A stretch of DNA of 64,000 bases from Shimia sp. (GTDB taxonomy: Bacteria; Pseudomonadota; Alphaproteobacteria; Rhodobacterales; Rhodobacteraceae). The stretch covers positions 62,001-126,000 of the forward strand of contig NZ_JAKVCW010000002.1 of the NCBI RefSeq assembly GCF_022448905.1. Reading direction: 5' to 3'. Position numbers and translations under genes: made by a program. How positions within the stretch are numbered: position 1 is the first letter of the stretch; each line of letters starts with the position of its first letter. Below are positions 1 to 64,000 of this stretch, piece by piece. Below the pieces are notes generated by a model, which was not told the DNA's origin, searched no databases, and saw only the letters and a program-made list of their open reading frames with translations.

Positions 1-673
1 GGGTACCGTCAGCGAGGATCGAGTCAATCGCTTCGTCCATGCGGGCAATCACGGACTCATCTGTGGTCTTGGAGCACGCCAGGAAGAATTCGTTCCGGGA
101 AATCTCCATGGCGATTTCAAAACCGCCCTCTTCAATCGCCACAGCTGCTGCAGATTCCAGCGCCACCATGTAGTCCACACGGCCCGCGCCCAGCTTCTTC
201 AAGGTCATCTCTGCATCTGGTGCCAGATCGATATCGCTTGCGCCCAGACGGTCGAGCAGCGCCACAGCAAAATCGCCGGTCTGCGTGCCAACCTTCTTGG
301 TCAGTGCCTGCTCAACAGAAGTCACGTCGCCGTTCGCGCCTGGCTTCTGGATCAGATAAATCGCCTCAGAGTACATTGGGCCAGCCCAGTTGAAGCGGTC
401 TTCCCGCTCTGGCGTACGTGCAGTCGTGAACACGCAAGTGTTGGCGTCCTGCTCAGCCAAAGTGATGGCACGCGACCACTTGGTCACTTCCATCTCGGCG
501 GACACACCAGAGCGCGACAACGCTTCGTTGATGATGTCCACACCGTGGCCGGTCAGCTCACCGTTTTCGACGTAGTTGTAAGGGGCATAGTCTTCCGTAA
601 AAAACTTCACGTCCGCGGCCTGTGCTACGGTTGCAGTGGACAGGGCCAGTGCGCAGAGTGCCAGAGTTTTCAT
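1..673 (-). CDS. Type-3 periplasmic solute-binding protein (3' end outside the window)
   Basis: The reading frame opens at the ATG complementary to 671-673 and is still open at base 1, so the C-terminus is missing. The protein begins with a short signal peptide (MKTLALCAL..., cleavage near AQA-AD), followed by a type-3 bacterial extracellular solute-binding fold with the run FFTEDYAPYNY. It is a close paralogue of the next gene (846-1547): both carry a TEDYAPY stretch, a TKW(S/T)RAI(T/A)LAE stretch and a CVF(T/S)TART stretch. Such proteins usually bind amino acids or similar small polar molecules for an ABC importer, but no permease or ATPase is visible here and the ligand cannot be told. The family call is firm. 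Confidence 0.85.
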   Translation of the reverse strand, partial: MKTLALCALALSTATVAQAADVKFFTEDYAPYNYVENGELTGHGVDIINEALSRSGVSAEMEVTKWSRAITLAEQDANTCVFTTARTPEREDRFNWAGPMYSEAIYLIQKPGANGDVTSVEQALTKKVGTQTGDFAVALLDRLGASDIDLAPDAEMTLKKLGAGRVDYMVALESAAAVAIEEGGFEIAMEISRNEFFLACSKTTDESVIARMDEAIDSILADGT

Positions 674-786
674 TGGTGGATTTCCTCGCTTTAAATCTCT
701 GCCCCCGGTTCTGCGCGCCATGTCTGAAGGCAAAGTAAACATGCGACTTAGCCGCACAGACAAAATCACAAGCCGCTGAAACCCAA

Positions 787-816
787 TAAAAAAAGCCGGG
801 GCGCCTGCCCCGACTT
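787..816 (-). terminator. Rho-independent terminator of the second solute-binding protein gene
   Basis: Read on the minus strand, a GC stem (GTCGGGGC / GCCCCGGC, one G-T pair) with a 4-base loop is followed by a run of seven T. It lies just downstream of the stop codon at 846, so the two tandem solute-binding protein genes are probably transcribed separately. Confidence 0.8.
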
Positions 817-845
817 TGCCACAATCTTCTCGTGGTGGGTTTGCA

Positions 846-1547
846 TCAATAGCGCGATACAGTCTCTGCCTGTGTGCCGTCTGCCATGAGAGAATCCATT
901 GCGGAATCAATCTCAGCCACTACGGCCGCTGGCGTGTCGTGAGAGCAGGCGATGTAGTACTCATCGCGCGACACTTCCATGGCAATTTCCAGCCCCGCAT
1001 CCTCGGCGGTCAGCGCATTGGCACTCTCCTGCCCAAGGATCACGTAGTCCAACCGGCCTGCCGCGAGCTTCTTCATGGTCTTCTCCAGATCCGGTGCCGC
1101 ATCCACTTTTGCCGCGCCCAGTTCTTCCAGCAGATCAACGGTGAAATCACCCACCTGCGTGCCAATCGACTTGGTCAACGCCTGCTCCAGCGAGGACACA
1201 TCCGCATTTGTACCCGACTTCTGGATCAGATAGGTGCCTTCGACATACATCGGCCCGGCCCACTGAAATTTGGCTTCCCGCTCCGCGGTGCGGGCAGTGG
1301 AGAACACGCATGTGCTCGCGTCTTTCTCGGCCAGCGCAATCGCTCGGGTCCATTTTGTGATCTCCACCGAATGCGACAGCGCCGCGCGCTCCGCCACCTC
1401 ATTGATCAGATCAATCCCGTGCCCCTTGGCCTGGCCATCTTCCATCCAGGAATAAGGCGCATAGTCTTCGGTCAGGAAGGACACGCTGGCCCCATCGGCC
1501 ATGGCAACGGTTGGCAGCGCGAGGGCGGCAAATACAAAAGCTTTCAT
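846..1547 (-). CDS. Type-3 periplasmic solute-binding protein, complete paralogue
   Basis: A 233-residue secreted protein. I chose the ATG at 1547 because GGAGTGG lies 5-6 bases before it and the resulting N-terminus (MKAFVFAALALPTVAMA) is a clean signal peptide; an in-frame start 15 bases earlier would spoil it. The body is a PBPb/SBP_bac_3 domain (TEDYAPYSW near the start, then TKWTRAIALAEKD). It is a tandem duplicate of the upstream gene, in the same orientation, and has its own terminator. No ABC transporter genes adjoin it; many such orphan proteins in roseobacters are single genes, so a role in sensing or uptake of a small polar solute is inferred only from the family. Confidence 0.85.
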   Translation of the reverse strand: MKAFVFAALALPTVAMADGASVSFLTEDYAPYSWMEDGQAKGHGIDLINEVAERAALSHSVEITKWTRAIALAEKDASTCVFSTARTAEREAKFQWAGPMYVEGTYLIQKSGTNADVSSLEQALTKSIGTQVGDFTVDLLEELGAAKVDAAPDLEKTMKKLAAGRLDYVILGQESANALTAEDAGLEIAMEVSRDEYYIACSHDTPAAVVAEIDSAMDSLMADGTQAETVSRY

Positions 1548-1687
1548 TGGATCCCACTCCATATGTGTTTGAACTGGGCGCCCCCTTAGTTCAAACCGCC
1601 TAAAGAAGGTTTAAGGGCTTCACGCCCTCTTGATCCGGCCTCTTTGCGCCCCCATAAACCTAAGTGATTGAGATTTCAGAGGACCCC

Positions 1688-2992
1688 ATGGAGCCCACCA
1701 CCACTTTTGACACCGCATTCTGGATCACCGCAGGCGTGATTTTCTTTTTGCTGATGATGTCTGCCTTCTTCTCCGGCTCCGAAACCGCGCTGACAGCGGC
1801 CTCTCGTGGCAAATTGCGCGCGCAGGCCGACAAAGGCAGCCGCGGTGCGCAACGGGCCCTCAACATTACAGAGGACAACGAACGGCTGATCGGCTCCGTG
1901 CTGCTGGGCAACAACCTCGTGAACATCCTCGCGACTTCTCTGGCCACCGCCCTCTTCACCCGCGCCTTTGGCGAGGGCGGCGTGGCTCTGGCGACTCTGG
2001 TTATGACACTTCTCGTGCTGATCTTTGCCGAGGTACTTCCCAAGACTTACGCCATCACCCGCCCCGAAGACGCCGCCTCTACCGTGGCCAGCCCGATCAG
2101 CCTGATCGTGACGCTGTTCTCCCCCATCGTTTCCGCCGTGCGCGTGCTGGTGCGCGGCGTGCTGCGCCTGTTTGGTGTGGAAACCGACCCGGACAGCCAG
2201 GTGCTCGCCGTGCGCGAAGAGATCGCTGGAGCCATTCAGCTTGGCCACTCCGAAGGCATTGTGGAAAAAGAAGACCGCGACCGTATTCTCGGCGCGCTGG
2301 ACCTGTCTGACCGCGTTGTTGAAGAGATCATGCTGCACCGCTCCGGCATCGAGATGATCAACGCCGACGACGCGCCTGCCGACATTCTCAAACAATGTCT
2401 GGAAAGCAATCACACCCGCCTGCCGGTCTACAAAGACGATCAGGAAAACATCATCGGCGTTGTCCACGCCAAAGACCTGTTCCGCAGCATGTACACCCGC
2501 GCCGTGCAGGAAGAGACCAACGCCCGTGACCTGCTGGCCTTCGACCTGACCGAAGTTGCCAAAGAGCCTTACTTCGTGCCGGAGACCACCTCTCTGGACG
2601 ACCAGATGCGCGAATTCCTGCGCCGCCACGCTCACTTTGCACTGGTGGTGGATGAATACGGCTCCCTGCAAGGCCTGATCACCCTCGAAGACATTCTCGA
2701 AGAGATCGTGGGCGAAATCACCGACGAGTTTGACGAGGACACCGATCACCCGATCCGTAAATCCGAGGACGGCCAGTTCCTGATCGAAGGCGCCATGACC
2801 ATCCGCGACCTCAACCGCGCCACCGACTGGTCCCTGCCCGATGACGAGGCCAACACCATCGCCGGGCTGGTTATCCATGAGGCGCAGATGATCCCCACCG
2901 TGGGACAGGTCTTCTCCTTTCACGGGTTCCGTTTTGAGGTCACCGGACGCGAGGCCAACCGGATCACCGACCTGAAGATCCGCCCCCTCTAA
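1688..2992 (+). CDS. CorC/HlyC-family membrane protein (DUF21-CBS-CorC_HlyC)
   Basis: A 434-residue integral membrane protein. The ATG at 1688 has AGAGGA at good spacing; an upstream in-frame GTG at 1664 lacks one. The N-terminal DUF21 region (about residues 10-190) holds several hydrophobic segments and the conserved SAFFSGSETALTA stretch. A pair of CBS domains follows (about 205-330; TRLPVYKDD and HFALVVDEYGSLQGLITLEDILEEIVGE), and the C-terminal CorC_HlyC domain ends the protein. The family is linked to divalent cation export or magnesium/cobalt homeostasis, with adenosine nucleotides or Mg-ATP bound by the CBS pair. It stands alone between the solute-binding protein genes and the EamA permease gene. 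Confidence 0.88.
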   Translation: MEPTTTFDTAFWITAGVIFFLLMMSAFFSGSETALTAASRGKLRAQADKGSRGAQRALNITEDNERLIGSVLLGNNLVNILATSLATALFTRAFGEGGVALATLVMTLLVLIFAEVLPKTYAITRPEDAASTVASPISLIVTLFSPIVSAVRVLVRGVLRLFGVETDPDSQVLAVREEIAGAIQLGHSEGIVEKEDRDRILGALDLSDRVVEEIMLHRSGIEMINADDAPADILKQCLESNHTRLPVYKDDQENIIGVVHAKDLFRSMYTRAVQEETNARDLLAFDLTEVAKEPYFVPETTSLDDQMREFLRRHAHFALVVDEYGSLQGLITLEDILEEIVGEITDEFDEDTDHPIRKSEDGQFLIEGAMTIRDLNRATDWSLPDDEANTIAGLVIHEAQMIPTVGQVFSFHGFRFEVTGREANRITDLKIRPL

Positions 2993-3137
2993 ACTAAAAA
3001 ACTGGCCCATTTCTGCACAGCGCGTGATGGGCCACATCACCAAAATGAATGCGGCTTTGGTCGCGTTTGTCGGAAACAGGCTTGCCATGTCGCCCGTTGC
3101 TGTTCACCTGTGAACCATCTGACGCGCAGGTAACAAT

Positions 3138-4022
3138 ATGCAGAACGTACACGGTATTCTGATCCTTGTGGCAGCCATGCTTGGCTTCACGCTTGAGGAC
3201 ATGTTCATCAAATCCCTCTCTGTGACCCTCCCTGTCGGCCAGATCCTCATGGCCTTGGGGTTGGGCTCCGGAGCGGTCTTTGCTGTGCTGGCCATCCTAC
3301 GGGGCGACAACCTCTTGGCCCCCGCCGCCTGGTCGCCACGCATGTTGCTGCGCACCGCTTGTGAAGCGGGCGGCGCCGTGCTTTTTGCCACCGCCCTCTC
3401 CCGCGTGGACCTTTCCACGGTCGCGGCCGTGTTCCAGACCCTGCCGCTGGTCATCACCCTCGGCGCAGCGCTCTTTTTGGGCGAGCAAGTCGGCTGGCGC
3501 CGCCTCACTGCCATTCTGGTCGGTTTCAGTGGCGTCCTACTGATCATCCGCCCCGGCACCGACGCCTTCGACCCCAACGCCCTGTTGGTTCTCGGCGCCG
3601 TCATCGTGGTTGCCCTGCGCGACCTGATCACCCGCACTATCGACGCCTCCGTGTCCTTCTTTGTGGTCTCCTTCCAGAGCTTCGCCTCGCTGGTCCTCGC
3701 GGGCCCGCTGCTGATACTCTTCAACGCCGTCGACTACGCCACGGTTACCACCTCGCACCTGACCATGATGGCAGGCGCCGTGGCCTTTGGCGCCGCAGGC
3801 TACTGGGGTGTCGTCACCGCACTGCGCCTTGGCGAAGCCTCCGTTGTGGCACCGTTCCGTTACTCCCGCCTGCTGTTCTCGATCCTGGTTGGCATGATCG
3901 CGTTTGGCGAACGCCCCGACCTGCCCACCATGCTCGGTGCCACGCTGATCATCGGCTCCGGCCTCTTCACCTTTATGCGTGAACACCGCCTCGCCAAAGC
4001 CGCCGCCCCGGCCCAAGCCTAG
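3138..4022 (+). CDS. EamA/DMT-family permease
   Basis: A 294-residue, very hydrophobic protein with about ten predicted membrane spans arranged as two EamA repeats (roughly residues 5-135 and 150-285). Typical features are the FATALSRVDLSTVAA stretch late in repeat 1 and the VVAPFRYSRLLFSILVGM stretch at the same place in repeat 2. Drug/metabolite transporter proteins of this kind export amino acids, sugars or other small metabolites. The substrate cannot be read from sequence. It is a stand-alone gene upstream of enolase and is probably not co-transcribed with it, given the 148-bp gap. Confidence 0.85.
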   Translation: MQNVHGILILVAAMLGFTLEDMFIKSLSVTLPVGQILMALGLGSGAVFAVLAILRGDNLLAPAAWSPRMLLRTACEAGGAVLFATALSRVDLSTVAAVFQTLPLVITLGAALFLGEQVGWRRLTAILVGFSGVLLIIRPGTDAFDPNALLVLGAVIVVALRDLITRTIDASVSFFVVSFQSFASLVLAGPLLILFNAVDYATVTTSHLTMMAGAVAFGAAGYWGVVTALRLGEASVVAPFRYSRLLFSILVGMIAFGERPDLPTMLGATLIIGSGLFTFMREHRLAKAAAPAQA

Positions 4023-4149
4023 GGAAATCCAGCAAAACAGCGTCCTCCTGTCACTGTTAGCCCTAACCTGTGGAAAAACCGCCGTTAGCGCTATCAAAAT
4101 GCGTTTACTTTTGCCCCGGCCCTGCTATAGCTGCGCCCGACATTTGTAG

Positions 4150-5445
<1,296 letters not shown>

Positions 5446-5468
5446 GCCTCGGTGCTAGGTTGAAAAAC

Positions 5469-5503
5469 AAAAAGCCCCCGAACGTCGGTTCGGGGGCTTT
5501 TTT
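5469..5503 (+). terminator. Rho-independent terminator of eno
   Basis: A perfect 11-bp stem (AAGCCCCCGAA / TTCGGGGGCTT) with a 6-base loop is followed by a T run, 24 bases after the eno stop codon. Confidence 0.92.
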
Positions 5504-5800
5504 GTGAAGCCTCCCAATCCGCAAATGCTGCCGCATACCACCGCATGTCACACCGGATACCCCGTGCCTCAGCGGCATATGGTTGATAGGAGCATTCCCC
5601 TGCCGCCGTTTGTACGGGCTCTGGCAAACCCAGCACTTTGGCGCGCTCACCAACAAATACTTCCAATGATGCCGTTGCACAGCAATATCGCGCCAATGAA
5701 ACTCGTGACATGCCCCCAAAAGCTCTGTCAAGCAAAGCACTTAACAGTTCCTTAAGGTAATCCACCGAAAATCAAAGGGCTTGTTCGAAAGGACGCACTG
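5504..5800 (+). other. Non-coding leader between eno and the hybrid kinase
   Basis: About 300 bases without a credible gene. Short frames here lack a ribosome site and have no recognisable product. The last 60 bases become AT-richer and contain a small palindrome (CCTTAAGG near 5751), a plausible place for the promoter of the hybrid kinase. I see no known RNA motif. Confidence 0.5.
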
Positions 5801-8266
5801 GTGTCATTGAATGCTCTTCTCTTCTCGGTTTTGAAGGACCAGCAGGATCCCTCGTTTGTCCTGTCGGCAAACGAAGGCGTGCCCATCTCTGATGCCAAAA
5901 TCACTTGGCACAACCCCGCTTTTTCCAAATTATTTCCGCAAACTCAGGGCCCCCGGCAACATCCATTGCCCCCGCCTTTCCTCGACAAAACCGTAGCCGG
6001 TTTCCTTCAAAACGGCCTGTCAGAAAAAGTCACAGGGCCAACCCGGCTCAAGAACGCCTTTTCAGCACAGACCCCTAAGCAAAAACCTCTGTGGTTCGAC
6101 CTCGAAGTCACCACCTTAGATGAGAATAGCGGCTCAGACACGCATATCTATGGCCGATTTTTGGATGTCACCGAACGCGAAGATCTCCAGGCCCAATTAA
6201 CAGCCACACAGGCTGAGATGGAAACCGTGACCTCTCGATTTGAACACGCGGTCAACTCCATTCCCGAAGGGTTCGCGATGTTTGATCGCGACGACGTTTT
6301 GGTCGCGTTTAACGCAAAATACGCGGAACTCTATAAGCACTCCGCGCCCGCCATCAAAGTGGGCGCGAAATTCGAAACGATCATGCGATATGGGCTTGAG
6401 CACGGCCAATACCCCGAAGCCGAAGGTCAAGAAGAGGCTTGGCTCGCGGAACGGCTGGACCGCGAAAATAGGAAGCGCGCGCCGGTCGAACGTGAACTGC
6501 CCAGCGGGAAACACCTCCGCATTCAAGAAGTCGAAAGTGAAAACGGCGATCTTGTTGGGCTGCGCTCGGATGTAACGCAGTATTACGAATATCAAAGAGA
6601 GTTAGAGCAAAAAGCCGAGGATTTGGCCAAAGCCAACGAGGAGGCAAAAGCAGCAAGCCTGTCCAAAGACAGGTTTTTCGCCCGCATGAGCCACGAACTC
6701 CGCACCCCCATGAATGGCATTCTTGGTCTGACAGAGGTGTTGCAACACACCGCTTTAAACCCGCAACAACGTTCCTATCTCAAAACCATTTCCGGGTCTG
6801 CGACCAGCCTGCTCAGCATCATCAACGACATTTTGGATTATTCCAAAGCCACAGAAGGGAAATTTACTTTTGCACATGAGCGGTTCTCGCTGAAAGATAC
6901 CATCTATGAGACCGCAGGACTGATACAGCCCCTTGCGCATGATAAAAACTTGGACTTCTGGATTGAGTACCCACAGTCCGTGCCGAGCCACTTCTTTGGA
7001 GACAGCGCACGCGTCCGCCAAGTTCTACTCAATCACCTTGGGAACGCGTTAAAATTCACCGAAACAGGGCATTTCGGCCTGCGGGAGGCATATCAATCTG
7101 ACGACGACGGGTCCCAGCTGTCTCTGGCAATCGTGGATACAGGGCGCGGCATTCCGCAAGATCAGATGAACACGTTGTTTTCTGCCTATGAACAAGTCCA
7201 TCAAGACACCGAAAATGCCGTTGAAGGAACCGGGCTGGGTCTCGCGATTTCCAAGGCCCTTGTAGAACAGATGGGAGGCGCAATCGAGGTTGCCTCCTCT
7301 GTGGGTGAAGGAACAAAATTCACCGTAACCCTCGCTTTGCCCGCATGTCCGGGCTCAGAGCAAAAAACGCGCCAGCGACCTATGCCGTCTCCGAAACTGC
7401 ACGTCGCCCTTGTGGGTCCTGAAACAGAGTCAAATGGAACTCTCAAGAGGATGCTAAAGGCGTTGAACTGTCGGGTTGTAACGTTCGATAATCCAAACCG
7501 GATTCTGACGCACCAGGAACAATTCAACGCGATACTCTGGGATGGAGATCATGTCGACTGTTTCGGGCAATCTGTAAAGAAGGTGCTCGAACAGCAAACC
7601 GGTGAGTGTGCTCATGCTCTGATGGTCTCGACCCCGCTGCGCTATTCTTCAAAGGGGTCTGATAAGGCAAGCTTTTCGGCAACCTGGCTCAAACCGGTAA
7701 GAAGCGAAGAAGTTGAACAAATCCTGTTTTCCGCAATGCCTCAAAGTTTTGATCCACGCACCGAGAGTGACGGCACGCAGAGGTCGCTGCCGTGCGAAAC
7801 CAAAACCAACACCGGGCGGGTGCTTGTCGTCGATGACAATAAGACGAACCGGCTCGTCGCCGGAAAACTGTTAGAGACCGCTGGGGTTATGGTGGATTTT
7901 GCAAGCAATGGCCTAGAGGCACTTGATGTTTACAAAGCCCTCCGGCCCACAACGGTTTTTATGGACGTCTCTATGCCGGTGATGGATGGGATCGATGCAA
8001 CCACGCACATAAGAAAGCTGGAAAGCGACCTGGAGTTGGCGCCTTGCAAAATCTTTGCGTTGACGGCCAACACATTTAAAGAACAGGTCGAAAAATGCCT
8101 AAACGCGGGCGTTGATGGCGTGATTGGAAAGCCCGTAAAACGGAACGACTTGATCGAAGCCATCAGCCATCCAATTGCCCCAAACAGGCCAATTACGCTC
8201 CGGGAATCCCCTCCTAAAACACCGTCGAAAAACCATCGAAGCCCATGCGATACGCCTTATCATTAG
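5801..8266 (+). CDS. Cytosolic hybrid histidine kinase with C-terminal receiver
   Basis: An 821-residue two-component protein without membrane spans. It starts at a GTG with AAGGA eight bases ahead; the nearby ATG is out of frame. In order: a PAS-like segment (about 15-125), a second PAS segment (about 145-260; SIPEGFAMFDRDD), a short coiled coil (about 262-288), HisKA with phospho-acceptor His298 in SHELRTPMNG, and HATPase_c with N-box near Asn411/Asn415, DTGRGIP at 446-452 and GTGLGLA at 476-482. A degenerate receiver-like segment follows (531-648), then a full receiver (672-790) with Asp678/Asp679, phospho-acceptor Asp722 and Lys777. No response regulator or Hpt gene is adjacent. The signal is unknown. 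Confidence 0.93.
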   Translation: MSLNALLFSVLKDQQDPSFVLSANEGVPISDAKITWHNPAFSKLFPQTQGPRQHPLPPPFLDKTVAGFLQNGLSEKVTGPTRLKNAFSAQTPKQKPLWFDLEVTTLDENSGSDTHIYGRFLDVTEREDLQAQLTATQAEMETVTSRFEHAVNSIPEGFAMFDRDDVLVAFNAKYAELYKHSAPAIKVGAKFETIMRYGLEHGQYPEAEGQEEAWLAERLDRENRKRAPVERELPSGKHLRIQEVESENGDLVGLRSDVTQYYEYQRELEQKAEDLAKANEEAKAASLSKDRFFARMSHELRTPMNGILGLTEVLQHTALNPQQRSYLKTISGSATSLLSIINDILDYSKATEGKFTFAHERFSLKDTIYETAGLIQPLAHDKNLDFWIEYPQSVPSHFFGDSARVRQVLLNHLGNALKFTETGHFGLREAYQSDDDGSQLSLAIVDTGRGIPQDQMNTLFSAYEQVHQDTENAVEGTGLGLAISKALVEQMGGAIEVASSVGEGTKFTVTLALPACPGSEQKTRQRPMPSPKLHVALVGPETESNGTLKRMLKALNCRVVTFDNPNRILTHQEQFNAILWDGDHVDCFGQSVKKVLEQQTGECAHALMVSTPLRYSSKGSDKASFSATWLKPVRSEEVEQILFSAMPQSFDPRTESDGTQRSLPCETKTNTGRVLVVDDNKTNRLVAGKLLETAGVMVDFASNGLEALDVYKALRPTTVFMDVSMPVMDGIDATTHIRKLESDLELAPCKIFALTANTFKEQVEKCLNAGVDGVIGKPVKRNDLIEAISHPIAPNRPITLRESPPKTPSKNHRSPCDTPYH

Positions 8267-8472
8267 TGCTTTTGGCTCCAAAAATATAACCCCAACTGTT
8301 GTGTCCGCCACGCCTCCTTCGTGTAAATATGCGCGTCGCGCAAAAATATCGACCGGTGTCTGGATGCCGGCCGCTTCCCACCCTAAGCTCACGCCTTCGT
8401 GACCCCATTGTGTGTTGACCTCCCCCCACTGGAAGCTGTCACACCATGCGCAAACAAAATCACGAGGCACGC

Positions 8473-9057
8473 ATGGCACACACAAAAAAATCTCCCCGGT
8501 TCACCCGCCGCTCTTTCCTGATCAGCACGCTGAGCCCTTTTGTAGCCGCCGCCCCCGCGCTAGCCCTTACAGAGGACACGCCAGAGCCCGGCGTACAGCG
8601 CAATGTCTCCTCCTTCCGCACCCATGACTGGCAGGACCATTTTGACACACTCGGCGCGGGTCTGATCATCTCCGACACCACCACCCGCGTGTTGCAGCAT
8701 TGGACGGCGGATGGCGAAATGCGCATCTACCCAACCTCTGTGCCGCTCACCGACGAACTCACCAAACGCGGCTACACCGAAGTCACTGAAAAACGCGCCA
8801 ATCCAAGCTGGGCACCCACCCCTTCGATGCGAGAGCGTAATCCGGAGTGGCCCGCCCTTATCAAGGGTGGCGATCCATCCAACCCGCTGGGCACCCGCGC
8901 GCTATACCTGTCTTGGCAGTACTACCGCATCCACGGCACCCACGACACGCGCAAGATCGGCCGCCGCTCCTCCAACGGCTGCATCGGCCTTTACAACGAG
9001 CACATCGAAGAGGTGTTTGACCGCACCAAAGTCGGCACCAAAGTCAAACTGATCTGA
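8473..9057 (+). CDS. L,D-transpeptidase (YkuD family), secreted
   Basis: A 194-residue exported protein with a twin-arginine-like signal (RFTRRSFLISTL, residues 9-20). I prefer the ATG at 8473, which has ACGAGG six bases upstream, over the in-frame ATG at 8446. The YkuD catalytic region is clear: RIHGTH with His154, then SSNGCIGLYNEH with nucleophile Cys170. The usual arginine after C-[IV] is replaced by Gly172, a variant common in this proteobacterial subgroup as I recall it. The family makes 3-3 peptidoglycan cross-links or attaches proteins to peptide stems. The cytochrome c gene begins 10 bases downstream, which suggests co-transcription. Confidence 0.88.
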   Translation: MAHTKKSPRFTRRSFLISTLSPFVAAAPALALTEDTPEPGVQRNVSSFRTHDWQDHFDTLGAGLIISDTTTRVLQHWTADGEMRIYPTSVPLTDELTKRGYTEVTEKRANPSWAPTPSMRERNPEWPALIKGGDPSNPLGTRALYLSWQYYRIHGTHDTRKIGRRSSNGCIGLYNEHIEEVFDRTKVGTKVKLI

Positions 9058-9067
9058 TCCCAACACC

Positions 9068-9508
9068 ATGACCAAACCCCTCGTCCTCGCAGGCATCGTG
9101 CTGGCTCTGGCCTCGGCCACCTTCGCCGTGCGCCAGTTTCAGCCCACCCCAGCCAAGCCAGTCGCCAGCCCAGAAACCACAGTCAACGCTGCCATGGTCG
9201 CCGTGAAACAACCCGCTGCGCACAGCGAACTTGCGCAATTGGGCAAACGCGCCTTTGAGGCCACCTGCGCCGCCTGCCACGGAGACAACGCGGCAGGCCA
9301 GGACGGCGTTGCGCCACCTCTGGTGCACAAGATCTACGAGCCCGGCCACCATTCCGACATGGCCTTCTTCATGGCCGTCGACAACGGCGTGCGTGCCCAC
9401 CACTGGGCCTTTGGCAACATGCCTCCGGTGGCAGGCTTGACCAAAGGCGATGTCAAAGCCATCGTGGCCTATGTCCGCGAGCTGCAACGCGAAAACGGCA
9501 TTTTTTAA
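9068..9508 (+). CDS. Class I cytochrome c, periplasmic
   Basis: A 146-residue monoheme cytochrome. A hydrophobic N-terminus (residues 1-20) serves as signal or anchor, then comes the heme site CAACH (67-71) and a likely axial Met118 in GNMPPV. The domain ends in a helix typical of cytochrome_CBB3/class I folds (GDVKAIVAYVREL). It lies between the L,D-transpeptidase and multicopper oxidase genes on the same strand, so it is a plausible electron donor or acceptor for the copper oxidase. That pairing is inference from position. Confidence 0.88.
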   Translation: MTKPLVLAGIVLALASATFAVRQFQPTPAKPVASPETTVNAAMVAVKQPAAHSELAQLGKRAFEATCAACHGDNAAGQDGVAPPLVHKIYEPGHHSDMAFFMAVDNGVRAHHWAFGNMPPVAGLTKGDVKAIVAYVRELQRENGIF

Positions 9509-9564
9509 GCCCCTGACACTGCCGCCCCGTATCCGCTCCCATACCGACAAGTAAGAGTGCCTCC

Positions 9565-10938
9565 ATGCCCCTCACCCGCCGCCAATTCCTCGCCAGCACC
9601 GCCGCCCTGGCCCTGACGCCCAAAACCAGCCTTGCGGCCACCACTCCGGTGATCGAGGCCACCACAGGCCGCGTGCAGCTGATTGATGCGGAGTTTGGCG
9701 ACTATCCGGAAACCGAGATCTGGGGCTACAACGGGTCTGTTCCGGGCCCGCTCCTACGCTTCAAACAGGGCGACACACTCAAACAAGAGCTGCTCAACAG
9801 CCTGCCAAGCCCGACCGCAATCCACTGGCACGGCATCCGCGTGCCCAACGCCATGGACGGCGTGCCCGGTATGACCCAGGACGCGGTGCCCACTGGTGAC
9901 CGCTTCCACTACGAATTCCCGCTCAAAGACGCCGGCACCTACTGGTACCACTCCCACAACCAATCCACCGAACAGGTCGCCCGTGGCCTCTATGGCGTGG
10001 TTGTGGTGGAGGAAACCAACGCGCCGGACGTGGACCACGACATTGTGGTGGTACTGGACGATTGGCGGCTCAGCGACGAGGCCCAGATCACTGATGATTT
10101 TGGCGCCATGCACGACTGGACCCACGCCGGACGGCTTGGCAACTACATTCACGCACAGCTGTCTGAGCAGCCGGACTCTGTGCCGGAAAACGCCCGCCTG
10201 CGCCTGCGCTTTGTCAACGTTGCCACCGACCGCGTCATCACCGTCTCCGTACAAGGCGGCGACGGCAAACTGGTCGCCCGCGACGGCATGCCGTTAGATA
10301 CACCCGAACCGCTCGACGCCATGCCCTTTGGCCCGGCCGAGCGCGCCGATGTGATCATCGACGCCCAAGTCAATGAGGCCAACGCACTACAAATTGTCCT
10401 GCATGAAGGCGACACCGGCTACCTGCTGAAGGAGATCCCCATCTCCGGCACCCAACCCGCCCGCGCCGCGATCCAGCCCCTGCCTGCCAACCCCATGCCA
10501 CGCCTCGCCGACCTCAGCGATGCCATAACCGTGCCCCTACATATGGAAGGCGGTGCCATGGGCGGCCTACGCGAAGCCACCTACCAGGGTGAAACACTCG
10601 ACGTGCGCAGCCTGGTCGACAAAGGCCAGGTCTGGGCCTTCAATGCCCAGGCCGGTCTCAGCGACACCCCACTGGTGGAAGTCTCCCAAGGCCAGATCGT
10701 GCGCATCCCGATGCAAAACGACACGTCCTTTGCCCACGCCATGCACCTGCACGGCACCCATTTTCAGGAGGTCCTGCCCGACGGCAGCTTTGGCCCCCTC
10801 AAAGACACCGTTCTGATGCAGCCCCGCGAATCCCGCGAAATCGCCTTCATCGCCGGCGCACCGGGCAAGTGGCTGATGCACTGTCACATGCTGTCTCACG
10901 CCGCCGCAGGCATGCGCACCTGGATCAGGGTGGTGTAA
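9565..10938 (+). CDS. Multicopper oxidase, Tat-exported
   Basis: A 457-residue three-domain copper oxidase. The twin-arginine signal (LTRRQFLASTAAL) fits export of a folded copper enzyme. All copper sites are visible: HWHG (87-90), HSH (129-131), HAMHLHGTHF in the last domain, and HCHMLSH, which supplies the T1 cysteine and histidine. The T1 axial residue appears to be Met, in the run AAAGM. The family oxidises phenols, metal ions (Cu(I), Fe(II), Mn(II)) or other donors with O2. No CopB/CopC-type partners are next to it; the preceding cytochrome c suggests a respiratory or detoxification link. Confidence 0.92.
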   Translation: MPLTRRQFLASTAALALTPKTSLAATTPVIEATTGRVQLIDAEFGDYPETEIWGYNGSVPGPLLRFKQGDTLKQELLNSLPSPTAIHWHGIRVPNAMDGVPGMTQDAVPTGDRFHYEFPLKDAGTYWYHSHNQSTEQVARGLYGVVVVEETNAPDVDHDIVVVLDDWRLSDEAQITDDFGAMHDWTHAGRLGNYIHAQLSEQPDSVPENARLRLRFVNVATDRVITVSVQGGDGKLVARDGMPLDTPEPLDAMPFGPAERADVIIDAQVNEANALQIVLHEGDTGYLLKEIPISGTQPARAAIQPLPANPMPRLADLSDAITVPLHMEGGAMGGLREATYQGETLDVRSLVDKGQVWAFNAQAGLSDTPLVEVSQGQIVRIPMQNDTSFAHAMHLHGTHFQEVLPDGSFGPLKDTVLMQPRESREIAFIAGAPGKWLMHCHMLSHAAAGMRTWIRVV

Positions 10939-11065
10939 AAAATCTCGCGCACCCTGCGGTGTCTCAGCCACATTGCGCATAAAACCCCACACGATCCCTT
11001 GAGAAAGCGACACAACCACCACAAGTATCAGACAGAGTTTCTACCCCACTTACCATTTGGACTTT

Positions 11066-12376
11066 ATGCGTTTTACCTCTTTTCCTTTTAGGCCCGCCTA
11101 CCTTGTGCTCGCAGGTCTTCTCTCTATCTCCTCCGCGCCCACTTCCGCACAAGACATATTCTCAGTCGAAGACAAGGGCGGCCTGCACGGCGCATACATT
11201 GTTCCCATCGAAGACTTTAACCGTGTCGATGTGCAGTTGATTGTCCTGTCCGGCGCCTATGATGATCCGGACCCGTCCGGCACAGCGCATTTAACAGAAC
11301 ACCTTGCCGCTTTCTCTGCGGACGCCGCCGTCCTAGATCGGGCACGCGAACGCGATCTGAACGCCGCCACCTACGATGCAGCCACAATCTACACCAACTC
11401 AGGCGCTCCTGAAGATTTGGAAACAGTTCTCCGCCTGTCCAGAGCAGTATTGGATACCCCTGTTCTTCCAGAGGGGTTTGCCGAAAGTGAAATTGGCATT
11501 GTCGAGCGGGAAACCTTCCTGAGAGAGCGGCAATACCCAGCTAGATGGCTCAAACGCTTGGCTTTACAGGACCTCTACGGCACCCCACGGGGCCGCGCCA
11601 GCAGCACTGTGGCAGACTTGCCAAACTTGAACCTTGACGCCGCCTATCGCTTCCATGCGAAGCACTATGTGCCCTCCAATGTCACGGTCATTGTCTCCGG
11701 CAAAATTGACCAAATGCAAGCGGCAAACCTTGTCAGCCAGATCTTCGGCGACACACAGGCGACGCCACCACCCGCCAAACCCTGGCTGGACCAGAAACCA
11801 GATCCAAACCTCAATTCCGTGAAGTACATTGAAACCAACCGATTGCCTCGGGACACTTTGCAGTTTGCCAAGTTTATCGACTTTAAAGACCACGACAGCA
11901 GTTTTGACCTCCAAGGCGCCTTCTTTCTCAGCGCGGAAATCCTGAACACACGTATTCAAAACGCCTTACATTTTGATGATGTGCGGTTCTTGGACGTCGA
12001 GGTTGACTGGTACTTTGCCAAAAACGCTGATCTGGAAATGTCCCTACGTGTTGAATTGATGCCTGGCTTCGAACTTGGTGAGGCCCGCCGTCGCCTGCGC
12101 AGCACCCTCTTGCTATTGCTTAGAGACCCAATCAGCGCCGAAGAAATCAAACGCGCCCGCCAGAAGGATGTGGTGAGTGCTCAAAATGCCTCCCGCGACC
12201 CGGCGGACATACGGTGGTTCCTGAAAAACTTGGCCGCTGATGGTTTTCCCCCGTTCAGCCCAACGCTCTACATCGACATGATCAACGCCACCACCGATCA
12301 GGAGGTGCTGGATTTTGCCATCAAAGCCATGAGGCCCTCGGCCACCGCCACCATTTTGGCCAAGAAGGTAGACTGA
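11066..12376 (+). CDS. M16-family zinc peptidase, catalytic subunit
   Basis: A 436-residue secreted protein with signal peptide (cleavage near SAQ-D, residue 29). The inverted zinc motif HxxEH is intact (His75, Glu78, His79 in AHLTEHLAAFS), and a glutamate in IVERETF (about 147-149) is in the expected place for the third zinc ligand. A TTG nine bases upstream is possible, but the ATG at 11066 gives the natural signal peptide. Its stop codon is one base before the next gene, which encodes a motif-less M16 partner. The pair resembles alpha/beta heterodimers of the pitrilysin family, in which one subunit cuts and the other binds substrate. Confidence 0.87.
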   Translation: MRFTSFPFRPAYLVLAGLLSISSAPTSAQDIFSVEDKGGLHGAYIVPIEDFNRVDVQLIVLSGAYDDPDPSGTAHLTEHLAAFSADAAVLDRARERDLNAATYDAATIYTNSGAPEDLETVLRLSRAVLDTPVLPEGFAESEIGIVERETFLRERQYPARWLKRLALQDLYGTPRGRASSTVADLPNLNLDAAYRFHAKHYVPSNVTVIVSGKIDQMQAANLVSQIFGDTQATPPPAKPWLDQKPDPNLNSVKYIETNRLPRDTLQFAKFIDFKDHDSSFDLQGAFFLSAEILNTRIQNALHFDDVRFLDVEVDWYFAKNADLEMSLRVELMPGFELGEARRRLRSTLLLLLRDPISAEEIKRARQKDVVSAQNASRDPADIRWFLKNLAADGFPPFSPTLYIDMINATTDQEVLDFAIKAMRPSATATILAKKVD

Positions 12377-12377
12377 C

Positions 12378-13763
12378 ATGCACGCCCTCCTCCGAGCTCT
12401 GACCGCCGTCCTGCTGCTCTCACTTGGCACCTTCTCCGCTCCGCAGGCCCGTGCTGAGCTCATCGCAGCCAACCACAAAACCGACACCGTCTACCTGCAC
12501 CCTCTGCGCAATGGCCTCTCCGCGCTAACCCTTGTTTGGCCGCTCGGACAAGTCACAGAAGACCGTGCGCTGGCGTTGCAAGCTGGTTTGCGCAGTGTTC
12601 TTTTTGGTGGCACGGCCTCACGCTCCCCTCAGGACGTCGTCGAATACATCAGAGTGAAGGGCATCCGCCAAAGCGTCTCCACAACACGCCGCCACTTGCT
12701 GCTCACGATCACCGCGCCAAAGGAGGTCTTTCCCGAAACACTTGTGCATCTGGAAAACCTCCTGATGGAGCCAACCTACACCTCAGGCTGGTATCAACGG
12801 GAGCGCGAAACAGTCCGCTATGCGCACGCCACGCTTTCCCGAAACCCAGATGATGTGCGCGCCGAACTACAAGGCTACCTCTCCCATCAAGCTGGTGAAG
12901 CAGACCCGGCGGAACTGGGACCCACCTTTCGCTTCGGCCGTCCAAGTCAGGCCATTCTGCGTTCCGGTGACCCGGTGGTGGAGCAACGCCTTGCCAAGCT
13001 GCTGAGCAAACTCTCACAACCCGCCATAGGTGTCAGGATCACCCTGCCCAAATGGCTTGAGTCCAGACTGGACCGCAAACGGTTTCCTTTTGAACTGCCC
13101 ACCGGCACCATTCATTTTCAGGACCCCACATCCAGCGAAATGCTAATCATCCTGGCGCGGGCGGAAGTCTTTGAGGACGAGCCACAGATGGTTGGGGCAA
13201 ACCTGCTTATGAATCATATCGGCGCAAGCGCGAACTCCGACATGTTCCGGATTTTACGCCAGGAGATGCGCGCCTCTTATGACCCGCGCAGCTACTTTGA
13301 TATCGTTGACAAAAACCGGGCGGTGCTGCTGCTCAGTGCGACGGTTAAGGCAGACAATTGGCCGCGAATTTATGACGAGATCGGCGAGATCTACCAATCT
13401 ACGCACAGCGGGAATGTGCCAACATCAATCCTGACGTTGCTGCACCAAGATGCGCAAAAGCTCTTCATTGAACGTTTCTTCCACAATCCGATCTGGAGCG
13501 TCAATCAACTCCTGCGCGAATTCCCCAATGGGGTCAAAGGTAACGTAGTCCTGCCTATCATCGACGCAATTGATGATGCCTCCCCAAGAGACATCATCGC
13601 CAACGCGGACAGCCATCTACCGCCGCTGGACGACTACCTTCTGATCCTGATCGGTGGCGGTCCCGCCCCTACGGCGGAGCTGAGGGCCAACGGCTACTGC
13701 ACCCTGCCGCCCAACACGCCCCTCAAGCATTGCCTGACGCAGCTCGCCACAGTCGCCAACTAG
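12378..13763 (+). CDS. M16-family peptidase, non-catalytic partner subunit
   Basis: A 461-residue exported protein (signal peptide to about residue 26, ARA-E). It has the M16 fold pattern (HPLRNGLSALTLVW... and, in the second half, the M16C-like stretch SDMFRILRQEMRASYDPRSYFD), but no HxxEH motif at the place where its neighbour has one. It starts one base after the stop codon of the catalytic subunit gene, so the two are almost certainly translationally coupled and form a periplasmic heterodimer. The substrate is unknown. Confidence 0.85.
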   Translation: MHALLRALTAVLLLSLGTFSAPQARAELIAANHKTDTVYLHPLRNGLSALTLVWPLGQVTEDRALALQAGLRSVLFGGTASRSPQDVVEYIRVKGIRQSVSTTRRHLLLTITAPKEVFPETLVHLENLLMEPTYTSGWYQRERETVRYAHATLSRNPDDVRAELQGYLSHQAGEADPAELGPTFRFGRPSQAILRSGDPVVEQRLAKLLSKLSQPAIGVRITLPKWLESRLDRKRFPFELPTGTIHFQDPTSSEMLIILARAEVFEDEPQMVGANLLMNHIGASANSDMFRILRQEMRASYDPRSYFDIVDKNRAVLLLSATVKADNWPRIYDEIGEIYQSTHSGNVPTSILTLLHQDAQKLFIERFFHNPIWSVNQLLREFPNGVKGNVVLPIIDAIDDASPRDIIANADSHLPPLDDYLLILIGGGPAPTAELRANGYCTLPPNTPLKHCLTQLATVAN

Positions 13764-13822
13764 CGCTCACAAAATCCACCCCCTGCGGGCCGGCCATAAC
13801 CGCGGGCCCGCAACAACATGGA

Positions 13823-14203
13823 TCACCGGAACAGGATCATCCCCGCGCCTTCCAGTTTGTTCGGCTCCGTCACCTTAAACGGCCCGATCTCGCCACCGTC
13901 AGTTGCAAAAAACACAAGATCACGGTTGCGCATTTCCCATTGTTTGGCGCTGGTGATTGCCTGATCGGTGCAAGCCCGCAGCCCCAGATCATGCGGGCTG
14001 GCGTCCGTGACCTTAAGCTCCACCAGACAAATCTCCCCATCACTCTGCCGCAGCTTCCAGCGGCCGGAGAAGTTCTTGGGCGAATAGGTGGTGTTATTGG
14101 CGCCAATCACCGGGGTTTGATCGGCAACGGCAACTAAGACCTGCCCGGTAATTCCGCCAACAAAAGCGGCCGCAATAACAATAGGCTTCAGAACAAAAGT
14201 CAT
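13823..14203 (-). CDS. Periplasmic AprI/Inh-like protease inhibitor candidate
   Basis: A 126-residue exported protein. I place the start at the ATG at 14203 (GGACG ahead), which gives a signal peptide ending near residue 27. The mature part matches the pattern of the AprI/Inh metalloprotease-inhibitor barrel: SGRWKLR with Trp49, a first cysteine in GEICLVEL (Cys59), a second in LRACTD (Cys78), then Trp89 and an FFATDGGEIGPF strand. It is convergent with the M16 gene pair, whose zinc-peptidase activity makes the neighbourhood suggestive. The family call is from motif resemblance only. Confidence 0.6.
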   Translation of the reverse strand: MTFVLKPIVIAAAFVGGITGQVLVAVADQTPVIGANNTTYSPKNFSGRWKLRQSDGEICLVELKVTDASPHDLGLRACTDQAITSAKQWEMRNRDLVFFATDGGEIGPFKVTEPNKLEGAGMILFR

Positions 14204-14275
14204 CAAAACGTCCTTGGTCAAAAAATCAATGACGCCATATTGCCGGAAAAATTGTTCACGCCAAGACACTTCTCC

Positions 14276-15160
14276 CTAAAGGAGACCCTCCCGCCAACCA
14301 TGTTTCGGCGCAAAGCCAACCATCTCTTTGGCCTTTTTGTTGGCATAAAACGTCTCGTGTTCGCCCATCTCGCCGCGCACTTCAACGCCTTTATAAAACT
14401 GCGCGATCACCTGATCCGAGAGGATGCCAACCGAGCTGTCATCATTGGCCACGTTGAACACCTCATAGCCCAGCCCATCGGTCTTTAGACAACAGTCCAC
14501 CATATGCCCCAGATCCCGTGCATCGATATAGGCAAAGATATTGCGCCGCCGCCGGGCGGGATCTTTGACAAAGGCCGGGAACATATCGGCGTACTCATGC
14601 GGCTCGATCACATTGTTGATGCGCAACCCATAGATGTCGCTGCCGGTGCGCGCTTGAAAACTGCGCGCGGTGGCCTCGTTACAGACTTTGGACATGGCGT
14701 AGCTGTCATGCGGCACGGTGGGGTGGGTCTCATCCACTGGCACGAAGTCGGGCTTCACTTCCCCATCAGCAAAACACACGCCATAAGTTGTTTCTGAACT
14801 GGCAAAGATCACTTTGGGAATGCCAAGCTTCACCGCCGCCTCGATCACATTGTACGTACTTAAGGTGTTCTGCCGAAAACACTCGCCATCCGTGCCGATC
14901 ATCACCCGCGGCACCGCCGCAAAATGCACCACCGCATCATAAGTCGGCACACCCGTGCCCGCGTCCAACTCGTGAAAGTCGGTAAACTGCGACATCGCGC
15001 CAATCACTTGCCCCGCATCACAGAGATCAATCAGCAGTTCAGAACAGTCCAACCCAGAAGGCACGCGATCCGCATTGACCACATGATGCCCCTGCGCCTG
15101 CAAATGCCGAATGGCCCATTTGCCCGCTTTGCCACTGCCCCCTGTAAAGAAAACCCGCAT
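14276..15160 (-). CDS. NAD(P)-dependent epimerase/dehydratase (extended SDR)
   Basis: A 294-residue extended short-chain dehydrogenase. The Rossmann glycine motif is TGGSGKAGKW at residues 6-15, and the catalytic tyrosine and lysine are in DSYAMSK, with an upstream serine pair in FASSETTYG. Proteins of this group act on nucleotide sugars or similar hydroxyl compounds, but the substrate is not evident. It lies 72 bases downstream of the start of the inhibitor-like gene on the same strand. Confidence 0.85.
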   Translation of the reverse strand: MRVFFTGGSGKAGKWAIRHLQAQGHHVVNADRVPSGLDCSELLIDLCDAGQVIGAMSQFTDFHELDAGTGVPTYDAVVHFAAVPRVMIGTDGECFRQNTLSTYNVIEAAVKLGIPKVIFASSETTYGVCFADGEVKPDFVPVDETHPTVPHDSYAMSKVCNEATARSFQARTGSDIYGLRINNVIEPHEYADMFPAFVKDPARRRRNIFAYIDARDLGHMVDCCLKTDGLGYEVFNVANDDSSVGILSDQVIAQFYKGVEVRGEMGEHETFYANKKAKEMVGFAPKHGWREGLL

Positions 15161-15251
15161 CGCATTCCCCGCCTGTCATCCTAGAAAGCCAACCGCACGA
15201 TGCGCCACATGCCGAGGTGAGGCAAGTCTGGCACCGGCACTCGTCACAAAC

Positions 15252-15280
15252 AAAAAAGCCCCGCACATCGGCGGGGCTTT
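15252..15280 (-). terminator. Rho-independent terminator behind the NTF2-like gene
   Basis: On the minus strand a perfect 10-bp stem (AAAGCCCCGC / GCGGGGCTTT) with a 6-base loop runs into six T. It ends the transcript of the gene at 15301-15774. The stem is flanked by A and T on both sides and could act in both directions. Confidence 0.88.
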
Positions 15281-15300
15281 CCCATAAACTCTCTCAACCC

Positions 15301-15774
15301 TTAAGGCTGATACGGCAACGAGCTGTGGTGCTGCACAATCCGCAACGTGCCGTCGGCGTCTTTCTTGTAGCCAAAGCTCTTGTCGACCTTGGTCACGTTG
15401 CCGTCCTTGTCGGTCAGGATCACCCAGCCCATCCACATAGCCACATCGCCTTCGATGAAGCTTGCGGAGGTCACGCTTTCCATCTCACGCCAGCCCTTGA
15501 TGCCAAAGCCACCGTCCAGTGGGTACTCTTCGTCATGGCCTACAAAATACGACAGCGCGCCCTTTTTGGTTGGGCGGAAGGTTTGATCACCGCTGGCCAA
15601 AGTTGGCTTGAACAACACAGGGCCCAGATTGTAGCCATAAGCCGCGTCCAGAACCCCTTCGGCCACAGGTCGCGCTTCCTCAATTCCGCCCGCCTCATAG
15701 GCTTTGGAAATCGCCACAAGGCCCGCGCCCCAGGCTTCACGTGCTGCGCTCAGTTCGGATTCAGTGATGGCCAC
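15301..15774 (-). CDS. SnoaL/NTF2-like protein of unknown role
   Basis: A 157-residue soluble protein. The frame is open further upstream, but AGAGAGGGA precedes a GTG at 15774 and gives the natural start MAITESEL. Features are an N-terminal helix pair, LGPVLFKPTL, and a C-terminal sheet region (VAMWMGWVILTDKDGNVTKVDKSFGYKK) typical of small cone-shaped NTF2 folds. As far as I recall, homologues in roseobacters are often labelled phosphoribosyl-AMP cyclohydrolase, but the cysteine and aspartate motifs of HisI are absent, so I do not adopt that name. Confidence 0.65.
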   Translation of the reverse strand: MAITESELSAAREAWGAGLVAISKAYEAGGIEEARPVAEGVLDAAYGYNLGPVLFKPTLASGDQTFRPTKKGALSYFVGHDEEYPLDGGFGIKGWREMESVTSASFIEGDVAMWMGWVILTDKDGNVTKVDKSFGYKKDADGTLRIVQHHSSLPYQP

Positions 15775-15935
15775 GATAGAGTCCCTCTCTCTAACTAGAA
15801 GCAAATTTGAGCCTATGTGGATGACCGCACTTATCGTTTCAAGACATTGCGTGTCGGTTTTTTGCAAAAATCAGCGCCGCCGCCGTCCCCAACGTCACCC
15901 TTGCGCACAGCTTGGGCACAACTAGCCTGCGCCGT

Positions 15936-16796
15936 ATGCAGATGACATGGCACCACAGCAAGCTCTCCGGCGGCACCGCTGCCGCTTGGCAGAACACCGG
16001 CACCGGCCCAACCGTGGTCTTTCACCACGCCACGGCGCTTGGCCCGCGCTGCTACGCGCCGTTTCTCTCCGAACTTGGCGACAGCTATCACCTCAAAGCG
16101 CTCGCCATGCGCCCCTTGTGGCAAGACGCCCCTCCGCCCAATCCTCGGCGCGAGTGGGATCTCTTTGCCGACGATATGATCGAATGGATCGAGGCCACGC
16201 AAAAGGCACCGGTTCTGGCCATGGGCCACTCCATCGGCGCGGCCACCACCGCCATGGCCGCCGTGAAACGCCCTGACCTGTTCAAAGGCCTTGTGCTGAT
16301 TGAGCCCTCCGGAGTCACCCGCCGCATCCGCCTGCTGCTCAAGCTGCTGCCCTACCGCCTGCGCCAAACCAAAGGCCCCGCCGCCGAAGTGCTCAGCGGC
16401 CCCACCCAGTGGCCAGACCTCGCGTCTACCTTTGCTTTTTACCGCGCCTCCAAAGCCTACCGCCGCTTTGACGACGCCACCCTGCACGGCCTGATCGAGG
16501 CGCTCACCGTACCCGACAGTGCCGGTATCAAACTGGAATACCCGCGCAACTGGGAGGCACACCTCTACGCAACCCCGCCGCTGATCCTGCCAACCCTCAA
16601 ACGCCTCACCGTGCCGACCGAGGTCATCATCGGCAAACCCTCGCTATTCATGGACCCGTCCATCGCCCGCAGCCTGCGCAACAGCCGCCCGGACATGACC
16701 TTCCAGTCTCTACCCGACTATGGCCACCTGCTGCCACTGGAAGCCCCCGCCAAGGTCGCCGCTGCCGCCCGCACCGCCCTGGACCGTCTCAGCTAA
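15936..16796 (+). CDS. Alpha/beta-hydrolase
   Basis: A 286-residue alpha/beta-hydrolase. The oxyanion-side stretch VVFHHATALGPR is followed by the nucleophile elbow GHSIGAATT, and a C-terminal histidine lies in DYGHLLPLE. An acid residue is expected near IIGKPSLFMDPS. There is no signal peptide. The start is uncertain between ATG codons at 15936 and 15942; neither has a strong ribosome site. The substrate is unknown. Confidence 0.82.
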   Translation: MQMTWHHSKLSGGTAAAWQNTGTGPTVVFHHATALGPRCYAPFLSELGDSYHLKALAMRPLWQDAPPPNPRREWDLFADDMIEWIEATQKAPVLAMGHSIGAATTAMAAVKRPDLFKGLVLIEPSGVTRRIRLLLKLLPYRLRQTKGPAAEVLSGPTQWPDLASTFAFYRASKAYRRFDDATLHGLIEALTVPDSAGIKLEYPRNWEAHLYATPPLILPTLKRLTVPTEVIIGKPSLFMDPSIARSLRNSRPDMTFQSLPDYGHLLPLEAPAKVAAAARTALDRLS

Positions 16797-16866
16797 CGCC
16801 TTTCCGCTTGCCTCCGCTACGCCAAGCTGCCCCTATGTCGCCAACCATAGACACCGGACACAGCCC

Positions 16867-17292
16867 ATGACCGCAGACCAAATCATCGCCCACCTCAACC
16901 TCGCCCCGCATCCAGAGGGCGGCCACTACCGCCAGACCTGGATTGCAGAAAGCGAAGACGACACCCGCCCCGCAGGCACATCAATTTACTTTCTGTTGAA
17001 AGCAGGCGAAACCTCGCACTGGCACCGCGTCGATGCCGCCGAAATCTGGCACCACTACGCCGGCGCGCCGCTGATCCTGTCGCTTGCAGAAACCGACAAA
17101 GGCCCCGCCGCCGATCACGTGCTGGGCCCCGACCTCGCCGCCGGCCAATTTCCGCAACTGATCGCGCCCAAGGACCACTGGCAAGCCGCCCGCAGCACCG
17201 GCGACTGGACCCTAGTGGGCTGCACCGTCTCCCCGGCGTTTCAATTTGAGGGCTTTGAATTGGCCGCCCCGGGTTTCGACATCCCGCGCTAA
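16867..17292 (+). CDS. Cupin of the DUF985 family
   Basis: A 141-residue single-domain cupin. The DUF985 hallmark HPEGGHYRQTW stands near the N-terminus, followed by SIYFLLKAGETSHWHRVDAAEIWHHYAG, which contains the candidate metal-binding histidines. The start at 16867 fits the family length; the frame is open upstream but runs through the preceding gene. It follows the hydrolase by 70 bases and may be co-transcribed. The biochemical function of the family is not settled. Confidence 0.85.
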   Translation: MTADQIIAHLNLAPHPEGGHYRQTWIAESEDDTRPAGTSIYFLLKAGETSHWHRVDAAEIWHHYAGAPLILSLAETDKGPAADHVLGPDLAAGQFPQLIAPKDHWQAARSTGDWTLVGCTVSPAFQFEGFELAAPGFDIPR

Positions 17293-17320
17293 GCCCACGA
17301 CATTGCCCTGCCGCAAGGGC

Positions 17321-17448
17321 GGGCTGCGCCTGCCTGCCCCCCGGCAGGCGCATTGAAACCCTGTAAAATCTCTGCACGGCGACACTTTATTGAAGCGTCT
17401 TCAAAGCAACTGTTGCTGCGAAAGCGCCTACCCAGGCAGGCGCAGCCC
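17321..17448. repeat. Inverted repeat element between convergent genes
   Basis: A perfect 16-bp inverted repeat, 17321-17336 against 17433-17448 (arms GGGCTGCGCCTGCCTG and its complement), with a 96-base spacer. A third copy of the core GGCAGGCGCA at 17343-17352 pairs with the left arm to make a local 10-bp hairpin. It sits between the cupin gene and anmK, which converge here. It may work as a two-way terminator or be a small palindromic repeat element; there is no T run. Confidence 0.6.
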
Positions 17449-17455
17449 TTATCCC

Positions 17456-18565
17456 CTAGCCCTCCGGCTCACTCACCGTGCCACCGCCGACCAGCGCCAT
17501 CACCCCCGTGGTGCTCGGACAGCTTGTCGGCAAACCCCGCGCCACCCGCACGGCCAAATAGGCAAAGGCCTGCGCCTCCAGCATATCGCCATCCAGCCCA
17601 ACCTCCTCCACCGGCACCACCGGACAGTCCAGTGACACCCGCAGCATCTCCATCAGCACCGGATTGTGCCGCCCCCCACCAGTGACCAACACGCGGCCCG
17701 GCGCTTCGGGACAATGCCCCATGCCCTGCGCCACCGCCGCAGCACACATCGCGGTCATCGTCGCAGCCGCATCCTCGTCCGACAGCTCGCGCACCAGATC
17801 CATCATCTCTGGAAAATCGTTTCGATCCAGTGACTTCGGCGGCATTCTTGAGAAATACGCCTCCTGCAAAAACAGCTCCAGCGCCCCTGTAGCAACCGTG
17901 CCCTGCGCAGCGACTTTGCCGCCTTCATCAAAAGCCAAATCCCGCCGCGCGCGCAGCATATCGTTCAGCGGCGCATTGGCGGGGCCGGTGTCAAACGCCA
18001 ACAACGCCCCTTCGTCTTCCGGCGCCGCCTTACGCGGATCCACCCAGGTGATGTTGCCCACGCCCCCAAGGTTCAAAAACACCACAGGCTCCGTTGCGCC
18101 AAACCACTTGGCACAGGCAAAATGGAAAAACGGCGCCAGCGGCGCCCCTTCACCGCCCAGCTCCACATCGGCTGAACGGAAGTCCCAAACAACCGGCACG
18201 CCCAGCGCCTCGGCCAAGGCTTGCCCATCGCCCACCTGACAGGTCCCACGCCCACGCGGCTCATGCGCCAGCGTCTGCCCGTGAAAGCCAACCAGATCGA
18301 CGTTTTCAAACCCGCTCAACACCTCGGCATGGGCCGCCTCAATCACCGCCGCAGCCGCCTCTGCCTCCGCCCCGGACCACTGGCCCAGCGCCTGCGTTAG
18401 AACCGCCTGCTCGTCTTCGGAATAGCCCCGATAGGCCGTTGCCCCAAACCCATGGATCACCTGCCCATCGGTCTGAACCACAGCCGCATCCACACCGTCC
18501 AGTGACGTGCCTGACATCGCGCCCAGCGCGGTCACAACCGCCGCCTCACCCTGGCCCTTCAACAT
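17456..18565 (-). CDS. anmK: Anhydro-N-acetylmuramic acid kinase
   Basis: A 369-residue sugar kinase that phosphorylates 1,6-anhydro-MurNAc to MurNAc-6-phosphate in peptidoglycan recycling. Family marks are [14 protein letters not shown] at the N-terminus, [35 protein letters not shown] and [14 protein letters not shown]. The ATG at 18565 is preceded by AAAAGGATAAGG. It works downstream of NagZ, whose gene is at 58.5 kb. In related genomes anmK is usually next to divergent tyrS; here two genes lie between them. Confidence 0.95.
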
Positions 18566-18725
18566 GGCCTTATCCTTTTGGTTTGCCCACCTATGCCGCG
18601 CCTGGGCACGGTGGCAAAACCTTAAAGGATCAGCCCCCCAAATCGCCAGCCCAAAACGGAATCGCCCCACGCTCTGTGTGTAATTTCCAGAACGTGGGGC
18701 GGCCTTTAAACGGCACGCACCGGCT

Positions 18726-19070
18726 TTAGCGAGATTGGGGAGCCCCCAAAGCCGGTGATAGAGGCGCACTGTGTACCTCCCGTCGCCAGGCTGCGCGTGA
18801 CTTCACCCGAACCACAATTGCAATCATGCCCAGACAGATCCAAAATACCTGGATCATAAACGACCCAAGATTGAAGTCCTGCACCAGGCTCACCAAAACA
18901 AGCCCTGCCCCAAAAATATTGATGACAAAGAAGACGATGTCCTGACTGCTGAGAATGCGAAAAGTGATGAGGGTATAGTTGGTCAGGTAAAGGCAAAACC
19001 CCAACACGCCACACGCCGTTGACACAGGTTTGGGGAGCGTCTGGAGAGACTCAAAAACATAGGCAAACAA
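18726..19070 (-). CDS. Small membrane protein resembling the CBU_0592 family
   Basis: A protein of about 114 residues with three or four hydrophobic helices. It matches my recollection of the CBU_0592-like domain: [13 protein letters not shown], then [30 protein letters not shown]. The only long start is a TTG at 19070 with no clear ribosome site, so the N-terminus is uncertain. It lies downstream of the LuxR-hydrolase gene on the same strand with a 123-base gap. Function unknown. Confidence 0.6.
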
Positions 19071-19193
19071 TAACCGCGCCCCCCGATAAATAAATTCCTG
19101 TTCAATGATTTAAGAATTACCGGATCAGACAGCGGTCTCCCTATCTCCATTTGGGGACATTCAACGGCAACTCAGGAAAACCGTACCAACTGA

Positions 19194-20942
19194 TCAAAAC
19201 GCCGGGATATCATAGCCCAGCGCGCCCGGCGCCATGTCTTTGCCCGCCGCGCGCGCCGCCAGCCAGGGCCAGTTCTCGATGTGATGGTAGTGCCCCTTGC
19301 CCTGCAACACATGTAGCTCCGCATTCCCCAGATGCCGCACCAACAGCTCCGCGCCTTGAACCGGCGCCACATTGTCGTCCGGCCCCTGAAACACCTCCAC
19401 CGGCGTGTGAATATCGGACGGGTCAAAGTCCCACCCCTGCGCGTTGAGCAGGTTCTCCTCGACAATACCGTCAGTGCCAGAGGCCGTGCGCAGTGCCAGC
19501 ATCTCCGCGGTGCGCCGCCGGATCACCGGATGGGACAGAATGCGAATGTCATCTTCGCTGCGCGAGCGTTTGCAATAGCGGTCAAAATACCGATCCCGGT
19601 TCTGCAGGATCGAGCGCACCAGAAATGGAATGACCTGTCGCAACATACTTGGCCAGTGCCGTCCCTGAATACAGGACATGTGATAAAACTGATCCAGTTC
19701 CCGCCAGTTCTCATGCCGATAAAACGGATAGGCCGCCGAGGACAACACCGCCTTGCTGATCCGGTCCTGCAACGCATGGGTCACCGCCAAGGCCGATCCG
19801 CTGCCAAAAGACACCGACAAGACCCCTGCCTGAGCAATCTGCAGATGGTTCAACAGCTCCCGCACATCGCTGGCAAAGTCCCGCAAGCTCTGCATCACCA
19901 CAAAGTCCGAGCGGAAACTGCCCGGCCGACAGGGACAGATCAACCGCACCCCCGCCTCTGTCATCAGGTCATGACACCGCTCAGGATAGCCAATCATGTC
20001 AATTGTCACCCCTGAGAGCGCATCAAAGGCCAGCACCGGAGAGCCATCTTCCGGGCCAATGGCGAAATACTCATGTTGCCGCCCATCGCGCAGGGTGATC
20101 CGATTGCGCACCTGAAACGCCGCCCCTGCGCTGTCTCCATGCGCCCGCACCGCCGTCAGGGGCGAGCGCGCCAATACCGCCGCCAATTCACTGCGGCTCT
20201 TGGTCTGGGTCTTCTCATACACCCGCTTCAGGTAGGTGCGCACACTCTCGTAAGAAATCCCCATGCGCCTGGCGACTTCGCGTAGGTCATAGGCCTGCCC
20301 CATATGGCTGAGCACCTCTGCTTCTCTCCGGGTCAACCCGTGCACCTTGGCAATATGCGCCACCCCCATATGGCTCTGCTGTCCAGACGAAATCACCACA
20401 TTGGCCGCAATCGCCGGAAAGCCAATCCGCGCCGCCTCCTCCCTTGGCAGCACCATCAGATCCGCCGCCCCGTCCTCCCGGCTTTTGAACTCCAACGCAC
20501 GCCCCGTGCGATTGGCCTCCTGCGCACACTGCGACAACAGCCGGTCTTCCCCGCTCTTGGGCAAATACACCTGCATGTCCTGCCCCTGCAGAGCGGGCAT
20601 CGGCATCACGTCATAAAGCGCGCGGTTGGCCATCACCACCTGACCGTCCTCATTCAGCAAGGCCCCCCCAAAGGCAAAGCTGTTGAGCACCGAGGACAAA
20701 TAGGCCTCCCGCTCCTGCAACACCACCATGCGCTCCGAGATGCTAAACGCCCGCCGGACATGCCGCGACAGGTTCTCCAACCCCCGCGTTTCCGCCTCCA
20801 CGGCCTCCGGGCTTTCCAGATAGCGGCTGTCCCGCGCGCGGTGCACTTCCTCTGCCAGTTCCGAGATCAACTCAGGCCACAGGGAATTGTCCAAAGACGC
20901 CTCATAGACGAGGTGCGTCAAATCCTCAAAACGATCACTCAT
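19194..20942 (-). CDS. LuxR-type regulator fused to an alpha/beta-hydrolase
   Basis: A 582-residue fusion. An N-terminal helical region and PAS-like segment (about 1-185) are followed by a LuxR/GerE helix-turn-helix (about 200-258; GLTRREAEVLSHM...GISYESVRTYLKRVYEK). A complete alpha/beta-hydrolase domain follows (about 282-560). The catalytic triad looks intact: nucleophile Ser378 in SVSFGSG, acid Asp522 in GPDDNVAP, and His551 in GKGHYHH. HTH regulators normally carry this motif at the C-terminus; here the hydrolase follows it. The ATG at 20942 has only a weak ribosome site. The gene lies between anmK and tyrS. Whether it binds DNA, hydrolyses a ligand, or both is open. Confidence 0.85.
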   Translation of the reverse strand: MSDRFEDLTHLVYEASLDNSLWPELISELAEEVHRARDSRYLESPEAVEAETRGLENLSRHVRRAFSISERMVVLQEREAYLSSVLNSFAFGGALLNEDGQVVMANRALYDVMPMPALQGQDMQVYLPKSGEDRLLSQCAQEANRTGRALEFKSREDGAADLMVLPREEAARIGFPAIAANVVISSGQQSHMGVAHIAKVHGLTRREAEVLSHMGQAYDLREVARRMGISYESVRTYLKRVYEKTQTKSRSELAAVLARSPLTAVRAHGDSAGAAFQVRNRITLRDGRQHEYFAIGPEDGSPVLAFDALSGVTIDMIGYPERCHDLMTEAGVRLICPCRPGSFRSDFVVMQSLRDFASDVRELLNHLQIAQAGVLSVSFGSGSALAVTHALQDRISKAVLSSAAYPFYRHENWRELDQFYHMSCIQGRHWPSMLRQVIPFLVRSILQNRDRYFDRYCKRSRSEDDIRILSHPVIRRRTAEMLALRTASGTDGIVEENLLNAQGWDFDPSDIHTPVEVFQGPDDNVAPVQGAELLVRHLGNAELHVLQGKGHYHHIENWPWLAARAAGKDMAPGALGYDIPAF

Positions 20943-21103
20943 TAAAACAACTTCACAAGCCTGAATATACCAGCTTGAAGCCGCAACACAAAGTGCGGAA
21001 ACCCTGCCCGCCGTCCCCACAACATTCCCCGCTTACAACTTGCCCCCCAAGGTGCTAACAGGACGGGACGCCCATAGCGGCAAGCGACAACCAACAACGG
21101 AAA

Positions 21104-22369
21104 ATGAGTGGCACCATGACCTACACGCCCAAATCGGATTTCCTCACCGTGATGCTAGAGCGCGGCTTTGTGGCCGATTGCACAGACTATGAAGGCTTTG
21201 ACAAAGCTCTCTGTGACGGCGTGGTCCCCGGCTATATCGGCTTTGATGCCACCGCCAAATCCCTGCACGTCGGCTCGCTCATTCAAATCATGATGCTGCG
21301 CTGGCTGCAAAAAACCGGCCACAAGCCAATCACCCTGATGGGCGGCGGCACCACCAAAGTGGGCGACCCCTCCTTCCGGGCGGATGAGCGCCCGCTGCTG
21401 ACCAACGATCAGATCGACGACAACATCGCCGGCATCAAAAAGGTCTTTGCCAAATACCTCGACTATGGCGACGGCGACACTGACGCGCTGATGCTCAACA
21501 ACGCGGAATGGCTCGACGACCTGAACTACCTCACCTTCTTGCGCGACATCGGCCGCCACTTCTCGGTGAACCGGATGTTGTCCTTTGAAAGCGTGAAGTC
21601 CCGTCTGGACCGCGAGCAATCCCTGTCGTTCCTCGAGTTCAACTACATGATCCTGCAGGCCTACGACTTCCTTGAACTGAACCGCCGCTACGGCTGTCTG
21701 GTGCAGTTCGGCGGCTCCGACCAATGGGGCAACATCGTCAACGGCATCGACCTGACCCGCCGCGTAGACGACGGCGGCTTGTTTGGTCTGACCTCCCCAC
21801 TGCTGACCACCTCAGACGGCAAGAAAATGGGCAAATCCGCAGACGGCGCGGTCTGGCTCAACGCGGACATGCGCAGCCCGTATGAGTTCTGGCAGTTCTG
21901 GCGCAACACCACCGACGCCGACGTGGGCCGCTTCCTCAAACTCTACACAGAAATGCCGGTAGACGAGTGCGAGCGCCTCGGCGCGCTGGCGGGCTCTGAG
22001 ATCAACGAAGCCAAGATCATCCTCGCCAACGCCGTGACCACGCTCTGCCACGGTGCTGACGCCGCGGCCACCGCCGAAGCCACCGCCCGCGAAGTGTTTG
22101 AAAAAGGCGGCGTGGGCGACGACCTGCCCACCGTGACGCTCTCTGCCGAAGACCTCGGCGATGGCATCTCCATTGTGCAGCTGATCGTGAAATCCGGTCT
22201 GGCAAAGTCGGGCAAAGACGCCAAACGCCTGATCAAGGAAAACGGCGCCAAGCTGGACGACGCCCCGCTGACCAACGCGGGTCTGATGATTGACGCAGCG
22301 GCGCTCAGCTCGCCAATCAAGCTCAGCGCTGGCAAAAAGCGCCACGCGCTGGTGCAACTGGACGGCTAA
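21104..22369 (+). CDS. tyrS: Tyrosine--tRNA ligase
   Basis: A 421-residue class I synthetase that charges tRNA-Tyr. The HIGH-type motif is HVGS in SLHVGSLIQ, and the tyrosine pocket includes GGSDQWGNI. The KMSKS loop is KKMGKS, and a C-terminal S4 domain is present ([25 protein letters not shown]). An alternative start four codons later (MTYTPK) is possible. The gene ends in a terminator and is monocistronic. Confidence 0.97.
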
Positions 22370-22392
22370 GACCGCCGCAACTCAACACACAC

Positions 22393-22421
22393 AAAGGCCC
22401 GCCCCAACCGGCGGGCCTTTT
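22393..22421 (+). terminator. Terminator of tyrS
   Basis: A perfect 11-bp stem (AAAGGCCCGCC / GGCGGGCCTTT) with a short loop and a T-rich tail, 23 bases after the tyrS stop. Confidence 0.85.
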
Positions 22422-22437
22422 GCTTTCCAGAGGCACC

Positions 22438-23184
22438 TCAGGACGCACATCGGGGTGGTTCATATCCCGCAAGCATGGTCTGCAAATACGCCACGCGGCT
22501 TGGAATTGTCACACTCACCTGCTGCTCAACGCGCTTGGGCAACCGCCCCGGGTGATACATCATCGTCCACACAAACAGCGCGCTCTCTGCAATGTCTTCC
22601 TTATGGGCATGTCGCGCGGCATAGCGCGTCACAAAATCCCCGTCCGCCTTTTGTGCCGCCTTCCACTTTCGCTTCTTTGCATGCCTCAAGTCAAAAGCGA
22701 CATGCGCTGTCTCATGAAACACGGTCTCGTCCAGATCATGTTCCGCCAAACGCCGCGCCATCAGCCCGTCATACAGCGTAAAGAACCGCCCCCGATCTTC
22801 CGCCCAAGCGGCCCCGTCTCCGTCTAGGATATTCACATAGCTCAGGGTTTTCCGCATTTGCTCCGGAAGCCGGGACACAGACGCCGCCGCCTGTTGCGCC
22901 CGCTTTGTCGGGTTTGACACCCCAGGATGCACGTTGATGCGCAGGGCTTGTCCCGGATACCGCACCTCAAAATGCAGCGCCCCGTCGACAAACAACCTAT
23001 CGCTGCGGGGATCATACATTTCCGTCCGACCGCCGTTCCCGCCCTTGATGGACCAGCAAGCGCCAGGGTCATTCGCCCGAATAAAATCCAGGTTGTTGGA
23101 GGCCACCGAGTTTTCATACAGCGGCTTGGCCCACACACCCGACGGCAAACACATCAAAACCAACACGGATAAAATAGCTTTCAA
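22438..23184 (-). CDS. Secreted HExxH metalloprotease candidate
   Basis: A 248-residue exported protein. It starts at a TTG with GAGGCGG at good spacing, giving the signal peptide MKAILSVLVLMCLPSGVWA. The zinc motif HETAH (157-161) is followed at about 35 residues by KEDIAESALF (Glu196, Asp197, Glu200), the layout of gluzincin-type peptidases such as the anthrax lethal factor-like fold. The first half is rich in beta strands. I do not recognise a named family. It is convergent with tyrS and stands alone. Confidence 0.7.
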   Translation of the reverse strand: MKAILSVLVLMCLPSGVWAKPLYENSVASNNLDFIRANDPGACWSIKGGNGGRTEMYDPRSDRLFVDGALHFEVRYPGQALRINVHPGVSNPTKRAQQAAASVSRLPEQMRKTLSYVNILDGDGAAWAEDRGRFFTLYDGLMARRLAEHDLDETVFHETAHVAFDLRHAKKRKWKAAQKADGDFVTRYAARHAHKEDIAESALFVWTMMYHPGRLPKRVEQQVSVTIPSRVAYLQTMLAGYEPPRCAS

Positions 23185-23323
23185 AACACCGCCTCACTTC
23201 GCAGACACACGTACACTTCCGGCTTTAAACTAACCACTTTGCATTGACGCAAGTCCGCAAAACCCGAAGCGCACAACCCAGCGGGCCATTTACTTTCTCA
23301 TTCCTCCAATATCCCGGGGTGAA

Positions 23324-23352
23324 TGCGCCAAAGGCGCAGAGGGGCTGGCCCC
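23324..23352. repeat. REP-like pair of small palindromes
   Basis: Two adjacent hairpins, TGCGCC-AAA-GGCGCA (23324-23338) and GGGGC-TG-GCCCC (23341-23352), lie in the intergenic space between the secreted protease gene and the short-chain dehydrogenase gene. The compact GC-rich arrangement resembles intergenic palindromic repeats seen in roseobacter genomes. No second copy was found in this window. Confidence 0.4.
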
Positions 23353-23393
23353 GCCCTTCTCCCTCTAGACAGGCCCACCCGCTTCGGGTTATT

Positions 23394-23407
23394 TGAACAC
23401 ACGTTCA
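23394..23407. promoter_or_regulatory. Candidate operator TGAAC-N4-GTTCA
   Basis: A perfect 5-bp dyad with a 4-base centre (TGAACACACGTTCA), 38 bases before the dehydrogenase start. The form suits a TetR-type repressor of acyl-CoA metabolism. No such regulator is encoded nearby, so this is inference. Confidence 0.35.
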
Positions 23408-23444
23408 TTTATCGACCTAGACGTCTCACTGGGAGGAGCCGCCA

Positions 23445-24200
23445 ATGAAACTTGATCAAACCTGCGCCGTGATCACCGGGGGCGCGTCCGGTCTGGGCGA
23501 AGCCACCGCCCGCCACTTTGCCGCCAACGGCGCCAAGGTGGCCCTGTTTGACCTCAATGAAGAGCGCGGCACAGAGATCGCAGCGGAACTCGGCGGCACC
23601 TTCCACAAGGTAGACGTGACCGATGAGGACAGCGCCGCCGCAGGCATCCAGGCCGCCAAAGCGGCCATGGGCAAAATCACCGCCGCGGTGAACTGCGCCG
23701 GCATCGCCCCTGCCGCCACCACCATTGGCAAAAACGGTCCGCACCCGCTGCACACCTTCCAGAAAACCATCGACATCAACCTCGTGGGCTCCTTCAACGT
23801 CGCCCGCCTCGCAGCCGAGGTGATTGCGGAAAACGAAGCCGAAGCAGACGGCGCGCGCGGCGTGATCATCAACACCGCCTCTATTGCGGCCATGGACGGC
23901 CAACGCGGTCAGGCGGCCTATGCCGCCTCCAAAGGCGGCATCGTTGGCCTCTCTCTGCCCATGGCGCGCGATCTGGCCCGCTCTGGCATCCGTGTCATGG
24001 CCATCGCACCGGGCATCTTCCTGACACCAATGCTGCAAGGCCTGCCACAAGAGGTGCAGGACCAACTCGCCGCCGACGTGACCTGCCCCAAACGTCTGGG
24101 CGATCCATCCGAGTACGCCCGCCTCGCAGGCTTTATCGTGGAAAACGGCTACCTCAACGGCGAAGTCATCCGCATCGACGGCGCCCTGCGCATGCAATAA
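23445..24200 (+). CDS. Short-chain dehydrogenase, 3-hydroxyacyl-CoA dehydrogenase type 2-like
   Basis: A 251-residue classical SDR with GGGAGGAG before the start. The cofactor motif is TGGASGLG, then NCAG (in AVNCAGIAP), catalytic Ser in NTASIAAMDG, and Tyr/Lys in YAASKGG. The insertion after NCAGIAPAATT and the C-terminal GAL motif match the HSD17B10/type-2 3-hydroxyacyl-CoA dehydrogenase group, which oxidises short or branched 3-hydroxyacyl-CoA with NAD+. A dyad upstream may be its operator. Confidence 0.88.
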   Translation: MKLDQTCAVITGGASGLGEATARHFAANGAKVALFDLNEERGTEIAAELGGTFHKVDVTDEDSAAAGIQAAKAAMGKITAAVNCAGIAPAATTIGKNGPHPLHTFQKTIDINLVGSFNVARLAAEVIAENEAEADGARGVIINTASIAAMDGQRGQAAYAASKGGIVGLSLPMARDLARSGIRVMAIAPGIFLTPMLQGLPQEVQDQLAADVTCPKRLGDPSEYARLAGFIVENGYLNGEVIRIDGALRMQ

Positions 24201-24257
24201 CAAGCCCCTATCGCTGACTGTCCCCCGTTGCTAGGCTGTCTGGAAACGGGGGACATC

Positions 24258-24767
24258 ATGCTCAAATCCGTCACTTTCAGCCTCGCGCTGTTTTGCGCCT
24301 CTGCCCAAGTAAGCTCCGCTCAAGACTGGGCCTTCTACTATGGGCCGGATTTTGAAGCCTCCGCCAAAGAGAGCTACGCGCACCTCAACGCGGGGCCGAA
24401 CTACCTGCAAGTACACGCCTATGGGGAGCGGGGCACCATCGCCCTAAGCACCACGATTGACGCGTTTGAGACCGGCAACAAGGTTCCTGAGCGGCTTCAG
24501 ACAAACCCAACGATCACCTTCAATGTCATCGGACCCGTCCCGCGCTACAGCCGCGATATCCGCCCGGATCAATATGTCTGGGAACACCGTGACGACCAAA
24601 ACAACACGCTGATCGTTTTCCTCCTCACCAGAGACGACATGGCGGCTTTGATCGACAGCGATGCGGTGTTTGTGAACTTTGACGGGCTACAGTTCCGCTT
24701 CGGCTCAAACGGTGCGGACACGGCTCTGCGTCAGTTGGTCAACACGCTGATCGAAGCCTACAACTAA
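24258..24767 (+). CDS. Exported protein of unknown function
   Basis: A 169-residue protein with signal peptide (MLKSVTFSLALFCASAQVSSA). The ATG at 24258 is chosen for its GGGGGA ribosome site. The mature part reads like a single alpha/beta domain (FYYGPDFEASAKESYAHLNAG...) and has no cysteine. I recognise no family. The next gene starts six bases after its stop codon, so the two are probably translated together. Confidence 0.7.
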   Translation: MLKSVTFSLALFCASAQVSSAQDWAFYYGPDFEASAKESYAHLNAGPNYLQVHAYGERGTIALSTTIDAFETGNKVPERLQTNPTITFNVIGPVPRYSRDIRPDQYVWEHRDDQNNTLIVFLLTRDDMAALIDSDAVFVNFDGLQFRFGSNGADTALRQLVNTLIEAYN

Positions 24768-24773
24768 CACGCC

Positions 24774-25394
24774 ATGCCCCGCCAAAACCGTGTCCAACCT
24801 AACGGCCAAATCCTCGCCCACCCCACGCGCGGGGCCTTCCTGGGCAACCGGGGCATTCTGCACGACGACAAGGCACACCAGCACGGCCAACTGCCTCACC
24901 GCCGATGGCGCCACAAGGCTTGGGTCTGCTGCGTGTTGTCTTTCAAAAACCGCCAGCGCCACCTCATGGCGCCCAACCGCTACACCGAACTGTTTTTCTA
25001 TGATGAAGCCGTCGCGCTTGCCGCCGGTCATCGTCCCTGCGCCGAATGCCGCCGCGCCGATCACAAGGCCTTCTTTGCCGCCGCCGACCACTCTGGCAGC
25101 GCCCCGGCTTTCGACGACAAGCTTCACGCCGCCCGCGCCATCCCGCGCATCTACGGCCAAAACCGGCCCCTCGAAGACATAGCCGACCTGCCAGACGCCA
25201 CCTTTATCCTGACAGACACCGGTCGCCCCGCTTTGCTACTCGAGGACATGGCGCTGCCCTTCACGCCAAACGGCTACACCGCCCCCCTCAAACGACCACA
25301 AGGCAGGTATCCAGTGCTCACTCCGGCGCCCACGCGCATCGCCCTACGCAACGGTTTCCACCCCACGCTCCGCCTGCCCACCCCGCTGGCCTAA
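24774..25394 (+). CDS. Conserved protein with an Ada-like metal-binding motif
   Basis: A 206-residue soluble basic protein. The segment RYTELFFYDEAVALAAGHRPCAECRR resembles the metal-binding region of the Ada repair protein (a C-x2-C pair after an FF...D.A...G.RPC run); only one cysteine pair is evident there. No methyltransferase domain follows. Homologues without an assigned function occur in the same bacterial group as I recall. It overlaps nothing and is coupled to the exported protein gene before it. Confidence 0.6.
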   Translation: MPRQNRVQPNGQILAHPTRGAFLGNRGILHDDKAHQHGQLPHRRWRHKAWVCCVLSFKNRQRHLMAPNRYTELFFYDEAVALAAGHRPCAECRRADHKAFFAAADHSGSAPAFDDKLHAARAIPRIYGQNRPLEDIADLPDATFILTDTGRPALLLEDMALPFTPNGYTAPLKRPQGRYPVLTPAPTRIALRNGFHPTLRLPTPLA

Positions 25395-25478
25395 GCGCAA
25401 AACCACCGCGCTGTTGACAAACTTCCGCCGCCAAGTGCCTTTAGGTGCAGGCAAAACACCTCCAACGCGGACACCCAA

Positions 25479-26201
25479 ATGAGCTTTCCCGATCTGTTTG
25501 ACCACTTTGACCACGTCTACATCGTGAACCTGCCTTATCGGGACGACCGCCGCCGCGAGACCATTGCCGACTTTGCCCGCGTCGGTATGACTATCCCTAA
25601 TGAGCACATCACCTTCTTTGAGGCCTCCCGCCCGACGGAGAAAGGCGAATTCCCGTCCATTGGCTCTCTCGGCAACTTCCTCTCGCAAACCCGCGTGCTG
25701 GCGGATGCCTTGGAGAAAGGCTATGAGCGCATCCTAATCTGCGAGGACGACCTAGAGCTCAACGAGCTGCCAGACACCACCGTCGCCAAAGTGCTCTCAG
25801 ATTTGAAAACCACCCACTGGTCCGTCGCCGCCCTTGGCTATCTGGAACCCGAAACCCCGCCAACCGACACCGTTGGCCTCAGCGAATGGACCGGCGGCAC
25901 CCGTGGCACGCAATTCTGGGCCATCCAGGGCGACAGCATCCGGGCCTTCCATGACTACCTCGAACTGGTGCGCTCCCGCCCTTCCGGCCATCCCGAAGGC
26001 GGCTCGATGTTCTTTGACGGCGCTTTCAACATGGTCCGCACCATTGTGCCCGGCACCACCTTCCGCCTCGCCACGCCCTGCCTTGCCGGCCAACGCAGCT
26101 CGCGCACCGACATTCACGACCTGAGATTCTACGACCGCGTCGAACCCTTCCGCAGCATCGTGGGCGCCCTACGCAAAGTGATGAACCGCGCCAAAGGTTA
26201 A
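25479..26201 (+). CDS. Glycosyltransferase family 25-like protein
   Basis: A 240-residue protein. The N-terminus HVYIVNLPYRDDRRRE matches the nucleotide-sugar-binding start of GT25 (lipopolysaccharide) enzymes, and LICEDDLELNE supplies the acidic DxD-like site. Enzymes of this family transfer galactose or similar sugars to LPS. The acceptor is unknown, and no other polysaccharide genes adjoin it. Confidence 0.75.
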   Translation: MSFPDLFDHFDHVYIVNLPYRDDRRRETIADFARVGMTIPNEHITFFEASRPTEKGEFPSIGSLGNFLSQTRVLADALEKGYERILICEDDLELNELPDTTVAKVLSDLKTTHWSVAALGYLEPETPPTDTVGLSEWTGGTRGTQFWAIQGDSIRAFHDYLELVRSRPSGHPEGGSMFFDGAFNMVRTIVPGTTFRLATPCLAGQRSSRTDIHDLRFYDRVEPFRSIVGALRKVMNRAKG

Positions 26202-26204
26202 TTT

Positions 26205-26297
26205 CTGCATCGCAGCAATGGTCCCCACCTCCGCAAAACAGTCGCGATACCGACAAGATACCGACGTGGGTTTTGGCCGTTAACTGCTGCACCGCAG
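26205..26297. promoter_or_regulatory. Two CTGC-N3-GCAG dyads flanking the HAD gene upstream region
   Basis: CTGCATCGCAG at 26205-26215 and CTGCACCGCAG at 26287-26297, on either side of the direct-repeat element at 26236-26266. This form equals the published recognition pattern of the PHB regulator PhaR in related bacteria, but nothing else here ties the site to PHB granules. Confidence 0.3.
26236..26266. repeat. Interspersed element with ATACCGAC direct repeats, copy 1
   Basis: A 31-base stretch with two ATACCGAC words 11 bases apart (26247 and 26258). It matches 27 of 31 bases of a second intergenic copy at 47216-47246, and a GCCGT follows at the same distance in both. It lies between the glycosyltransferase and HAD genes. 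Role unknown. Confidence 0.6.
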
Positions 26298-26378
26298 CAC
26301 ATCGCCCACCGGAATCGCTGGCACTCTGGAAATGCCCCTGCCATACCTTGCGCAACACTTCACGCGCAGGACTGACAC

Positions 26379-27254
26379 ATGACCCAGATCGTTTCCTCAC
26401 TCGCCGAGATTTCCGACAATTACAAAGCGCTGTTTGTCGACCTCTGGGGCTGCGTACACAACGGCGTCACCGCCTATCCAGAGGCCGTCGCTGCCCTGCA
26501 AGCCTACCGCGCCAAAGGCGGTATTGTGGTGCTGGTCACCAACTCTCCCAAACCCCGTGCTGGCGTGGCAGAACAGCTTGGCTCCTTTGGCGTGCCCGAT
26601 GATGCCTATGACACCATCGCCACCTCTGGGGACAGCGCCCGCTCGGCCATGTTCAACGGCGCCGTGGGCGAAAAAGTCTACTTCATGGGTGAATGGGAAC
26701 GCGATACGGGCTTCTTCCAACCCCTTGAAATCCTTGACAACCCTGTCGACATTCAACGGGTACCGCTGTCTGAGGCCGAAGGCATTGTCTGCTGCGGCCC
26801 CTTTGACACCATGGCGGACCCGGACGTGAACCGTGCCGACTTCCTCTATGCCAAGACCAAAGGCATGAAGCTCTTATGCGCCAACCCAGACATCGTGGTG
26901 GATCGCGGAGAGGTGCGCGAATGGTGCGCCGGGGCGCTGGCCAAACTCTACACCGAGATGGGCGGCGAAAGCCTGTACTTCGGCAAACCCCACCCCCCCA
27001 TCTACGACCTCGCCCGCCGCCGGCTGTCAGCCCTGGGTGTGACCATCGCAGACGAAGACATCCTCGCCATCGGCGACGGCCCCCACACCGACATCTCCGG
27101 CGCCATGGGGGAAAACATCGATTCGCTCTTCATCACCGGCGGCCTCGCTGCAGCAGAGACAAAAACCGCCCACCAACCAGATGAAGCCGCATTAACGAAT
27201 TACCTCGCAGAACAGCAGGTCACCCCACAATTTGCGATTGGCAAACTGCGTTAA
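26379..27254 (+). CDS. HAD-superfamily class IIA hydrolase (TIGR01459 type)
   Basis: A 291-residue HAD phosphatase. Motif I is VDLWGCVHNG, with the nucleophile Asp but Trp in place of the usual second Asp; this DxWG form is normal for this subfamily. Motif II is VLVTNSPK, motif III includes YFGKPHPPIYD, and motif IV is AIGDGPHTDISGA. Substrates are probably small phosphorylated metabolites. CAGGA precedes the ATG. Confidence 0.87.
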   Translation: MTQIVSSLAEISDNYKALFVDLWGCVHNGVTAYPEAVAALQAYRAKGGIVVLVTNSPKPRAGVAEQLGSFGVPDDAYDTIATSGDSARSAMFNGAVGEKVYFMGEWERDTGFFQPLEILDNPVDIQRVPLSEAEGIVCCGPFDTMADPDVNRADFLYAKTKGMKLLCANPDIVVDRGEVREWCAGALAKLYTEMGGESLYFGKPHPPIYDLARRRLSALGVTIADEDILAIGDGPHTDISGAMGENIDSLFITGGLAAAETKTAHQPDEAALTNYLAEQQVTPQFAIGKLR

Positions 27255-27261
27255 CACAAAA

Positions 27262-27312
27262 GCGCTTGATTTTTTCTGCAACTGCAAAGTAACAATATTG
27301 CCAATCAAGCGC
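27262..27312. promoter_or_regulatory. Inverted repeat in the maoC upstream region
   Basis: GCGCTTGATT (27262-27271) and its exact complement (27303-27312) are separated by 31 AT-rich bases that include the words CTGCAACTGCAAAG. It may be a two-site operator or a looped RNA leader in front of maoC; there is no T run after the second arm. Confidence 0.4.
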
Positions 27313-27361
27313 ATTGAGCGTTATTTAGTTGCACAGCCAGTCCAGAAAATCGGAGGACCAA

Positions 27362-27805
27362 ATGTTGGACAACCTGCCCCGCGGCACAATTTTTATCGAA
27401 GACCTCGAAATCGGCATGACCCGCTATGTGCGCAAAACCGTGACCGATCAGGACATCGAGATGTTTGCCGCCGTGTCCACCGACCACAATCCGGTGCACC
27501 TGGACGAAGAGTATGCCCGGGACACGATGTTTGGCGGCCGCATTGCCCACGGCATGCTGACCGCGGGTCTGATCTCTGCAGTCATCGGCGAGCAACTGCC
27601 CGGCCACGGCACCATCTACATGGGCCAGTCGTTGAAGTTCCTCGCCCCTGTGCGCCCCGATGACACCGTGGTGGCCTCCGTGACCGTGACCGACATCGAC
27701 ATGGGCAAACGCCGCGTGAAACTCGATTGCGCCTGCATGGTCGAAGGCAAGAAAGTCCTCGCCGGCGAAGCCACCGTGCTCGCGCCGTCACGCAAGCTGG
27801 ACTGA
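27362..27805 (+). CDS. MaoC-family (R)-specific enoyl-CoA hydratase
   Basis: A 147-residue single hot-dog domain. The ATG at 27362 follows a strong GGAGGA. The hydratase dyad lies in VSTDHNPVHLDEEYARDTMFGGRIAHGML, with catalytic Asp and His in the usual spacing. The length fits PhaJ-like enzymes, which feed (R)-3-hydroxyacyl-CoA into polyhydroxyalkanoate synthesis or serve other acyl-CoA routes. It is a single gene with its own terminator. Confidence 0.87.
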   Translation: MLDNLPRGTIFIEDLEIGMTRYVRKTVTDQDIEMFAAVSTDHNPVHLDEEYARDTMFGGRIAHGMLTAGLISAVIGEQLPGHGTIYMGQSLKFLAPVRPDDTVVASVTVTDIDMGKRRVKLDCACMVEGKKVLAGEATVLAPSRKLD

Positions 27806-27835
27806 TCCCCCCAACCGAAAAACTCCTCCAAACTC

Positions 27836-27866
27836 AAAGGGCGGTGCCAAATGCACCGCCCTTTTT
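27836..27866 (+). terminator. Terminator of maoC
   Basis: A perfect 9-bp stem (GGGCGGTGC / GCACCGCCC) with a 5-base loop and five T. It stands just beyond the convergent end of the NTF2-like gene. Confidence 0.88.
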
Positions 27867-27869
27867 GCT

Positions 27870-28640
27870 TTAGAACTTGCCGTTCTCATGCGCCATTTCC
27901 GCCGGGATTTCGCTCACCGTGTCCCAGTGCTCCACGATCTTGCCATCCTCAACACGGAACAGATCGAAAAACGCGGTGTGCGCCTCGCCCAGCACGCCCT
28001 CTGACGCAGCAAAGACAAAATTGCCTTCTGCCACAAGCATATGCGTCGTGTCATAGCGCATCTCGATGCCAGCCTCCGCCATCATCTGCAGCGCGCCACC
28101 AAGGCCTTCCAAGCCATCTGCAATCTGCGGATTGTGCTGCAAATACGTCTCCGTGGAAATGTAGTTGGCGATGTTCTCAGGGGCCTTCCCGTGCAAAACA
28201 TCACTCACAAACGCACTCACCAGCGCCTTGTTCTCCGCCGTCTTGTCCCGGTCCACAATCTCCGTCGCCCCATCGGTCATGGTCCGGCCCGACGGGTTCG
28301 GCCCCGCCAGGGGCTGCAGGTTGTCCCAATGTTCCACCACTTTGCCATCCGCCACCCGGAACACATCAAACGCCACCAGCGTCTCCGCCCCAAAGGCCTG
28401 CGCATTGTCAAAAGTGTTGTGCATCACCACCAGATCGCCCTCGGTGATCACCCGATGCGTGGTCGCGGTCATGCCGCTCTGCTGGATCACCGGCACAAAG
28501 CCCACAATCGCCGCCGCCCCGGTGGGCACAGCCGGATTGTGCTGAATGTAGTCTGGCGCCAACAGCACGCTGGCCGCCTCAGGATCAAACTGGATGAAAA
28601 GCGCGGAGAACGCGTTCAGCACGGTTTCAGTGATGGTCAT
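27870..28640 (-). CDS. Double NTF2/SnoaL-like protein
   Basis: A 256-residue cytosolic protein made of two copies of a SnoaL-like domain. The halves repeat the same signature: YIQHNPAVPTG with FDVFRVADGKVVEHWDNLQ in the first, and YLQHNPQIADG with FDLFRVEDGKIVEHWDTVS in the second. SnoaL-type proteins act as small-molecule isomerases, hydrolases or binding proteins. It is divergent from an HxlR regulator gene 94 bases away, which probably controls it. Confidence 0.82.
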   Translation of the reverse strand: MTITETVLNAFSALFIQFDPEAASVLLAPDYIQHNPAVPTGAAAIVGFVPVIQQSGMTATTHRVITEGDLVVMHNTFDNAQAFGAETLVAFDVFRVADGKVVEHWDNLQPLAGPNPSGRTMTDGATEIVDRDKTAENKALVSAFVSDVLHGKAPENIANYISTETYLQHNPQIADGLEGLGGALQMMAEAGIEMRYDTTHMLVAEGNFVFAASEGVLGEAHTAFFDLFRVEDGKIVEHWDTVSEIPAEMAHENGKF

Positions 28641-28672
28641 TTTGGTCAGCCTCTCGAATCAGCTTGTTGCAT

Positions 28673-28737
28673 GTATGGCTGTACGGTATGAATTTTGCAC
28701 CAAGTATCAATTACGCACCTCAAAGGAACCAGGTATG
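28673..28737. promoter_or_regulatory. GTATG/GTATC words in the NTF2-hxlR divergent region
   Basis: The intergenic region contains GTATG at 28673 and 28686, GTATC at 28704, and GTATG again at the hxlR start (28733). Repeated short words in a region shared by a winged-helix regulator and its neighbour are candidates for HxlR binding, but their spacing is irregular. Confidence 0.3.
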
Positions 28738-29100
28738 GTCAAAGTAACCGCCCACACCAAAGAAGAGGCCGAAAACTGCCCGGTCCGCTCTGTCCTGACC
28801 AAAGTCACGGCGAAGTGGAACCTGTTGATTTTGCTCACTTTAGAGGACGGGGAACTGCGCTTTGGCGAACTCAAACGCGCCATTGGCGACGTCACTCAGC
28901 GCGTGCTCACCGAGAACCTACGCCTTTTGGAACGCGACGGCCACCTGACCCGCACCGTGCACCCCGGCCCGCCCTTGGCGGTCTCCTACGCCTTAACCGA
29001 GCAGGGCTTTGACCTTTTGCGTGTGCTCAAACCGCTGGTTGGCTGGGCGGCGCAGAACTTTGGCGACATCTCCGAAGCCCGCGCCCGCGCCGCCGAGTAA
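28735..29100 (+). CDS. HxlR-family transcriptional regulator
   Basis: A 121-residue winged-helix regulator. The ATG at 28735 has AAGGA upstream; the longer open frame has no start signal. The family run is complete: NCPVRSVLTKVTAKWNLLILLTL, then LRFGELKRAIGDVTQRVLTENLRLLERDG. The single N-terminal cysteine of redox- or aldehyde-sensing members is present in ENCPV. It is divergent from the NTF2-like gene, its likely target. Confidence 0.9.
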   Translation: MVKVTAHTKEEAENCPVRSVLTKVTAKWNLLILLTLEDGELRFGELKRAIGDVTQRVLTENLRLLERDGHLTRTVHPGPPLAVSYALTEQGFDLLRVLKPLVGWAAQNFGDISEARARAAE

Positions 29101-29152
29101 CGCCGCGCCGTCCTCTCTTGCGCCTGACCATTCAAGGGGCTAACCCTGCCAC

Positions 29153-30085
29153 ATGCAGATCATTCGCGACTATCAGTTTGTAACCCCTAAAGATCGCGGC
29201 GCCAGCGTCGCGATTGGCAATTTTGACGGCGTGCATGTGGGCCACCAATCGGTGATCGACTTGGCGCTCAAAGCCGCACCGGATGCGCCTTTGGGCATCA
29301 TGACGTTTGAGCCGCACCCGCGCGAGTATTTCGCGCCGGATGCCCCGCCCTTCCGCCTCGCCAGCGCCGAGACCCGCGCGCACCGCTTGGAAAAACTCGG
29401 CGTGGAAAAACTCTATGAGCTGCCGTTCAACACCGCACTGTCCAGCCTCACGCCAGAAGAATTTGCCCGCGACGTGATCGCCGAAGGCCTCGGCCTCGCC
29501 CATGTGGTGGTTGGCGCCGATTTCTGCTTTGGCAAAGGCCGCAAAGGCACCGCTGACGACCTCGTTGCTTATGGCGAAACCTACGGCTTTGGCGTCACCA
29601 TCGCGCCGCTGGTGCAAGGCGGCGACGGTCAAGTCTCATCCACCTCCATCCGCCAGGCACTCTCCGACGGCCGCCCGCGCGATGCGGCCAACATGCTGGG
29701 CCACTGGCACCGAATTGACGGCCCGGTGATTGGCGGCGAACAACGTGGCCGCGAGCTTGGTTTCCCAACTGCCAATATGTCTATCGTCGGCCTGCACCAA
29801 CCCAAATACGGCGTTTATGCCGTGTTGGTCGACGTGCTCGATGGCCCACATCAAGGCAGCTATCACGGCGCCGCCTCCATCGGCACCCGCCCAATGTTTG
29901 GCGAAAACAAAGCCAACATCGAGACCTACCTCTTTGATTTCTCAGGCGATCTCTACGGCCACACGTTGTCCGTTGGCCTCGTCGACTACCTGCGCCCGGA
30001 ACTCAAATTCGACAGCCTCGACGCCCTCATAACCCAAATGGGCGCAGACTGCGACCAAGCCAGAGCGCTGTTAAACGCCTTATGA
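29153..30085 (+). CDS. ribF: Bifunctional riboflavin kinase/FAD synthetase
   Basis: A 310-residue enzyme converting riboflavin to FMN and then FAD. The N-terminal adenylyltransferase domain starts GNFDGVHVGHQ and contains VSSTSIRQAL; the C-terminal flavokinase domain includes GRELGFPTANMS and YGVYAVLV. Its stop codon overlaps the next start (ATGA), so translation is coupled to the YcgN-family gene. Confidence 0.96.
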   Translation: MQIIRDYQFVTPKDRGASVAIGNFDGVHVGHQSVIDLALKAAPDAPLGIMTFEPHPREYFAPDAPPFRLASAETRAHRLEKLGVEKLYELPFNTALSSLTPEEFARDVIAEGLGLAHVVVGADFCFGKGRKGTADDLVAYGETYGFGVTIAPLVQGGDGQVSSTSIRQALSDGRPRDAANMLGHWHRIDGPVIGGEQRGRELGFPTANMSIVGLHQPKYGVYAVLVDVLDGPHQGSYHGAASIGTRPMFGENKANIETYLFDFSGDLYGHTLSVGLVDYLRPELKFDSLDALITQMGADCDQARALLNAL

Positions 30086-30558
30086 GCAGCCAGGACGTCA
30101 TAGCCCGCCACGGCCTCGCCAAACGTTTCTGGGAAAAAAAGCCGCTCGCCAAACTCACCAAGGTTGAATGGGAAGCCCTCTGTGACGGCTGCGGCAAATG
30201 CTGCCTCAACAAGCTCGAAGACGAAGACACCGGCGAGGTCGCGCTGACCTGCGTCGCCTGTCGCCTTCTAGATGACGAAACAGGCCTGTGCAGCCAATAC
30301 GAAATCCGCCATCAGTTTGTGCCCGAATGCATTGTCATGACCCCGGACAACATCGACGATCACGCCTATTGGCTGCCGCAAACCTGCGCCTATCGCCTGC
30401 TTTGGGAAGGCAAACCGCTGTATGACTGGCACCCGCTGATCTCTGGCCGCCAAAACAGCGTTTTTGAGGCAGGCGTCTCCATGCGCCACCGCACCGTATC
30501 CGAATTCGACACCCCGCTGGAGCAGTGGGAAGACTTTATCATCGAGGAGCCCTCCTAA
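30082..30558 (+). CDS. YcgN/UPF0260 cysteine-cluster protein
   Basis: A 158-residue protein with cysteines in CDGCGKCCLNKLED, then LTCVACRLLD, GLCSQYEIR, PECIVM and QTCAYR, the pattern of the UPF0260/CxxCxxCC family, which probably binds an Fe-S cluster or zinc. It overlaps ribF by 4 bp and the aldolase gene by 1 bp (TAATG), so the three form one tight operon. Function unknown. Confidence 0.9.
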   Translation: MSSQDVIARHGLAKRFWEKKPLAKLTKVEWEALCDGCGKCCLNKLEDEDTGEVALTCVACRLLDDETGLCSQYEIRHQFVPECIVMTPDNIDDHAYWLPQTCAYRLLWEGKPLYDWHPLISGRQNSVFEAGVSMRHRTVSEFDTPLEQWEDFIIEEPS

Positions 30559-31607
30559 TGCACTTTGCCTCTGACAACTCCGGCGCCGCACTGCCCGAGG
30601 TCCTCGCCGCCATCACCAAAGCCAACGAAGGCTACGCCATGGGCTATGGCGACGACGTGGAAATGGCGCAGGTCACCGCCAAAATCCGCGAGATTTTTGA
30701 GGCCCCAGAGGCCGCCGTCTATCTGGTCTCCACCGGCACCACGGCAAATTCACTGGCGCTCGCAACCCTTTGTGATCCTTGGCAAACCATCTTCTGCTCG
30801 GAAGTGGCCCACATCCACAAAGACGAGTGCAACGCGCCCGAGTTTTACACCGGCGGGGCCAAGCTCACATTGGCGGCAGACAAAGACGTCGACAAAATGA
30901 CGCCCGCCTCCCTGCGCGCCGCCATCGAAGGCGAAGAGACCCGCGGTGTGCACGGCCCGCAACGCGGCCCTGTGTCGATCACGCAGGTCACCGAATATGG
31001 CACCGTCTACACGCTGGCCGAACTCACGGCCCTTTGTGATGTCGCCAAATCCTATGACCTGCCCGTGCATCTGGACGGCGCGCGCTTCACCAACGCCATG
31101 GTTGCGCTAGGCTGCACGCCTGCAGAAATGACCTGGAAAGCCGGTGTCGACGCGGTCAGCTTCGGCGGCACCAAAAACGGCTGCATGGGTGTCGAAGCGG
31201 TTATCTTCTTTGATCCCAAACATGCCTGGGAATTTGAACTGCGTCGTAAACGCGGCGGCCACCTGTTCTCCAAACACCGCTACCTCTCCGCGCAAATGCT
31301 CGGTTACTTGCAAGACGACGTTTGGATCGAAGCCGCCACCAAAGCCAACGCCAACGCCGCCCATCTCGCGGGCGGATTGCGCGCAATTGGGGCCACCTTC
31401 AAATACCCGCCACAGGCCAACATGATGTTTGTCGCCCTGCCCCGCGCCACTCACAAACGCCTGCTGGACGCCGGCGCGGTCTACCACCTCTGGGACGGCA
31501 CGCTAGAAGGTGACGACGCCGAGATGGTCACCGCGCGTTTGGTTTGCGACTGGTCTCTCAGCAAAGAGTTGATCGACCAATTCCTCGATCTGGCAGCGGG
31601 CAAGTAA
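30558..31607 (+). CDS. Low-specificity L-threonine aldolase
   Basis: A 349-residue PLP enzyme of the beta-eliminating lyase fold, which splits threonine or allo-threonine to glycine and acetaldehyde. It begins FASDNSGAALPEVLAAI, and the PLP lysine is Lys206 in SFGGTKNGCMG, with HLDGARFTNA upstream. GAGGAG stands before the ATG at 30558, inside the end of the YcgN-family gene. Confidence 0.93.
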   Translation: MHFASDNSGAALPEVLAAITKANEGYAMGYGDDVEMAQVTAKIREIFEAPEAAVYLVSTGTTANSLALATLCDPWQTIFCSEVAHIHKDECNAPEFYTGGAKLTLAADKDVDKMTPASLRAAIEGEETRGVHGPQRGPVSITQVTEYGTVYTLAELTALCDVAKSYDLPVHLDGARFTNAMVALGCTPAEMTWKAGVDAVSFGGTKNGCMGVEAVIFFDPKHAWEFELRRKRGGHLFSKHRYLSAQMLGYLQDDVWIEAATKANANAAHLAGGLRAIGATFKYPPQANMMFVALPRATHKRLLDAGAVYHLWDGTLEGDDAEMVTARLVCDWSLSKELIDQFLDLAAGK

Positions 31608-31611
31608 TCCG

Positions 31612-31830
31612 GTGAGAGACACCCTACGCGCCAAAGCGGTTCAGATCTGCAACGACAAAATCGCCAAGAAAGGCGAGACCGTCGGCCTGTCCTTCTACGC
31701 CTTCTTTGCCAACCAGAACAACAACCCGGACCTGCTGATGGAAGCTGCCACATGGTGGATCCAAACCCATGAGCTCGATCACTTTGAGAAAGCCGTGAAG
31801 GTCCGGGAAATGATTTTGGCGGGCAAATAG
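31612..31830 (+). CDS. Small DUF6500-like protein
   Basis: A 72-residue soluble, mostly helical protein starting at a GTG 4 bases after the aldolase stop. Its runs LRAKAVQICNDKIAKKGE, VGLSFYAFFA and HELDHFEKAVKVREMI match my memory of the DUF6500 family in alphaproteobacteria. It is the last gene of the ribF operon by position. Confidence 0.72.
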   Translation: MRDTLRAKAVQICNDKIAKKGETVGLSFYAFFANQNNNPDLLMEAATWWIQTHELDHFEKAVKVREMILAGK

Positions 31831-31947
31831 CTCTAAAATGCCAATGCTATGCCTTGGCAGCGCCCCACTGACCGAAAGACCTTGCACGCGTGCATTGCGC
31901 CAACCCGAAGAATGATACATTCTCGGTCCGTCTTAGATGCGGGTACC

Positions 31948-32631
31948 ATGAAAAAAGTCCATTCAATGTTCGCGGCTTTGGTTGCAGGCCTATTTTTACT
32001 TCCGAGTGCACTTTTTGCGGGGTTCGAAAATTGTGGAATACAATATCAAAAATTGAACTGGGCTGGGCGGCAAGTCGACAAGTTCACGACAGTTATTGCT
32101 CCTGTGAAATCAGGCGAAGTGGCCGTATTTGATCGTGCGCAGTTACGCTGCAACGGCAACAACGTTTCAGACGAACTAAGCATCCACATTTCGCGGTCGG
32201 GAAGCACTGAGATTGAGCGGCTGGACGCATCTCTCAAGCGACATGGGTTTAAATTTGAGTCTGAATACTCCGGCTCACGAATTGCTTTTCCACCCAACTG
32301 GAACTCCGATGGTCAGGGGCGCCACGATGCAATTGCGTGCCTATCCATGAAAAATGAGTTCTTCTTGGACCAACTTGGGCATCAAACCTTTTGTGGCGCA
32401 TCTGATGTGGTGATTGCTTTCGAGCTTTTATCCTCCCGAAGAAACGAAAGCGACGCATGCTCCATAGTTGCGAAGTTTCACTCACAAAACGCCTACGTCT
32501 GGATCTTGGCTTCACAAGTGGAGCAAGCAGCATGCAAAAAAATGACGAAGCATGCGTTTTTCTTACACGTTACAGATACCCTCCGGCTATTTCGCTTTTT
32601 AGACGCGCGCTACGGAGCAGAAACGCTGTAG
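31948..32631 (+). CDS. Exported hypothetical protein in an AT-richer patch
   Basis: A 227-residue protein with a signal peptide (MFAALVAGLFLLPSALFA within the first 30 residues) and seven cysteines in the mature part, among them Cys in NCGIQYQ, LRCNGN, IACLSM, TFCGAS, DACSIV and AACKKM, which could form disulfides in the periplasm. I recognise no family. Base composition is visibly AT-richer than in the neighbours, which suggests recent acquisition. Confidence 0.65.
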   Translation: MKKVHSMFAALVAGLFLLPSALFAGFENCGIQYQKLNWAGRQVDKFTTVIAPVKSGEVAVFDRAQLRCNGNNVSDELSIHISRSGSTEIERLDASLKRHGFKFESEYSGSRIAFPPNWNSDGQGRHDAIACLSMKNEFFLDQLGHQTFCGASDVVIAFELLSSRRNESDACSIVAKFHSQNAYVWILASQVEQAACKKMTKHAFFLHVTDTLRLFRFLDARYGAETL

Positions 32632-32797
32632 CCTAACGAATGAATAGGCAGAAGTTGCTCGCTTCCCAAAAGCTAGACAGCTACGTCAGAAACCATCCGC
32701 CGCACCCTAGCCCCGGCCCCACAGGGCGGGTGCTTCGCCTCCTGCCCCGCAGTTCATGCGCGGTCATCGTTCGCGCAGAACCGCCGATTTCAAATTT

Positions 32798-33430
32798 TCA
32801 GTGCAACATGGCTTTTTCGCACTTTTTGAAATCAAACAGCTTCGCATAGCCGCCCTCGCATAACGCTTGCTTCAGTGAGTCAGAAAAGAATAGTGATCTG
32901 TCGAGCCACTTGTCCGACCAAAAATCCAACCCTTCTGTCTTTGAAGGCAATACAGCAATGTCGCCATCCTGAAGCGTGTACGGCATTTTCCATTTGGCTT
33001 CCGGCGAAGGCTCGGACTGACTGCGGTGTTTGTAGCGTTCCCTTACGTTTTGACACTGTTCCGGTACAAATGCTTCAACATCTTCTCTGACGCCAAGAAT
33101 ATAGAGGTTTGGAACGACCAAAGTTATTCGATCATGCAGGTACAGATTTGCGGGATACATCTTCGCAATCCCTAAGTTGTACGAGGCAAAAACACTGTGG
33201 AGATTTTCCGAGATTTTGATGCCACCTGGCCCGAAGAATATATCAGGAACACCCTTCTCAAAAAATGCATCGCGATACTTCCCATACAAACGAAAAGGCA
33301 AGTCCTCAGAGCGAACCGCACGCCCTTTCGCTTTGGCTCGCCAGCCCGGCTCTTCTCGGTCGATTTCGATCCCCACGAGCAAGTCAGAGTTGTTCGCTAT
33401 CGCCGAAATCCAAATATCACCTTCTGCCAC
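32798..33430 (-). CDS. Orphan protein resembling Imm11/DUF1629 immunity proteins
   Basis: A 210-residue soluble protein. The GTG start at 33430 has GGAG nine bases ahead. Two stretches follow the Imm11/DUF1629 layout: IKISENLHSVFASYNLGIAKMYPANLYLHD in the middle and SLFFSDSLKQALCEGGYAKLFDFKKCE at the end. No toxin gene is next to it. Codon use is AT-richer than in the adjacent hydrolase gene. It resembles the protein at 39340-40185 in layout, not in close sequence. Confidence 0.5.
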   Translation of the reverse strand: MAEGDIWISAIANNSDLLVGIEIDREEPGWRAKAKGRAVRSEDLPFRLYGKYRDAFFEKGVPDIFFGPGGIKISENLHSVFASYNLGIAKMYPANLYLHDRITLVVPNLYILGVREDVEAFVPEQCQNVRERYKHRSQSEPSPEAKWKMPYTLQDGDIAVLPSKTEGLDFWSDKWLDRSLFFSDSLKQALCEGGYAKLFDFKKCEKAMLH

Positions 33431-33461
33431 TACTCTTTACTCCAATACCCCTGCGAAAAAC

Positions 33462-34265
33462 TTAGCCAAGACTTTCAACCATCCGCCGCACCTCAGCCGC
33501 CACCACATCCGCATGCGTGATCGCGCCCATATGCCCGGCACCCGCCACGGTCACCCGCCGCCCATTCTGCACCGCACTGGCAACGCCATCACAGACCGGC
33601 TTCATGATCGCAGGGCTCTCCGCCCCGTCCATCACCACCACCGGCACCGCAATCTCGCCAAGGCGCGGCATGATGTTGCCAACGTCGTCCAGCACATCCT
33701 GCTGGCTGGCCACAACAAACGGCACCTGCCGCGTGAAGGTCGCGCGGGTCTCTTCCGGCAGCGCCTCCCACGGCGTGCCATCGCCCCATTCCTCCACAAA
33801 CATGCGCACCGCCGCCTCGGCGTCACCGGCGTCGTTTAAGGCAAACACCTGCCCCATATGCGCATCGTTCTTGGCCACTTCCTCCGGTGCAGACTCTTTG
33901 GCCGCCAACATCGTCACCGGCTCAAACAACGACAGGGATCGCACCAGATCCGGCCGCTCAATCGCCAGCCGCAGCCCCAACAGACCGCCATAAGAATGCC
34001 CAATCACATCCACCGGTCCGTCCAGCCGCGCCAGAATGGCCTCCAGCATGGTCTGCCCGGTCAGCGTGCCCGGCACATAGTCCGCACTGCGCCCATGGCC
34101 CGGCATGTCCGGCGCCTGAAGGGTCAACAGATCGCCCAGCGCCGCGCCAATACCACGAAAGGCGCCTGAGTGCCCCAGATTGCAATGCAGCGCCAACGCC
34201 GCACGCGGCCCCTGCCCCAACACGCGCCAATGCATGTCAGGCGTCTTTCTGCTGTCCAATGCCAT
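33462..34265 (-). CDS. Alpha/beta-hydrolase
   Basis: A 267-residue hydrolase. The nucleophile elbow is IGHSYGGLLGLRLA, the lid-side stretch is PDMPGHGRSADY, and the final histidine is in VAGAGHMGAITH. The ATG at 34265 follows AAGGA. It is downstream of and 16 bases from the DsbA-like isomerase gene on the same strand, which suggests joint transcription. The substrate is unknown. Confidence 0.85.
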   Translation of the reverse strand: MALDSRKTPDMHWRVLGQGPRAALALHCNLGHSGAFRGIGAALGDLLTLQAPDMPGHGRSADYVPGTLTGQTMLEAILARLDGPVDVIGHSYGGLLGLRLAIERPDLVRSLSLFEPVTMLAAKESAPEEVAKNDAHMGQVFALNDAGDAEAAVRMFVEEWGDGTPWEALPEETRATFTRQVPFVVASQQDVLDDVGNIMPRLGEIAVPVVVMDGAESPAIMKPVCDGVASAVQNGRRVTVAGAGHMGAITHADVVAAEVRRMVESLG

Positions 34266-34281
34266 GGTCCTTAAAGTGTCC

Positions 34282-34881
34282 TTACAACTCACCCGCCAAA
34301 TGCGCGTCCAAATCGTCCAACCGGTCCTGCCCCCAGAACCGCGCCCCATCATCGGTTACGTAGAACGGCGCGCCAAAGGCCCCCGCTTCCACCGCCTCAT
34401 CCAGGTTGCGGGCATAGGTCTCCGCCCCCACCAGCAAACCGCTGTCCGCCAGCGCCGGATCAAACCCGGCCTCAACCAGACAGGCGCGGATCACATCATC
34501 CTGCGCAATGTCCTTCTCCTCAGCCCAGCACGCCCGCGTGAACCCATGCGCCAAAGCGCCCAGGTCGCCACCGCCGGCATTGGCCGCCGCGATAAAGGCA
34601 TAAGAGGATGGCGCCATATTGGTCGGCCAATGCGCCGGATGCAGATTGAACTCCATGCCCAACTTCTTAGCCTGCCGCACCAATTCCTGCGCCCGGTATT
34701 CCTGACGGCTGACGTGACGTTCTTTGGGCGGCGTGCCGCCTGTGCGGCCAAACAGCGCAATGATGTCCAGCGGTTTGTAGACAATCTCAGCCCCGTGTTT
34801 GGCCGCAATCGCCTCCAACCGGGTGCCCGCAAGATAGGTATACGGAGAAATTGTCGAGAAATAATAGGTGATCGTGGCCAT
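34282..34881 (-). CDS. 2-hydroxychromene-2-carboxylate isomerase-like DsbA-family protein
   Basis: A 199-residue protein of the DsbA/HCCA isomerase fold. GGGAGG precedes the ATG at 34881. The N-terminus is YYFSTISPYTYLAG, where a serine takes the place of the first thioredoxin cysteine as in glutathione-dependent isomerases; GAPFYVTDDGARFWGQDRLDDL at the end is typical. The family isomerises ring-cleavage products of aromatics with glutathione. Here it is paired with a hydrolase. Confidence 0.87.
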   Translation of the reverse strand: MATITYYFSTISPYTYLAGTRLEAIAAKHGAEIVYKPLDIIALFGRTGGTPPKERHVSRQEYRAQELVRQAKKLGMEFNLHPAHWPTNMAPSSYAFIAAANAGGGDLGALAHGFTRACWAEEKDIAQDDVIRACLVEAGFDPALADSGLLVGAETYARNLDEAVEAGAFGAPFYVTDDGARFWGQDRLDDLDAHLAGEL

Positions 34882-34988
34882 TTCTGCCTCCCTGATGGCG
34901 CGCTTTGCTTTGCGAGACGTTAGGGCCATGTTAAGGCAAGCGCAACGTCACGAATCTGTCACCAAAGCCACCTGGGGATTACCGCGCT

Positions 34989-36005
34989 ATGGCCACCATT
35001 CTTGAACCCAAACTGATCACTGGCAACGCCAACAAACCGCTTGCCAGCGCCATCGCGCGGCGAATGTCGATGCACCGGGGCAGCAACGTCAATCTGATCG
35101 ACGCCCGTGTAGAGCGCTTCAACGACGCTGAAATCTTTGTCGAAGTCTACGACAACGTGCGCGGCGAAGACATGTTCATCATCCAGTCGACCTCCAACCC
35201 GGCGAACGACAACCTGATGGAATTGTTGATCATGTCCGACGCCCTGCGCCGCTCCTCGGCCAGCCGCATCACCGCTGTGATCCCCTACTTCGGCTACGCC
35301 CGTCAGGACCGCCGCACCAAGGCCCGCACCCCGATCACTGCCAAGCTGGTCGCCAACATGATGGTCGAAGCCGGCATCGAGCGCATCCTGACCATGGATC
35401 TGCACGCCGCACAAATCCAAGGCTTCTTCGACATTCCGGTCGACAACCTCTACGCCTCGCCTGTGTTTGCGCTCGACATCAAAGCGCAGTTCAAAGAGAA
35501 CCTGTCTGACGTGATGATCATCTCTCCGGACGTGGGCGGCGTGGCCCGCGCGCGCGAGCTGGCAAAACGCATCAACGCGCCGCTGGCCATCGTGGACAAA
35601 CGCCGCGAGAAGCCGGGCGAGATTGCTGAGATGACCGTGATCGGCGACGTCAAAGGCAAAAAATGTATCATCGTGGACGACATCTGCGACACCGCCGGCA
35701 CGCTTTGTAAAGCCGCCGAAGTTCTGATCGAGCACGGCGCCACCGAGGTGCACAGCTACATCTCCCACGGCGTTCTGTCCGGCCCGGCGATTGAGCGCAT
35801 CACCAACTCAGTGATGAAATCGCTGGTCATCACCGACAGCATCGAGCCCACTGAGGCCGTCAAAGGCGCCGCCAACATCCGCATCGTGCCCACCGCCCCG
35901 ATGTTTGCCCAGGCAATCCTCAACACCGCTAACGGCACGTCCGTGAGCTCCTTGTTTGAAACCGAGACGCTGGAACCTGCCTACGAAGGCCTGTTCAAAG
36001 CCTGA
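34989..36005 (+). CDS. prs: Ribose-phosphate pyrophosphokinase
   Basis: A 338-residue PRPP synthetase, which makes phosphoribosyl pyrophosphate for nucleotides, histidine and tryptophan. Signatures are [21 protein letters not shown], the metal-binding [15 protein letters not shown], and the PRPP loop [13 protein letters not shown]. The last 75 bases and the terminator are present a second time, diverged, at 39076-39209. Confidence 0.97.
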
Positions 36006-36065
36006 TCTGAGCGGATCAATTGAGAGATTTGGAAAGCCCCGACGGTTGCGTCGGGGCTTTTTTGT
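35931..36065 (+). repeat. Direct repeat, copy A: 3' end of prs plus terminator
   Basis: This 135-base stretch holds the last 25 codons of prs and its terminator. It recurs at 39076-39209 in the same orientation with about 15 differences, including an unbroken 43-base identical block across the stop codon. The two copies bracket a 3-kb redox gene module. Confidence 0.85.
36033..36065 (+). terminator. Terminator of prs
   Basis: A perfect 11-bp stem (AAAGCCCCGAC / GTCGGGGCTTT) with a 6-base loop, followed by T residues. Confidence 0.92.
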
Positions 36066-36167
36066 GGCGTGTACCTGCCAGTGTACGCTCCAAGGTCACC
36101 TCGCGTGACGCACTCAGACCTGCCCGCCAGGTCACCTCGCCCACAACATTGCCCCGCGCTGCACCTA

Positions 36168-36941
36168 TCAATAACTTGCCATTAGCTGACGCAGCGAGGT
36201 GACGTTCATACGTTTGTAGGCTTTTTTGCGGTGGGTGATAATGGTCGTTTCCGCCACGCCAAGCAGCTCCGCGGACTCTTTTGCCGTCCGGCCTTTGATC
36301 GCCATCGCAGCAACCTCGCGCTCACGCGGGGTGAGATCTGGATAGGTGAGCGCCAGCCGGGCCTGAATATCATTCTCCATCCAAACACCATCTCTCAAAG
36401 AAAAGGCGACATGCCGTTCCGTCAAAGCCAACAACAGCCGCAGCAGCGCCTGAATTTTTCCGCTGTCCGGATTGTCGAATGGGCCGCTTTCTTCACTTGA
36501 ATACATGCTGACAGAGAGCCCATAGTCCGCTGTACGCCGGACAATGGACACGCGCTCTGAAATTCCCGGCAGATCATAACAATCCCGCCGGTAAGTGAAC
36601 GAGAAGATATCTTTGGCGGTTTGCACCGTCAAAAAGTCGCCGTGTCCGTGAGAACCGCAAAGGAGTTGCGTATTTCCGTCTTCTTGGACGTGGCGCCGAT
36701 ACCCTTTTGCGGCTTGGGTTGCGCGCCGCTGCCCCAAACGACAAGCTGTGCCAATCAGAAGCGGCGCATCCCGGTCTCCTTGACAAAACAGCGACACAAA
36801 ATCCGCGCCACAAACCTCGCTCGCAACCCCCATGACCGCCTGAGTGAAGCTCTCAGACCCAACGGCCTGAGACAGCGGAATGACCTGATCGACACCCAAA
36901 CTCAGTTCGGCAAAGGGTGGCTGCAGCTTTTGCTGTTTCAA
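36168..36941 (-). CDS. LuxR-type transcriptional regulator
   Basis: A 257-residue regulator with a GAF-like N-terminal half and a C-terminal GerE helix-turn-helix (LTPREREVAAMAIKGRTAKESAELLGVAETTIITHRKKAYKRM in the last 60 residues). The start is a TTG at 36941 with GGA ahead; a later ATG is possible. It lies 19 bases behind the ferredoxin-NADP reductase gene on the same strand. A perfect dyad between that gene and the divergent nitroreductase gene (37831-37846) may be its operator. No LuxI is present, and the ligand is unknown. Confidence 0.83.
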   Translation of the reverse strand: MKQQKLQPPFAELSLGVDQVIPLSQAVGSESFTQAVMGVASEVCGADFVSLFCQGDRDAPLLIGTACRLGQRRATQAAKGYRRHVQEDGNTQLLCGSHGHGDFLTVQTAKDIFSFTYRRDCYDLPGISERVSIVRRTADYGLSVSMYSSEESGPFDNPDSGKIQALLRLLLALTERHVAFSLRDGVWMENDIQARLALTYPDLTPREREVAAMAIKGRTAKESAELLGVAETTIITHRKKAYKRMNVTSLRQLMASY

Positions 36942-36960
36942 TCGAATTCCATCCCTTGTT

Positions 36961-37770
36961 TTACCCGGCGAATGCCTTTTCGATCACAAACTGTCCCGGC
37001 TTGGAGTTTGATCCTTCAAGAAACCCATGCTCTTCGCAAAGGCCTTTGAGAGTGTCCAGCATCGCCATCGACCCACAGATCATCACCCGATCGGTTTCCG
37101 GCGTCAAATCCCCGCCGCTCATCTGTGCAAGCCGACCGTCTTTGATCCAGTCATCGATACGGCCCGTATTTTTGTAGATCTCCCGGGTTGCCGACGGGTG
37201 ATGATACAGCATCCCATCGGCCAGATCGCCCAGATAGTCATGGCTGTGAACCGACTGCACCAAGTCAATGCCGTATTGCAACTCTGCCACGTTTCGGCAG
37301 CTATGCAGCAGGTGGACCTGGTCAAATTTTTCATACACCTCGGGATCTCGAATGACGCTCGCAAACGGCGCGATTCCCGTCCCGGTGGACAGCAAAAACA
37401 GTCGCTTTCCCGGCAGCAACCCATCAAACACAAGCGTGCCAACTGGTTTGGGACGGATCAAAATTTGATCGCCAATTTGAATGTTCTGCAGCTTAGACGT
37501 CAGAGGGCCATCAGGCACTTTGATTGAATAGAATTCCAGATGCTCCTCCCAGTTGGCTGAGGCAATGGAATAGGCGCGCACCAGTGGTTTGCCATCAATC
37601 ATCAAACCAATCATGGCAAATTCACCGGAGCGAAACCGAAACCCCGCCGGGCGCTGTGTTGTGAAGGAAAATAGGCGATCCGTGTAATGTTGCACCGACA
37701 GGACATCCAATGTGACAAAGCCCTTTGGCACCTCCGTTGCTAACCTTGCTCCTCCAACGATCTGATCCAT
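36961..37770 (-). CDS. fpr: Ferredoxin--NADP reductase
   Basis: A 269-residue FAD enzyme of the bacterial Fpr type. It contains the FAD site RAYSIAS, the SGEFAMIGL stretch, the NADP site STGTGIAPFASVIRDPE, and the C-terminal FVIEKAFAG expected for this subclass. It passes electrons between NADPH and ferredoxin or flavodoxin. Divergent from it are a flavin nitroreductase and a ferredoxin gene, so it is the likely electron source for that pair. GGAG precedes the ATG at 37770. Confidence 0.93.
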   Translation of the reverse strand: MDQIVGGARLATEVPKGFVTLDVLSVQHYTDRLFSFTTQRPAGFRFRSGEFAMIGLMIDGKPLVRAYSIASANWEEHLEFYSIKVPDGPLTSKLQNIQIGDQILIRPKPVGTLVFDGLLPGKRLFLLSTGTGIAPFASVIRDPEVYEKFDQVHLLHSCRNVAELQYGIDLVQSVHSHDYLGDLADGMLYHHPSATREIYKNTGRIDDWIKDGRLAQMSGGDLTPETDRVMICGSMAMLDTLKGLCEEHGFLEGSNSKPGQFVIEKAFAG

Positions 37771-37830
37771 TTTGCGCTCCGTTACTATTGAGTTTGGTGG
37801 AACGAACACTTTTTGGATCAGAGTCAGCAA

Positions 37831-37846
37831 TCCTCATCAATGAGGA
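37831..37846. promoter_or_regulatory. Perfect dyad in the fpr-nitroreductase divergent promoter
   Basis: TCCTCAT-CA-ATGAGGA, 7-bp arms around a 2-base centre, near the middle of the 128-base space between two divergent gene pairs. It is the natural candidate operator for the LuxR-type regulator of this module. Confidence 0.5.
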
Positions 37847-37898
37847 ATGAAGTGACCGAAGTACCGGCGGTATTCTATCCCCAGCAAAGGAGACGCCA

Positions 37899-38591
37899 AT
37901 GTTCGCACGCGATCACATAGAATACCAACCTGCCGACCTGCCAGACCGGATGGATTACTCAGCCGAGAAAAGCCTCAAAGAGGCAAAGGCCTTTTATGAC
38001 AGAATGAAACGACGTCACACGGTGCGTGATTACTCCGACACCCCGGTATCCCGAGAAGTGATCGAGGAATGCATCCGTACCGCAGGCACGGCGCCATCGG
38101 GGGCGAACCACCAGCCGTGGCATTTTGTGGCGATTTCCGATCCTGCGTTTAAGAAACGTGTCCGCGAAGCCGCCGAGGAAGAAGAGCGCCGGTTTTATGA
38201 GGGGGGCGCCGGCGACGAATGGCTCAAAGCGCTCGAACCGATTGGCACCAATGATCACAAACCCCATCTGGAGGAGGCGCCGTGGCTCATCGTGGTGTTT
38301 GCGCAGCGCTGGGGCCATTTTGACGATGGCACCCGTTTCAAGAACTACTATGTCCCTGAAAGCACCGGAATTTCCTGTGGATTCTTGCTGGCGGCGTTGC
38401 ACCATGCAGGCTTGGTCACCCTGACTCACACCCCAAACCCCATGCGGTTTTTAAACAAGATGTTGGGGCGGCCAGAGAGCGAAAAACCGATTATGATTGT
38501 GGCTGTGGGACATGCGGCAAAGGACGCAAAGGTGCCCGCCGTCGCCAAGATGAAAAAGCCGCTCGACGAAATCCTGACCGTCGCGGACTAA
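37899..38591 (+). CDS. Nitroreductase-family flavoprotein resembling iodotyrosine deiodinase
   Basis: A 230-residue FMN protein with a strong AAAGGAG ribosome site. The FMN-phosphate run [22 protein letters not shown] (38-59) and [14 protein letters not shown] (63-76) fit the deiodinase/BluB side of the superfamily. The lid region EEEERRFY...GTNDHKPHL places Glu95/Glu96, Tyr100 (or Phe99) and Lys121 where iodotyrosine deiodinase carries its substrate-clamping Glu-Tyr-Lys triad; an ACGFLLAAL-like stretch ([16 protein letters not shown]) follows. The alignment is from memory and by eye. The ferredoxin gene follows by 64 bases; fpr is divergent. Confidence 0.85.
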
Positions 38592-38617
38592 CCCACCCCA
38601 CTTTAAAAACCACAAAA

Positions 38618-38639
38618 CGGCGAGCCATTGGGCTCGCCG
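38618..38639. promoter_or_regulatory. Hairpin directly before the ferredoxin ribosome site
   Basis: A perfect 9-bp stem (CGGCGAGCC / GGCTCGCCG) with a 4-base loop ends three bases before the GGAG that serves the ferredoxin gene. There is no T run. It may be a weak terminator, an RNA-processing stem, or a control on ferredoxin translation. Confidence 0.5.
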
Positions 38640-38655
38640 AATGGAGAAATGTGTC

Positions 38656-39036
38656 TTGGCCTATGTTGTCACCGAAAACTGTATCGCATGTAAGTACACG
38701 GACTGCGTGGACGTCTGCCCGGTAGACTGTTTTCACGAGGGTGACACCATGCTGGTCATCCACCCCGACCACTGCATTGACTGCGGTGTGTGCGAACCTG
38801 AATGCCCGGCAGGCGCAATCCAACCCGACACCGAACCTGACAGTCAAAAATGGGTTGATTTCAACCGAGGCCTGGCCAACCAATGGCCGGTCATTACGGA
38901 CCGCAAAGATCCCTTGCCCCATGCAGAGGAGATGGATGGCTTGCCAGGAAAACTCACACATCTTAAGTCCTCCGAGCCTCTAAGGGCCTGGGTAAAAACC
39001 AACGCGCCAACCCTTTGGCTTGAGGCTGCGGAGTAA
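38656..39036 (+). CDS. fdxA: 7Fe ferredoxin (FdxA type)
   Basis: A ferredoxin of about 126 residues with one [3Fe-4S] and one [4Fe-4S] cluster: [18 protein letters not shown] and [16 protein letters not shown]. FdxA proteins begin M-(A/T)-YVVT, which fits a TTG at 38656 with GGAG at 38643; an ATG at 38641 in the same frame would add five residues. The extension after the clusters is normal for the family. Its place behind the nitroreductase gene, with fpr divergent, suggests the chain NADPH - Fpr - ferredoxin - flavoprotein. Confidence 0.9.
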
Positions 39037-39075
39037 ACCCGTTGTGGGTATTTGGGGCACGGCACCACTTGCGCC

Positions 39076-39209
39076 AACGGCAGCTCTGTGAGCGCGCTGT
39101 TTGAAACAGAGACGCTGAAACCTGCCTACGAAGGCCTGTTCAAAGCCTGATCTGAGCGGATTAGTTGAGAGATTTAGAAAGCCCCGGCGGAGACGTCGGG
39201 GCTTTTTCA
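39076..39209 (+). pseudogene. Remnant of a second prs 3' end, with terminator (direct repeat copy B)
   Basis: About 75 bases encode NGSSVSALFETETLKPAYEG plus four more residues and a stop, matching the C-terminus of the intact prs. Downstream sequence and terminator (39178-39207) match as well. Differences in the coding part are silent or conservative, as if the copy had diverged while part of a working gene. There is no start or upstream prs sequence: the match fades before 39073. It ends the 3-kb module that begins behind prs. Confidence 0.82.
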
Positions 39210-39339
39210 GTTAACGGATGGACGGAGTCACGAAAACCTCGGCTCCAGTCTTATTTTCAAAGCCGCTATGACACAAAATCAAAATCGGACCTGTCCAGGA
39301 TGCCTCCTGGCGTAGGAACCCAGCACCCTGTGCCCTGGC

Positions 39340-40185
39340 CTAAGGCCTCAGCGGCATAACCGTTTCAAAGTCATAGTACTCCATTGGGCGCTCATACGGT
39401 TCCTCTCGAAGGAAATCCGTTATCTCTAGAAGTCCTGTGATGCCTTGACTTTTCATCTCATGGAAAAGTTCTCGCCCTATTATTGGGAGGTCTTGTTTTT
39501 TATTGATCACGAAAATCGAGTACTGCTTGGCGCAGTCAACTATGGATGGAGAGTTTTTAAAAGCAGTCCAGAGTTTTGTACTTAGGATGCCATATCTATC
39601 TTGAGGTATTCTTTCTAATTTTTCTGGCAAAGGCCCCTCATAGCTAAATGTATTGCGCACATAGGCCATAAAGTACTTCTTTCCAAGGGGCTTTTGACTT
39701 TCCGCAGATACGAAGCTCACTGGAGCAAAATCGCACACACTAGGCGCAAACTTGCAAATTAAATCGCGTACCTTCTCGGAGACGGTCAAGTACTTGAAAA
39801 CCATAACATCTGGAAGTAATTCAGCCTCTTTTTCGAGTATCGAATAATCCGGATAAAACTCACTCATGAACATTGGATTCATTGTGACCTCGCCTCGAAT
39901 CCAATTCCCGGACTTGTCTTCAGTTGGGAGTGGCCGCCAATGAACGCCTGCACGTTCGTCTATCACACGCGCCTCTTTTGTGGGCGCAAATCGTAGACTG
40001 CGAAAATCCCCGACGACGGAGCGCTCAAAGCGACGAACTAACCCGCTGGAAAGAAAGAGTGCATAAAACGGCGCCTCTGTCCGGATCTCCGGCTCCACCA
40101 AATCTGCTGCGGATTTGATCAGAGTGTTTGTGTTTTCTGCCATGTCTCTTGCTCGTTCGATGAAGGTCTTATGCACCGCACTCAT
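39340..40185 (-). CDS. Orphan protein resembling Imm11/DUF1629 immunity proteins
   Basis: A 281-residue soluble protein in the most AT-rich stretch of the window. The middle segment TVSEKVRDLICKFAPSVCDFAPVSFV and the later IFVINKK...GRELFHEMKSQGITGLLEITDF follow the two conserved parts of the Imm11/DUF1629 fold. The ATG at 40185 follows AAAGGGA; an alternative ATG at 40143 is possible. No polymorphic toxin is adjacent. Transfer from another genome is likely, given its composition and its place next to the prs remnant. Confidence 0.55.
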   Translation of the reverse strand: MSAVHKTFIERARDMAENTNTLIKSAADLVEPEIRTEAPFYALFLSSGLVRRFERSVVGDFRSLRFAPTKEARVIDERAGVHWRPLPTEDKSGNWIRGEVTMNPMFMSEFYPDYSILEKEAELLPDVMVFKYLTVSEKVRDLICKFAPSVCDFAPVSFVSAESQKPLGKKYFMAYVRNTFSYEGPLPEKLERIPQDRYGILSTKLWTAFKNSPSIVDCAKQYSIFVINKKQDLPIIGRELFHEMKSQGITGLLEITDFLREEPYERPMEYYDFETVMPLRP

Positions 40186-40541
40186 TATCCCTTTAGGAGA
40201 TAGCTTGGAAGGTCACGATGCGCCCATTGATTGAATTCCTGCGCTGCAAGTCGGATTGGTCATTGCAAGGGTCAGGCCGCGCGGCCAATCAATGACAAAC
40301 GGAGCGCGCGCGACAACAGGTTGGTAGACCTTATGGTACCCGCATTATCAGGTAGTCACGCGCCGCCGCCCCTCCCTCCTATTGAACATGCTCCTGTAGC
40401 AATGCCCTTCTAGGCACCGTTTGACCATGTCGACAGAGCACAACTCTTGGAACGCCTGCCTCCCTCCCCCAGTAAACCCTTTATCAAGCCTCTTTCTGCA
40501 TAGTCCGCGTGAAACACCTCGCCAGCAGAAAGCCGGTTCCT
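40186..40541. other. Non-coding stretch upstream of the muramidase-like gene
   Basis: About 350 bases between two divergent genes. It has no credible reading frame and no strong hairpin. Part of it (40231-40330) is GC-rich, unlike the AT-rich gene on its left, so the composition boundary of the acquired patch is probably here. Confidence 0.45.
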
Positions 40542-41306
40542 ATGTCGATTGCCTCCTCTTTGCGTCTAACGCTTCTCTCTGTCAGCCTCATGGCGACCCA
40601 AGCGCAGGCCAATAGCGTCTCCCTAATTCAGAACGGTTTCTTCGCACAGCGCGCCTCTTTCAACGACACGCCCGCCCGCACCCCACAACAGCCTGCCCTC
40701 GCGCAACCAACGGACGCCGATACCAGCCGCGGCGCATTGGCCTTGCGCCCTGGCGCCGCCAGTCTGTTCCGCGGCCGTGCCACCGGCGGTCTCTTTGCGC
40801 CGGTGTTGAGGCAGGTCCTCCCATCCGCTGCCAAGCAACTGATGACCCTGATTGCCGGCGCGGAAGCGGGCAAGGCTGGCTATGACGCGGTGCAATATGG
40901 CGCCCGCATCAAGCCCGCCGCGCCGCCCACCAAAATGACCATCGCCGAGATCTATCAGTGGATCGACAACACCCCGGGCCAGCCCCATGCGATTGGCCGC
41001 TATCAGTTCATCCCCGCCACCTTGCGCCGCCTTGTGCGTCATCAGGAGGTGCCGCACGACAAGCTGTTCAGCCCTGAGATCCAGGACCAGCTGGCCCACC
41101 AGTTGCTGGAAGAGGCCGGGCTCAGCGATTTCCAAGCGGCCGAGATGTCGCGCGCGACTTTTATGCTAAACTTGGCCAAAATCTGGGCTGGGCTGCCCAC
41201 AGCGACCGGCAAATCCTACTACGAAGGCTATGCCGGCAACAAAGCGGTCTACACCTGGGACTATTTCGACAGTCACTTCAAAAAGATTTTTCCGACCAGC
41301 GGCTAA
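40542..41306 (+). CDS. Secreted muramidase-like protein (lysozyme fold, GH104-like)
   Basis: A 254-residue exported protein with signal peptide (MSIASSLRLTLLSVSLMATQAQA). After a low-complexity linker the C-terminal 150 residues hold a lysozyme-like domain: LMTLIAGAEAGKAGYDAVQYG, with the probable catalytic glutamate in GAEAG, then IGRYQFIPATLRRL and FMLNLAKIWAGLPTATGKSYYEGYAGNKA. Related proteins occur as phage endolysins and as chromosomal muramidases. I see no phage genes around it. Confidence 0.8.
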   Translation: MSIASSLRLTLLSVSLMATQAQANSVSLIQNGFFAQRASFNDTPARTPQQPALAQPTDADTSRGALALRPGAASLFRGRATGGLFAPVLRQVLPSAAKQLMTLIAGAEAGKAGYDAVQYGARIKPAAPPTKMTIAEIYQWIDNTPGQPHAIGRYQFIPATLRRLVRHQEVPHDKLFSPEIQDQLAHQLLEEAGLSDFQAAEMSRATFMLNLAKIWAGLPTATGKSYYEGYAGNKAVYTWDYFDSHFKKIFPTSG

Positions 41307-41406
41307 ATCGGTTCCGCAGATAGTGGTGTGAATTGTCCGTGGCCGTCTCGCAACACACACCTCAGAGGAGGAGTACCACCTTCACAGAGCGGCACCTCAT
41401 TTGCCC

Positions 41407-42621
41407 TTACTCCAACCCCACCAGCGCCTTTGGCCACGGGTCTTCAAACACCGCCCCGGCTTTCCATGCCTGCACTTCCTCCGGCGTGCAGAAACATTCC
41501 CGAACCGCCTCAGCAAACGCGTCCAATCCGTCCCGATCCCCAATCACGGTCAGGCGGCAATGGCGGTCGCCAAACTCTGGAGATTGTCCTTCCAACCGCC
41601 GCCGCATCTCCGCGCGTTCTTCTGGCAGCAAATTCAGGCTGTCATCCTCCAGCGTTGCGATCTTCCAATAGTTGACCACTTCCAACCCCACGCTGCCCGC
41701 CGTTTGGTTCCACAACAGTTGCAACTTGTCCCGAGACGGCAACCAAAAGAACCCTTTGCTGCGGTAAATCCCGGTGCCAAGGTAGTGGTTATACACCTGC
41801 CACAGCCGCTGCGGATGAAACGGGCGCGGATCAGAAATCACCACGCTGTCGATATGATAATCAGACGCCTCCGCCATCGAGCTGGTGTCGTGTTCTTTGC
41901 CCCAGTCCCTTAGCTCCGCGCCCAGCTGTGCCACTCGGTCATGATCATAGGGCGGCATCGCCAGCACATCTTGCAGCCGGATATTGCCCCACTGCATGCC
42001 CATGACGTCTGCGCCCCGATTGATGGGATGGATCGCCTCGGCAATCGTGCGCAGCACCGTGCTGTCCACCCGATCCATCTTGCTCAGCAGAATGCGGTTG
42101 GAAAACATGATCTGCTCGGCCAGCAAGTTCTCAATCCCCCGACGACCCGCCGCCAGGTTCTGTGAGGCTTGTGGCACAATTGCCCGACCAAAATCATGAT
42201 CCTGCGCCAGAGTCAGGCTGTCCACCACGGACAGAAACCCGTGCAACCTCAGCCCCTTATGCGCACGAATGGCCTCCAGAAGCGGCCAAGGATGGGTGCT
42301 GCCAGAGGTCTCAATCAACACATGGCTGACCCCGGCCTCTGTGACCTGCGCCACAGCTTGGGCAAATTTCTCAAGCCCCTGTGCCCCGCTGATGCTGCCT
42401 GCGGGAATGGACACGAACCGCGCGTCCTGACGCGACAGCACCTCGCTCGTGTCCAAAATGGAGCCATCCACATCCAGCTGGCTCATCTCATTGACAATCA
42501 CCCCCAGCCGCACATCCGGCAGCGACCGAGCTTGCACCAAAAGGCTTTGCAATAACGTGGTCTTCCCTGCCCCCAGAAACCCGTTGAGCACCGTAACTTG
42601 CAAAGGTTGCGCCTGTGTCAT
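41407..42621 (-). CDS. CobW/COG0523-family GTPase without the CxCC motif
   Basis: A 404-residue G3E GTPase. Walker A is GFLGAGKTT (14-22), switch I is VNEMSQLDVDG, and the base-binding motif is SKMD; a C-terminal CobW_C domain follows. The GCxCC metal motif that defines metal-chaperone members is missing: the corresponding place reads IPAGSISGAQG. Metal insertion cannot therefore be assumed. Its ATG overlaps the stop of the small gene before it (ATGA), so the two are coupled. Confidence 0.85.
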   Translation of the reverse strand: MTQAQPLQVTVLNGFLGAGKTTLLQSLLVQARSLPDVRLGVIVNEMSQLDVDGSILDTSEVLSRQDARFVSIPAGSISGAQGLEKFAQAVAQVTEAGVSHVLIETSGSTHPWPLLEAIRAHKGLRLHGFLSVVDSLTLAQDHDFGRAIVPQASQNLAAGRRGIENLLAEQIMFSNRILLSKMDRVDSTVLRTIAEAIHPINRGADVMGMQWGNIRLQDVLAMPPYDHDRVAQLGAELRDWGKEHDTSSMAEASDYHIDSVVISDPRPFHPQRLWQVYNHYLGTGIYRSKGFFWLPSRDKLQLLWNQTAGSVGLEVVNYWKIATLEDDSLNLLPEERAEMRRRLEGQSPEFGDRHCRLTVIGDRDGLDAFAEAVRECFCTPEEVQAWKAGAVFEDPWPKALVGLE

Positions 42622-42833
42622 GTGGTCAATCGGTCCTGTGCTTGTTTGAACCACGCCAGCGTCCGCGCGTGGTGCATCTTGCCCCACCGATCGATGAACT
42701 TCTGGGTGTGGAAATCGTTGGCATCGCCACGCGCTTTGATGCGCTCAGCCACATATTCTGGGGTCAGTGGAATGCCACATTTGACAGTGATGCAATGTTC
42801 CCACTCTTCATAAGTCTGCGGTATCAATGACAT
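42618..42833 (-). CDS. Small conserved protein coupled to the CobW-like GTPase
   Basis: A 71-residue soluble protein beginning MSLIPQTYEEWEHCITVKCGIPLT, with two cysteines nine... residues apart in the N-terminal third and a helical, basic C-terminus (FHTQKFIDRWGKMHHARTLAW). GAGAG precedes the ATG at 42833. It overlaps the GTPase gene by 4 bp, so a partner or substrate relation is likely. I do not recognise a named family. Confidence 0.75.
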   Translation of the reverse strand: MSLIPQTYEEWEHCITVKCGIPLTPEYVAERIKARGDANDFHTQKFIDRWGKMHHARTLAWFKQAQDRLTT

Positions 42834-43074
42834 AAGCTCTCGTTTGGTTGCGGGACGCAGTGCCCTGTGAAACAGGACTGGCTGGGCGCCACATGGCAAA
42901 TGATCCGCAAGCCCGCGCGAAACATCTGTCAGGGTTTTCCGGGCTGGTGAGCGCTAGATATGTGATACTATAACACATCACGCAAGAGGGAACTGTGCCA
43001 TCACCACCACCCGAGCCGCGCATTTTTTCTCCCCCCCCTTTACCGACGTCCACCCCCCCGCCACAAAAGACGCA

Positions 43075-44049
43075 ATGCAGCATCTATCTAAACCCACGGA
43101 GCCCTCAGCTCTCCCCCAATCTCCCAGCGTGATCTTCCACGCCAAGGACTCCTGGCTGAGCTCCATTCGTGACGAAAAATTCGACTTCACCCGCAAGATC
43201 GCCAACCACGCACAATCTCAAGGTGTCCTCACTTACACGGTCGAAGCGGCCACCGCGCTCTCAACCACCCTTCTCGATCAGAACCACGCGCATATCTTCA
43301 TCGGCCACCGTCCGGAAACATCGCGCCCGATTCTACATGCCATGCCAAGTTACATCTGGGGGTTCTGGTACCTCGACCCGATGGGGGTCAACTGGCACGC
43401 CTCTCTTGCAACCAAATCATTCTCCCCCGAGGACATCGACGCCACCACCGCCACTTACTTCTTCAACGGCGTCAGCGGCCACATGCTGCGCCACAACGTT
43501 TCCAAATTTGCGCAACCCACCTCCAAAACCGAACTCCCCTCCGCCCATGCCGTGCTCTTCCTACAAGAGATCGACAGCTACGCCACGCCGGTGCACCACA
43601 TCGACACGCAAAAGATGATCGCCACCGTGGCAAAAAGCACCGAACGCAGGGTCTACGTCAAACTGCATCCAGCGCAGTCCGAGGTCTTCTGCAACCGCTA
43701 CACCTCCATCTGCAAACGGTTCCCGAACGTGCACATCAGCGACCAGAGCATCCATGCCCTCACAAAGGCGTCTGACATCGTGGTCACCCAAAACTCCGCC
43801 GCCGGATTTGAGGCCCTCCTGCAAAAGAAACCTGTGATCACCTGCGCCCGAACGGACTACCACCACGCCACACTGGTGGCGCACACGCCGCAAGAGCTGC
43901 GCAAGGCACTCCGAACTGCACAAGCCACATTGGCAGGCTTTGACTATGCCAAATACCTCTACTGGTTCCTGTCAGAGCACATGCTGGAGCCGCAACAAGA
44001 CACGTTCGAAGCCCGTACTTGGCAGCGAATCTCCCCGCTCCTTGGTTGA
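43075..44049 (+). CDS. Capsule-type glycosyltransferase (KpsC/KpsS-like)
   Basis: A 324-residue soluble protein. The C-terminal half has the GT-B pattern of capsule polysaccharide/Kdo transferases: RVYVKLHPAQSEVF, then the stretch DIVVTQNSAAGFEALLQKKPVITC, which binds the sugar nucleotide. The N-terminal half is less conserved. There are no capsule export genes nearby, so it stands alone. The ribosome site is weak, and the start could lie slightly downstream. Confidence 0.7.
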   Translation: MQHLSKPTEPSALPQSPSVIFHAKDSWLSSIRDEKFDFTRKIANHAQSQGVLTYTVEAATALSTTLLDQNHAHIFIGHRPETSRPILHAMPSYIWGFWYLDPMGVNWHASLATKSFSPEDIDATTATYFFNGVSGHMLRHNVSKFAQPTSKTELPSAHAVLFLQEIDSYATPVHHIDTQKMIATVAKSTERRVYVKLHPAQSEVFCNRYTSICKRFPNVHISDQSIHALTKASDIVVTQNSAAGFEALLQKKPVITCARTDYHHATLVAHTPQELRKALRTAQATLAGFDYAKYLYWFLSEHMLEPQQDTFEARTWQRISPLLG

Positions 44050-44220
44050 CAGAGCAAAAATTGCCCTCAAAAAACCCAACCAATTTTCTGACAGGGTAGA
44101 GCAAAAGTCGCCCAAAAACCTCTTTGGGTTGTTTTTCGCAGAAAAATACACGCATATGACTTGTTCCCTGCGCAACTTTGGGTCTAGCTGGCGCCATATC
44201 CGCCAACAGGACCTACTCTC

Positions 44221-45399
44221 ATGACACCCACACTGTCCCCAGGGACCGTGCGCCTCATTATGGCGCTGTTTTTCCTGCATCCTTTCGCGCTCGGAAGCTG
44301 GCTGCCACAGATCCCGTTTGTGCAAACCAAACTGGATCTCACCAATGCCCAGCTCGCCCTGTCGCTGCTTGGCCTGCCGATGGCCTTTGTGTTCTTCTCC
44401 AAGTTCGCTGCCAAGATCGTCGCGCAACATGGCGCGCCAAGAGTTCTCTTCGCGGTCTTCCCAATTCAGGCCGTCACTGTGGTCCTTCCACTGTTTGCCG
44501 TAGATCACATCACGCTGTTTCTGGCGCTGCTGGTCTTTGGCGCCACCGTCACCTTCCTGAACGTGGCGCTCAATGTTTATGCAGGCCAGTTTGAGAAAGT
44601 TGCCAAGAAATCCGTGATGAATCGCTGCCACAGCTTCTGGGCTCTTGGCATGACCGCAGCCTCTTTCCTGGCCTCCATGCCCACCGAGCTTTTGTCTCCG
44701 GCGCTCACCATGTTTGTCCTCGCGGGCTCGACAACGCTCATCGCGCTGTGGCTGGCACGGCCGCTGCCCAACCTGCGACCGCAATCCGCAGACGCCCCGG
44801 CCAAAACCAAACGCCGCAAACTGCGGGATTACCCAACCACCCTGTTCCTGATTGTGCTCTTTGTGGTCTCCGTCACCATGTCCGAAGGCGCCATGGCCAA
44901 CTGGGGTGCGGTCTATATGGCCGAACGCCTGCCCGAAGGCAGCAGCACCGCAGGCCTCGCCGTCACCGTGTTCTCCGCCTTTGTCGCCTTAGGTCGCTTT
45001 ATCGGCGACTTCCTGAAGGTCCGCATGGGCAGCACCAATCTCGCCCGCATGAACGTCGGCCTCGCCATTGTCGGCCTGCTCATCCTGGTCGCGCCCTTCC
45101 CGCCACTGATCGCCTTTGTCGGATTTGCCTGCATTGGCCTGGGCCTGTCGGTGGGCTTCCCACTGGCGGTGTCGGCCGCGGCCGCACTGGAAGACGAGCA
45201 TGATGCGGACAACATCGCCTTCCTATCAATCATGGCGGTGGGCACCAATGTGGTGGCCCCGCCCGTCATTGGTCTGCTCGCCGACCACTTTGGCATCGCC
45301 ATGGCTTTGGCCGCGCTCTTGCCTGGTCTGTGCCTCAGCTTTGTGATGGCGCGTCATTTGACGCCAAGCACTGACCTCCCCAAGCCCGCGCCTGCCTAA
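44221..45399 (+). CDS. MFS permease
   Basis: A 392-residue major facilitator with about 12 membrane spans in two halves joined by a basic loop (residues about 190-205, KTKRRKLRDY). The features GSWLPQIPFVQTKLDLTNAQLALSLLGLPM and EGAMANWGAVYMAE match the YbjJ/FucP-like group, which transports sugars or other small metabolites. The substrate is unknown. Confidence 0.87.
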   Translation: MTPTLSPGTVRLIMALFFLHPFALGSWLPQIPFVQTKLDLTNAQLALSLLGLPMAFVFFSKFAAKIVAQHGAPRVLFAVFPIQAVTVVLPLFAVDHITLFLALLVFGATVTFLNVALNVYAGQFEKVAKKSVMNRCHSFWALGMTAASFLASMPTELLSPALTMFVLAGSTTLIALWLARPLPNLRPQSADAPAKTKRRKLRDYPTTLFLIVLFVVSVTMSEGAMANWGAVYMAERLPEGSSTAGLAVTVFSAFVALGRFIGDFLKVRMGSTNLARMNVGLAIVGLLILVAPFPPLIAFVGFACIGLGLSVGFPLAVSAAAALEDEHDADNIAFLSIMAVGTNVVAPPVIGLLADHFGIAMALAALLPGLCLSFVMARHLTPSTDLPKPAPA

Positions 45400-45434
45400 A
45401 ACTTGCGCAGCCAAAAACCGCAAAAATTCACAAC

Positions 45435-45460
45435 GCCCGCCTGTCTCCCCAATGGCGGGC
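45435..45460 (+). terminator. Probable terminator behind the MFS permease gene
   Basis: A 7-bp stem (GCCCGCC / GGCGGGC) with a 12-base loop, followed by a weak T-rich tail (CCTTTGCTTT), 35 bases after the stop codon. Confidence 0.5.
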
Positions 45461-45642
45461 GCCTTTGCTTTATACGAAGGTGCAGCGCGCTACGTCTTTG
45501 GGACAGAACACCTGCCTCAAAAAACCACCCAAATTTACCAAAAAGTGAGTTGTCCGAAAGCCGTTCCGCAGTAAACTGAACCTCCACTAACGCTCCTGAC
45601 TTCTTTTTTCCCCCGCGCCGTCCCTCTCTACAGGCGCCGTTG

Positions 45643-47151
45643 ATGAGTTTTCACGTGCTGACCAGTTTAAAAATCCAATCTTTCCTCACCGTGGCCAAAC
45701 AGAGCCTCAAACAACGGATGCGCCCGCAAGTGCGGGCCCGTCGCAAAGCCGGCCTTGCCCCAACGGGCACCCCAGCCGATCCTGCCGCCTTCTTCTTCTG
45801 GAGCCTAGAGCGCCACAAGGAGGCCCGAGCCCGCCAGATGGTTATCTCCGGCGATAACGGCCGCTTGCTGCCAGAAATTTCCGAGCTTGCGCCTCATCTG
45901 CGCACACTCAGCATCCGCCACACTCCGATCACCAGCATCGCCGCCTTACGCGGCCTGCCCAATTTGGAAGCGCTGGAAATCACGGCCTCTCCGGTTACGG
46001 ATTTATCGCCGCTGGCGGACTTACCGGCCCTGACAGAACTCAAACTCTCTCTGCCCTCTGACATCGATGTGACCCTGCCTGACCTGCCAAACCTGCAGCG
46101 GCTCAAAATTTCCCATCCCGGCAAGCCGGTCCACCTCGGTTCCCTGCCCAGCCTGGAGCAGGCCGACCTGCTGGCCCTATGTGACACGCTCCCTGCGCTC
46201 ACCCAAAGCCCAAAACTGACAGACCTCAAGACCCGCATCGCCAAAGGCCAATCGCTGACACCTCTCGCGCAAGCCACCGCCCTCACCACGCTGTCTCTGC
46301 GTTGTGACGGCAAAGTCAACATCGCGCCACTCGCCAACTTGCAACACTTGGAAACGCTGGACCTCTTTGGTGCGGACACCACCGACCTCACTGCTCTGGG
46401 CGCCCTGCCCGCACTCGCAACCCTGTCGCTGTGGAACACCCCGGCCACTCGGTTTGATGCGCTGTCTCAGGCCTCCAAGCTGGAATACTTGACCATCCAA
46501 TCCCTTGGCCAAATCACAGACCTCGGCTTTGTCACCCCGCTGACCGAACTCAACCATCTGTCGCTTGGCTCGGTGTCCCATTGCAACCTCGCGCCGGTCG
46601 CTTCTTTGACCAAGCTCGACTATCTCCTGTTGCAGGCCGCGGATCCCGATCTGGATCTTGGCCCACTGGAATACAGCGACACACTGCGCACCCTGCATCT
46701 CCGCCTGGACGACTCGGCGGATCACCCAATGCGTGCGCCGTGGCCCGAGCTACCCAACTTGCAAACCCTCAGCCTCACCGGTACAGGCCTGGCCTCCCTC
46801 AATGGCCTGCAACGCTGCCGAGCGCTAAAGAGCCTGAGTTGTACCGGCACTGCGGTTAACGACCTCTATCCCCTGCGCTCGTTGCCTTATCTGGAGCAGC
46901 TCGACATCTCCGGCAGCCAGGTTGCCGACCTCTCGGTTCTGCTCACTTTGCCGAAGTTCACCAAGCCCAGCCCCTCTTGCACGCTCGCGCTCAATGACAC
47001 GCCTGCGCTGCACAAAATGCACGGGCTGGAGGCCTTGGCCGCCTGCGCCAACGGACGGGACTACGATCACAACCGGCACCTGATGGCGAACCGCGTGGTG
47101 GTGCTTTTGAAAGATCAGGCCGCCGCGCCAACCGCGCACACCGACGCCTGA
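45643..47151 (+). CDS. Leucine-rich-repeat protein, no signal peptide
   Basis: A 502-residue protein. After a basic N-terminal 70 residues, about 14 leucine-rich repeats of the internalin-like 21-22-residue type cover residues 85-450 (for example LPNLEALEITASPVTDLSPL and LEYLTIQSLGQITDLGFV). There is no signal peptide or membrane span, so it is presumably cytosolic unless exported by another route. LRR proteins bind other proteins; the partner is unknown. The ATG at 45643 is preferred over a TTG one codon earlier. Confidence 0.82.
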   Translation: MSFHVLTSLKIQSFLTVAKQSLKQRMRPQVRARRKAGLAPTGTPADPAAFFFWSLERHKEARARQMVISGDNGRLLPEISELAPHLRTLSIRHTPITSIAALRGLPNLEALEITASPVTDLSPLADLPALTELKLSLPSDIDVTLPDLPNLQRLKISHPGKPVHLGSLPSLEQADLLALCDTLPALTQSPKLTDLKTRIAKGQSLTPLAQATALTTLSLRCDGKVNIAPLANLQHLETLDLFGADTTDLTALGALPALATLSLWNTPATRFDALSQASKLEYLTIQSLGQITDLGFVTPLTELNHLSLGSVSHCNLAPVASLTKLDYLLLQAADPDLDLGPLEYSDTLRTLHLRLDDSADHPMRAPWPELPNLQTLSLTGTGLASLNGLQRCRALKSLSCTGTAVNDLYPLRSLPYLEQLDISGSQVADLSVLLTLPKFTKPSPSCTLALNDTPALHKMHGLEALAACANGRDYDHNRHLMANRVVVLLKDQAAAPTAHTDA

Positions 47152-47215
47152 TTGGTAAACCAACTGTTGCGGCGCCGTGACGCCGCAACATATTCAAAAA
47201 CCGTGGACAGTCGCG

Positions 47216-47246
47216 AAACAGTCGCAATACTGACAGAATACCGACG
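47216..47246. repeat. Interspersed element with ATACCGAC direct repeats, copy 2
   Basis: This copy reads ATACTGAC (47227) and ATACCGAC (47238), 11 bases apart, and matches 27 of 31 bases of the copy at 26236-26266. An extra ACAGTCGC word precedes it. It lies between the convergent LRR and ABC-F genes, 6 bases from the ABC-F stop codon. Confidence 0.6.
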
Positions 47247-47252
47247 TCGAAT

Positions 47253-49067
47253 TCAGCCGTTGCTTTCGGCCTTTTCTTCCAGCGTCAACCACTCTTCCTC
47301 CGCGTCCTGCAACGCCGTCTGACGCTCCACCAACGCCTCCGTCGCTTTCTGGAATTTCACCGGTTCTTTGGTGAACAACTCCGGGTCCGCCATAAATTCT
47401 TCCAGCTTGGCAATCTCCGCCTCAAGCCGTTCCATGATCCCCGGCAAAGCCTCCAGGCGGTGCTTCTCGGTGAAGCTCAAACCGGCGGCAGACGCAGATT
47501 TCTCTGCTTTCACTTTCTCGGCTTTGGGCTTTGATTTCTCGGCCTTTTTCGGCGCATCTTCCTGCCGCTGCGCCCGGTAATCAGACCAGCCCCCGGCATA
47601 GGTCACCGCCTGCCCATTGCCTTCCATGGCAATGGTTGTGGTGGCCACCCGATCGAGAAAGTCCCGGTCGTGGCTCACCAACAGTACGGTGCCGTCATAG
47701 TCATCTAACAGTTCTTGCAGAAGATCGAGGGTCTCCACATCCAAATCGTTGGTTGGTTCGTCCATGACCAGAAGATTGCTCTCTTTGGCCATCAATTTCG
47801 CCAACAGCAACCGTGCCTTCTCACCACCGGACAAAGACCGCACCGGCGCTCGTGCCTGACGATCATCAAACAGGAATTCTTTAAGGTATCCAACCACATG
47901 CTTGGGGTTGCCCCGCACCATCACCTGATCGGCCTTACCCGACACCCGCATCTCCGGATCGCCTGTGAGGCTATCCCAAAGCGTCATATCCGGATCCAAC
48001 TTCGCCCGCGCCTGATCAAACACCGCAGACAGCAAATTGGTGCCCAAAGTGACCGTACCCGTGTCCGGCTTCACATCGCCCATCAACATCTTGATCAAGG
48101 TGGTTTTACCCACGCCATTGGGCCCAACAAAAGCAACACGGTCGCCACGTTGCACCGTCAACGAGAAATCACGGACAATGCTCTTGCCGTCATAGGATTT
48201 GGACAAACCTTTGGCTTCAATCACCTTTTTACCGGATTTCGGCCCCGCCGAAAGCTCCATTGCCGCCGAACCCTGCCGCTTGATCATCGCCGCCCGCTCA
48301 GCCCGCAGGTCTTTCAACGCCCGCACACGGCCCTGGTTGCGCTTGCGCCGCGCACTAATGCCTTCCACAGCCCACCGCGCCTCAGCCTTGATCTTGCGAT
48401 CCATCTTGTGGCGCTGCAGGTCTTCTTCGTCCCAAACCTTGTCCCGCCAGGCTTCAAAATCCTCAAAGCCTTTTTCCTGACGACGCACCATTCCCCTGTC
48501 AATCCAAAGGGTTGCACGTGTCAGCGCCCTCAGAAACGCCCGGTCGTGGCTGATCAAAACAAAGCCTGCCCGCGTCGCTTTCAGCTCTTCCTCAAGCCAG
48601 GCAATCGCCTCAATATCCAGGTGGTTGGTCGGCTCATCCAGAAGCATCAACTCCGGCGCTTCGGCCATCAGCCGCGCCAAAGCCGCCCGCCGGCGTTCAC
48701 CGCCAGAGGCCGTTTCAACAGCCCGCGCCGGATCAAATTTCAGCCCCTCACCCGCGCGCTCAACTTTATACATCTCTCCCGGCTCCAAAGCTGCAGAAGC
48801 AAAGTCACCAAGCGTGGCAAACCCAGTCATATCAGGGTCTTGCTCCATATAGCCCACGCTCACCCCTGGCGGCACAACGATGTCGCCACGATCCGGTTCC
48901 ACCAGCCCGGCCATCACTTTCATCAAGGTCGACTTGCCCGATCCGTTGCGCCCCACAAGCGCCACCCGATCACCGGGCTGCACCACAAGGCTCAATTGAT
49001 CAAACACAGGATCCCCGCCAAAGGTCAGGGAAATATCGCTCATCTGCAAAAGGGGTATACGTGCCAT
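47253..49067 (-). CDS. uup: ABC-F ATPase (Uup type)
   Basis: A 604-residue cytosolic protein with two ATPase domains and no membrane spans. Walker A motifs are GRNGSGKST (39-47) and GPNGVGKTT, and signature motifs are SGGERRRAAL and LSGGEKARLLL, each followed by a MLLDEPTNHLD or LVMDEPTNDLD Walker B. The C-terminal coiled coil (about 540-600; LEALPGIMERLEAEIAKLEEF) points to Uup, which acts on ribosomes or branched DNA. Confidence 0.92.
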   Translation of the reverse strand: MARIPLLQMSDISLTFGGDPVFDQLSLVVQPGDRVALVGRNGSGKSTLMKVMAGLVEPDRGDIVVPPGVSVGYMEQDPDMTGFATLGDFASAALEPGEMYKVERAGEGLKFDPARAVETASGGERRRAALARLMAEAPELMLLDEPTNHLDIEAIAWLEEELKATRAGFVLISHDRAFLRALTRATLWIDRGMVRRQEKGFEDFEAWRDKVWDEEDLQRHKMDRKIKAEARWAVEGISARRKRNQGRVRALKDLRAERAAMIKRQGSAAMELSAGPKSGKKVIEAKGLSKSYDGKSIVRDFSLTVQRGDRVAFVGPNGVGKTTLIKMLMGDVKPDTGTVTLGTNLLSAVFDQARAKLDPDMTLWDSLTGDPEMRVSGKADQVMVRGNPKHVVGYLKEFLFDDRQARAPVRSLSGGEKARLLLAKLMAKESNLLVMDEPTNDLDVETLDLLQELLDDYDGTVLLVSHDRDFLDRVATTTIAMEGNGQAVTYAGGWSDYRAQRQEDAPKKAEKSKPKAEKVKAEKSASAAGLSFTEKHRLEALPGIMERLEAEIAKLEEFMADPELFTKEPVKFQKATEALVERQTALQDAEEEWLTLEEKAESNG

Positions 49068-49115
49068 GAGATGCGCCTAGCCCGCAGACGCCGCCCCGTC
49101 AACCAGCCTGTGGCC

Positions 49116-49868
49116 TTAGCAAGCCAAAGCCCGCAGAAGCCGCTTGCGCGCCGCAGGAATGCTCTTCACCTCAACACCGGTAAACACATGCAACGTGTTC
49201 ATCTTTTGGTCGACCACCGCATGATCGCTGACCCAACCGCCCATCAACAAATAGCTGCGCAACATCGGAGGCATGTTCACCTGTGCCGCCTTGAGATTGG
49301 GCTTACACCGCAACCGAGCGGCAAAGCGAAACACATTTGGCGCCTTCACCCGCGGCAACCAACGTTTGGGCGCCAGATGCCGGTCACGCAACATGGCAAA
49401 GCTGTCAAGGTAGGAACTGGTATCGGTGCCTGCAAAAGACGCACAACCGAACAGCAATTCGACTTTGTTTTCATCCACATAGGAGGTCATCGCTCCCCAA
49501 GCCACGCGCAGCACATCGGCATCATGCACATCCGGATGCATGCAAAACCGCCCCATCTCAACCATGCGTCCGGGATATGCGCGCAGGGCCTCCAACTCAT
49601 AAAACTGAGCCGAATAACTGCGGTCAATGTCGCCCCCACTAATCAAAGGTAACATCCTGAAAACACACACTAACTTTCCAGATACACTGTCCTCGATCAG
49701 AAAGTGGCGACAGATCGGATCAAAGGCATCCACATCCAACGACGCCTCATCTCCATGAAACGCCAAATGCCGTAACCGCTGCGCAGCCCGCAGATCAGCC
49801 ACGCCTTCCGCCTCACGCACAAGATAGCGCCCCTTTTGCCGTAATGGTTTGTCCAACTGCATCACCAT
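49116..49868 (-). CDS. olsB: L-ornithine N-alpha-acyltransferase
   Basis: A 250-residue GNAT-type acyltransferase, the first step of ornithine lipid synthesis (3-hydroxyacyl-ACP + ornithine to lyso-ornithine lipid). Marks are RLRHLAFHGDE, HFLIEDSVSGKLVCVFRMLP, and VEMGRFCMHPD, which matches the OlsB core. The start is probably the ATG at 49868, with 49862 as alternative. It lies back to back with bamE, as in related genomes. olsA is not adjacent. Confidence 0.85.
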   Translation of the reverse strand: MVMQLDKPLRQKGRYLVREAEGVADLRAAQRLRHLAFHGDEASLDVDAFDPICRHFLIEDSVSGKLVCVFRMLPLISGGDIDRSYSAQFYELEALRAYPGRMVEMGRFCMHPDVHDADVLRVAWGAMTSYVDENKVELLFGCASFAGTDTSSYLDSFAMLRDRHLAPKRWLPRVKAPNVFRFAARLRCKPNLKAAQVNMPPMLRSYLLMGGWVSDHAVVDQKMNTLHVFTGVEVKSIPAARKRLLRALAC

Positions 49869-49938
49869 ACCACACACTCTATCAGAGTCGCGGTGACATC
49901 CGAATGACAAACCATCCCGTCATGAAAGCGATCGCAAC

Positions 49939-50412
49939 TTAGAAGCTGCCCGTGCTTGCCGTTGGCGCACCAGACGGACCGAAGTTGCCGATATTGGCAC
50001 TCAGCTGACGCAACAGTCCACCGGTCTCGATTCCGTTGTCGGTGATCCGCCGTTGCAGCGGAACAAACTGCCCATCGGCTAGAGCATAATGCTCGATGTT
50101 GCGGGCAATGCCCTTGGTATCAAAGCCGATCACGACCACTTGGCGATCCACAACTTCCGGACGGGTTGGGCCAAAATGCTTGATGCGCGAACGGACATAA
50201 ATGTAGCCGCTGTCATCCAGAACACCGGACGCCGACGGCGGTCCAAAAGTCTCCACAACCGTGTCGCGCGTATCCACGCCCAGCGTGATCGACGCCAGTT
50301 CCTCTTCGGTGGGGACATAGCCATGATTACGATAGCGCGTGGCGCAGGAAGCCAGAGACAGCATAGCCGCTCCCATGACCGCATATTTGATCATTTTGGT
50401 GCGCGTCTTCAT
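49939..50412 (-). CDS. bamE: Outer-membrane assembly lipoprotein BamE
   Basis: A 157-residue SmpA/OmlA lipoprotein with lipobox LASC (Cys23). The fold marks are ITLGVDTRDTVVETFGPPSASGVLDDSGYIYV. It is a small part of the Bam complex that inserts beta-barrel proteins in the outer membrane. It is divergent from the DUF177 gene. Confidence 0.9.
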   Translation of the reverse strand: MKTRTKMIKYAVMGAAMLSLASCATRYRNHGYVPTEEELASITLGVDTRDTVVETFGPPSASGVLDDSGYIYVRSRIKHFGPTRPEVVDRQVVVIGFDTKGIARNIEHYALADGQFVPLQRRITDNGIETGGLLRQLSANIGNFGPSGAPTASTGSF

Positions 50413-50530
50413 GTCTGCCCTCTTGTCTTGGCCTGTCTTGCCTTTTATCTCGCTTACAGAAGGAACGCGCTTGGTTCAAGATGACAACCGCGTCCCGCCA
50501 CGCAACCGCCCTCAATTCAAAGTCAGTACC

Positions 50531-51094
50531 ATGTCCTCAAGCGCCTCCCCCTCCACCGTGTTTCGTGTGGCCGACCTCCGCCAGAATCGCCCCACCAGTT
50601 TTGACTTGCGCCCCAACGCACAAGAACTGACCGCGCTGGCCGAGGCTCTTGAGTTGACCGCGCTGCGCAAAGTGGTCTTCACCGGCGAAATCCGCGCCCA
50701 AGGCAAAAATGACTGGGAACTGGTCGGCAAACTCGGCGCCACCGCTGTGCAGCCCTGTGTTGTCACATTGGATCCTGTGACCACTCGTATCGACGAACCT
50801 GTCGAGCGGCGGTTTCTGGCGCACATGCCTGATCTGTCGGGCGACGAAGAAGAAGAGATCGAGATGCCGGAGGACGAAAACGCAGAGCCGCTGGAATCAC
50901 ATATTGATGTCGGTGCAATCCTGCATGAAGCCCTGGCGCTGAACCTGCCGCAATTTCCTCGCGCAGAGGGAGCAGAATTGAAAGATGCTGTCTTTACGGA
51001 GGCTGGAAAAAAGGCCATGACGGACGAAGACGCACGCCCCTTTGCCGGTTTGGCCACCCTGCGTGACCAGCTGGGCTCAAAAGAGGACGAATAG
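50531..51094 (+). CDS. DUF177/YceD protein
   Basis: A 187-residue acidic protein of the YceD family, nearly always found just before rpmF, as here. It includes KVVFTGEIRAQGKNDWELVGKLGATAVQPCVVTLDPV and the final FAGLATLRDQL. YceD members have been linked to 23S rRNA accumulation. The ATG at 50531 is chosen because the longer frame overlaps the start of bamE. Confidence 0.92.
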   Translation: MSSSASPSTVFRVADLRQNRPTSFDLRPNAQELTALAEALELTALRKVVFTGEIRAQGKNDWELVGKLGATAVQPCVVTLDPVTTRIDEPVERRFLAHMPDLSGDEEEEIEMPEDENAEPLESHIDVGAILHEALALNLPQFPRAEGAELKDAVFTEAGKKAMTDEDARPFAGLATLRDQLGSKEDE

Positions 51095-51233
51095 GGCTTG
51101 CGTTGTGCGAAAATCGCAGTATTTTCGCGCGCTCATTCGAATTTAGCGTTGGACTCGGGCGCGCATACCGCGTAGAGGCTCCAAACGCTCAGGAAACCGG
51201 GCTTCGGCCCCCAAGTAAATCAAAGGTTGCGAC

Positions 51234-51440
51234 ATGGCTGTCCAGCAGAACAAAGTATCGAAATCGCGCCGCAACAACCGCCGTGCACACGACGCCCTGG
51301 TTGCAGCGAACCCAAACGAATGTGAAAACTGCGGCGAGCTGAAGCGCCCGCACCACGTCTGCGCTTCTTGCGGCCACTACAGCGACCGTGAAGTCGTTGC
51401 TATGGTGGACGACGTCGATCTGGACGAAGACGCAGCATAA
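51234..51440 (+). CDS. rpmF: 50S ribosomal protein L32
   Basis: A 68-residue L32 protein starting [20 protein letters not shown], with the zinc-type cysteines C-x2-C in [20 protein letters not shown]. It stands between DUF177 and plsX, the usual order linking ribosome and lipid genes. Confidence 0.97.
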
Positions 51441-51460
51441 ACAACGGGATCTGAGCCCGC

Positions 51461-52546
51461 ATGACCGGTTTGACGCAAACAGCAAACCCCGGCAGCGGGC
51501 GCACAGTGATCTCAGTTGACGCCATGGGTGGCGATCGCGGGCCGGCAGCTGTTGTTGCCGGCATTTCGCATTCCGCGAAGAAGAATCCCGACATTGCTTT
51601 CATTCTTCATGGCCCCAAAGACGAGCTGAAACAGCTGGTCGCGCGCAAACGCATTTTGGACGGACGTGTGGAGATTCGCGACGCGGTTGACGTCGTCTCG
51701 ATGGAAGACAAACCCCGAGATGTGATCCGGTCCAAAACCACGTCGATGTGGTCCGCATTGGAATCAGTGCGCAGTGGCGAGGCCGACGGCGTGGTGAGCT
51801 GCGGCAACACCGGCGCCTTGATGATGCTTTCAGTGGTCCGGCTGCGCAAAATTCTCGGCGTAGACCGTCCGGCGATTGCCGTTCTCTGGCCTTCCCGCGC
51901 CCCGCAGGGCTTCAACATCATGCTCGACGCCGGCGCTGACATCAGCGCCGACGAGCATGACTTGCTGCAATACGCCTTGATGGGCGCATCCTACGCCCGC
52001 AATGGCATGGACTTGGAACGCCCGCGCGTCGGCCTGCTGAACGTGGGCACCGAGGAGCACAAGGGCCGCACTGAATTGAAGCTGGCGCATGACCTGATCG
52101 CGCAAAACGCACATGTCGCCAATTATGACTTTGTCGGCTTTGTTGAAGGCAATGACTTGCCCGCGGATAAGGCCGATGTGATTGTAACCGACGGGTTCAC
52201 CGGCAACGTGGCCCTAAAAACCGGAGAAGGCACGGCTGGGCTGATCGGCTCACTTCTGAAAGAAGCCTTCAAATTCTCGCCACTGTCCCGTCTGGCCGCC
52301 CTCTTGGCCTACACATCGCTCAACCGTCTGAACAAACGCATTGACCCACGACGGGTCAATGGCGGCGTGTTTTTGGGCCTCAATGGCACCGTGGTAAAAT
52401 CGCACGGTTCCTCTGATGCAACAGGTGTATCCTCGGCCATCAAACTCGCCTTCAAACTTGCGCAATCAGGCTTCTCCGAAAAGCTTGCAGCGCGGGTTGC
52501 ATCTGCCGTTTCTCTGCCGCAAGATGCCGACAGCACCAACGAATAA
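51461..52546 (+). CDS. plsX: Phosphate acyltransferase PlsX
   Basis: A 361-residue enzyme that makes acyl-phosphate from acyl-ACP for phospholipid synthesis. It opens with ISVDAMGGDRGPAAVVAG and contains SCGNTGALMM and VTDGFTGNVALKTGEGTA. It follows rpmF by 20 bases and precedes fabH by 23, an operon by spacing. Confidence 0.97.
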   Translation: MTGLTQTANPGSGRTVISVDAMGGDRGPAAVVAGISHSAKKNPDIAFILHGPKDELKQLVARKRILDGRVEIRDAVDVVSMEDKPRDVIRSKTTSMWSALESVRSGEADGVVSCGNTGALMMLSVVRLRKILGVDRPAIAVLWPSRAPQGFNIMLDAGADISADEHDLLQYALMGASYARNGMDLERPRVGLLNVGTEEHKGRTELKLAHDLIAQNAHVANYDFVGFVEGNDLPADKADVIVTDGFTGNVALKTGEGTAGLIGSLLKEAFKFSPLSRLAALLAYTSLNRLNKRIDPRRVNGGVFLGLNGTVVKSHGSSDATGVSSAIKLAFKLAQSGFSEKLAARVASAVSLPQDADSTNE

Positions 52547-52569
52547 CAATAAGTTAGCAAGGCACCGAT

Positions 52570-53544
52570 ATGACGACACGCGCCGTGGTTAAAGGCGTAG
52601 GCCACTACTTGCCGGAACGGGTCGTTCCCAACGCCGAATTCGAAGAAACTCTGGACACCTCGGATGAGTGGATTCGCACCCGCTCTGGTATCGAGCGCCG
52701 CCACTTTGCGGCCGACGACCAGACCACCTCCGATCTCGCAAGTCTTGCCGCCAATGCCGCTCTGGAAAACGCAGGTTTGAAAGCCGATGACATCGACGCG
52801 GTGGTCGTGGCAACGTCGACACCGGACCTGACCTTCCCTTCTGTTGCCACCATGGTGCAGCAAAAGATTGGCATGACTCGTGGCTTTGGCTTTGACGTAC
52901 AGGCGGTTTGTGCCGGTTTTGTCTATGCGCTGACCAATGCCAATGCTTTGATCCTCTCTGGTCAGGCGCAACGTGTGCTGGTGATTGGGGCGGAAACCTT
53001 CAGCCGCATCATGGATTGGACAGACCGCGCCACCTGCGTGCTGTTTGGCGACGGCGCAGGCGCACTGATCCTGGAAGCTGAACAAGGCACAGGAGAGAAC
53101 ACAGATCGCGGCGTTCTCAGCGCGGATTTGAATTCCGACGGTCGCTACAAGGACATGCTCTTTGTCGACGGCGGCGTGTCGACAACCGGGGATTCTGGCA
53201 AGCTGCGCATGCAGGGAAATGCGCTTTTCCGTCAAGCGGTTGAAAAGCTGACCTCAACTGCGCACACCGCGCTCACCAAGATTGATCTAACCGATGATGC
53301 CGTGGATTGGATTGTGCCCCATCAGGCCAACATCCGCATCATTCAGGGTACCGCCAAGAAACTCGGCGTGCCCATGGACCGTGTGATTGTGACCGTTCAG
53401 GATCACGGCAACACCTCGGCTGCATCGATCCCCCTCGCCCTCTCCACCGGTGTTGCAGACGGCAAGATCAAGCAGGGCGACCTGCTGGTGACCGAGGCGA
53501 TTGGTGGCGGTCTGGCTTGGGGTGCGGTGGTTCTGCGCTGGTAA
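52570..53544 (+). CDS. fabH: Beta-ketoacyl-ACP synthase III
   Basis: A 324-residue condensing enzyme that starts fatty acid synthesis from acetyl-CoA and malonyl-ACP. The triad is Cys114 (VQAVCAGFVYAL), His251 (VPHQANIRI) and Asn281 (DHGNTSAASIP). Part of the plsX operon. Confidence 0.97.
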   Translation: MTTRAVVKGVGHYLPERVVPNAEFEETLDTSDEWIRTRSGIERRHFAADDQTTSDLASLAANAALENAGLKADDIDAVVVATSTPDLTFPSVATMVQQKIGMTRGFGFDVQAVCAGFVYALTNANALILSGQAQRVLVIGAETFSRIMDWTDRATCVLFGDGAGALILEAEQGTGENTDRGVLSADLNSDGRYKDMLFVDGGVSTTGDSGKLRMQGNALFRQAVEKLTSTAHTALTKIDLTDDAVDWIVPHQANIRIIQGTAKKLGVPMDRVIVTVQDHGNTSAASIPLALSTGVADGKIKQGDLLVTEAIGGGLAWGAVVLRW

Positions 53545-53665
53545 AATCCGACCTAAGTGATTGGCGAATATCGCAGATAATCGCCTCACATCCCGCGCAA
53601 ATCATTGACTCCCAATTTCTCTTGCCCCTATGGTTTTTGAAACGTGTACCGGCAGGGGGGACCAC

Positions 53666-53968
53666 ATGACTGACAAGACATTGACCCGGATGGATCTGAG
53701 CGAAGCAGTGTTTCGCGAAGTGGGCCTGTCCAGAAACGACTCCGCTCAATTGGTCGAGAGCATTTTGACCCATATGTCCGACGCTTTGGTGAACGGCGAG
53801 CAGGTCAAGATTTCTTCCTTTGGCACTTTCAGCGTGCGCGACAAAGCGGCACGTGTGGGCCGCAACCCCAAGACGGGCGAAGAAGTTCCAATCCAACCGC
53901 GCCGTGTCCTCACCTTTCGGCCTTCGCATCTGATGAAAGATCGCGTCGCCGCTGGTAACAAAAAATAA
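53666..53968 (+). CDS. ihfA: Integration host factor alpha subunit
   Basis: A 100-residue DNA-bending protein. The start at 53666 has AGGGGGGA before it; the longer frame has no signal. Family runs are [41 protein letters not shown] and the DNA-clasping [16 protein letters not shown]. The gene after it encodes a MerR-type regulator. Confidence 0.96.
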
Positions 53969-53983
53969 GACGAGACAAACTCC

Positions 53984-55384
53984 ATGGCCAAATCGCGTGA
54001 GGCTTTTCGCACCATTAGCGAAGTTGCCGAATGGCTTGATGTGCAAACGCATGTTCTGCGTTTCTGGGAAAGCAAATTCTCTCAGGTCAAACCTGTAAAG
54101 CGCGCCGGTGGGCGGCGGTACTACCGCCCCCAGGACATGGAGTTGCTTGGCGGCCTCAAAAAGCTGCTGCATGAAGATGGGATGCCGATCAAAGACGCGC
54201 AGCAACTGCTGCGTGAAAAAGGCGTCAAGCATGTGTCCAGCCTCTCTCGCCCCGTCGATCAAGAGGACCAATCTGTTGAGGCGGTTGCAGAAGACCTGAG
54301 CGAAGAAACGGCGCAGGAGCCGATCGAGACGCCTCAGCAAGAACCACAAGTGGACCTCCAGCCAGACGAAGCTCTCGAAAGTGAGCCTGCGCAGGAAGAG
54401 CCTGTGGAGGCCAAAGACGAAGACATTGAGGACGCTGCGGAAGCCGATGAACCTCTTGAGTACGTCGCTGAAGAAGAGGCCATCGCTGCCCCGGAAGATA
54501 CCCATGAGGAAGTTTCCGAGGAAACCCTCTATACCGCGCCGGATGACGTTGACCAGGACGATGAGACCTCCATCGAAGTCGACGAAGAAGATGACAACGC
54601 CGGCATACCGGAAGATCTTCTGGTCAAAATCGAAGGTGATGTGCCCGCGACCTCGTCCGAACCAGGTCCTATGCCCTCTGGCTTGACCAGCCCTGCTAAG
54701 CCTTTGGAAGCGGCCCAAACCGAGCCCGCCCCATTCGTGGAAACGGAACAGATGCCTGCAACCAGCTCAGCGACCGAAGGCGGTTCCGATGAGTTGCCGC
54801 CAATGGACGACCTCTTTGCGTCGCTGGAATCGCCAATGGCGCCAGAGCAGACCGGGCCAGAGGACGTTCCATCGTTAGCAGAAGACGATGACACTACGGC
54901 CGAGCCTTATGGCGCGCTTGCACCCGACGCACCTGTCGCGTCGCCGCCTGTCGAGGCCTCAGACATTTCCGCGGAACCAGAAACAACTTCGGACGAAACC
55001 GCATTTGCACCTGGCGCTGATGAAGTTGCCGGCGGCGAAGACGGCATGGCTACTGCAGCCGCTGAATTGAGCAGTGGCTTGGATACACCTGCCGTGGACG
55101 GCTCCGGTTCAGTAGTTGCACCAACTACCAGCGCCCCTGGCAGCTTGGAGACCTCGGCAACGGATCCAAGCTCTGCGCCACAAGCGGCGACCGAGACGGC
55201 CAGAGAGGTTTTAGCGACACCGTCCTCCAGCACGCCTGATCTGGAAACGCTCGTAGCACGTGAAACCGCCCGTGACGACTTCCTGCTGATGCTGACCAAG
55301 CCGGTCACCGTAGAGGCCAAAGACGCCTCGCGCGCCGCCAGCCTGCTGGCACGACTGGAAGCTTTGCACAGCAAAGCTGGCTAA
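53984..55384 (+). CDS. MerR-family regulator with long acidic tail
   Basis: A 466-residue protein. Only residues 7-85 form the MerR DNA-binding domain ([22 protein letters not shown]...[12 protein letters not shown]). Residues about 86-200 are rich in Glu and Asp, and about 200-415 in Ser, Thr, Ala and Pro with little structure. The final 40 residues ([31 protein letters not shown]) look conserved again. The gene follows ihfA by 15 bases and is usual in that place in the group. The tail is much longer than in typical MerR proteins. Confidence 0.88.
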
Positions 55385-55457
55385 TCACTGGGGCGTGGCA
55401 GATCTTGCATTTTTTGACTTGCCCCCGCCCTCAATTCCGTTATGAACAGCCCATCGT

Positions 55458-55534
55458 CGGGCTATGGCGCAGCCTGGTAGCGCGTCCGTCTGGGGGACGG
55501 AAGGTCGCAGGTTCAAGTCCTGCTAGCCCGACCA
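55458..55534 (+). tRNA. tRNA-Pro (anticodon GGG)
   Basis: A full 77-base cloverleaf: acceptor arms CGGGCTA/TAGCCCG, D arm GCGC-AGCCTGGTA-GCGC, anticodon stem TCCGT/ACGGA with loop CTGGGGG (anticodon GGG), T arm CAGG-TTCAAGT-CCTG, and an encoded CCA end. A strong terminator follows. No integrase or tRNA fragment is nearby. Confidence 0.96.
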
Positions 55535-55539
55535 ATCAC

Positions 55540-55572
55540 AAACGCCCGTGTGCCGTAAGGCCCGGGCGTTTT
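55540..55572 (+). terminator. Terminator of tRNA-Pro
   Basis: A 9-bp stem (AAACGCCCG / CGGGCGTTT) around a 14-base loop and a short T run, six bases after the tRNA. Confidence 0.78.
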
Positions 55573-55592
55573 GTACATCCGGGGGGACCAAT

Positions 55593-56669
55593 ATGACCGG
55601 CGTTTTACCCAGCCAAACCATTGAAACCATGCTGCAAACCGGCGAGATCTCGGTGGCGGAACCTGTCGCCGAAGGTCAGGTGCAACCCGCCTCTCTGGAT
55701 TTGCGTCTTGGCACCGTCGCCTATCGCGTGCGCGCGTCCTTCCTGGCAGGCAATGACTGCAGCGTGCAGGATCGTCTGTCTGAGTTCGAGATGCACCGTA
55801 TTGATCTGTCAAACGGGGCTGTGCTCGAAAAAGGCTGCGTTTATGTTGTGCCATTGATGGAAAGCCTGGCGCTTCCCGAGGGCGTCCAGGCTGTGGCCAA
55901 CGCCAAAAGCTCCACCGGCCGGCTCGACCTGTTGACCCGCACCATCACCGACGGCGGTACCGAATTTGACCGCATCGCCCCCGGCTACACCGGCCCGCTT
56001 TATGCCGAAATCTGCCCCCGCAGCTTTTCCGTTCTGGTGCGTCCGGGCATGCGCCTCAACCAAATCCGCTTCCGCAAAGGCCAAAGCGTCCTGACTGACG
56101 CGGATTTGGCTGTTCTACACGATCGCAGCCCGCTGGTGGACGGCGACGCGGTGATCGACGACGGCCTCGGCTTTTCTGTCGACCTGCAACCCACCGAAGG
56201 CACTCTGGTGGGCTACCGTGCAAAACCTCATACCGGCGTGATCGATCTGGACAACATCGGCCACTACGATCCGGCGGACTATTGGGAAGAGCTGCACGCC
56301 TCTGACGGCAAAATCATCCTGGACCCCGGCGCGTTCTACATCCTGGTCAGCCGCGAAGCCGTACACATCCCCCCCGCCTACGCCGCCGAAATGGCGCCGT
56401 TCTTGGCCATGGTGGGCGAGTTCCGCGTGCACTACGCAGGGTTCTTTGATCCCGGCTTCGGGCATGACGCCGCCGGCGGCACAGGGTCGCGTGGGGTGCT
56501 GGAAGTCCGCTGTCACGAGGCGCCCTTTGTGTTGGAACACGGCCAAGTGGTGGGTCGTCTGGTCTATGAGCGCATGGCAGATGTACCAGAGCAGCTCTAC
56601 GGCTCCGGCATCGCGTCAAACTATCAGGGGCAAGGACTAAAGCTCAGCAAGCATTTCAAAGCCAAGTAA
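55593..56669 (+). CDS. dcd: dCTP deaminase, double-domain type
   Basis: A 358-residue 2'-deoxycytidine 5'-triphosphate deaminase. It is about twice the length of E. coli Dcd because it carries two trimer-type folds in one chain. Marks are QVQPASLDLRLG, NAKSSTGRLDLLTR and, in the second half, FYILVSREAVHIPP with GSRGVLEVR. It supplies dUTP for dTMP synthesis. The start at 55593 follows GGGGGGA. Confidence 0.9.
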   Translation: MTGVLPSQTIETMLQTGEISVAEPVAEGQVQPASLDLRLGTVAYRVRASFLAGNDCSVQDRLSEFEMHRIDLSNGAVLEKGCVYVVPLMESLALPEGVQAVANAKSSTGRLDLLTRTITDGGTEFDRIAPGYTGPLYAEICPRSFSVLVRPGMRLNQIRFRKGQSVLTDADLAVLHDRSPLVDGDAVIDDGLGFSVDLQPTEGTLVGYRAKPHTGVIDLDNIGHYDPADYWEELHASDGKIILDPGAFYILVSREAVHIPPAYAAEMAPFLAMVGEFRVHYAGFFDPGFGHDAAGGTGSRGVLEVRCHEAPFVLEHGQVVGRLVYERMADVPEQLYGSGIASNYQGQGLKLSKHFKAK

Positions 56670-56673
56670 AGGC

Positions 56674-56907
56674 TTAGAACCGACCAATCTTACGGGTCAC
56701 GCGCATGGCTTGCTTGGCGCGCTTTGCATCAAACTGTGGCGCCGCCTTCGGCAGCGCTTGCTGCTTTTCACCCCAAGGCCCAGGTTCTGTAGCAGCTTGT
56801 TTCTTTTGCGCTTTGGACGCGGCATTGATGCCTGCGTTGATGCCGCCATTGATCAGACGGCGCATCATAATCCGAGTCACCATATTGATCAGTTGATTGG
56901 CATTCAT
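56674..56907 (-). CDS. Small basic conserved protein
   Basis: A 77-residue protein that opens MNANQLINMVTRIMMRRLINGGINAGINAA, an amphipathic repeat-like helix, and ends in a basic tail. GGAG lies eight bases before the ATG at 56907. Short proteins with this start are common in the Rhodobacterales, as I recall, but have no known function. Convergent with dcd. Confidence 0.72.
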   Translation of the reverse strand: MNANQLINMVTRIMMRRLINGGINAGINAASKAQKKQAATEPGPWGEKQQALPKAAPQFDAKRAKQAMRVTRKIGRF

Positions 56908-56996
56908 AGCGTTCACTCCACGTGGCTCTTACATCGCCAATCTAGGCACCAATTGCGCCCATAGTAAGGCTGTCACAGCAATTTGAGGGCTGTATC

Positions 56997-57701
56997 TTAG
57001 TCCTCAAACATCTCAGACTGACCGTCATCGATCACCATGCCGTCGTCATCCTCATCCGAGTTCACACCAAGCGGAATGGTACCTGGAGGTGGCCGATTTT
57101 CCAGCAAACCCGCCGCCCGCAGCTCTTTCAGCCCCGGCAAATCACGCGGGCTGGATAGGCCAAAGTGATCAAGGAAGCTCTGCGTCACCACAAAAGTCAC
57201 CGGACGGCCCGGTGTCATTTTGCGGCGCCCAAATCGGATCCACTCCATCTCCAGTAGCTGATCCACCGTGCCCCGACTCACGCTCACGCCCCGAATTTCT
57301 TCAATCTCGGCTCGCGTAACCGGCTGATGATAGGCAATAATCGCCAAGGTCTCGACCGCCGCCCGCGACAGCTTACGTGTCTCCACGGTTTCCTTCTGCA
57401 TCAGAAATCCAAGGTCCGCCGCGGTACGCATGGCCCAAGCGTCACCGACCTTCACCACATGCACGCCACGCCCTTCGTAGCGTTTGCGCAGATGCACCAA
57501 GGCCTCCGCCGCATCACAACCATGCGGCATGCGGTCGTTCATCTCTTTGACCGTCACAGGCTCCGCGCTGGCAAACAGGATCGCTTCACACATGCGCTCT
57601 TGTTCGGCAACCGGCGGCGCTTCAAACAGGCTCTCCTCTTGTTCGACCACCTGTTCCACAACTTCGGCCTCTGGCTCCGATGCGTTGATATCGTCACTCA
57701 T
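56997..57701 (-). CDS. scpB: Segregation and condensation protein B
   Basis: A 234-residue winged-helix protein of the SMC-ScpA-ScpB complex. Marks are CEAILFASAEPVTVKEM, SRAAVETLAIIAYHQPVTRAEIEEIRGVS and TTxxFLDHFGL-like VTQSFLDHFGLSS. Its start overlaps the scpA stop by eight bases; the pair is coupled. Confidence 0.95.
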   Translation of the reverse strand: MSDDINASEPEAEVVEQVVEQEESLFEAPPVAEQERMCEAILFASAEPVTVKEMNDRMPHGCDAAEALVHLRKRYEGRGVHVVKVGDAWAMRTAADLGFLMQKETVETRKLSRAAVETLAIIAYHQPVTRAEIEEIRGVSVSRGTVDQLLEMEWIRFGRRKMTPGRPVTFVVTQSFLDHFGLSSPRDLPGLKELRAAGLLENRPPPGTIPLGVNSDEDDDGMVIDDGQSEMFED

Positions 57702-58518
57702 CCCTGCCGTCTCTCTTTCGTACTTCAATCGGCGCGAAGGTCTCGCTTTGGCGAATGAACACCTTACCCTCTTTGGCCAGTTCCAAAGACGCCGCAAAGG
57801 TCGCCGCCGTCGCTGAGCGCCGTTTCTTTGGGTCGTTTTCCCAGCCCACAGGCAGATAGCTCAGAATGTCTGTCCAGGCCCCGGCATAGCCGATCAAGCC
57901 GCGCATCCGCTCCAGCGCCTCTTCCATCGTAAAGACAGAATCCCGGTCCATGATGAACGGGCGAAACTCGTCCCGCGTGCGCAGCCGCGCATAGCCCTGC
58001 ATCAGGTCCAGCAACGTCGCGGTGAACGTAACCTTTCGCACGCGCTCCACGTTTTCCGGTACCCCACGCGCAAAGAAATCGCGCCCCAACCTGTCCCGTG
58101 CCATCAATTTGGCCGCCGCATCGCGCATCGCCTGCAACCGCTCCAACTGAAATGCCAGGTGCGCCGCCAGTTCCTCGCCGGACGGCCCCTCTTCCGTGGG
58201 ATCGGGCGGCAGCAACAAGCGTGACTTCAAAAACGCCAGCCAAGCCGCCATCACAAGATAGTCCGCCGCCAACTCCAACCGCAGCCGTTTGGCCCGTTCC
58301 ACAAAATCCAGATACTGCTGCGCCAACTCCAAAATCGAAATCTTGCGCAGGTCTACTTTCTGTGTGCGCGACAGGGTGAGCAACAAGTCAAGCGGCCCCT
58401 CAAACCCGTCCACATCCACAATCAGAGCTTCCGCCGCCATGCGTTCGGCAACGGACATCTCCTCCTGCTCGTCCCCAAAGGACATCTGGAGAGTTTGATT
58501 TAGGTCGGTTTCGGCCAT
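57694..58518 (-). CDS. scpA: Segregation and condensation protein A
   Basis: A 274-residue kleisin that links the heads of SMC. Marks are VDGFEGPLDLLLTLSRTQKVDLRKISILELAQQYLDFV and YLVMAAWLAFLKSRLLLP. It follows nagZ by 24 bases and overlaps scpB. Confidence 0.96.
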   Translation of the reverse strand: MAETDLNQTLQMSFGDEQEEMSVAERMAAEALIVDVDGFEGPLDLLLTLSRTQKVDLRKISILELAQQYLDFVERAKRLRLELAADYLVMAAWLAFLKSRLLLPPDPTEEGPSGEELAAHLAFQLERLQAMRDAAAKLMARDRLGRDFFARGVPENVERVRKVTFTATLLDLMQGYARLRTRDEFRPFIMDRDSVFTMEEALERMRGLIGYAGAWTDILSYLPVGWENDPKKRRSATAATFAASLELAKEGKVFIRQSETFAPIEVRKRDGRDE

Positions 58519-58542
58519 GCCCCCTGCCCGTCAAGCGCCGTT

Positions 58543-59526
58543 TCAGAACGCTTTAAGTTCCTCGGCAAGCGCTTCAATGTCAACAGGCACGGGTTGGCGT
58601 CGCGCGGCCAGCACAGCTTCGGCACGCCGTTGCCCCGCCTCAGACATCTCGCCAATCGCTGCTGCGACCGCCTGACGATCCGCCAAGGTGCCGTTGCAAT
58701 GCAGAACCGCGTCACAGCCGGCGGCAATTGCGGATGCAGCACGTTCATCTACGGTGCCACTCAACGCCTGCATATCGATGTCATCGGTCATGATCAGCCC
58801 GTCAAAGCCGATCTCCTCGCGCATAAACTGCATCATCTTTGGTGAAGTTGTCGCTGGCGCGTCATCCATGTCTTCAAACACAATATGCGCCGTCATGCCC
58901 ATCGGCAGGTCATTGAGCGATTTGAAAGGCGCAAAGTCTCCCGCCAACTCTTCTTTTGGCACGGACACGCGTGGCAGGTCCTTATGGCTGTCCACCACGG
59001 CCAGCCCATGCCCCGGCATATGTTTGATCACGGGGTAAACACCGCCATCCCAAAGCCCTTCGGACACTGCGCGCGCGATCTCGATGATCTGTTGGGGGTC
59101 TTCGCCGTAACAACGGTTACGCAAAAACGGATGGGTGTCCGGCCGCGCCACATCCACCATGGGCGCACAATCTGCATCGATGCCAAGCGCCATCAGCTCA
59201 TGCGCAATGATGCGATAGCGCAGATACATCACCCGTGCCGCATTAGGACCAGCCGTCTGCACCTCTTCCAAAGGTGGCAACCACTCGGTTGCCATCGGCG
59301 CTCGAATGCGCTGCACCCGGCCGCCTTCCTGATCAATCAGGATCGGCGCATGGTGATCAACACAGGCCCGCAGCTCATCACAAAGCGCGCGCACTTGATC
59401 TGCATTGTCAATGTTGCGGGCAAACAGGATGAAGCCAAACGGCTGCACATCCCGAAAAAAGACCTTTTCCTCAGCTGTCAGGCGCAATCCATCACAACCA
59501 AAGATCGCAGCACAGAAGCGGCTCAT
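58543..59526 (-). CDS. nagZ: Beta-N-acetylhexosaminidase NagZ
   Basis: A 327-residue GH3 enzyme that removes GlcNAc from GlcNAc-anhydroMurNAc-peptides in peptidoglycan recycling. It contains ILIDQEGGRVQR, the active-site loop KHMPGHG with following His/Asp, and IMTDDIDMQALSG with the nucleophile Asp. The start overlaps the SPOR gene stop by ATGA. The next recycling enzyme, AnmK, is encoded at 17.5 kb. Confidence 0.96.
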   Translation of the reverse strand: MSRFCAAIFGCDGLRLTAEEKVFFRDVQPFGFILFARNIDNADQVRALCDELRACVDHHAPILIDQEGGRVQRIRAPMATEWLPPLEEVQTAGPNAARVMYLRYRIIAHELMALGIDADCAPMVDVARPDTHPFLRNRCYGEDPQQIIEIARAVSEGLWDGGVYPVIKHMPGHGLAVVDSHKDLPRVSVPKEELAGDFAPFKSLNDLPMGMTAHIVFEDMDDAPATTSPKMMQFMREEIGFDGLIMTDDIDMQALSGTVDERAASAIAAGCDAVLHCNGTLADRQAVAAAIGEMSEAGQRRAEAVLAARRQPVPVDIEALAEELKAF

Positions 59527-60545
59527 CGCGTGGTGACCGGAATACAATCGGCGTTTTCAGCCTTCAGCGCGGAACACAGACGCCGTGCATCGCTCACAGT
59601 CTCAAAGCCCATGGCGCGCAGGCGATAGAACACGCGCCCACCACTGCTGGCTTTTTCGATCACACGGGACTTGTCACCAAGATAGGTATCAAACCTTTGC
59701 TGCAGCTTATCCCACTCTGCGCGCGCAATCTCCGGGCTGGCGTAGGCGCCCAACTGCACCAACCGTGTGCCTGCCGGAATGGTTTCGGCATCCACCTCTT
59801 GCAAAGCGCCCTGCACGGCTGCGTCGATCGAGGCAACTTGTGTGCCCTGCGCTTTGGTGGGCAGCGACACAGGCCGCAACACCGGACGCAGCGAACGTTT
59901 CAGCCCGCCTTTGACCGCGGGTTTCGGCGCATCGGCAACCTCTTCCACAGCCGGTTTCGGCTCGCTCAACGCCACTTGAATGGGCTGAACCTCATCCACT
60001 TCAATGGTTTCGAGCGGCTTGGCGCCAGCGGACAGCTGATCTGCCAGTTCTTCGACCGACAGCGGCTTGCTCACGTCCAGCGGCTCCGGCGCCACGATCG
60101 GAGCGGAGGGCGCCCGTGCCACCACTTCGGTTAGTTTTTCGGTTTCTACTAGGCTCGGCACCGCAGACGGCGCTTCGGTGGGCTGCACCACAACGGCGGT
60201 GCCAGACACCTGATCACGTTCCGTCAACGAAATCGGTGGCGGCGCCACAATCACCTGATCCGCAGGCCCTGCCGCGCTGCCATCCGCAGCCACCTGATTG
60301 ACCATGAGACCCTGATGTCCCGCCTGGCGCCCACCGGGATCATCCGGCTGAATACGCATCGGCCCTTCCAGCGCCCGCACCACCGGCACGCCGCTCACAT
60401 CGCGGGAGAGTATTTGAAAGCCCCAAACGCCGGTGCCAACCACCAAAGCCAAAGATACAAACATCCCGGCGCGGTTCACCAAAAGTGCCGCGTTGGAAGA
60501 TTCGCCTTTGGGCACGCCATGCGCACCCATCGGAATTTCTGCCAT
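59523..60545 (-). CDS. SPOR-domain cell-envelope protein
   Basis: A 340-residue protein with one membrane helix near residues 20-45 (RAGMFVSLALVVGTGVWGFQIL), a long proline/glutamate-rich periplasmic linker, and a C-terminal SPOR domain (TRLVQLGAYASPEIARAEWDKLQQRF... from about 262). SPOR domains bind glycan strands bare of peptides, mostly at the division site. It is coupled to nagZ. Confidence 0.9.
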   Translation of the reverse strand: MAEIPMGAHGVPKGESSNAALLVNRAGMFVSLALVVGTGVWGFQILSRDVSGVPVVRALEGPMRIQPDDPGGRQAGHQGLMVNQVAADGSAAGPADQVIVAPPPISLTERDQVSGTAVVVQPTEAPSAVPSLVETEKLTEVVARAPSAPIVAPEPLDVSKPLSVEELADQLSAGAKPLETIEVDEVQPIQVALSEPKPAVEEVADAPKPAVKGGLKRSLRPVLRPVSLPTKAQGTQVASIDAAVQGALQEVDAETIPAGTRLVQLGAYASPEIARAEWDKLQQRFDTYLGDKSRVIEKASSGGRVFYRLRAMGFETVSDARRLCSALKAENADCIPVTTR

Positions 60546-60587
60546 TTTTGCCTCACTGCCCGTCCGCGTTACCGCGATGTACGGTGT

Positions 60588-60623
60588 CGTCGGGGTCGTC
60601 TTGCCTAGTCCTCAACCCCGACG
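60588..60623. other. Perfect inverted repeat between argS and the SPOR gene
   Basis: CGTCGGGGT (60588-60596) and its complement (60615-60623) with an 18-base loop, without a T run. It may be an attenuator or processing stem in the argS-SPOR message. Confidence 0.35.
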
Positions 60624-60634
60624 AACGTGCAGCT

Positions 60635-62380
60635 TTAGCGCATCTCTTGCGCCGGAGTTACGCCCAGAATACCAAGACCTGCGGAAATAACAACGGCCAC
60701 GGCACGTGCCAGCGCAATTTTCGCCTGTGATGTATCTGCGTCACCCTCTTGCACAAAGCGCAGCGAAGTGTCGTCGTTGCCTTTATAATAGAGCGCGTGC
60801 AATTCGCCTGCGAGTTCATAGAGATAGAAGGCAATCCGGTGCGGCTCATTGGTGCGCCCGGCGATTTCCACCAGACGCGGCCACTCCGACAGCTTTTTCG
60901 CCACAGCGATCTCTGCCGCATGGTCCAGTTTGGACAGGTCCGCCGCCGCCAGTGTCGCGTCATCCGCTGTAATACCGGCCGCTTCGGCGTTGCGGATCAC
61001 AGAACACACCCGCGCATGGGCATACTGCACATAAAACACAGGGTTGTCTTTGGACTGCTCCAGAACCTTGTCAAAATCAAAGTCCAGCGGCGCGTCATTC
61101 TTGCGGGTCAGCATCACAAAGCGGGTCACATCCGGCCCCACCTGATCCACCACATCGCGCAGGGTCACAAAGGTGCCTGCCCGCTTGGACATTTTGAACG
61201 GTTCACCGTTTTTGAAAAGCTTCACCAACTGGGTCAGCTTGATGTCCAGCGGCACTTCGCCCCCGGACAGCGCCGAAACCGCCGCCTTCATCCGCTTCAC
61301 ATAGCCGCCATGGTCCGCGCCAAAGATGTCAATCAGCGCGTCAAAGCCACGGGTGACCTTGTCGTAGTGATACGCGATGTCTGGCGCAAAATAGGTCCAG
61401 GCTCCGTCGGATTTCTTCACCGGACGGTCCACATCGTCGCCGTGCTCGGTCGACTTGAACAAGGTCTGCTCGCGCGGCTCCCAATCCTCAGGCTTTTTGC
61501 CCTTTGGCGGCTCTAGCACGCCTTCGTAGATCAGGCCTTTGTCTTCCAGAGATTTCAGCGCCGCCTCAATCTGGCCGGTGCCATAGAGCGATTTCTCGGA
61601 GTAGAACACGTCCATCTCCACGCCCAGCGCCTTCAGGTCGTCGCGGATCAAGTCCATCATCGCATCGGTGGCAAACTCACGGATTTCTGCCAGCCAGACA
61701 TCTTCGTCTTTGCCAACATAGGCATCGCCAACCTTGTCCTTCAGCGCTTCGCCCACAGGCACAAGGTAATCACCCGGATAGGTGCCATCCTCAAACGCCA
61801 CATCTTGGCCGTGCGCTTCAAGGTACCGCAGATACACAGAGCGCGCCAAAACATCGACCTGCCCGCCACCATCGTTGATGTAATACTCGCGGGTTACGTC
61901 AAAGCCGACAAAGTCCAACAGCGAAGCCAGCGCGTCACCAAACACCGCACCCCGGGTGTGGCCGACGTGCAGTGGGCCTGTTGGGTTGGCAGAAACATAC
62001 TCCACGTTGACCTTCTTGCCCGCGCCCATGGTGGAGCGACCAAAGTCTGTGCCCTGCTCAAGCGCCGCCTTCACAACGCCCTGCCACAGACCTGCAGACA
62101 GACGCAGGTTCAAGAACCCAGGGCCTGCCACCTCGGCCACCTCAACACGGGGGTCTTCCGCCAGCTTCCCTGCCAGCACTTCGGCAATGTCGCGCGGCTT
62201 CATTTTTGCAGGTTTCGCCAGCACCATCGCGGCGTTGGTCGCCATATCGCCATGCAGCGCATCGCGGGGCGGCTCCACAGCCACGTTTTTGAAGTCCAGC
62301 CCTTCAGGCAGCGCGCCCTCGGCTTGCATCGCGTTCAGCGCGTCGATCACGGCAACGCGGATCTCGGAAAACAGGTTCAT
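60635..62380 (-). CDS. argS: Arginine--tRNA ligase
   Basis: A 581-residue class I synthetase. It has the N-terminal Arg_tRNA_synt_N domain, the HIGH-like motif [14 protein letters not shown] in [10 protein letters not shown], and the C-terminal DALR anticodon-binding domain (from about 465). The KMSK-like loop reads KMSKRAG. Confidence 0.97.
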
Positions 62381-62455
62381 CAGACCGTCCTATCAATGTG
62401 TCTTTGGTCTTTTCGGATTTGGCGTGGTTTATCACCCCAAACCGTCACGTCAACG

Positions 62456-63595
62456 TCACTTGCCCAGAAGCTGCTCATGTTGTTGCAGCGCATAGCGGTC
62501 TGTCATGCCGGAAATGTAATCAGACACAATGCGCGCCACCGCTGTTTCGTCCTGACACTTGGCCAAATCGGCATGCCAGCGCGATGGCAGCAATGTGGGC
62601 TCGGTCAAGAACAGTGGGAAGAGCTCTTTAACAACAATCGTGACTTCCTTGCGCATCTTCACCACGCTCGGCGCGCGGTACATCCGGGTAAACAGGAAGC
62701 TGCGGATTTCCTTGAGGTCCGCCCAGAGCGCCTTGGAAAACTGCACCACAGGCCGCCCACAAGCGCGCAGCTCTTCGACAGATTGCGCATCCACCTCCGC
62801 CAAAGCCGCGCGGGAGGTGTCGATCACGTCTCCCACCATCACGCCGAACACCCGCCGCAGCGCCTCATGGCGTCGCCGAATGGCCTCCAATCCCGGATAT
62901 TGCCGGTCCACTGCCGCAAAAGCCTCACCCACGATGGGCAGTTCGCAAATCTCTTCCTCGGTGAACAGCCCAGCGCGTAGCCCGTCATGCAGGTCGTGAT
63001 TGTTATACGCCACATCATCCGCCAAAGCCGCCACCTGCGCCTCGGCACTCGCATGGGTGTGCAATTCCAAGTCGTGCACCGCGTTGTAATCCGCCAAAGC
63101 ATACGGCAACGCGCCAGTGACTGGCCCATTGTGCTTGGCAATCCCCTCCAAGGTCTCCCAGGTCAGGTTCAGCCCATCAAAGTCCGCATAGTGCCGCTCC
63201 AGAGAAGTCACAATCCGCACCGCCTGCGCGTTGTGGTCAAAGCCACCATAGGGGGCCATCAACTCGTGCAGCGCGTCCTCGCCTGTGTGCCCAAACGGCG
63301 TATGTCCCAAATCATGGGCCAGCGCGATCGCCTCGGTGATTTCCTGATTAAGCCCCAGCGCCCCAGCAATGGTTCGCGCCACCTGAGCCACTTCAATGGA
63401 GTGCGTCAAACGGGTGCGGAAGTAATCGCCCTCATGCTCCACAAAGACCTGTGTCTTGTGCTTGAGCCGCCGAAAGGCGCTCGCATGAATGATCCGGTCC
63501 CGATCCCGTTGAAAACACGACCGGAAGCTGCTCTCCTCCTCCGGAAAACGCCGTCCCTTGGCGCGCGCCGGATCTGAGGCATAGGGCGCCTGCAT
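62456..63595 (-). CDS. dgt: dGTP triphosphohydrolase-like HD protein
   Basis: A 379-residue HD-domain phosphohydrolase of the dGTPase type 2 group. HD ligands are in FRTRLTHSIEVAQVARTIAG and LAHDLGHTPFGHTGEDAL, with FDHNAQAVRIV further on. It lowers dNTP pools. It is divergent from the erpA-like gene and upstream of argS. Confidence 0.93.
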   Translation of the reverse strand: MQAPYASDPARAKGRRFPEEESSFRSCFQRDRDRIIHASAFRRLKHKTQVFVEHEGDYFRTRLTHSIEVAQVARTIAGALGLNQEITEAIALAHDLGHTPFGHTGEDALHELMAPYGGFDHNAQAVRIVTSLERHYADFDGLNLTWETLEGIAKHNGPVTGALPYALADYNAVHDLELHTHASAEAQVAALADDVAYNNHDLHDGLRAGLFTEEEICELPIVGEAFAAVDRQYPGLEAIRRRHEALRRVFGVMVGDVIDTSRAALAEVDAQSVEELRACGRPVVQFSKALWADLKEIRSFLFTRMYRAPSVVKMRKEVTIVVKELFPLFLTEPTLLPSRWHADLAKCQDETAVARIVSDYISGMTDRYALQQHEQLLGK

Positions 63596-63688
63596 AAGCG
63601 TGGTCCTTGTAGCCTGTCCTTGGCCCTTCTATATTGGGTTTTGTCCGGCCTAGGAACCGGGCAAATTGCGCGAATAGGACAAAATATC

Positions 63689-64000
63689 ATGCAGTTGCCG
63701 CCAAAAGTGACCGAAAGAGCCTTCGAACGACTGGCAGAGATTGGCGCCGCCGATCAAGGACAAGCCTTGCGCGTGGCTGTCGAAGGCGGCGGATGCTCCG
63801 GCTTCCAATACGAAATCAAACTCGACACACAAAAAGATGATGACCTTGTGCTGGAGGGCGCTGGCGAAAAAGTCCTCGTGGACAGCATCTCTCTGCCCTT
63901 CCTTGCGGATGCCGTGATTGACTTCACCGAAGAACTTATTGGCGCCCGGTTTGTGATCAACAACCCCAACGCCACAAGCTCCTGTGGCTGCGGCACCAGC
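63689..64000 (+). CDS. erpA: ErpA/IscA-type Fe-S cluster carrier (3' end outside the window)
   Basis: 104 codons are present and the frame is still open at base 64000; only a few residues should be missing. It is an A-type carrier with Cys36 in VEGGGCSGFQY and the pair Cys99/Cys101 in SSCGCG. Such proteins hand [4Fe-4S] clusters to apo-enzymes. It is divergent from dgt, with 93 bases between them. Confidence 0.92.
   Translation, partial: MQLPPKVTERAFERLAEIGAADQGQALRVAVEGGGCSGFQYEIKLDTQKDDDLVLEGAGEKVLVDSISLPFLADAVIDFTEELIGARFVINNPNATSSCGCGTS

Follow-up and report, generated by a model that had tools for sequence, protein, structure and literature searches.

What reduces iodotyrosine deiodinase (IYD) in the cell, and what role the enzyme plays in bacteria, are to our knowledge open questions. 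The locus studied here, in a stretch of 64,000 nucleotides of Shimia sp. DNA (the window), bears on both. An earlier note had proposed that it encodes a deiodinase-like flavoprotein together with its own ferredoxin, ferredoxin reductase and LuxR regulator.

A four-gene unit inserted after prs

The four open reading frames lie where the earlier note had placed them (Table 1), and their families agree with its layout: GerE/LuxR, FAD/NAD-binding ferredoxin reductase, nitroreductase, and FdxA with DUF3470. The unit is flanked by two copies of the 3' end of prs, and this duplication marks it as an insertion after that gene. Around prs in 24 congeners, nothing other than their own prs end matched the downstream copy, and both copies resemble that of the nearest congener (88% and 90%). 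The gene set has the features of a small, apparently mobile island. Its presence on known plasmids was considered and rejected, LuxR being found in one plasmid record (32% identity) and IYD in nine (all below 60%).

Table 1. Features of the unit and its flanks, in window positions
Feature	Position	Strand	Remarks
Upstream copy of prs 3' end and terminator	35927-36062	+	End of the intact prs gene (34989-36005)
luxR	36168-36941	-	TTG start; 257 aa; GerE helix-turn-helix at residues 203-254; N-terminal domain without Pfam match
fpr	36961-37770	-	ATG start; longer TTG start at 37830 also open; bacterial FPR type
Probable LuxR operator CAATCCTCATCAATGAGGAATG	37828-37849 (core 37831-37846)		60 bp to fpr start, 52 bp to iyd start
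iyd	37899-38591	+	230 aa; FMN nitroreductase fold, IYD family; E96/Y100/K121 lid triad
fdxA	38641-39036	+	131 aa; 7Fe-type ferredoxin with C-terminal extension
Second copy of prs 3' end and terminator	39072-39207	+	88% identical to the upstream copy

The nitroreductase is of the IYD family

The iyd product has the nitroreductase fold (PF00881, E 3e-24) with the FMN-site residues. Its best PDB match is the H. hydrossis IYD (233 bits), followed by human IYD (163), the Thermotoga-type IYD 6pz0 (82) and, as the best non-IYD nitroreductase, a match of 48 bits. Ranks 1-25 of a Foldseek search with the predicted structure are IYD structures without exception. The tree that the earlier note had called for, made of 32 rows with NTR2 as its sole non-IYD group rather than of the full superfamily, places the protein with the characterised H. 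hydrossis and human IYDs, separate from NTR2, with a support of 100. The residues that had been singled out are also in place: all 20 alphaproteobacterial and related sequences in the alignment have E93, E95, E96, F99, Y100 and K121. The Glu-Tyr-Lys lid triad (E96, Y100, K121) has the spacings of the human triad (E157, Y161, K182), and the Tyr-Lys distance is 21 in both proteins. The predicted structure contains neither FMN nor substrate, and its lid residues 108-116 are of low confidence (pLDDT <50). By bit scores, fold matches and tree, the nitroreductase belongs to the IYD family, as the earlier note had it, and would probably dehalogenate halogenated tyrosine-like compounds.

With the H. 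hydrossis enzyme (PDB 5ko7/5ko8; 49% identity in the structural match) it shares the fold, the FMN-site signature, and the Glu-Tyr-Lys lid residues with their spacing; it differs in that a ferredoxin, a ferredoxin reductase and a LuxR are encoded in one unit with it. Our searches of open-access papers gave no description of such a unit.

Fpr and FdxA are additional electron-transfer paralogues

Fpr combines FAD- and NAD-binding domains and matches solved FPRs of the bacterial type over its full length (best PDB chains 2bgi, E 3e-94, and 1a8p, E 2e-75); its match to the NCBIfam Fpr equivalog PRK10926 lies under the cutoff (138 of 390 bits). FdxA exceeds the cutoff of FdxA_Protbact (158 bits, cutoff 135) and matches A. 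vinelandii-type FdI chains (E 8e-43), with which the cysteines of a 7Fe ferredoxin are aligned at positions 14, 17, 22, 26, 45, 48, 51 and 55. As the family alignment starts at residue 6, translation may begin at a TTG near 38656. The best-matching chains are thus those of the Azotobacter/Rhodobacter FPR and 7Fe ferredoxin FdI, which form a redox pair. Unlike that pair, the window proteins are additional copies linked to a predicted flavoprotein dehalogenase: the nearest other genomic copies, both outside this contig, are 55% identical for fpr and 67% identical for fdxA. The Fprs of such units form one clade (7/7 rows, SH-aLRT 95). In the FdxA tree, the three copies from the window's genus cluster with that of locus L088 and that of L159 lies elsewhere; no branch reaches 95, which leaves a single origin of the unit FdxAs unsupported. 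We rejected the idea that fpr and fdxA are plain housekeeping genes, since both are extra paralogues and the unit Fprs have a clade of their own. The chain from NADPH through Fpr and ferredoxin to the flavoprotein, suggested in the earlier note, thereby gains dedicated paralogues encoded with the enzyme, and electrons would flow along it from Fpr to FdxA to the flavoprotein.

The regulator and its probable operator

The regulator carries a GerE DNA-binding domain (PF00196, E 8e-13), outside which no Pfam match, and so no autoinducer-binding domain, was found at E 0.001. Its predicted fold is nearest to the LuxR-type small-molecule receptors SdiA, QscR, RhlR, TraR and VqsR (ranks 1-35), which share the GerE domain, with low TM-scores (0.32-0.45, full chains, by query length) and moderate model confidence. 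It differs from these receptors by the missing autoinducer-binding match, so that the similarity is one of fold alone, and we class the protein as LuxR-type rather than as an AHL receptor. Of the family's 394 genomes, four have a homologue.

The stretch that separates fpr from the nitroreductase gene holds a perfect palindrome with the core TCCTCATNNATGAGGA, which is the only TCCTCANNNNTGAGGA site of the genome and is similar in length to a lux box. The same palindrome stands in the divergent promoter of all eight LuxR units that adjoin IYD or NTR2 and, among 247 loci, is confined to the stretches spanning those units. In six non-redundant units the core is 89% identical, against 28-30% in the flanks. 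This conservation points to a probable LuxR operator, and to that extent the earlier proposal of a regulated unit is strengthened; a promoter scan gave no convincing promoter at the predicted operator. LuxR would bind there in response to a ligand and induce the genes on both sides.

Distribution of the gene set and the electron donor

The complete four-gene unit is present in three genomes of the window's genus, and LuxR-bearing variants occur in four further genomes, some with the second nitroreductase NTR2. None of the three units of the window's genus contains this enzyme, and a search of the window genome gave no hit to it at E<=1e-40. Around 80 named IYD loci (flanks up to 8 kb), LuxR was found in four, Fpr in three and FdxA in two; around the 43 loci of a second set (1.5 kb flanks), LuxR and FdxA in three and Fpr in four. 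The two sets overlap (L079 = G020:C77; L087 = G327:C9), so their counts are not independent. The genome search proposed in the earlier note thus recovered the unit in its own genus, and did not make it a general feature of bacterial IYDs; the four-gene order as a common IYD context is rejected. No recurring tyrosine-degradation neighbours were recognised on inspection of the IYD loci.

In the seven genomes with both LuxR and IYD, Fpr always lies under the palindrome (that of the second LuxR locus in G327), and FdxA is present in five; it is missing near the unit of G317 and from L086, a short and possibly misbinned contig of a metagenome bin labelled Blastopirellula. G327 has NTR2 together with Fpr and FdxA at one LuxR locus and IYD at another; both loci carry the palindrome. 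This split means that the set is modular, and that the chain may serve NTR2. Moreover, most bacterial IYDs have neither Fpr nor FdxA nearby, so IYD must be able to draw electrons from other donors. We weighed a model in which the IYD-family enzyme takes its electrons straight from NAD(P)H or from general reductases, Fpr and FdxA serving NTR2 or a stress response and being in the unit for historical reasons. The loci without either protein, the arrangement in G327 and the absence of FdxA from the units of two of seven genomes would all suit it. Yet the three units of the window's genus, which have no flavoenzyme besides IYD, retain both Fpr and FdxA, Fpr is present in all seven genomes, and the palindrome common to both G327 loci would allow joint induction; on these grounds this model appears rather unlikely.

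The same palindrome before a B12 reductive dehalogenase

A genome of another genus, G100, has an orphan LuxR homologue and, 126 bp ahead of a gene for a B12 reductive dehalogenase of the NpRdhA/BhbA type, the same palindrome; no IYD match was found in this genome at E<=1e-20. The dehalogenase (1070 aa) matches solved catabolic RdhAs over its full length (PDB 6zxu/4ras, E about 1e-162) and has the double-cluster Fe-S motif with fused reductase and 2Fe-2S domains. That it carries its own reductase fits the presence of Fpr and FdxA where the dehalogenase has none. Catabolic RdhAs are B12 and Fe-S enzymes and no relatives of the window's FMN enzyme; the likeness to NpRdhA, BhbA and JtRdhA would lie in the reaction, in which phenols lose ortho-halogens reductively and NADPH supplies the electrons. 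Two papers describe relatives of the G100 enzyme as debrominating and deiodinating phenols (PMC10463259, PMC13101508).

The G100 palindrome is intergenic, fits all 14 consensus bases and lies between divergent genes, with a PreT-like gene at 143 bp on the other side, which makes its target gene uncertain. The G100 LuxR is on a separate contig with no adjoining palindrome, and has 94% of its recognition helix in common with the window LuxR. A looser site pattern gave seven sites in 13 other genomes, which have no known LuxR (the whole-genome LuxR search among them covered G006). Of six of these sites, two fit the 14 consensus bases inside open reading frames, two more are inside open reading frames, and two (Roseibium, TCCTCATTTTTGAGGA) are intergenic and off consensus. 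Other sites include G100 C7:543, one on C224 of G802 and one inside an open reading frame of G020. Seven RdhA loci on plasmids lack the palindrome, and three of them have MarR-type regulators among the annotated neighbours. The G100 site could then be a coincidence, or serve another regulator or the PreT-like gene, the regulon having nothing to do with B12 dehalogenases; the separate contig, the shared divergent region and the single looser-pattern matches elsewhere leave room for this. Against it, the G100 site is intergenic with a full consensus, where the six inspected sites are not, and the two recognition helices are near-identical, so that we hold it to be unlikely. The same palindrome before this dehalogenase would link the regulator to dehalogenation independently.

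This link also bears on a different function, the detoxification of nitroaromatics or quinones, with LuxR sensing such compounds and the IYD-like protein reducing nitro groups or quinones like other members of its fold. The versatility of the superfamily speaks for it, and the substrate of NTR2, itself a nitroreductase, and the ligand of LuxR may be of this kind; the complete E-Y-K lid, top matches that are exclusively IYD and the palindrome before the G100 dehalogenase nevertheless make this function very improbable.

A model for the unit

On balance we favour a LuxR-switched mobile regulon, or island, that reductively dehalogenates ortho-halophenolic compounds, for instance halotyrosines. 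From the observed gene identities, lid residues, paralogue status and conserved palindrome with its position, we infer regulation, substrate and electron path as follows. The LuxR-type protein, probably with an ortho-halophenolic ligand bound, would use the palindrome that separates fpr from iyd to switch on both divergent operons. Electrons would pass from NADPH through Fpr and the 7Fe ferredoxin FdxA to the FMN of the IYD-type enzyme, whose Glu-Tyr-Lys lid would close over a halogenated tyrosine (iodo-, bromo- or perhaps chlorotyrosine). The enzyme would exchange the halogen for hydrogen, and the product could feed ordinary tyrosine metabolism. The regulated dehalogenation system of the earlier note thus acquires a probable operator and a palindrome before the G100 B12 dehalogenase, and its substrate and ligand would be those of this model. 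Such substrates are plausible for these bacteria, since halogenated tyrosines are reported to be abundant in some sponge skeletons (PMC5334614), and bromophenols in the sea (PMC13101508).

In conclusion, what is new here is a conserved palindrome, probably the LuxR operator, that recurs before an unrelated B12-type dehalogenase in another genus. The unit is a compact, presumably inducible candidate in which the enzyme would have its ferredoxin, reductase, regulator and operator at hand, and it belongs to a marine lineage that can be cultured. A broader reading, which we advance tentatively, is that one LuxR-type receptor family senses ortho-halogenated phenols or tyrosines and, through one operator, drives chemically unrelated dehalogenases: IYD with its dedicated NADPH-Fpr-7Fe ferredoxin chain, the self-sufficient B12 RdhA, and NTR2, which would then be a third, so far undescribed dehalogenase. 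If so, the bacterial IYD would gain a physiological reductant and a physiological role, an FMN and a B12 dehalogenase would be tied to a single sensor, and the site pattern would offer a handle for finding further dehalogenase genes.

The IYD-family enzyme and its proposed redox partners

The four genes of the unit form two divergent pairs, as the earlier note had described, and their Pfam and NCBIfam assignments are collected in the table. The placement of the nitroreductase in the iodotyrosine deiodinase (IYD) branch, also claimed there, is borne out by sequence scores, structure matches and a tree. Among PDB sequences, the window protein matches the IYDs of H. hydrossis (233 bits) and human (163 bits) and the 6pz0 IYD (82 bits), the top non-IYD nitroreductase reaching 48 bits. 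Foldseek matches 1-25 of its structure model (pLDDT 82.7, below 50 in the lid at residues 108-116) are IYD structures, and in a tree of 32 rows, with IYD and the second nitroreductase of some LuxR units (NTR2) as the only nitroreductase subfamilies, it groups with the H. hydrossis and human enzymes, separate from NTR2, with support 100. The proposed lid residues and their mammalian spacing likewise hold: the Glu-Tyr-Lys of human IYD aligns with Glu96, Tyr100 and Lys121, the Tyr-Lys spacing is 21 in both proteins, and the three residues are unchanged in 20/20 aligned relatives. IYD, known from mammals through bacteria according to a 2026 review (PMC13078365), is present in 91 of 295 genomes of the family and 14 of 25 of the genus.

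The window Fpr is matched along its length by the solved bacterial FPRs 2bgi and 1a8p, and FdxA matches 7Fe FdI; bacterial FPR and 7Fe FdI are known redox partners. The window genome encodes one more close Fpr (55%) and one more FdxA (67%), each on another contig. In a tree with 30 other Fprs of family genomes, seven unit Fprs group as a single clade (SH-aLRT 95); the FdxA tree is weak, with no branch reaching 95, and places the same-genus copies with that of the unit locus L088 and that of L159 apart. The true fdxA start may be a TTG, because the conserved part of FdxA starts at residue 6; a strong hairpin lies directly ahead of the annotated ATG. A 281-aa ORF downstream of the unit matched neither Pfam nor NCBIfam at 0.001 and did not turn up at the prs loci of congeners.

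Features of the window and of related loci
Feature	Location	Strand	Description
luxR, fpr	within 36168-39036	-	GerE; FAD/NAD-binding reductase
iyd, fdxA	within 36168-39036	+	nitroreductase; FdxA with DUF3470
prs 3' end and terminator copies	35927-36062; 39072-39207		136 bp, 88%
Hairpin	38618-38639		between iyd and fdxA
Possible fdxA start	near 38656	+	TTG
ORF	39340-40185	-	281 aa
Second palindrome site	59327		two mismatches
NTR2	L083:7048-7998; L088:7127-7987; L159:8047-8910; others		about 290 aa
Unit-flanking ORFs	L056:4126-4539; L086:387-755		resemble IS3-type transposase parts (by eye)
Gene run after units	L088:9193-13860; L159:9751-14423	-	urocanate hydratase-like, CoA-transferase, oxidoreductase and IclR genes (by eye)
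Related palindrome	L251, L252: position 1501		Roseibium

Arrangements and rarity of the unit

The search of genomes for the four-gene unit, suggested in the earlier note, recovered the same order (LuxR<Fpr< >IYD>FdxA) in the window genome and two congeners (G000, G009, G020), and found it rare among IYD loci. In two partly overlapping sets, LuxR adjoins 3, FdxA 3 and Fpr 4 of 43 IYD loci (1.5-kb flanks), and LuxR occurs at 4, Fpr at 3 and FdxA at 2 of 80 named loci (flanks up to 8 kb), 74 of which have none of the query genes. That most IYDs lack Fpr and FdxA partners counts against a dehalogenation regulon. The LuxR homologue is itself rare, being found in 4 of 394 family genomes (E<=1e-25) and 3 of 385 class genomes (1e-18, one match being partial only, 36%).

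The remaining arrangements are LuxR<Fpr< >NTR2>IYD for G317 and L086, this order with FdxA added for L088, and, at two loci of G327, LuxR<Fpr< >NTR2>FdxA and LuxR< >IYD. The Fpr-FdxA chain of G327 thus accompanies NTR2, a further point against the regulon. NTR2 is a nitroreductase (PF00881) found in 1 of 385 class genomes; among solved proteins, a nitroreductase of Geobacter is closest to it (E 4e-17). Behind the palindrome that the LuxR-IYD units share, it accompanies either IYD or Fpr and FdxA. At L083, L085 and L096 (two loci from Roseibium/Labrenzia, one from Hyphomicrobiales), it stands upstream of IYD without LuxR.

On either side of the unit lies a copy of the prs 3' end and terminator, as if recombination at this end of prs had brought the unit in. 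The unit and prs are on different contigs in G009 and G020; in two Ruegeria genomes (L092, L093), prs and an IYD gene that has no LuxR are arranged tail-to-tail. The GC content of the unit differs modestly from that of the window (55.0% vs 58.5%; rank 23 of 244 3-kb windows), and the three same-genus units share 83-88% DNA identity. The IS3-type-looking ORFs flanking two units are in line with mobility. The same gene run follows units of different genera at L088 and L159.

A palindrome common to the unit promoters

The divergent promoters of all 8 units have in common the palindrome CAATCCTCATYRATGAGGAATG, slightly varied, a probable LuxR operator. Its 16-bp core shows 89% pairwise identity among six non-redundant units, against 28% and 30% in the flanks. 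Across the six units other than L056 and L159, the site precedes the start of IYD or NTR2 by 50-53 bp in five and by 69 bp in L160. The pattern TCCTCANNNNTGAGGA is matched by 20 of 247 loci, each a stretch covering one of the 8 unit sites. The 14-base consensus occurs once in the window, where a second site has two mismatches (chance expectation 0.16 at up to two mismatches), and a looser pattern occurs once in the entire window genome. Among 21 scanned genomes, the 8 with a LuxR homologue contain 11 sites: 8 unit promoters, one within an ORF (G020) and two in G100, a genome with an orphan LuxR homologue (one on contig C7). The 13 genomes without known LuxR yield 7 matches to the looser pattern; 4 of the 6 inspected overlap ORFs, and the other 2 (Roseibium) are intergenic, off consensus at the centre and next to a different LuxR-type protein. 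In two Roseibium genomes, a related palindrome, TCCTCATTTTTGAGGA, separates an ORF that looks amidase-like by eye from a different LuxR-type gene (37% in the HTH).

The G100 regulator and a reductive dehalogenase

The G100 LuxR is 56% identical, has no adjoining Fpr, NTR2 or IYD, and belongs to a genome without an IYD match at 1e-20; its recognition helix and that of the window LuxR share 94% identity, compared with 44% for the distant homologue L188. In G100, the consensus palindrome is 143 bp from a PreT-like gene on one side and 126 bp from the start of a 1070-aa gene on the other. The product of the 1070-aa gene matches, at E about 1e-162, a catabolic reductive dehalogenase of solved structure, NpRdhA (6zxu, 4ras). 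Its C-terminal part resembles phthalate dioxygenase reductase, with a 2Fe-2S domain, and it is 73% and 50% identical to plasmid genes annotated as reductive dehalogenase in Ruegeria sp. TM1040 and Comamonas sp. 7D-2 (pBHB), respectively. That the promoter is common to the dehalogenase gene and PreT argues against the regulon. The palindrome was absent, at up to two mismatches, from the 7 full-length rdhA plasmid loci inspected (of 8), and the G100 pairing is therefore no general property of rdhA.

Discussion

In searches of the open-access literature on IYD with ferredoxin, in bacteria and in H. hydrossis, and on reductive dehalogenase with LuxR, we recognised no description of such a unit. 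Several sources deal with halogenated tyrosines and phenols: the skeleton of one sponge contains nine halogenated tyrosines (PMC5334614), a Roseobacter enzyme debrominates 2,6-dibromophenol (PMC13101508), and enzymes of the G100 type, which use NADPH via their fused reductase, remove the halogen from brominated and iodinated phenols, 3-bromo-4-hydroxyphenylacetate among them, and are inhibited by chlorinated phenols (PMC10463259). One finding of the latter paper weighs against the regulon: a ferredoxin chain encoded alongside NpRdhA could not be reconstituted in vitro (PMC10463259).

Unlike the dehalogenase of the G100 type, IYD comes without a built-in reductase. All 7 LuxR/IYD genomes have a unit-clade or unit-type Fpr under the palindrome, and 5 of the 7 have FdxA there; in G100, neither adjoins the LuxR, whose apparent target is a self-sufficient dehalogenase. 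The presence of Fpr and FdxA with the reductase-less IYD, and their absence beside the G100 LuxR, fits what would be expected of a dehalogenation regulon. This division of parts between the IYD units and G100 provides the chief new support for the dehalogenation first proposed for the unit.
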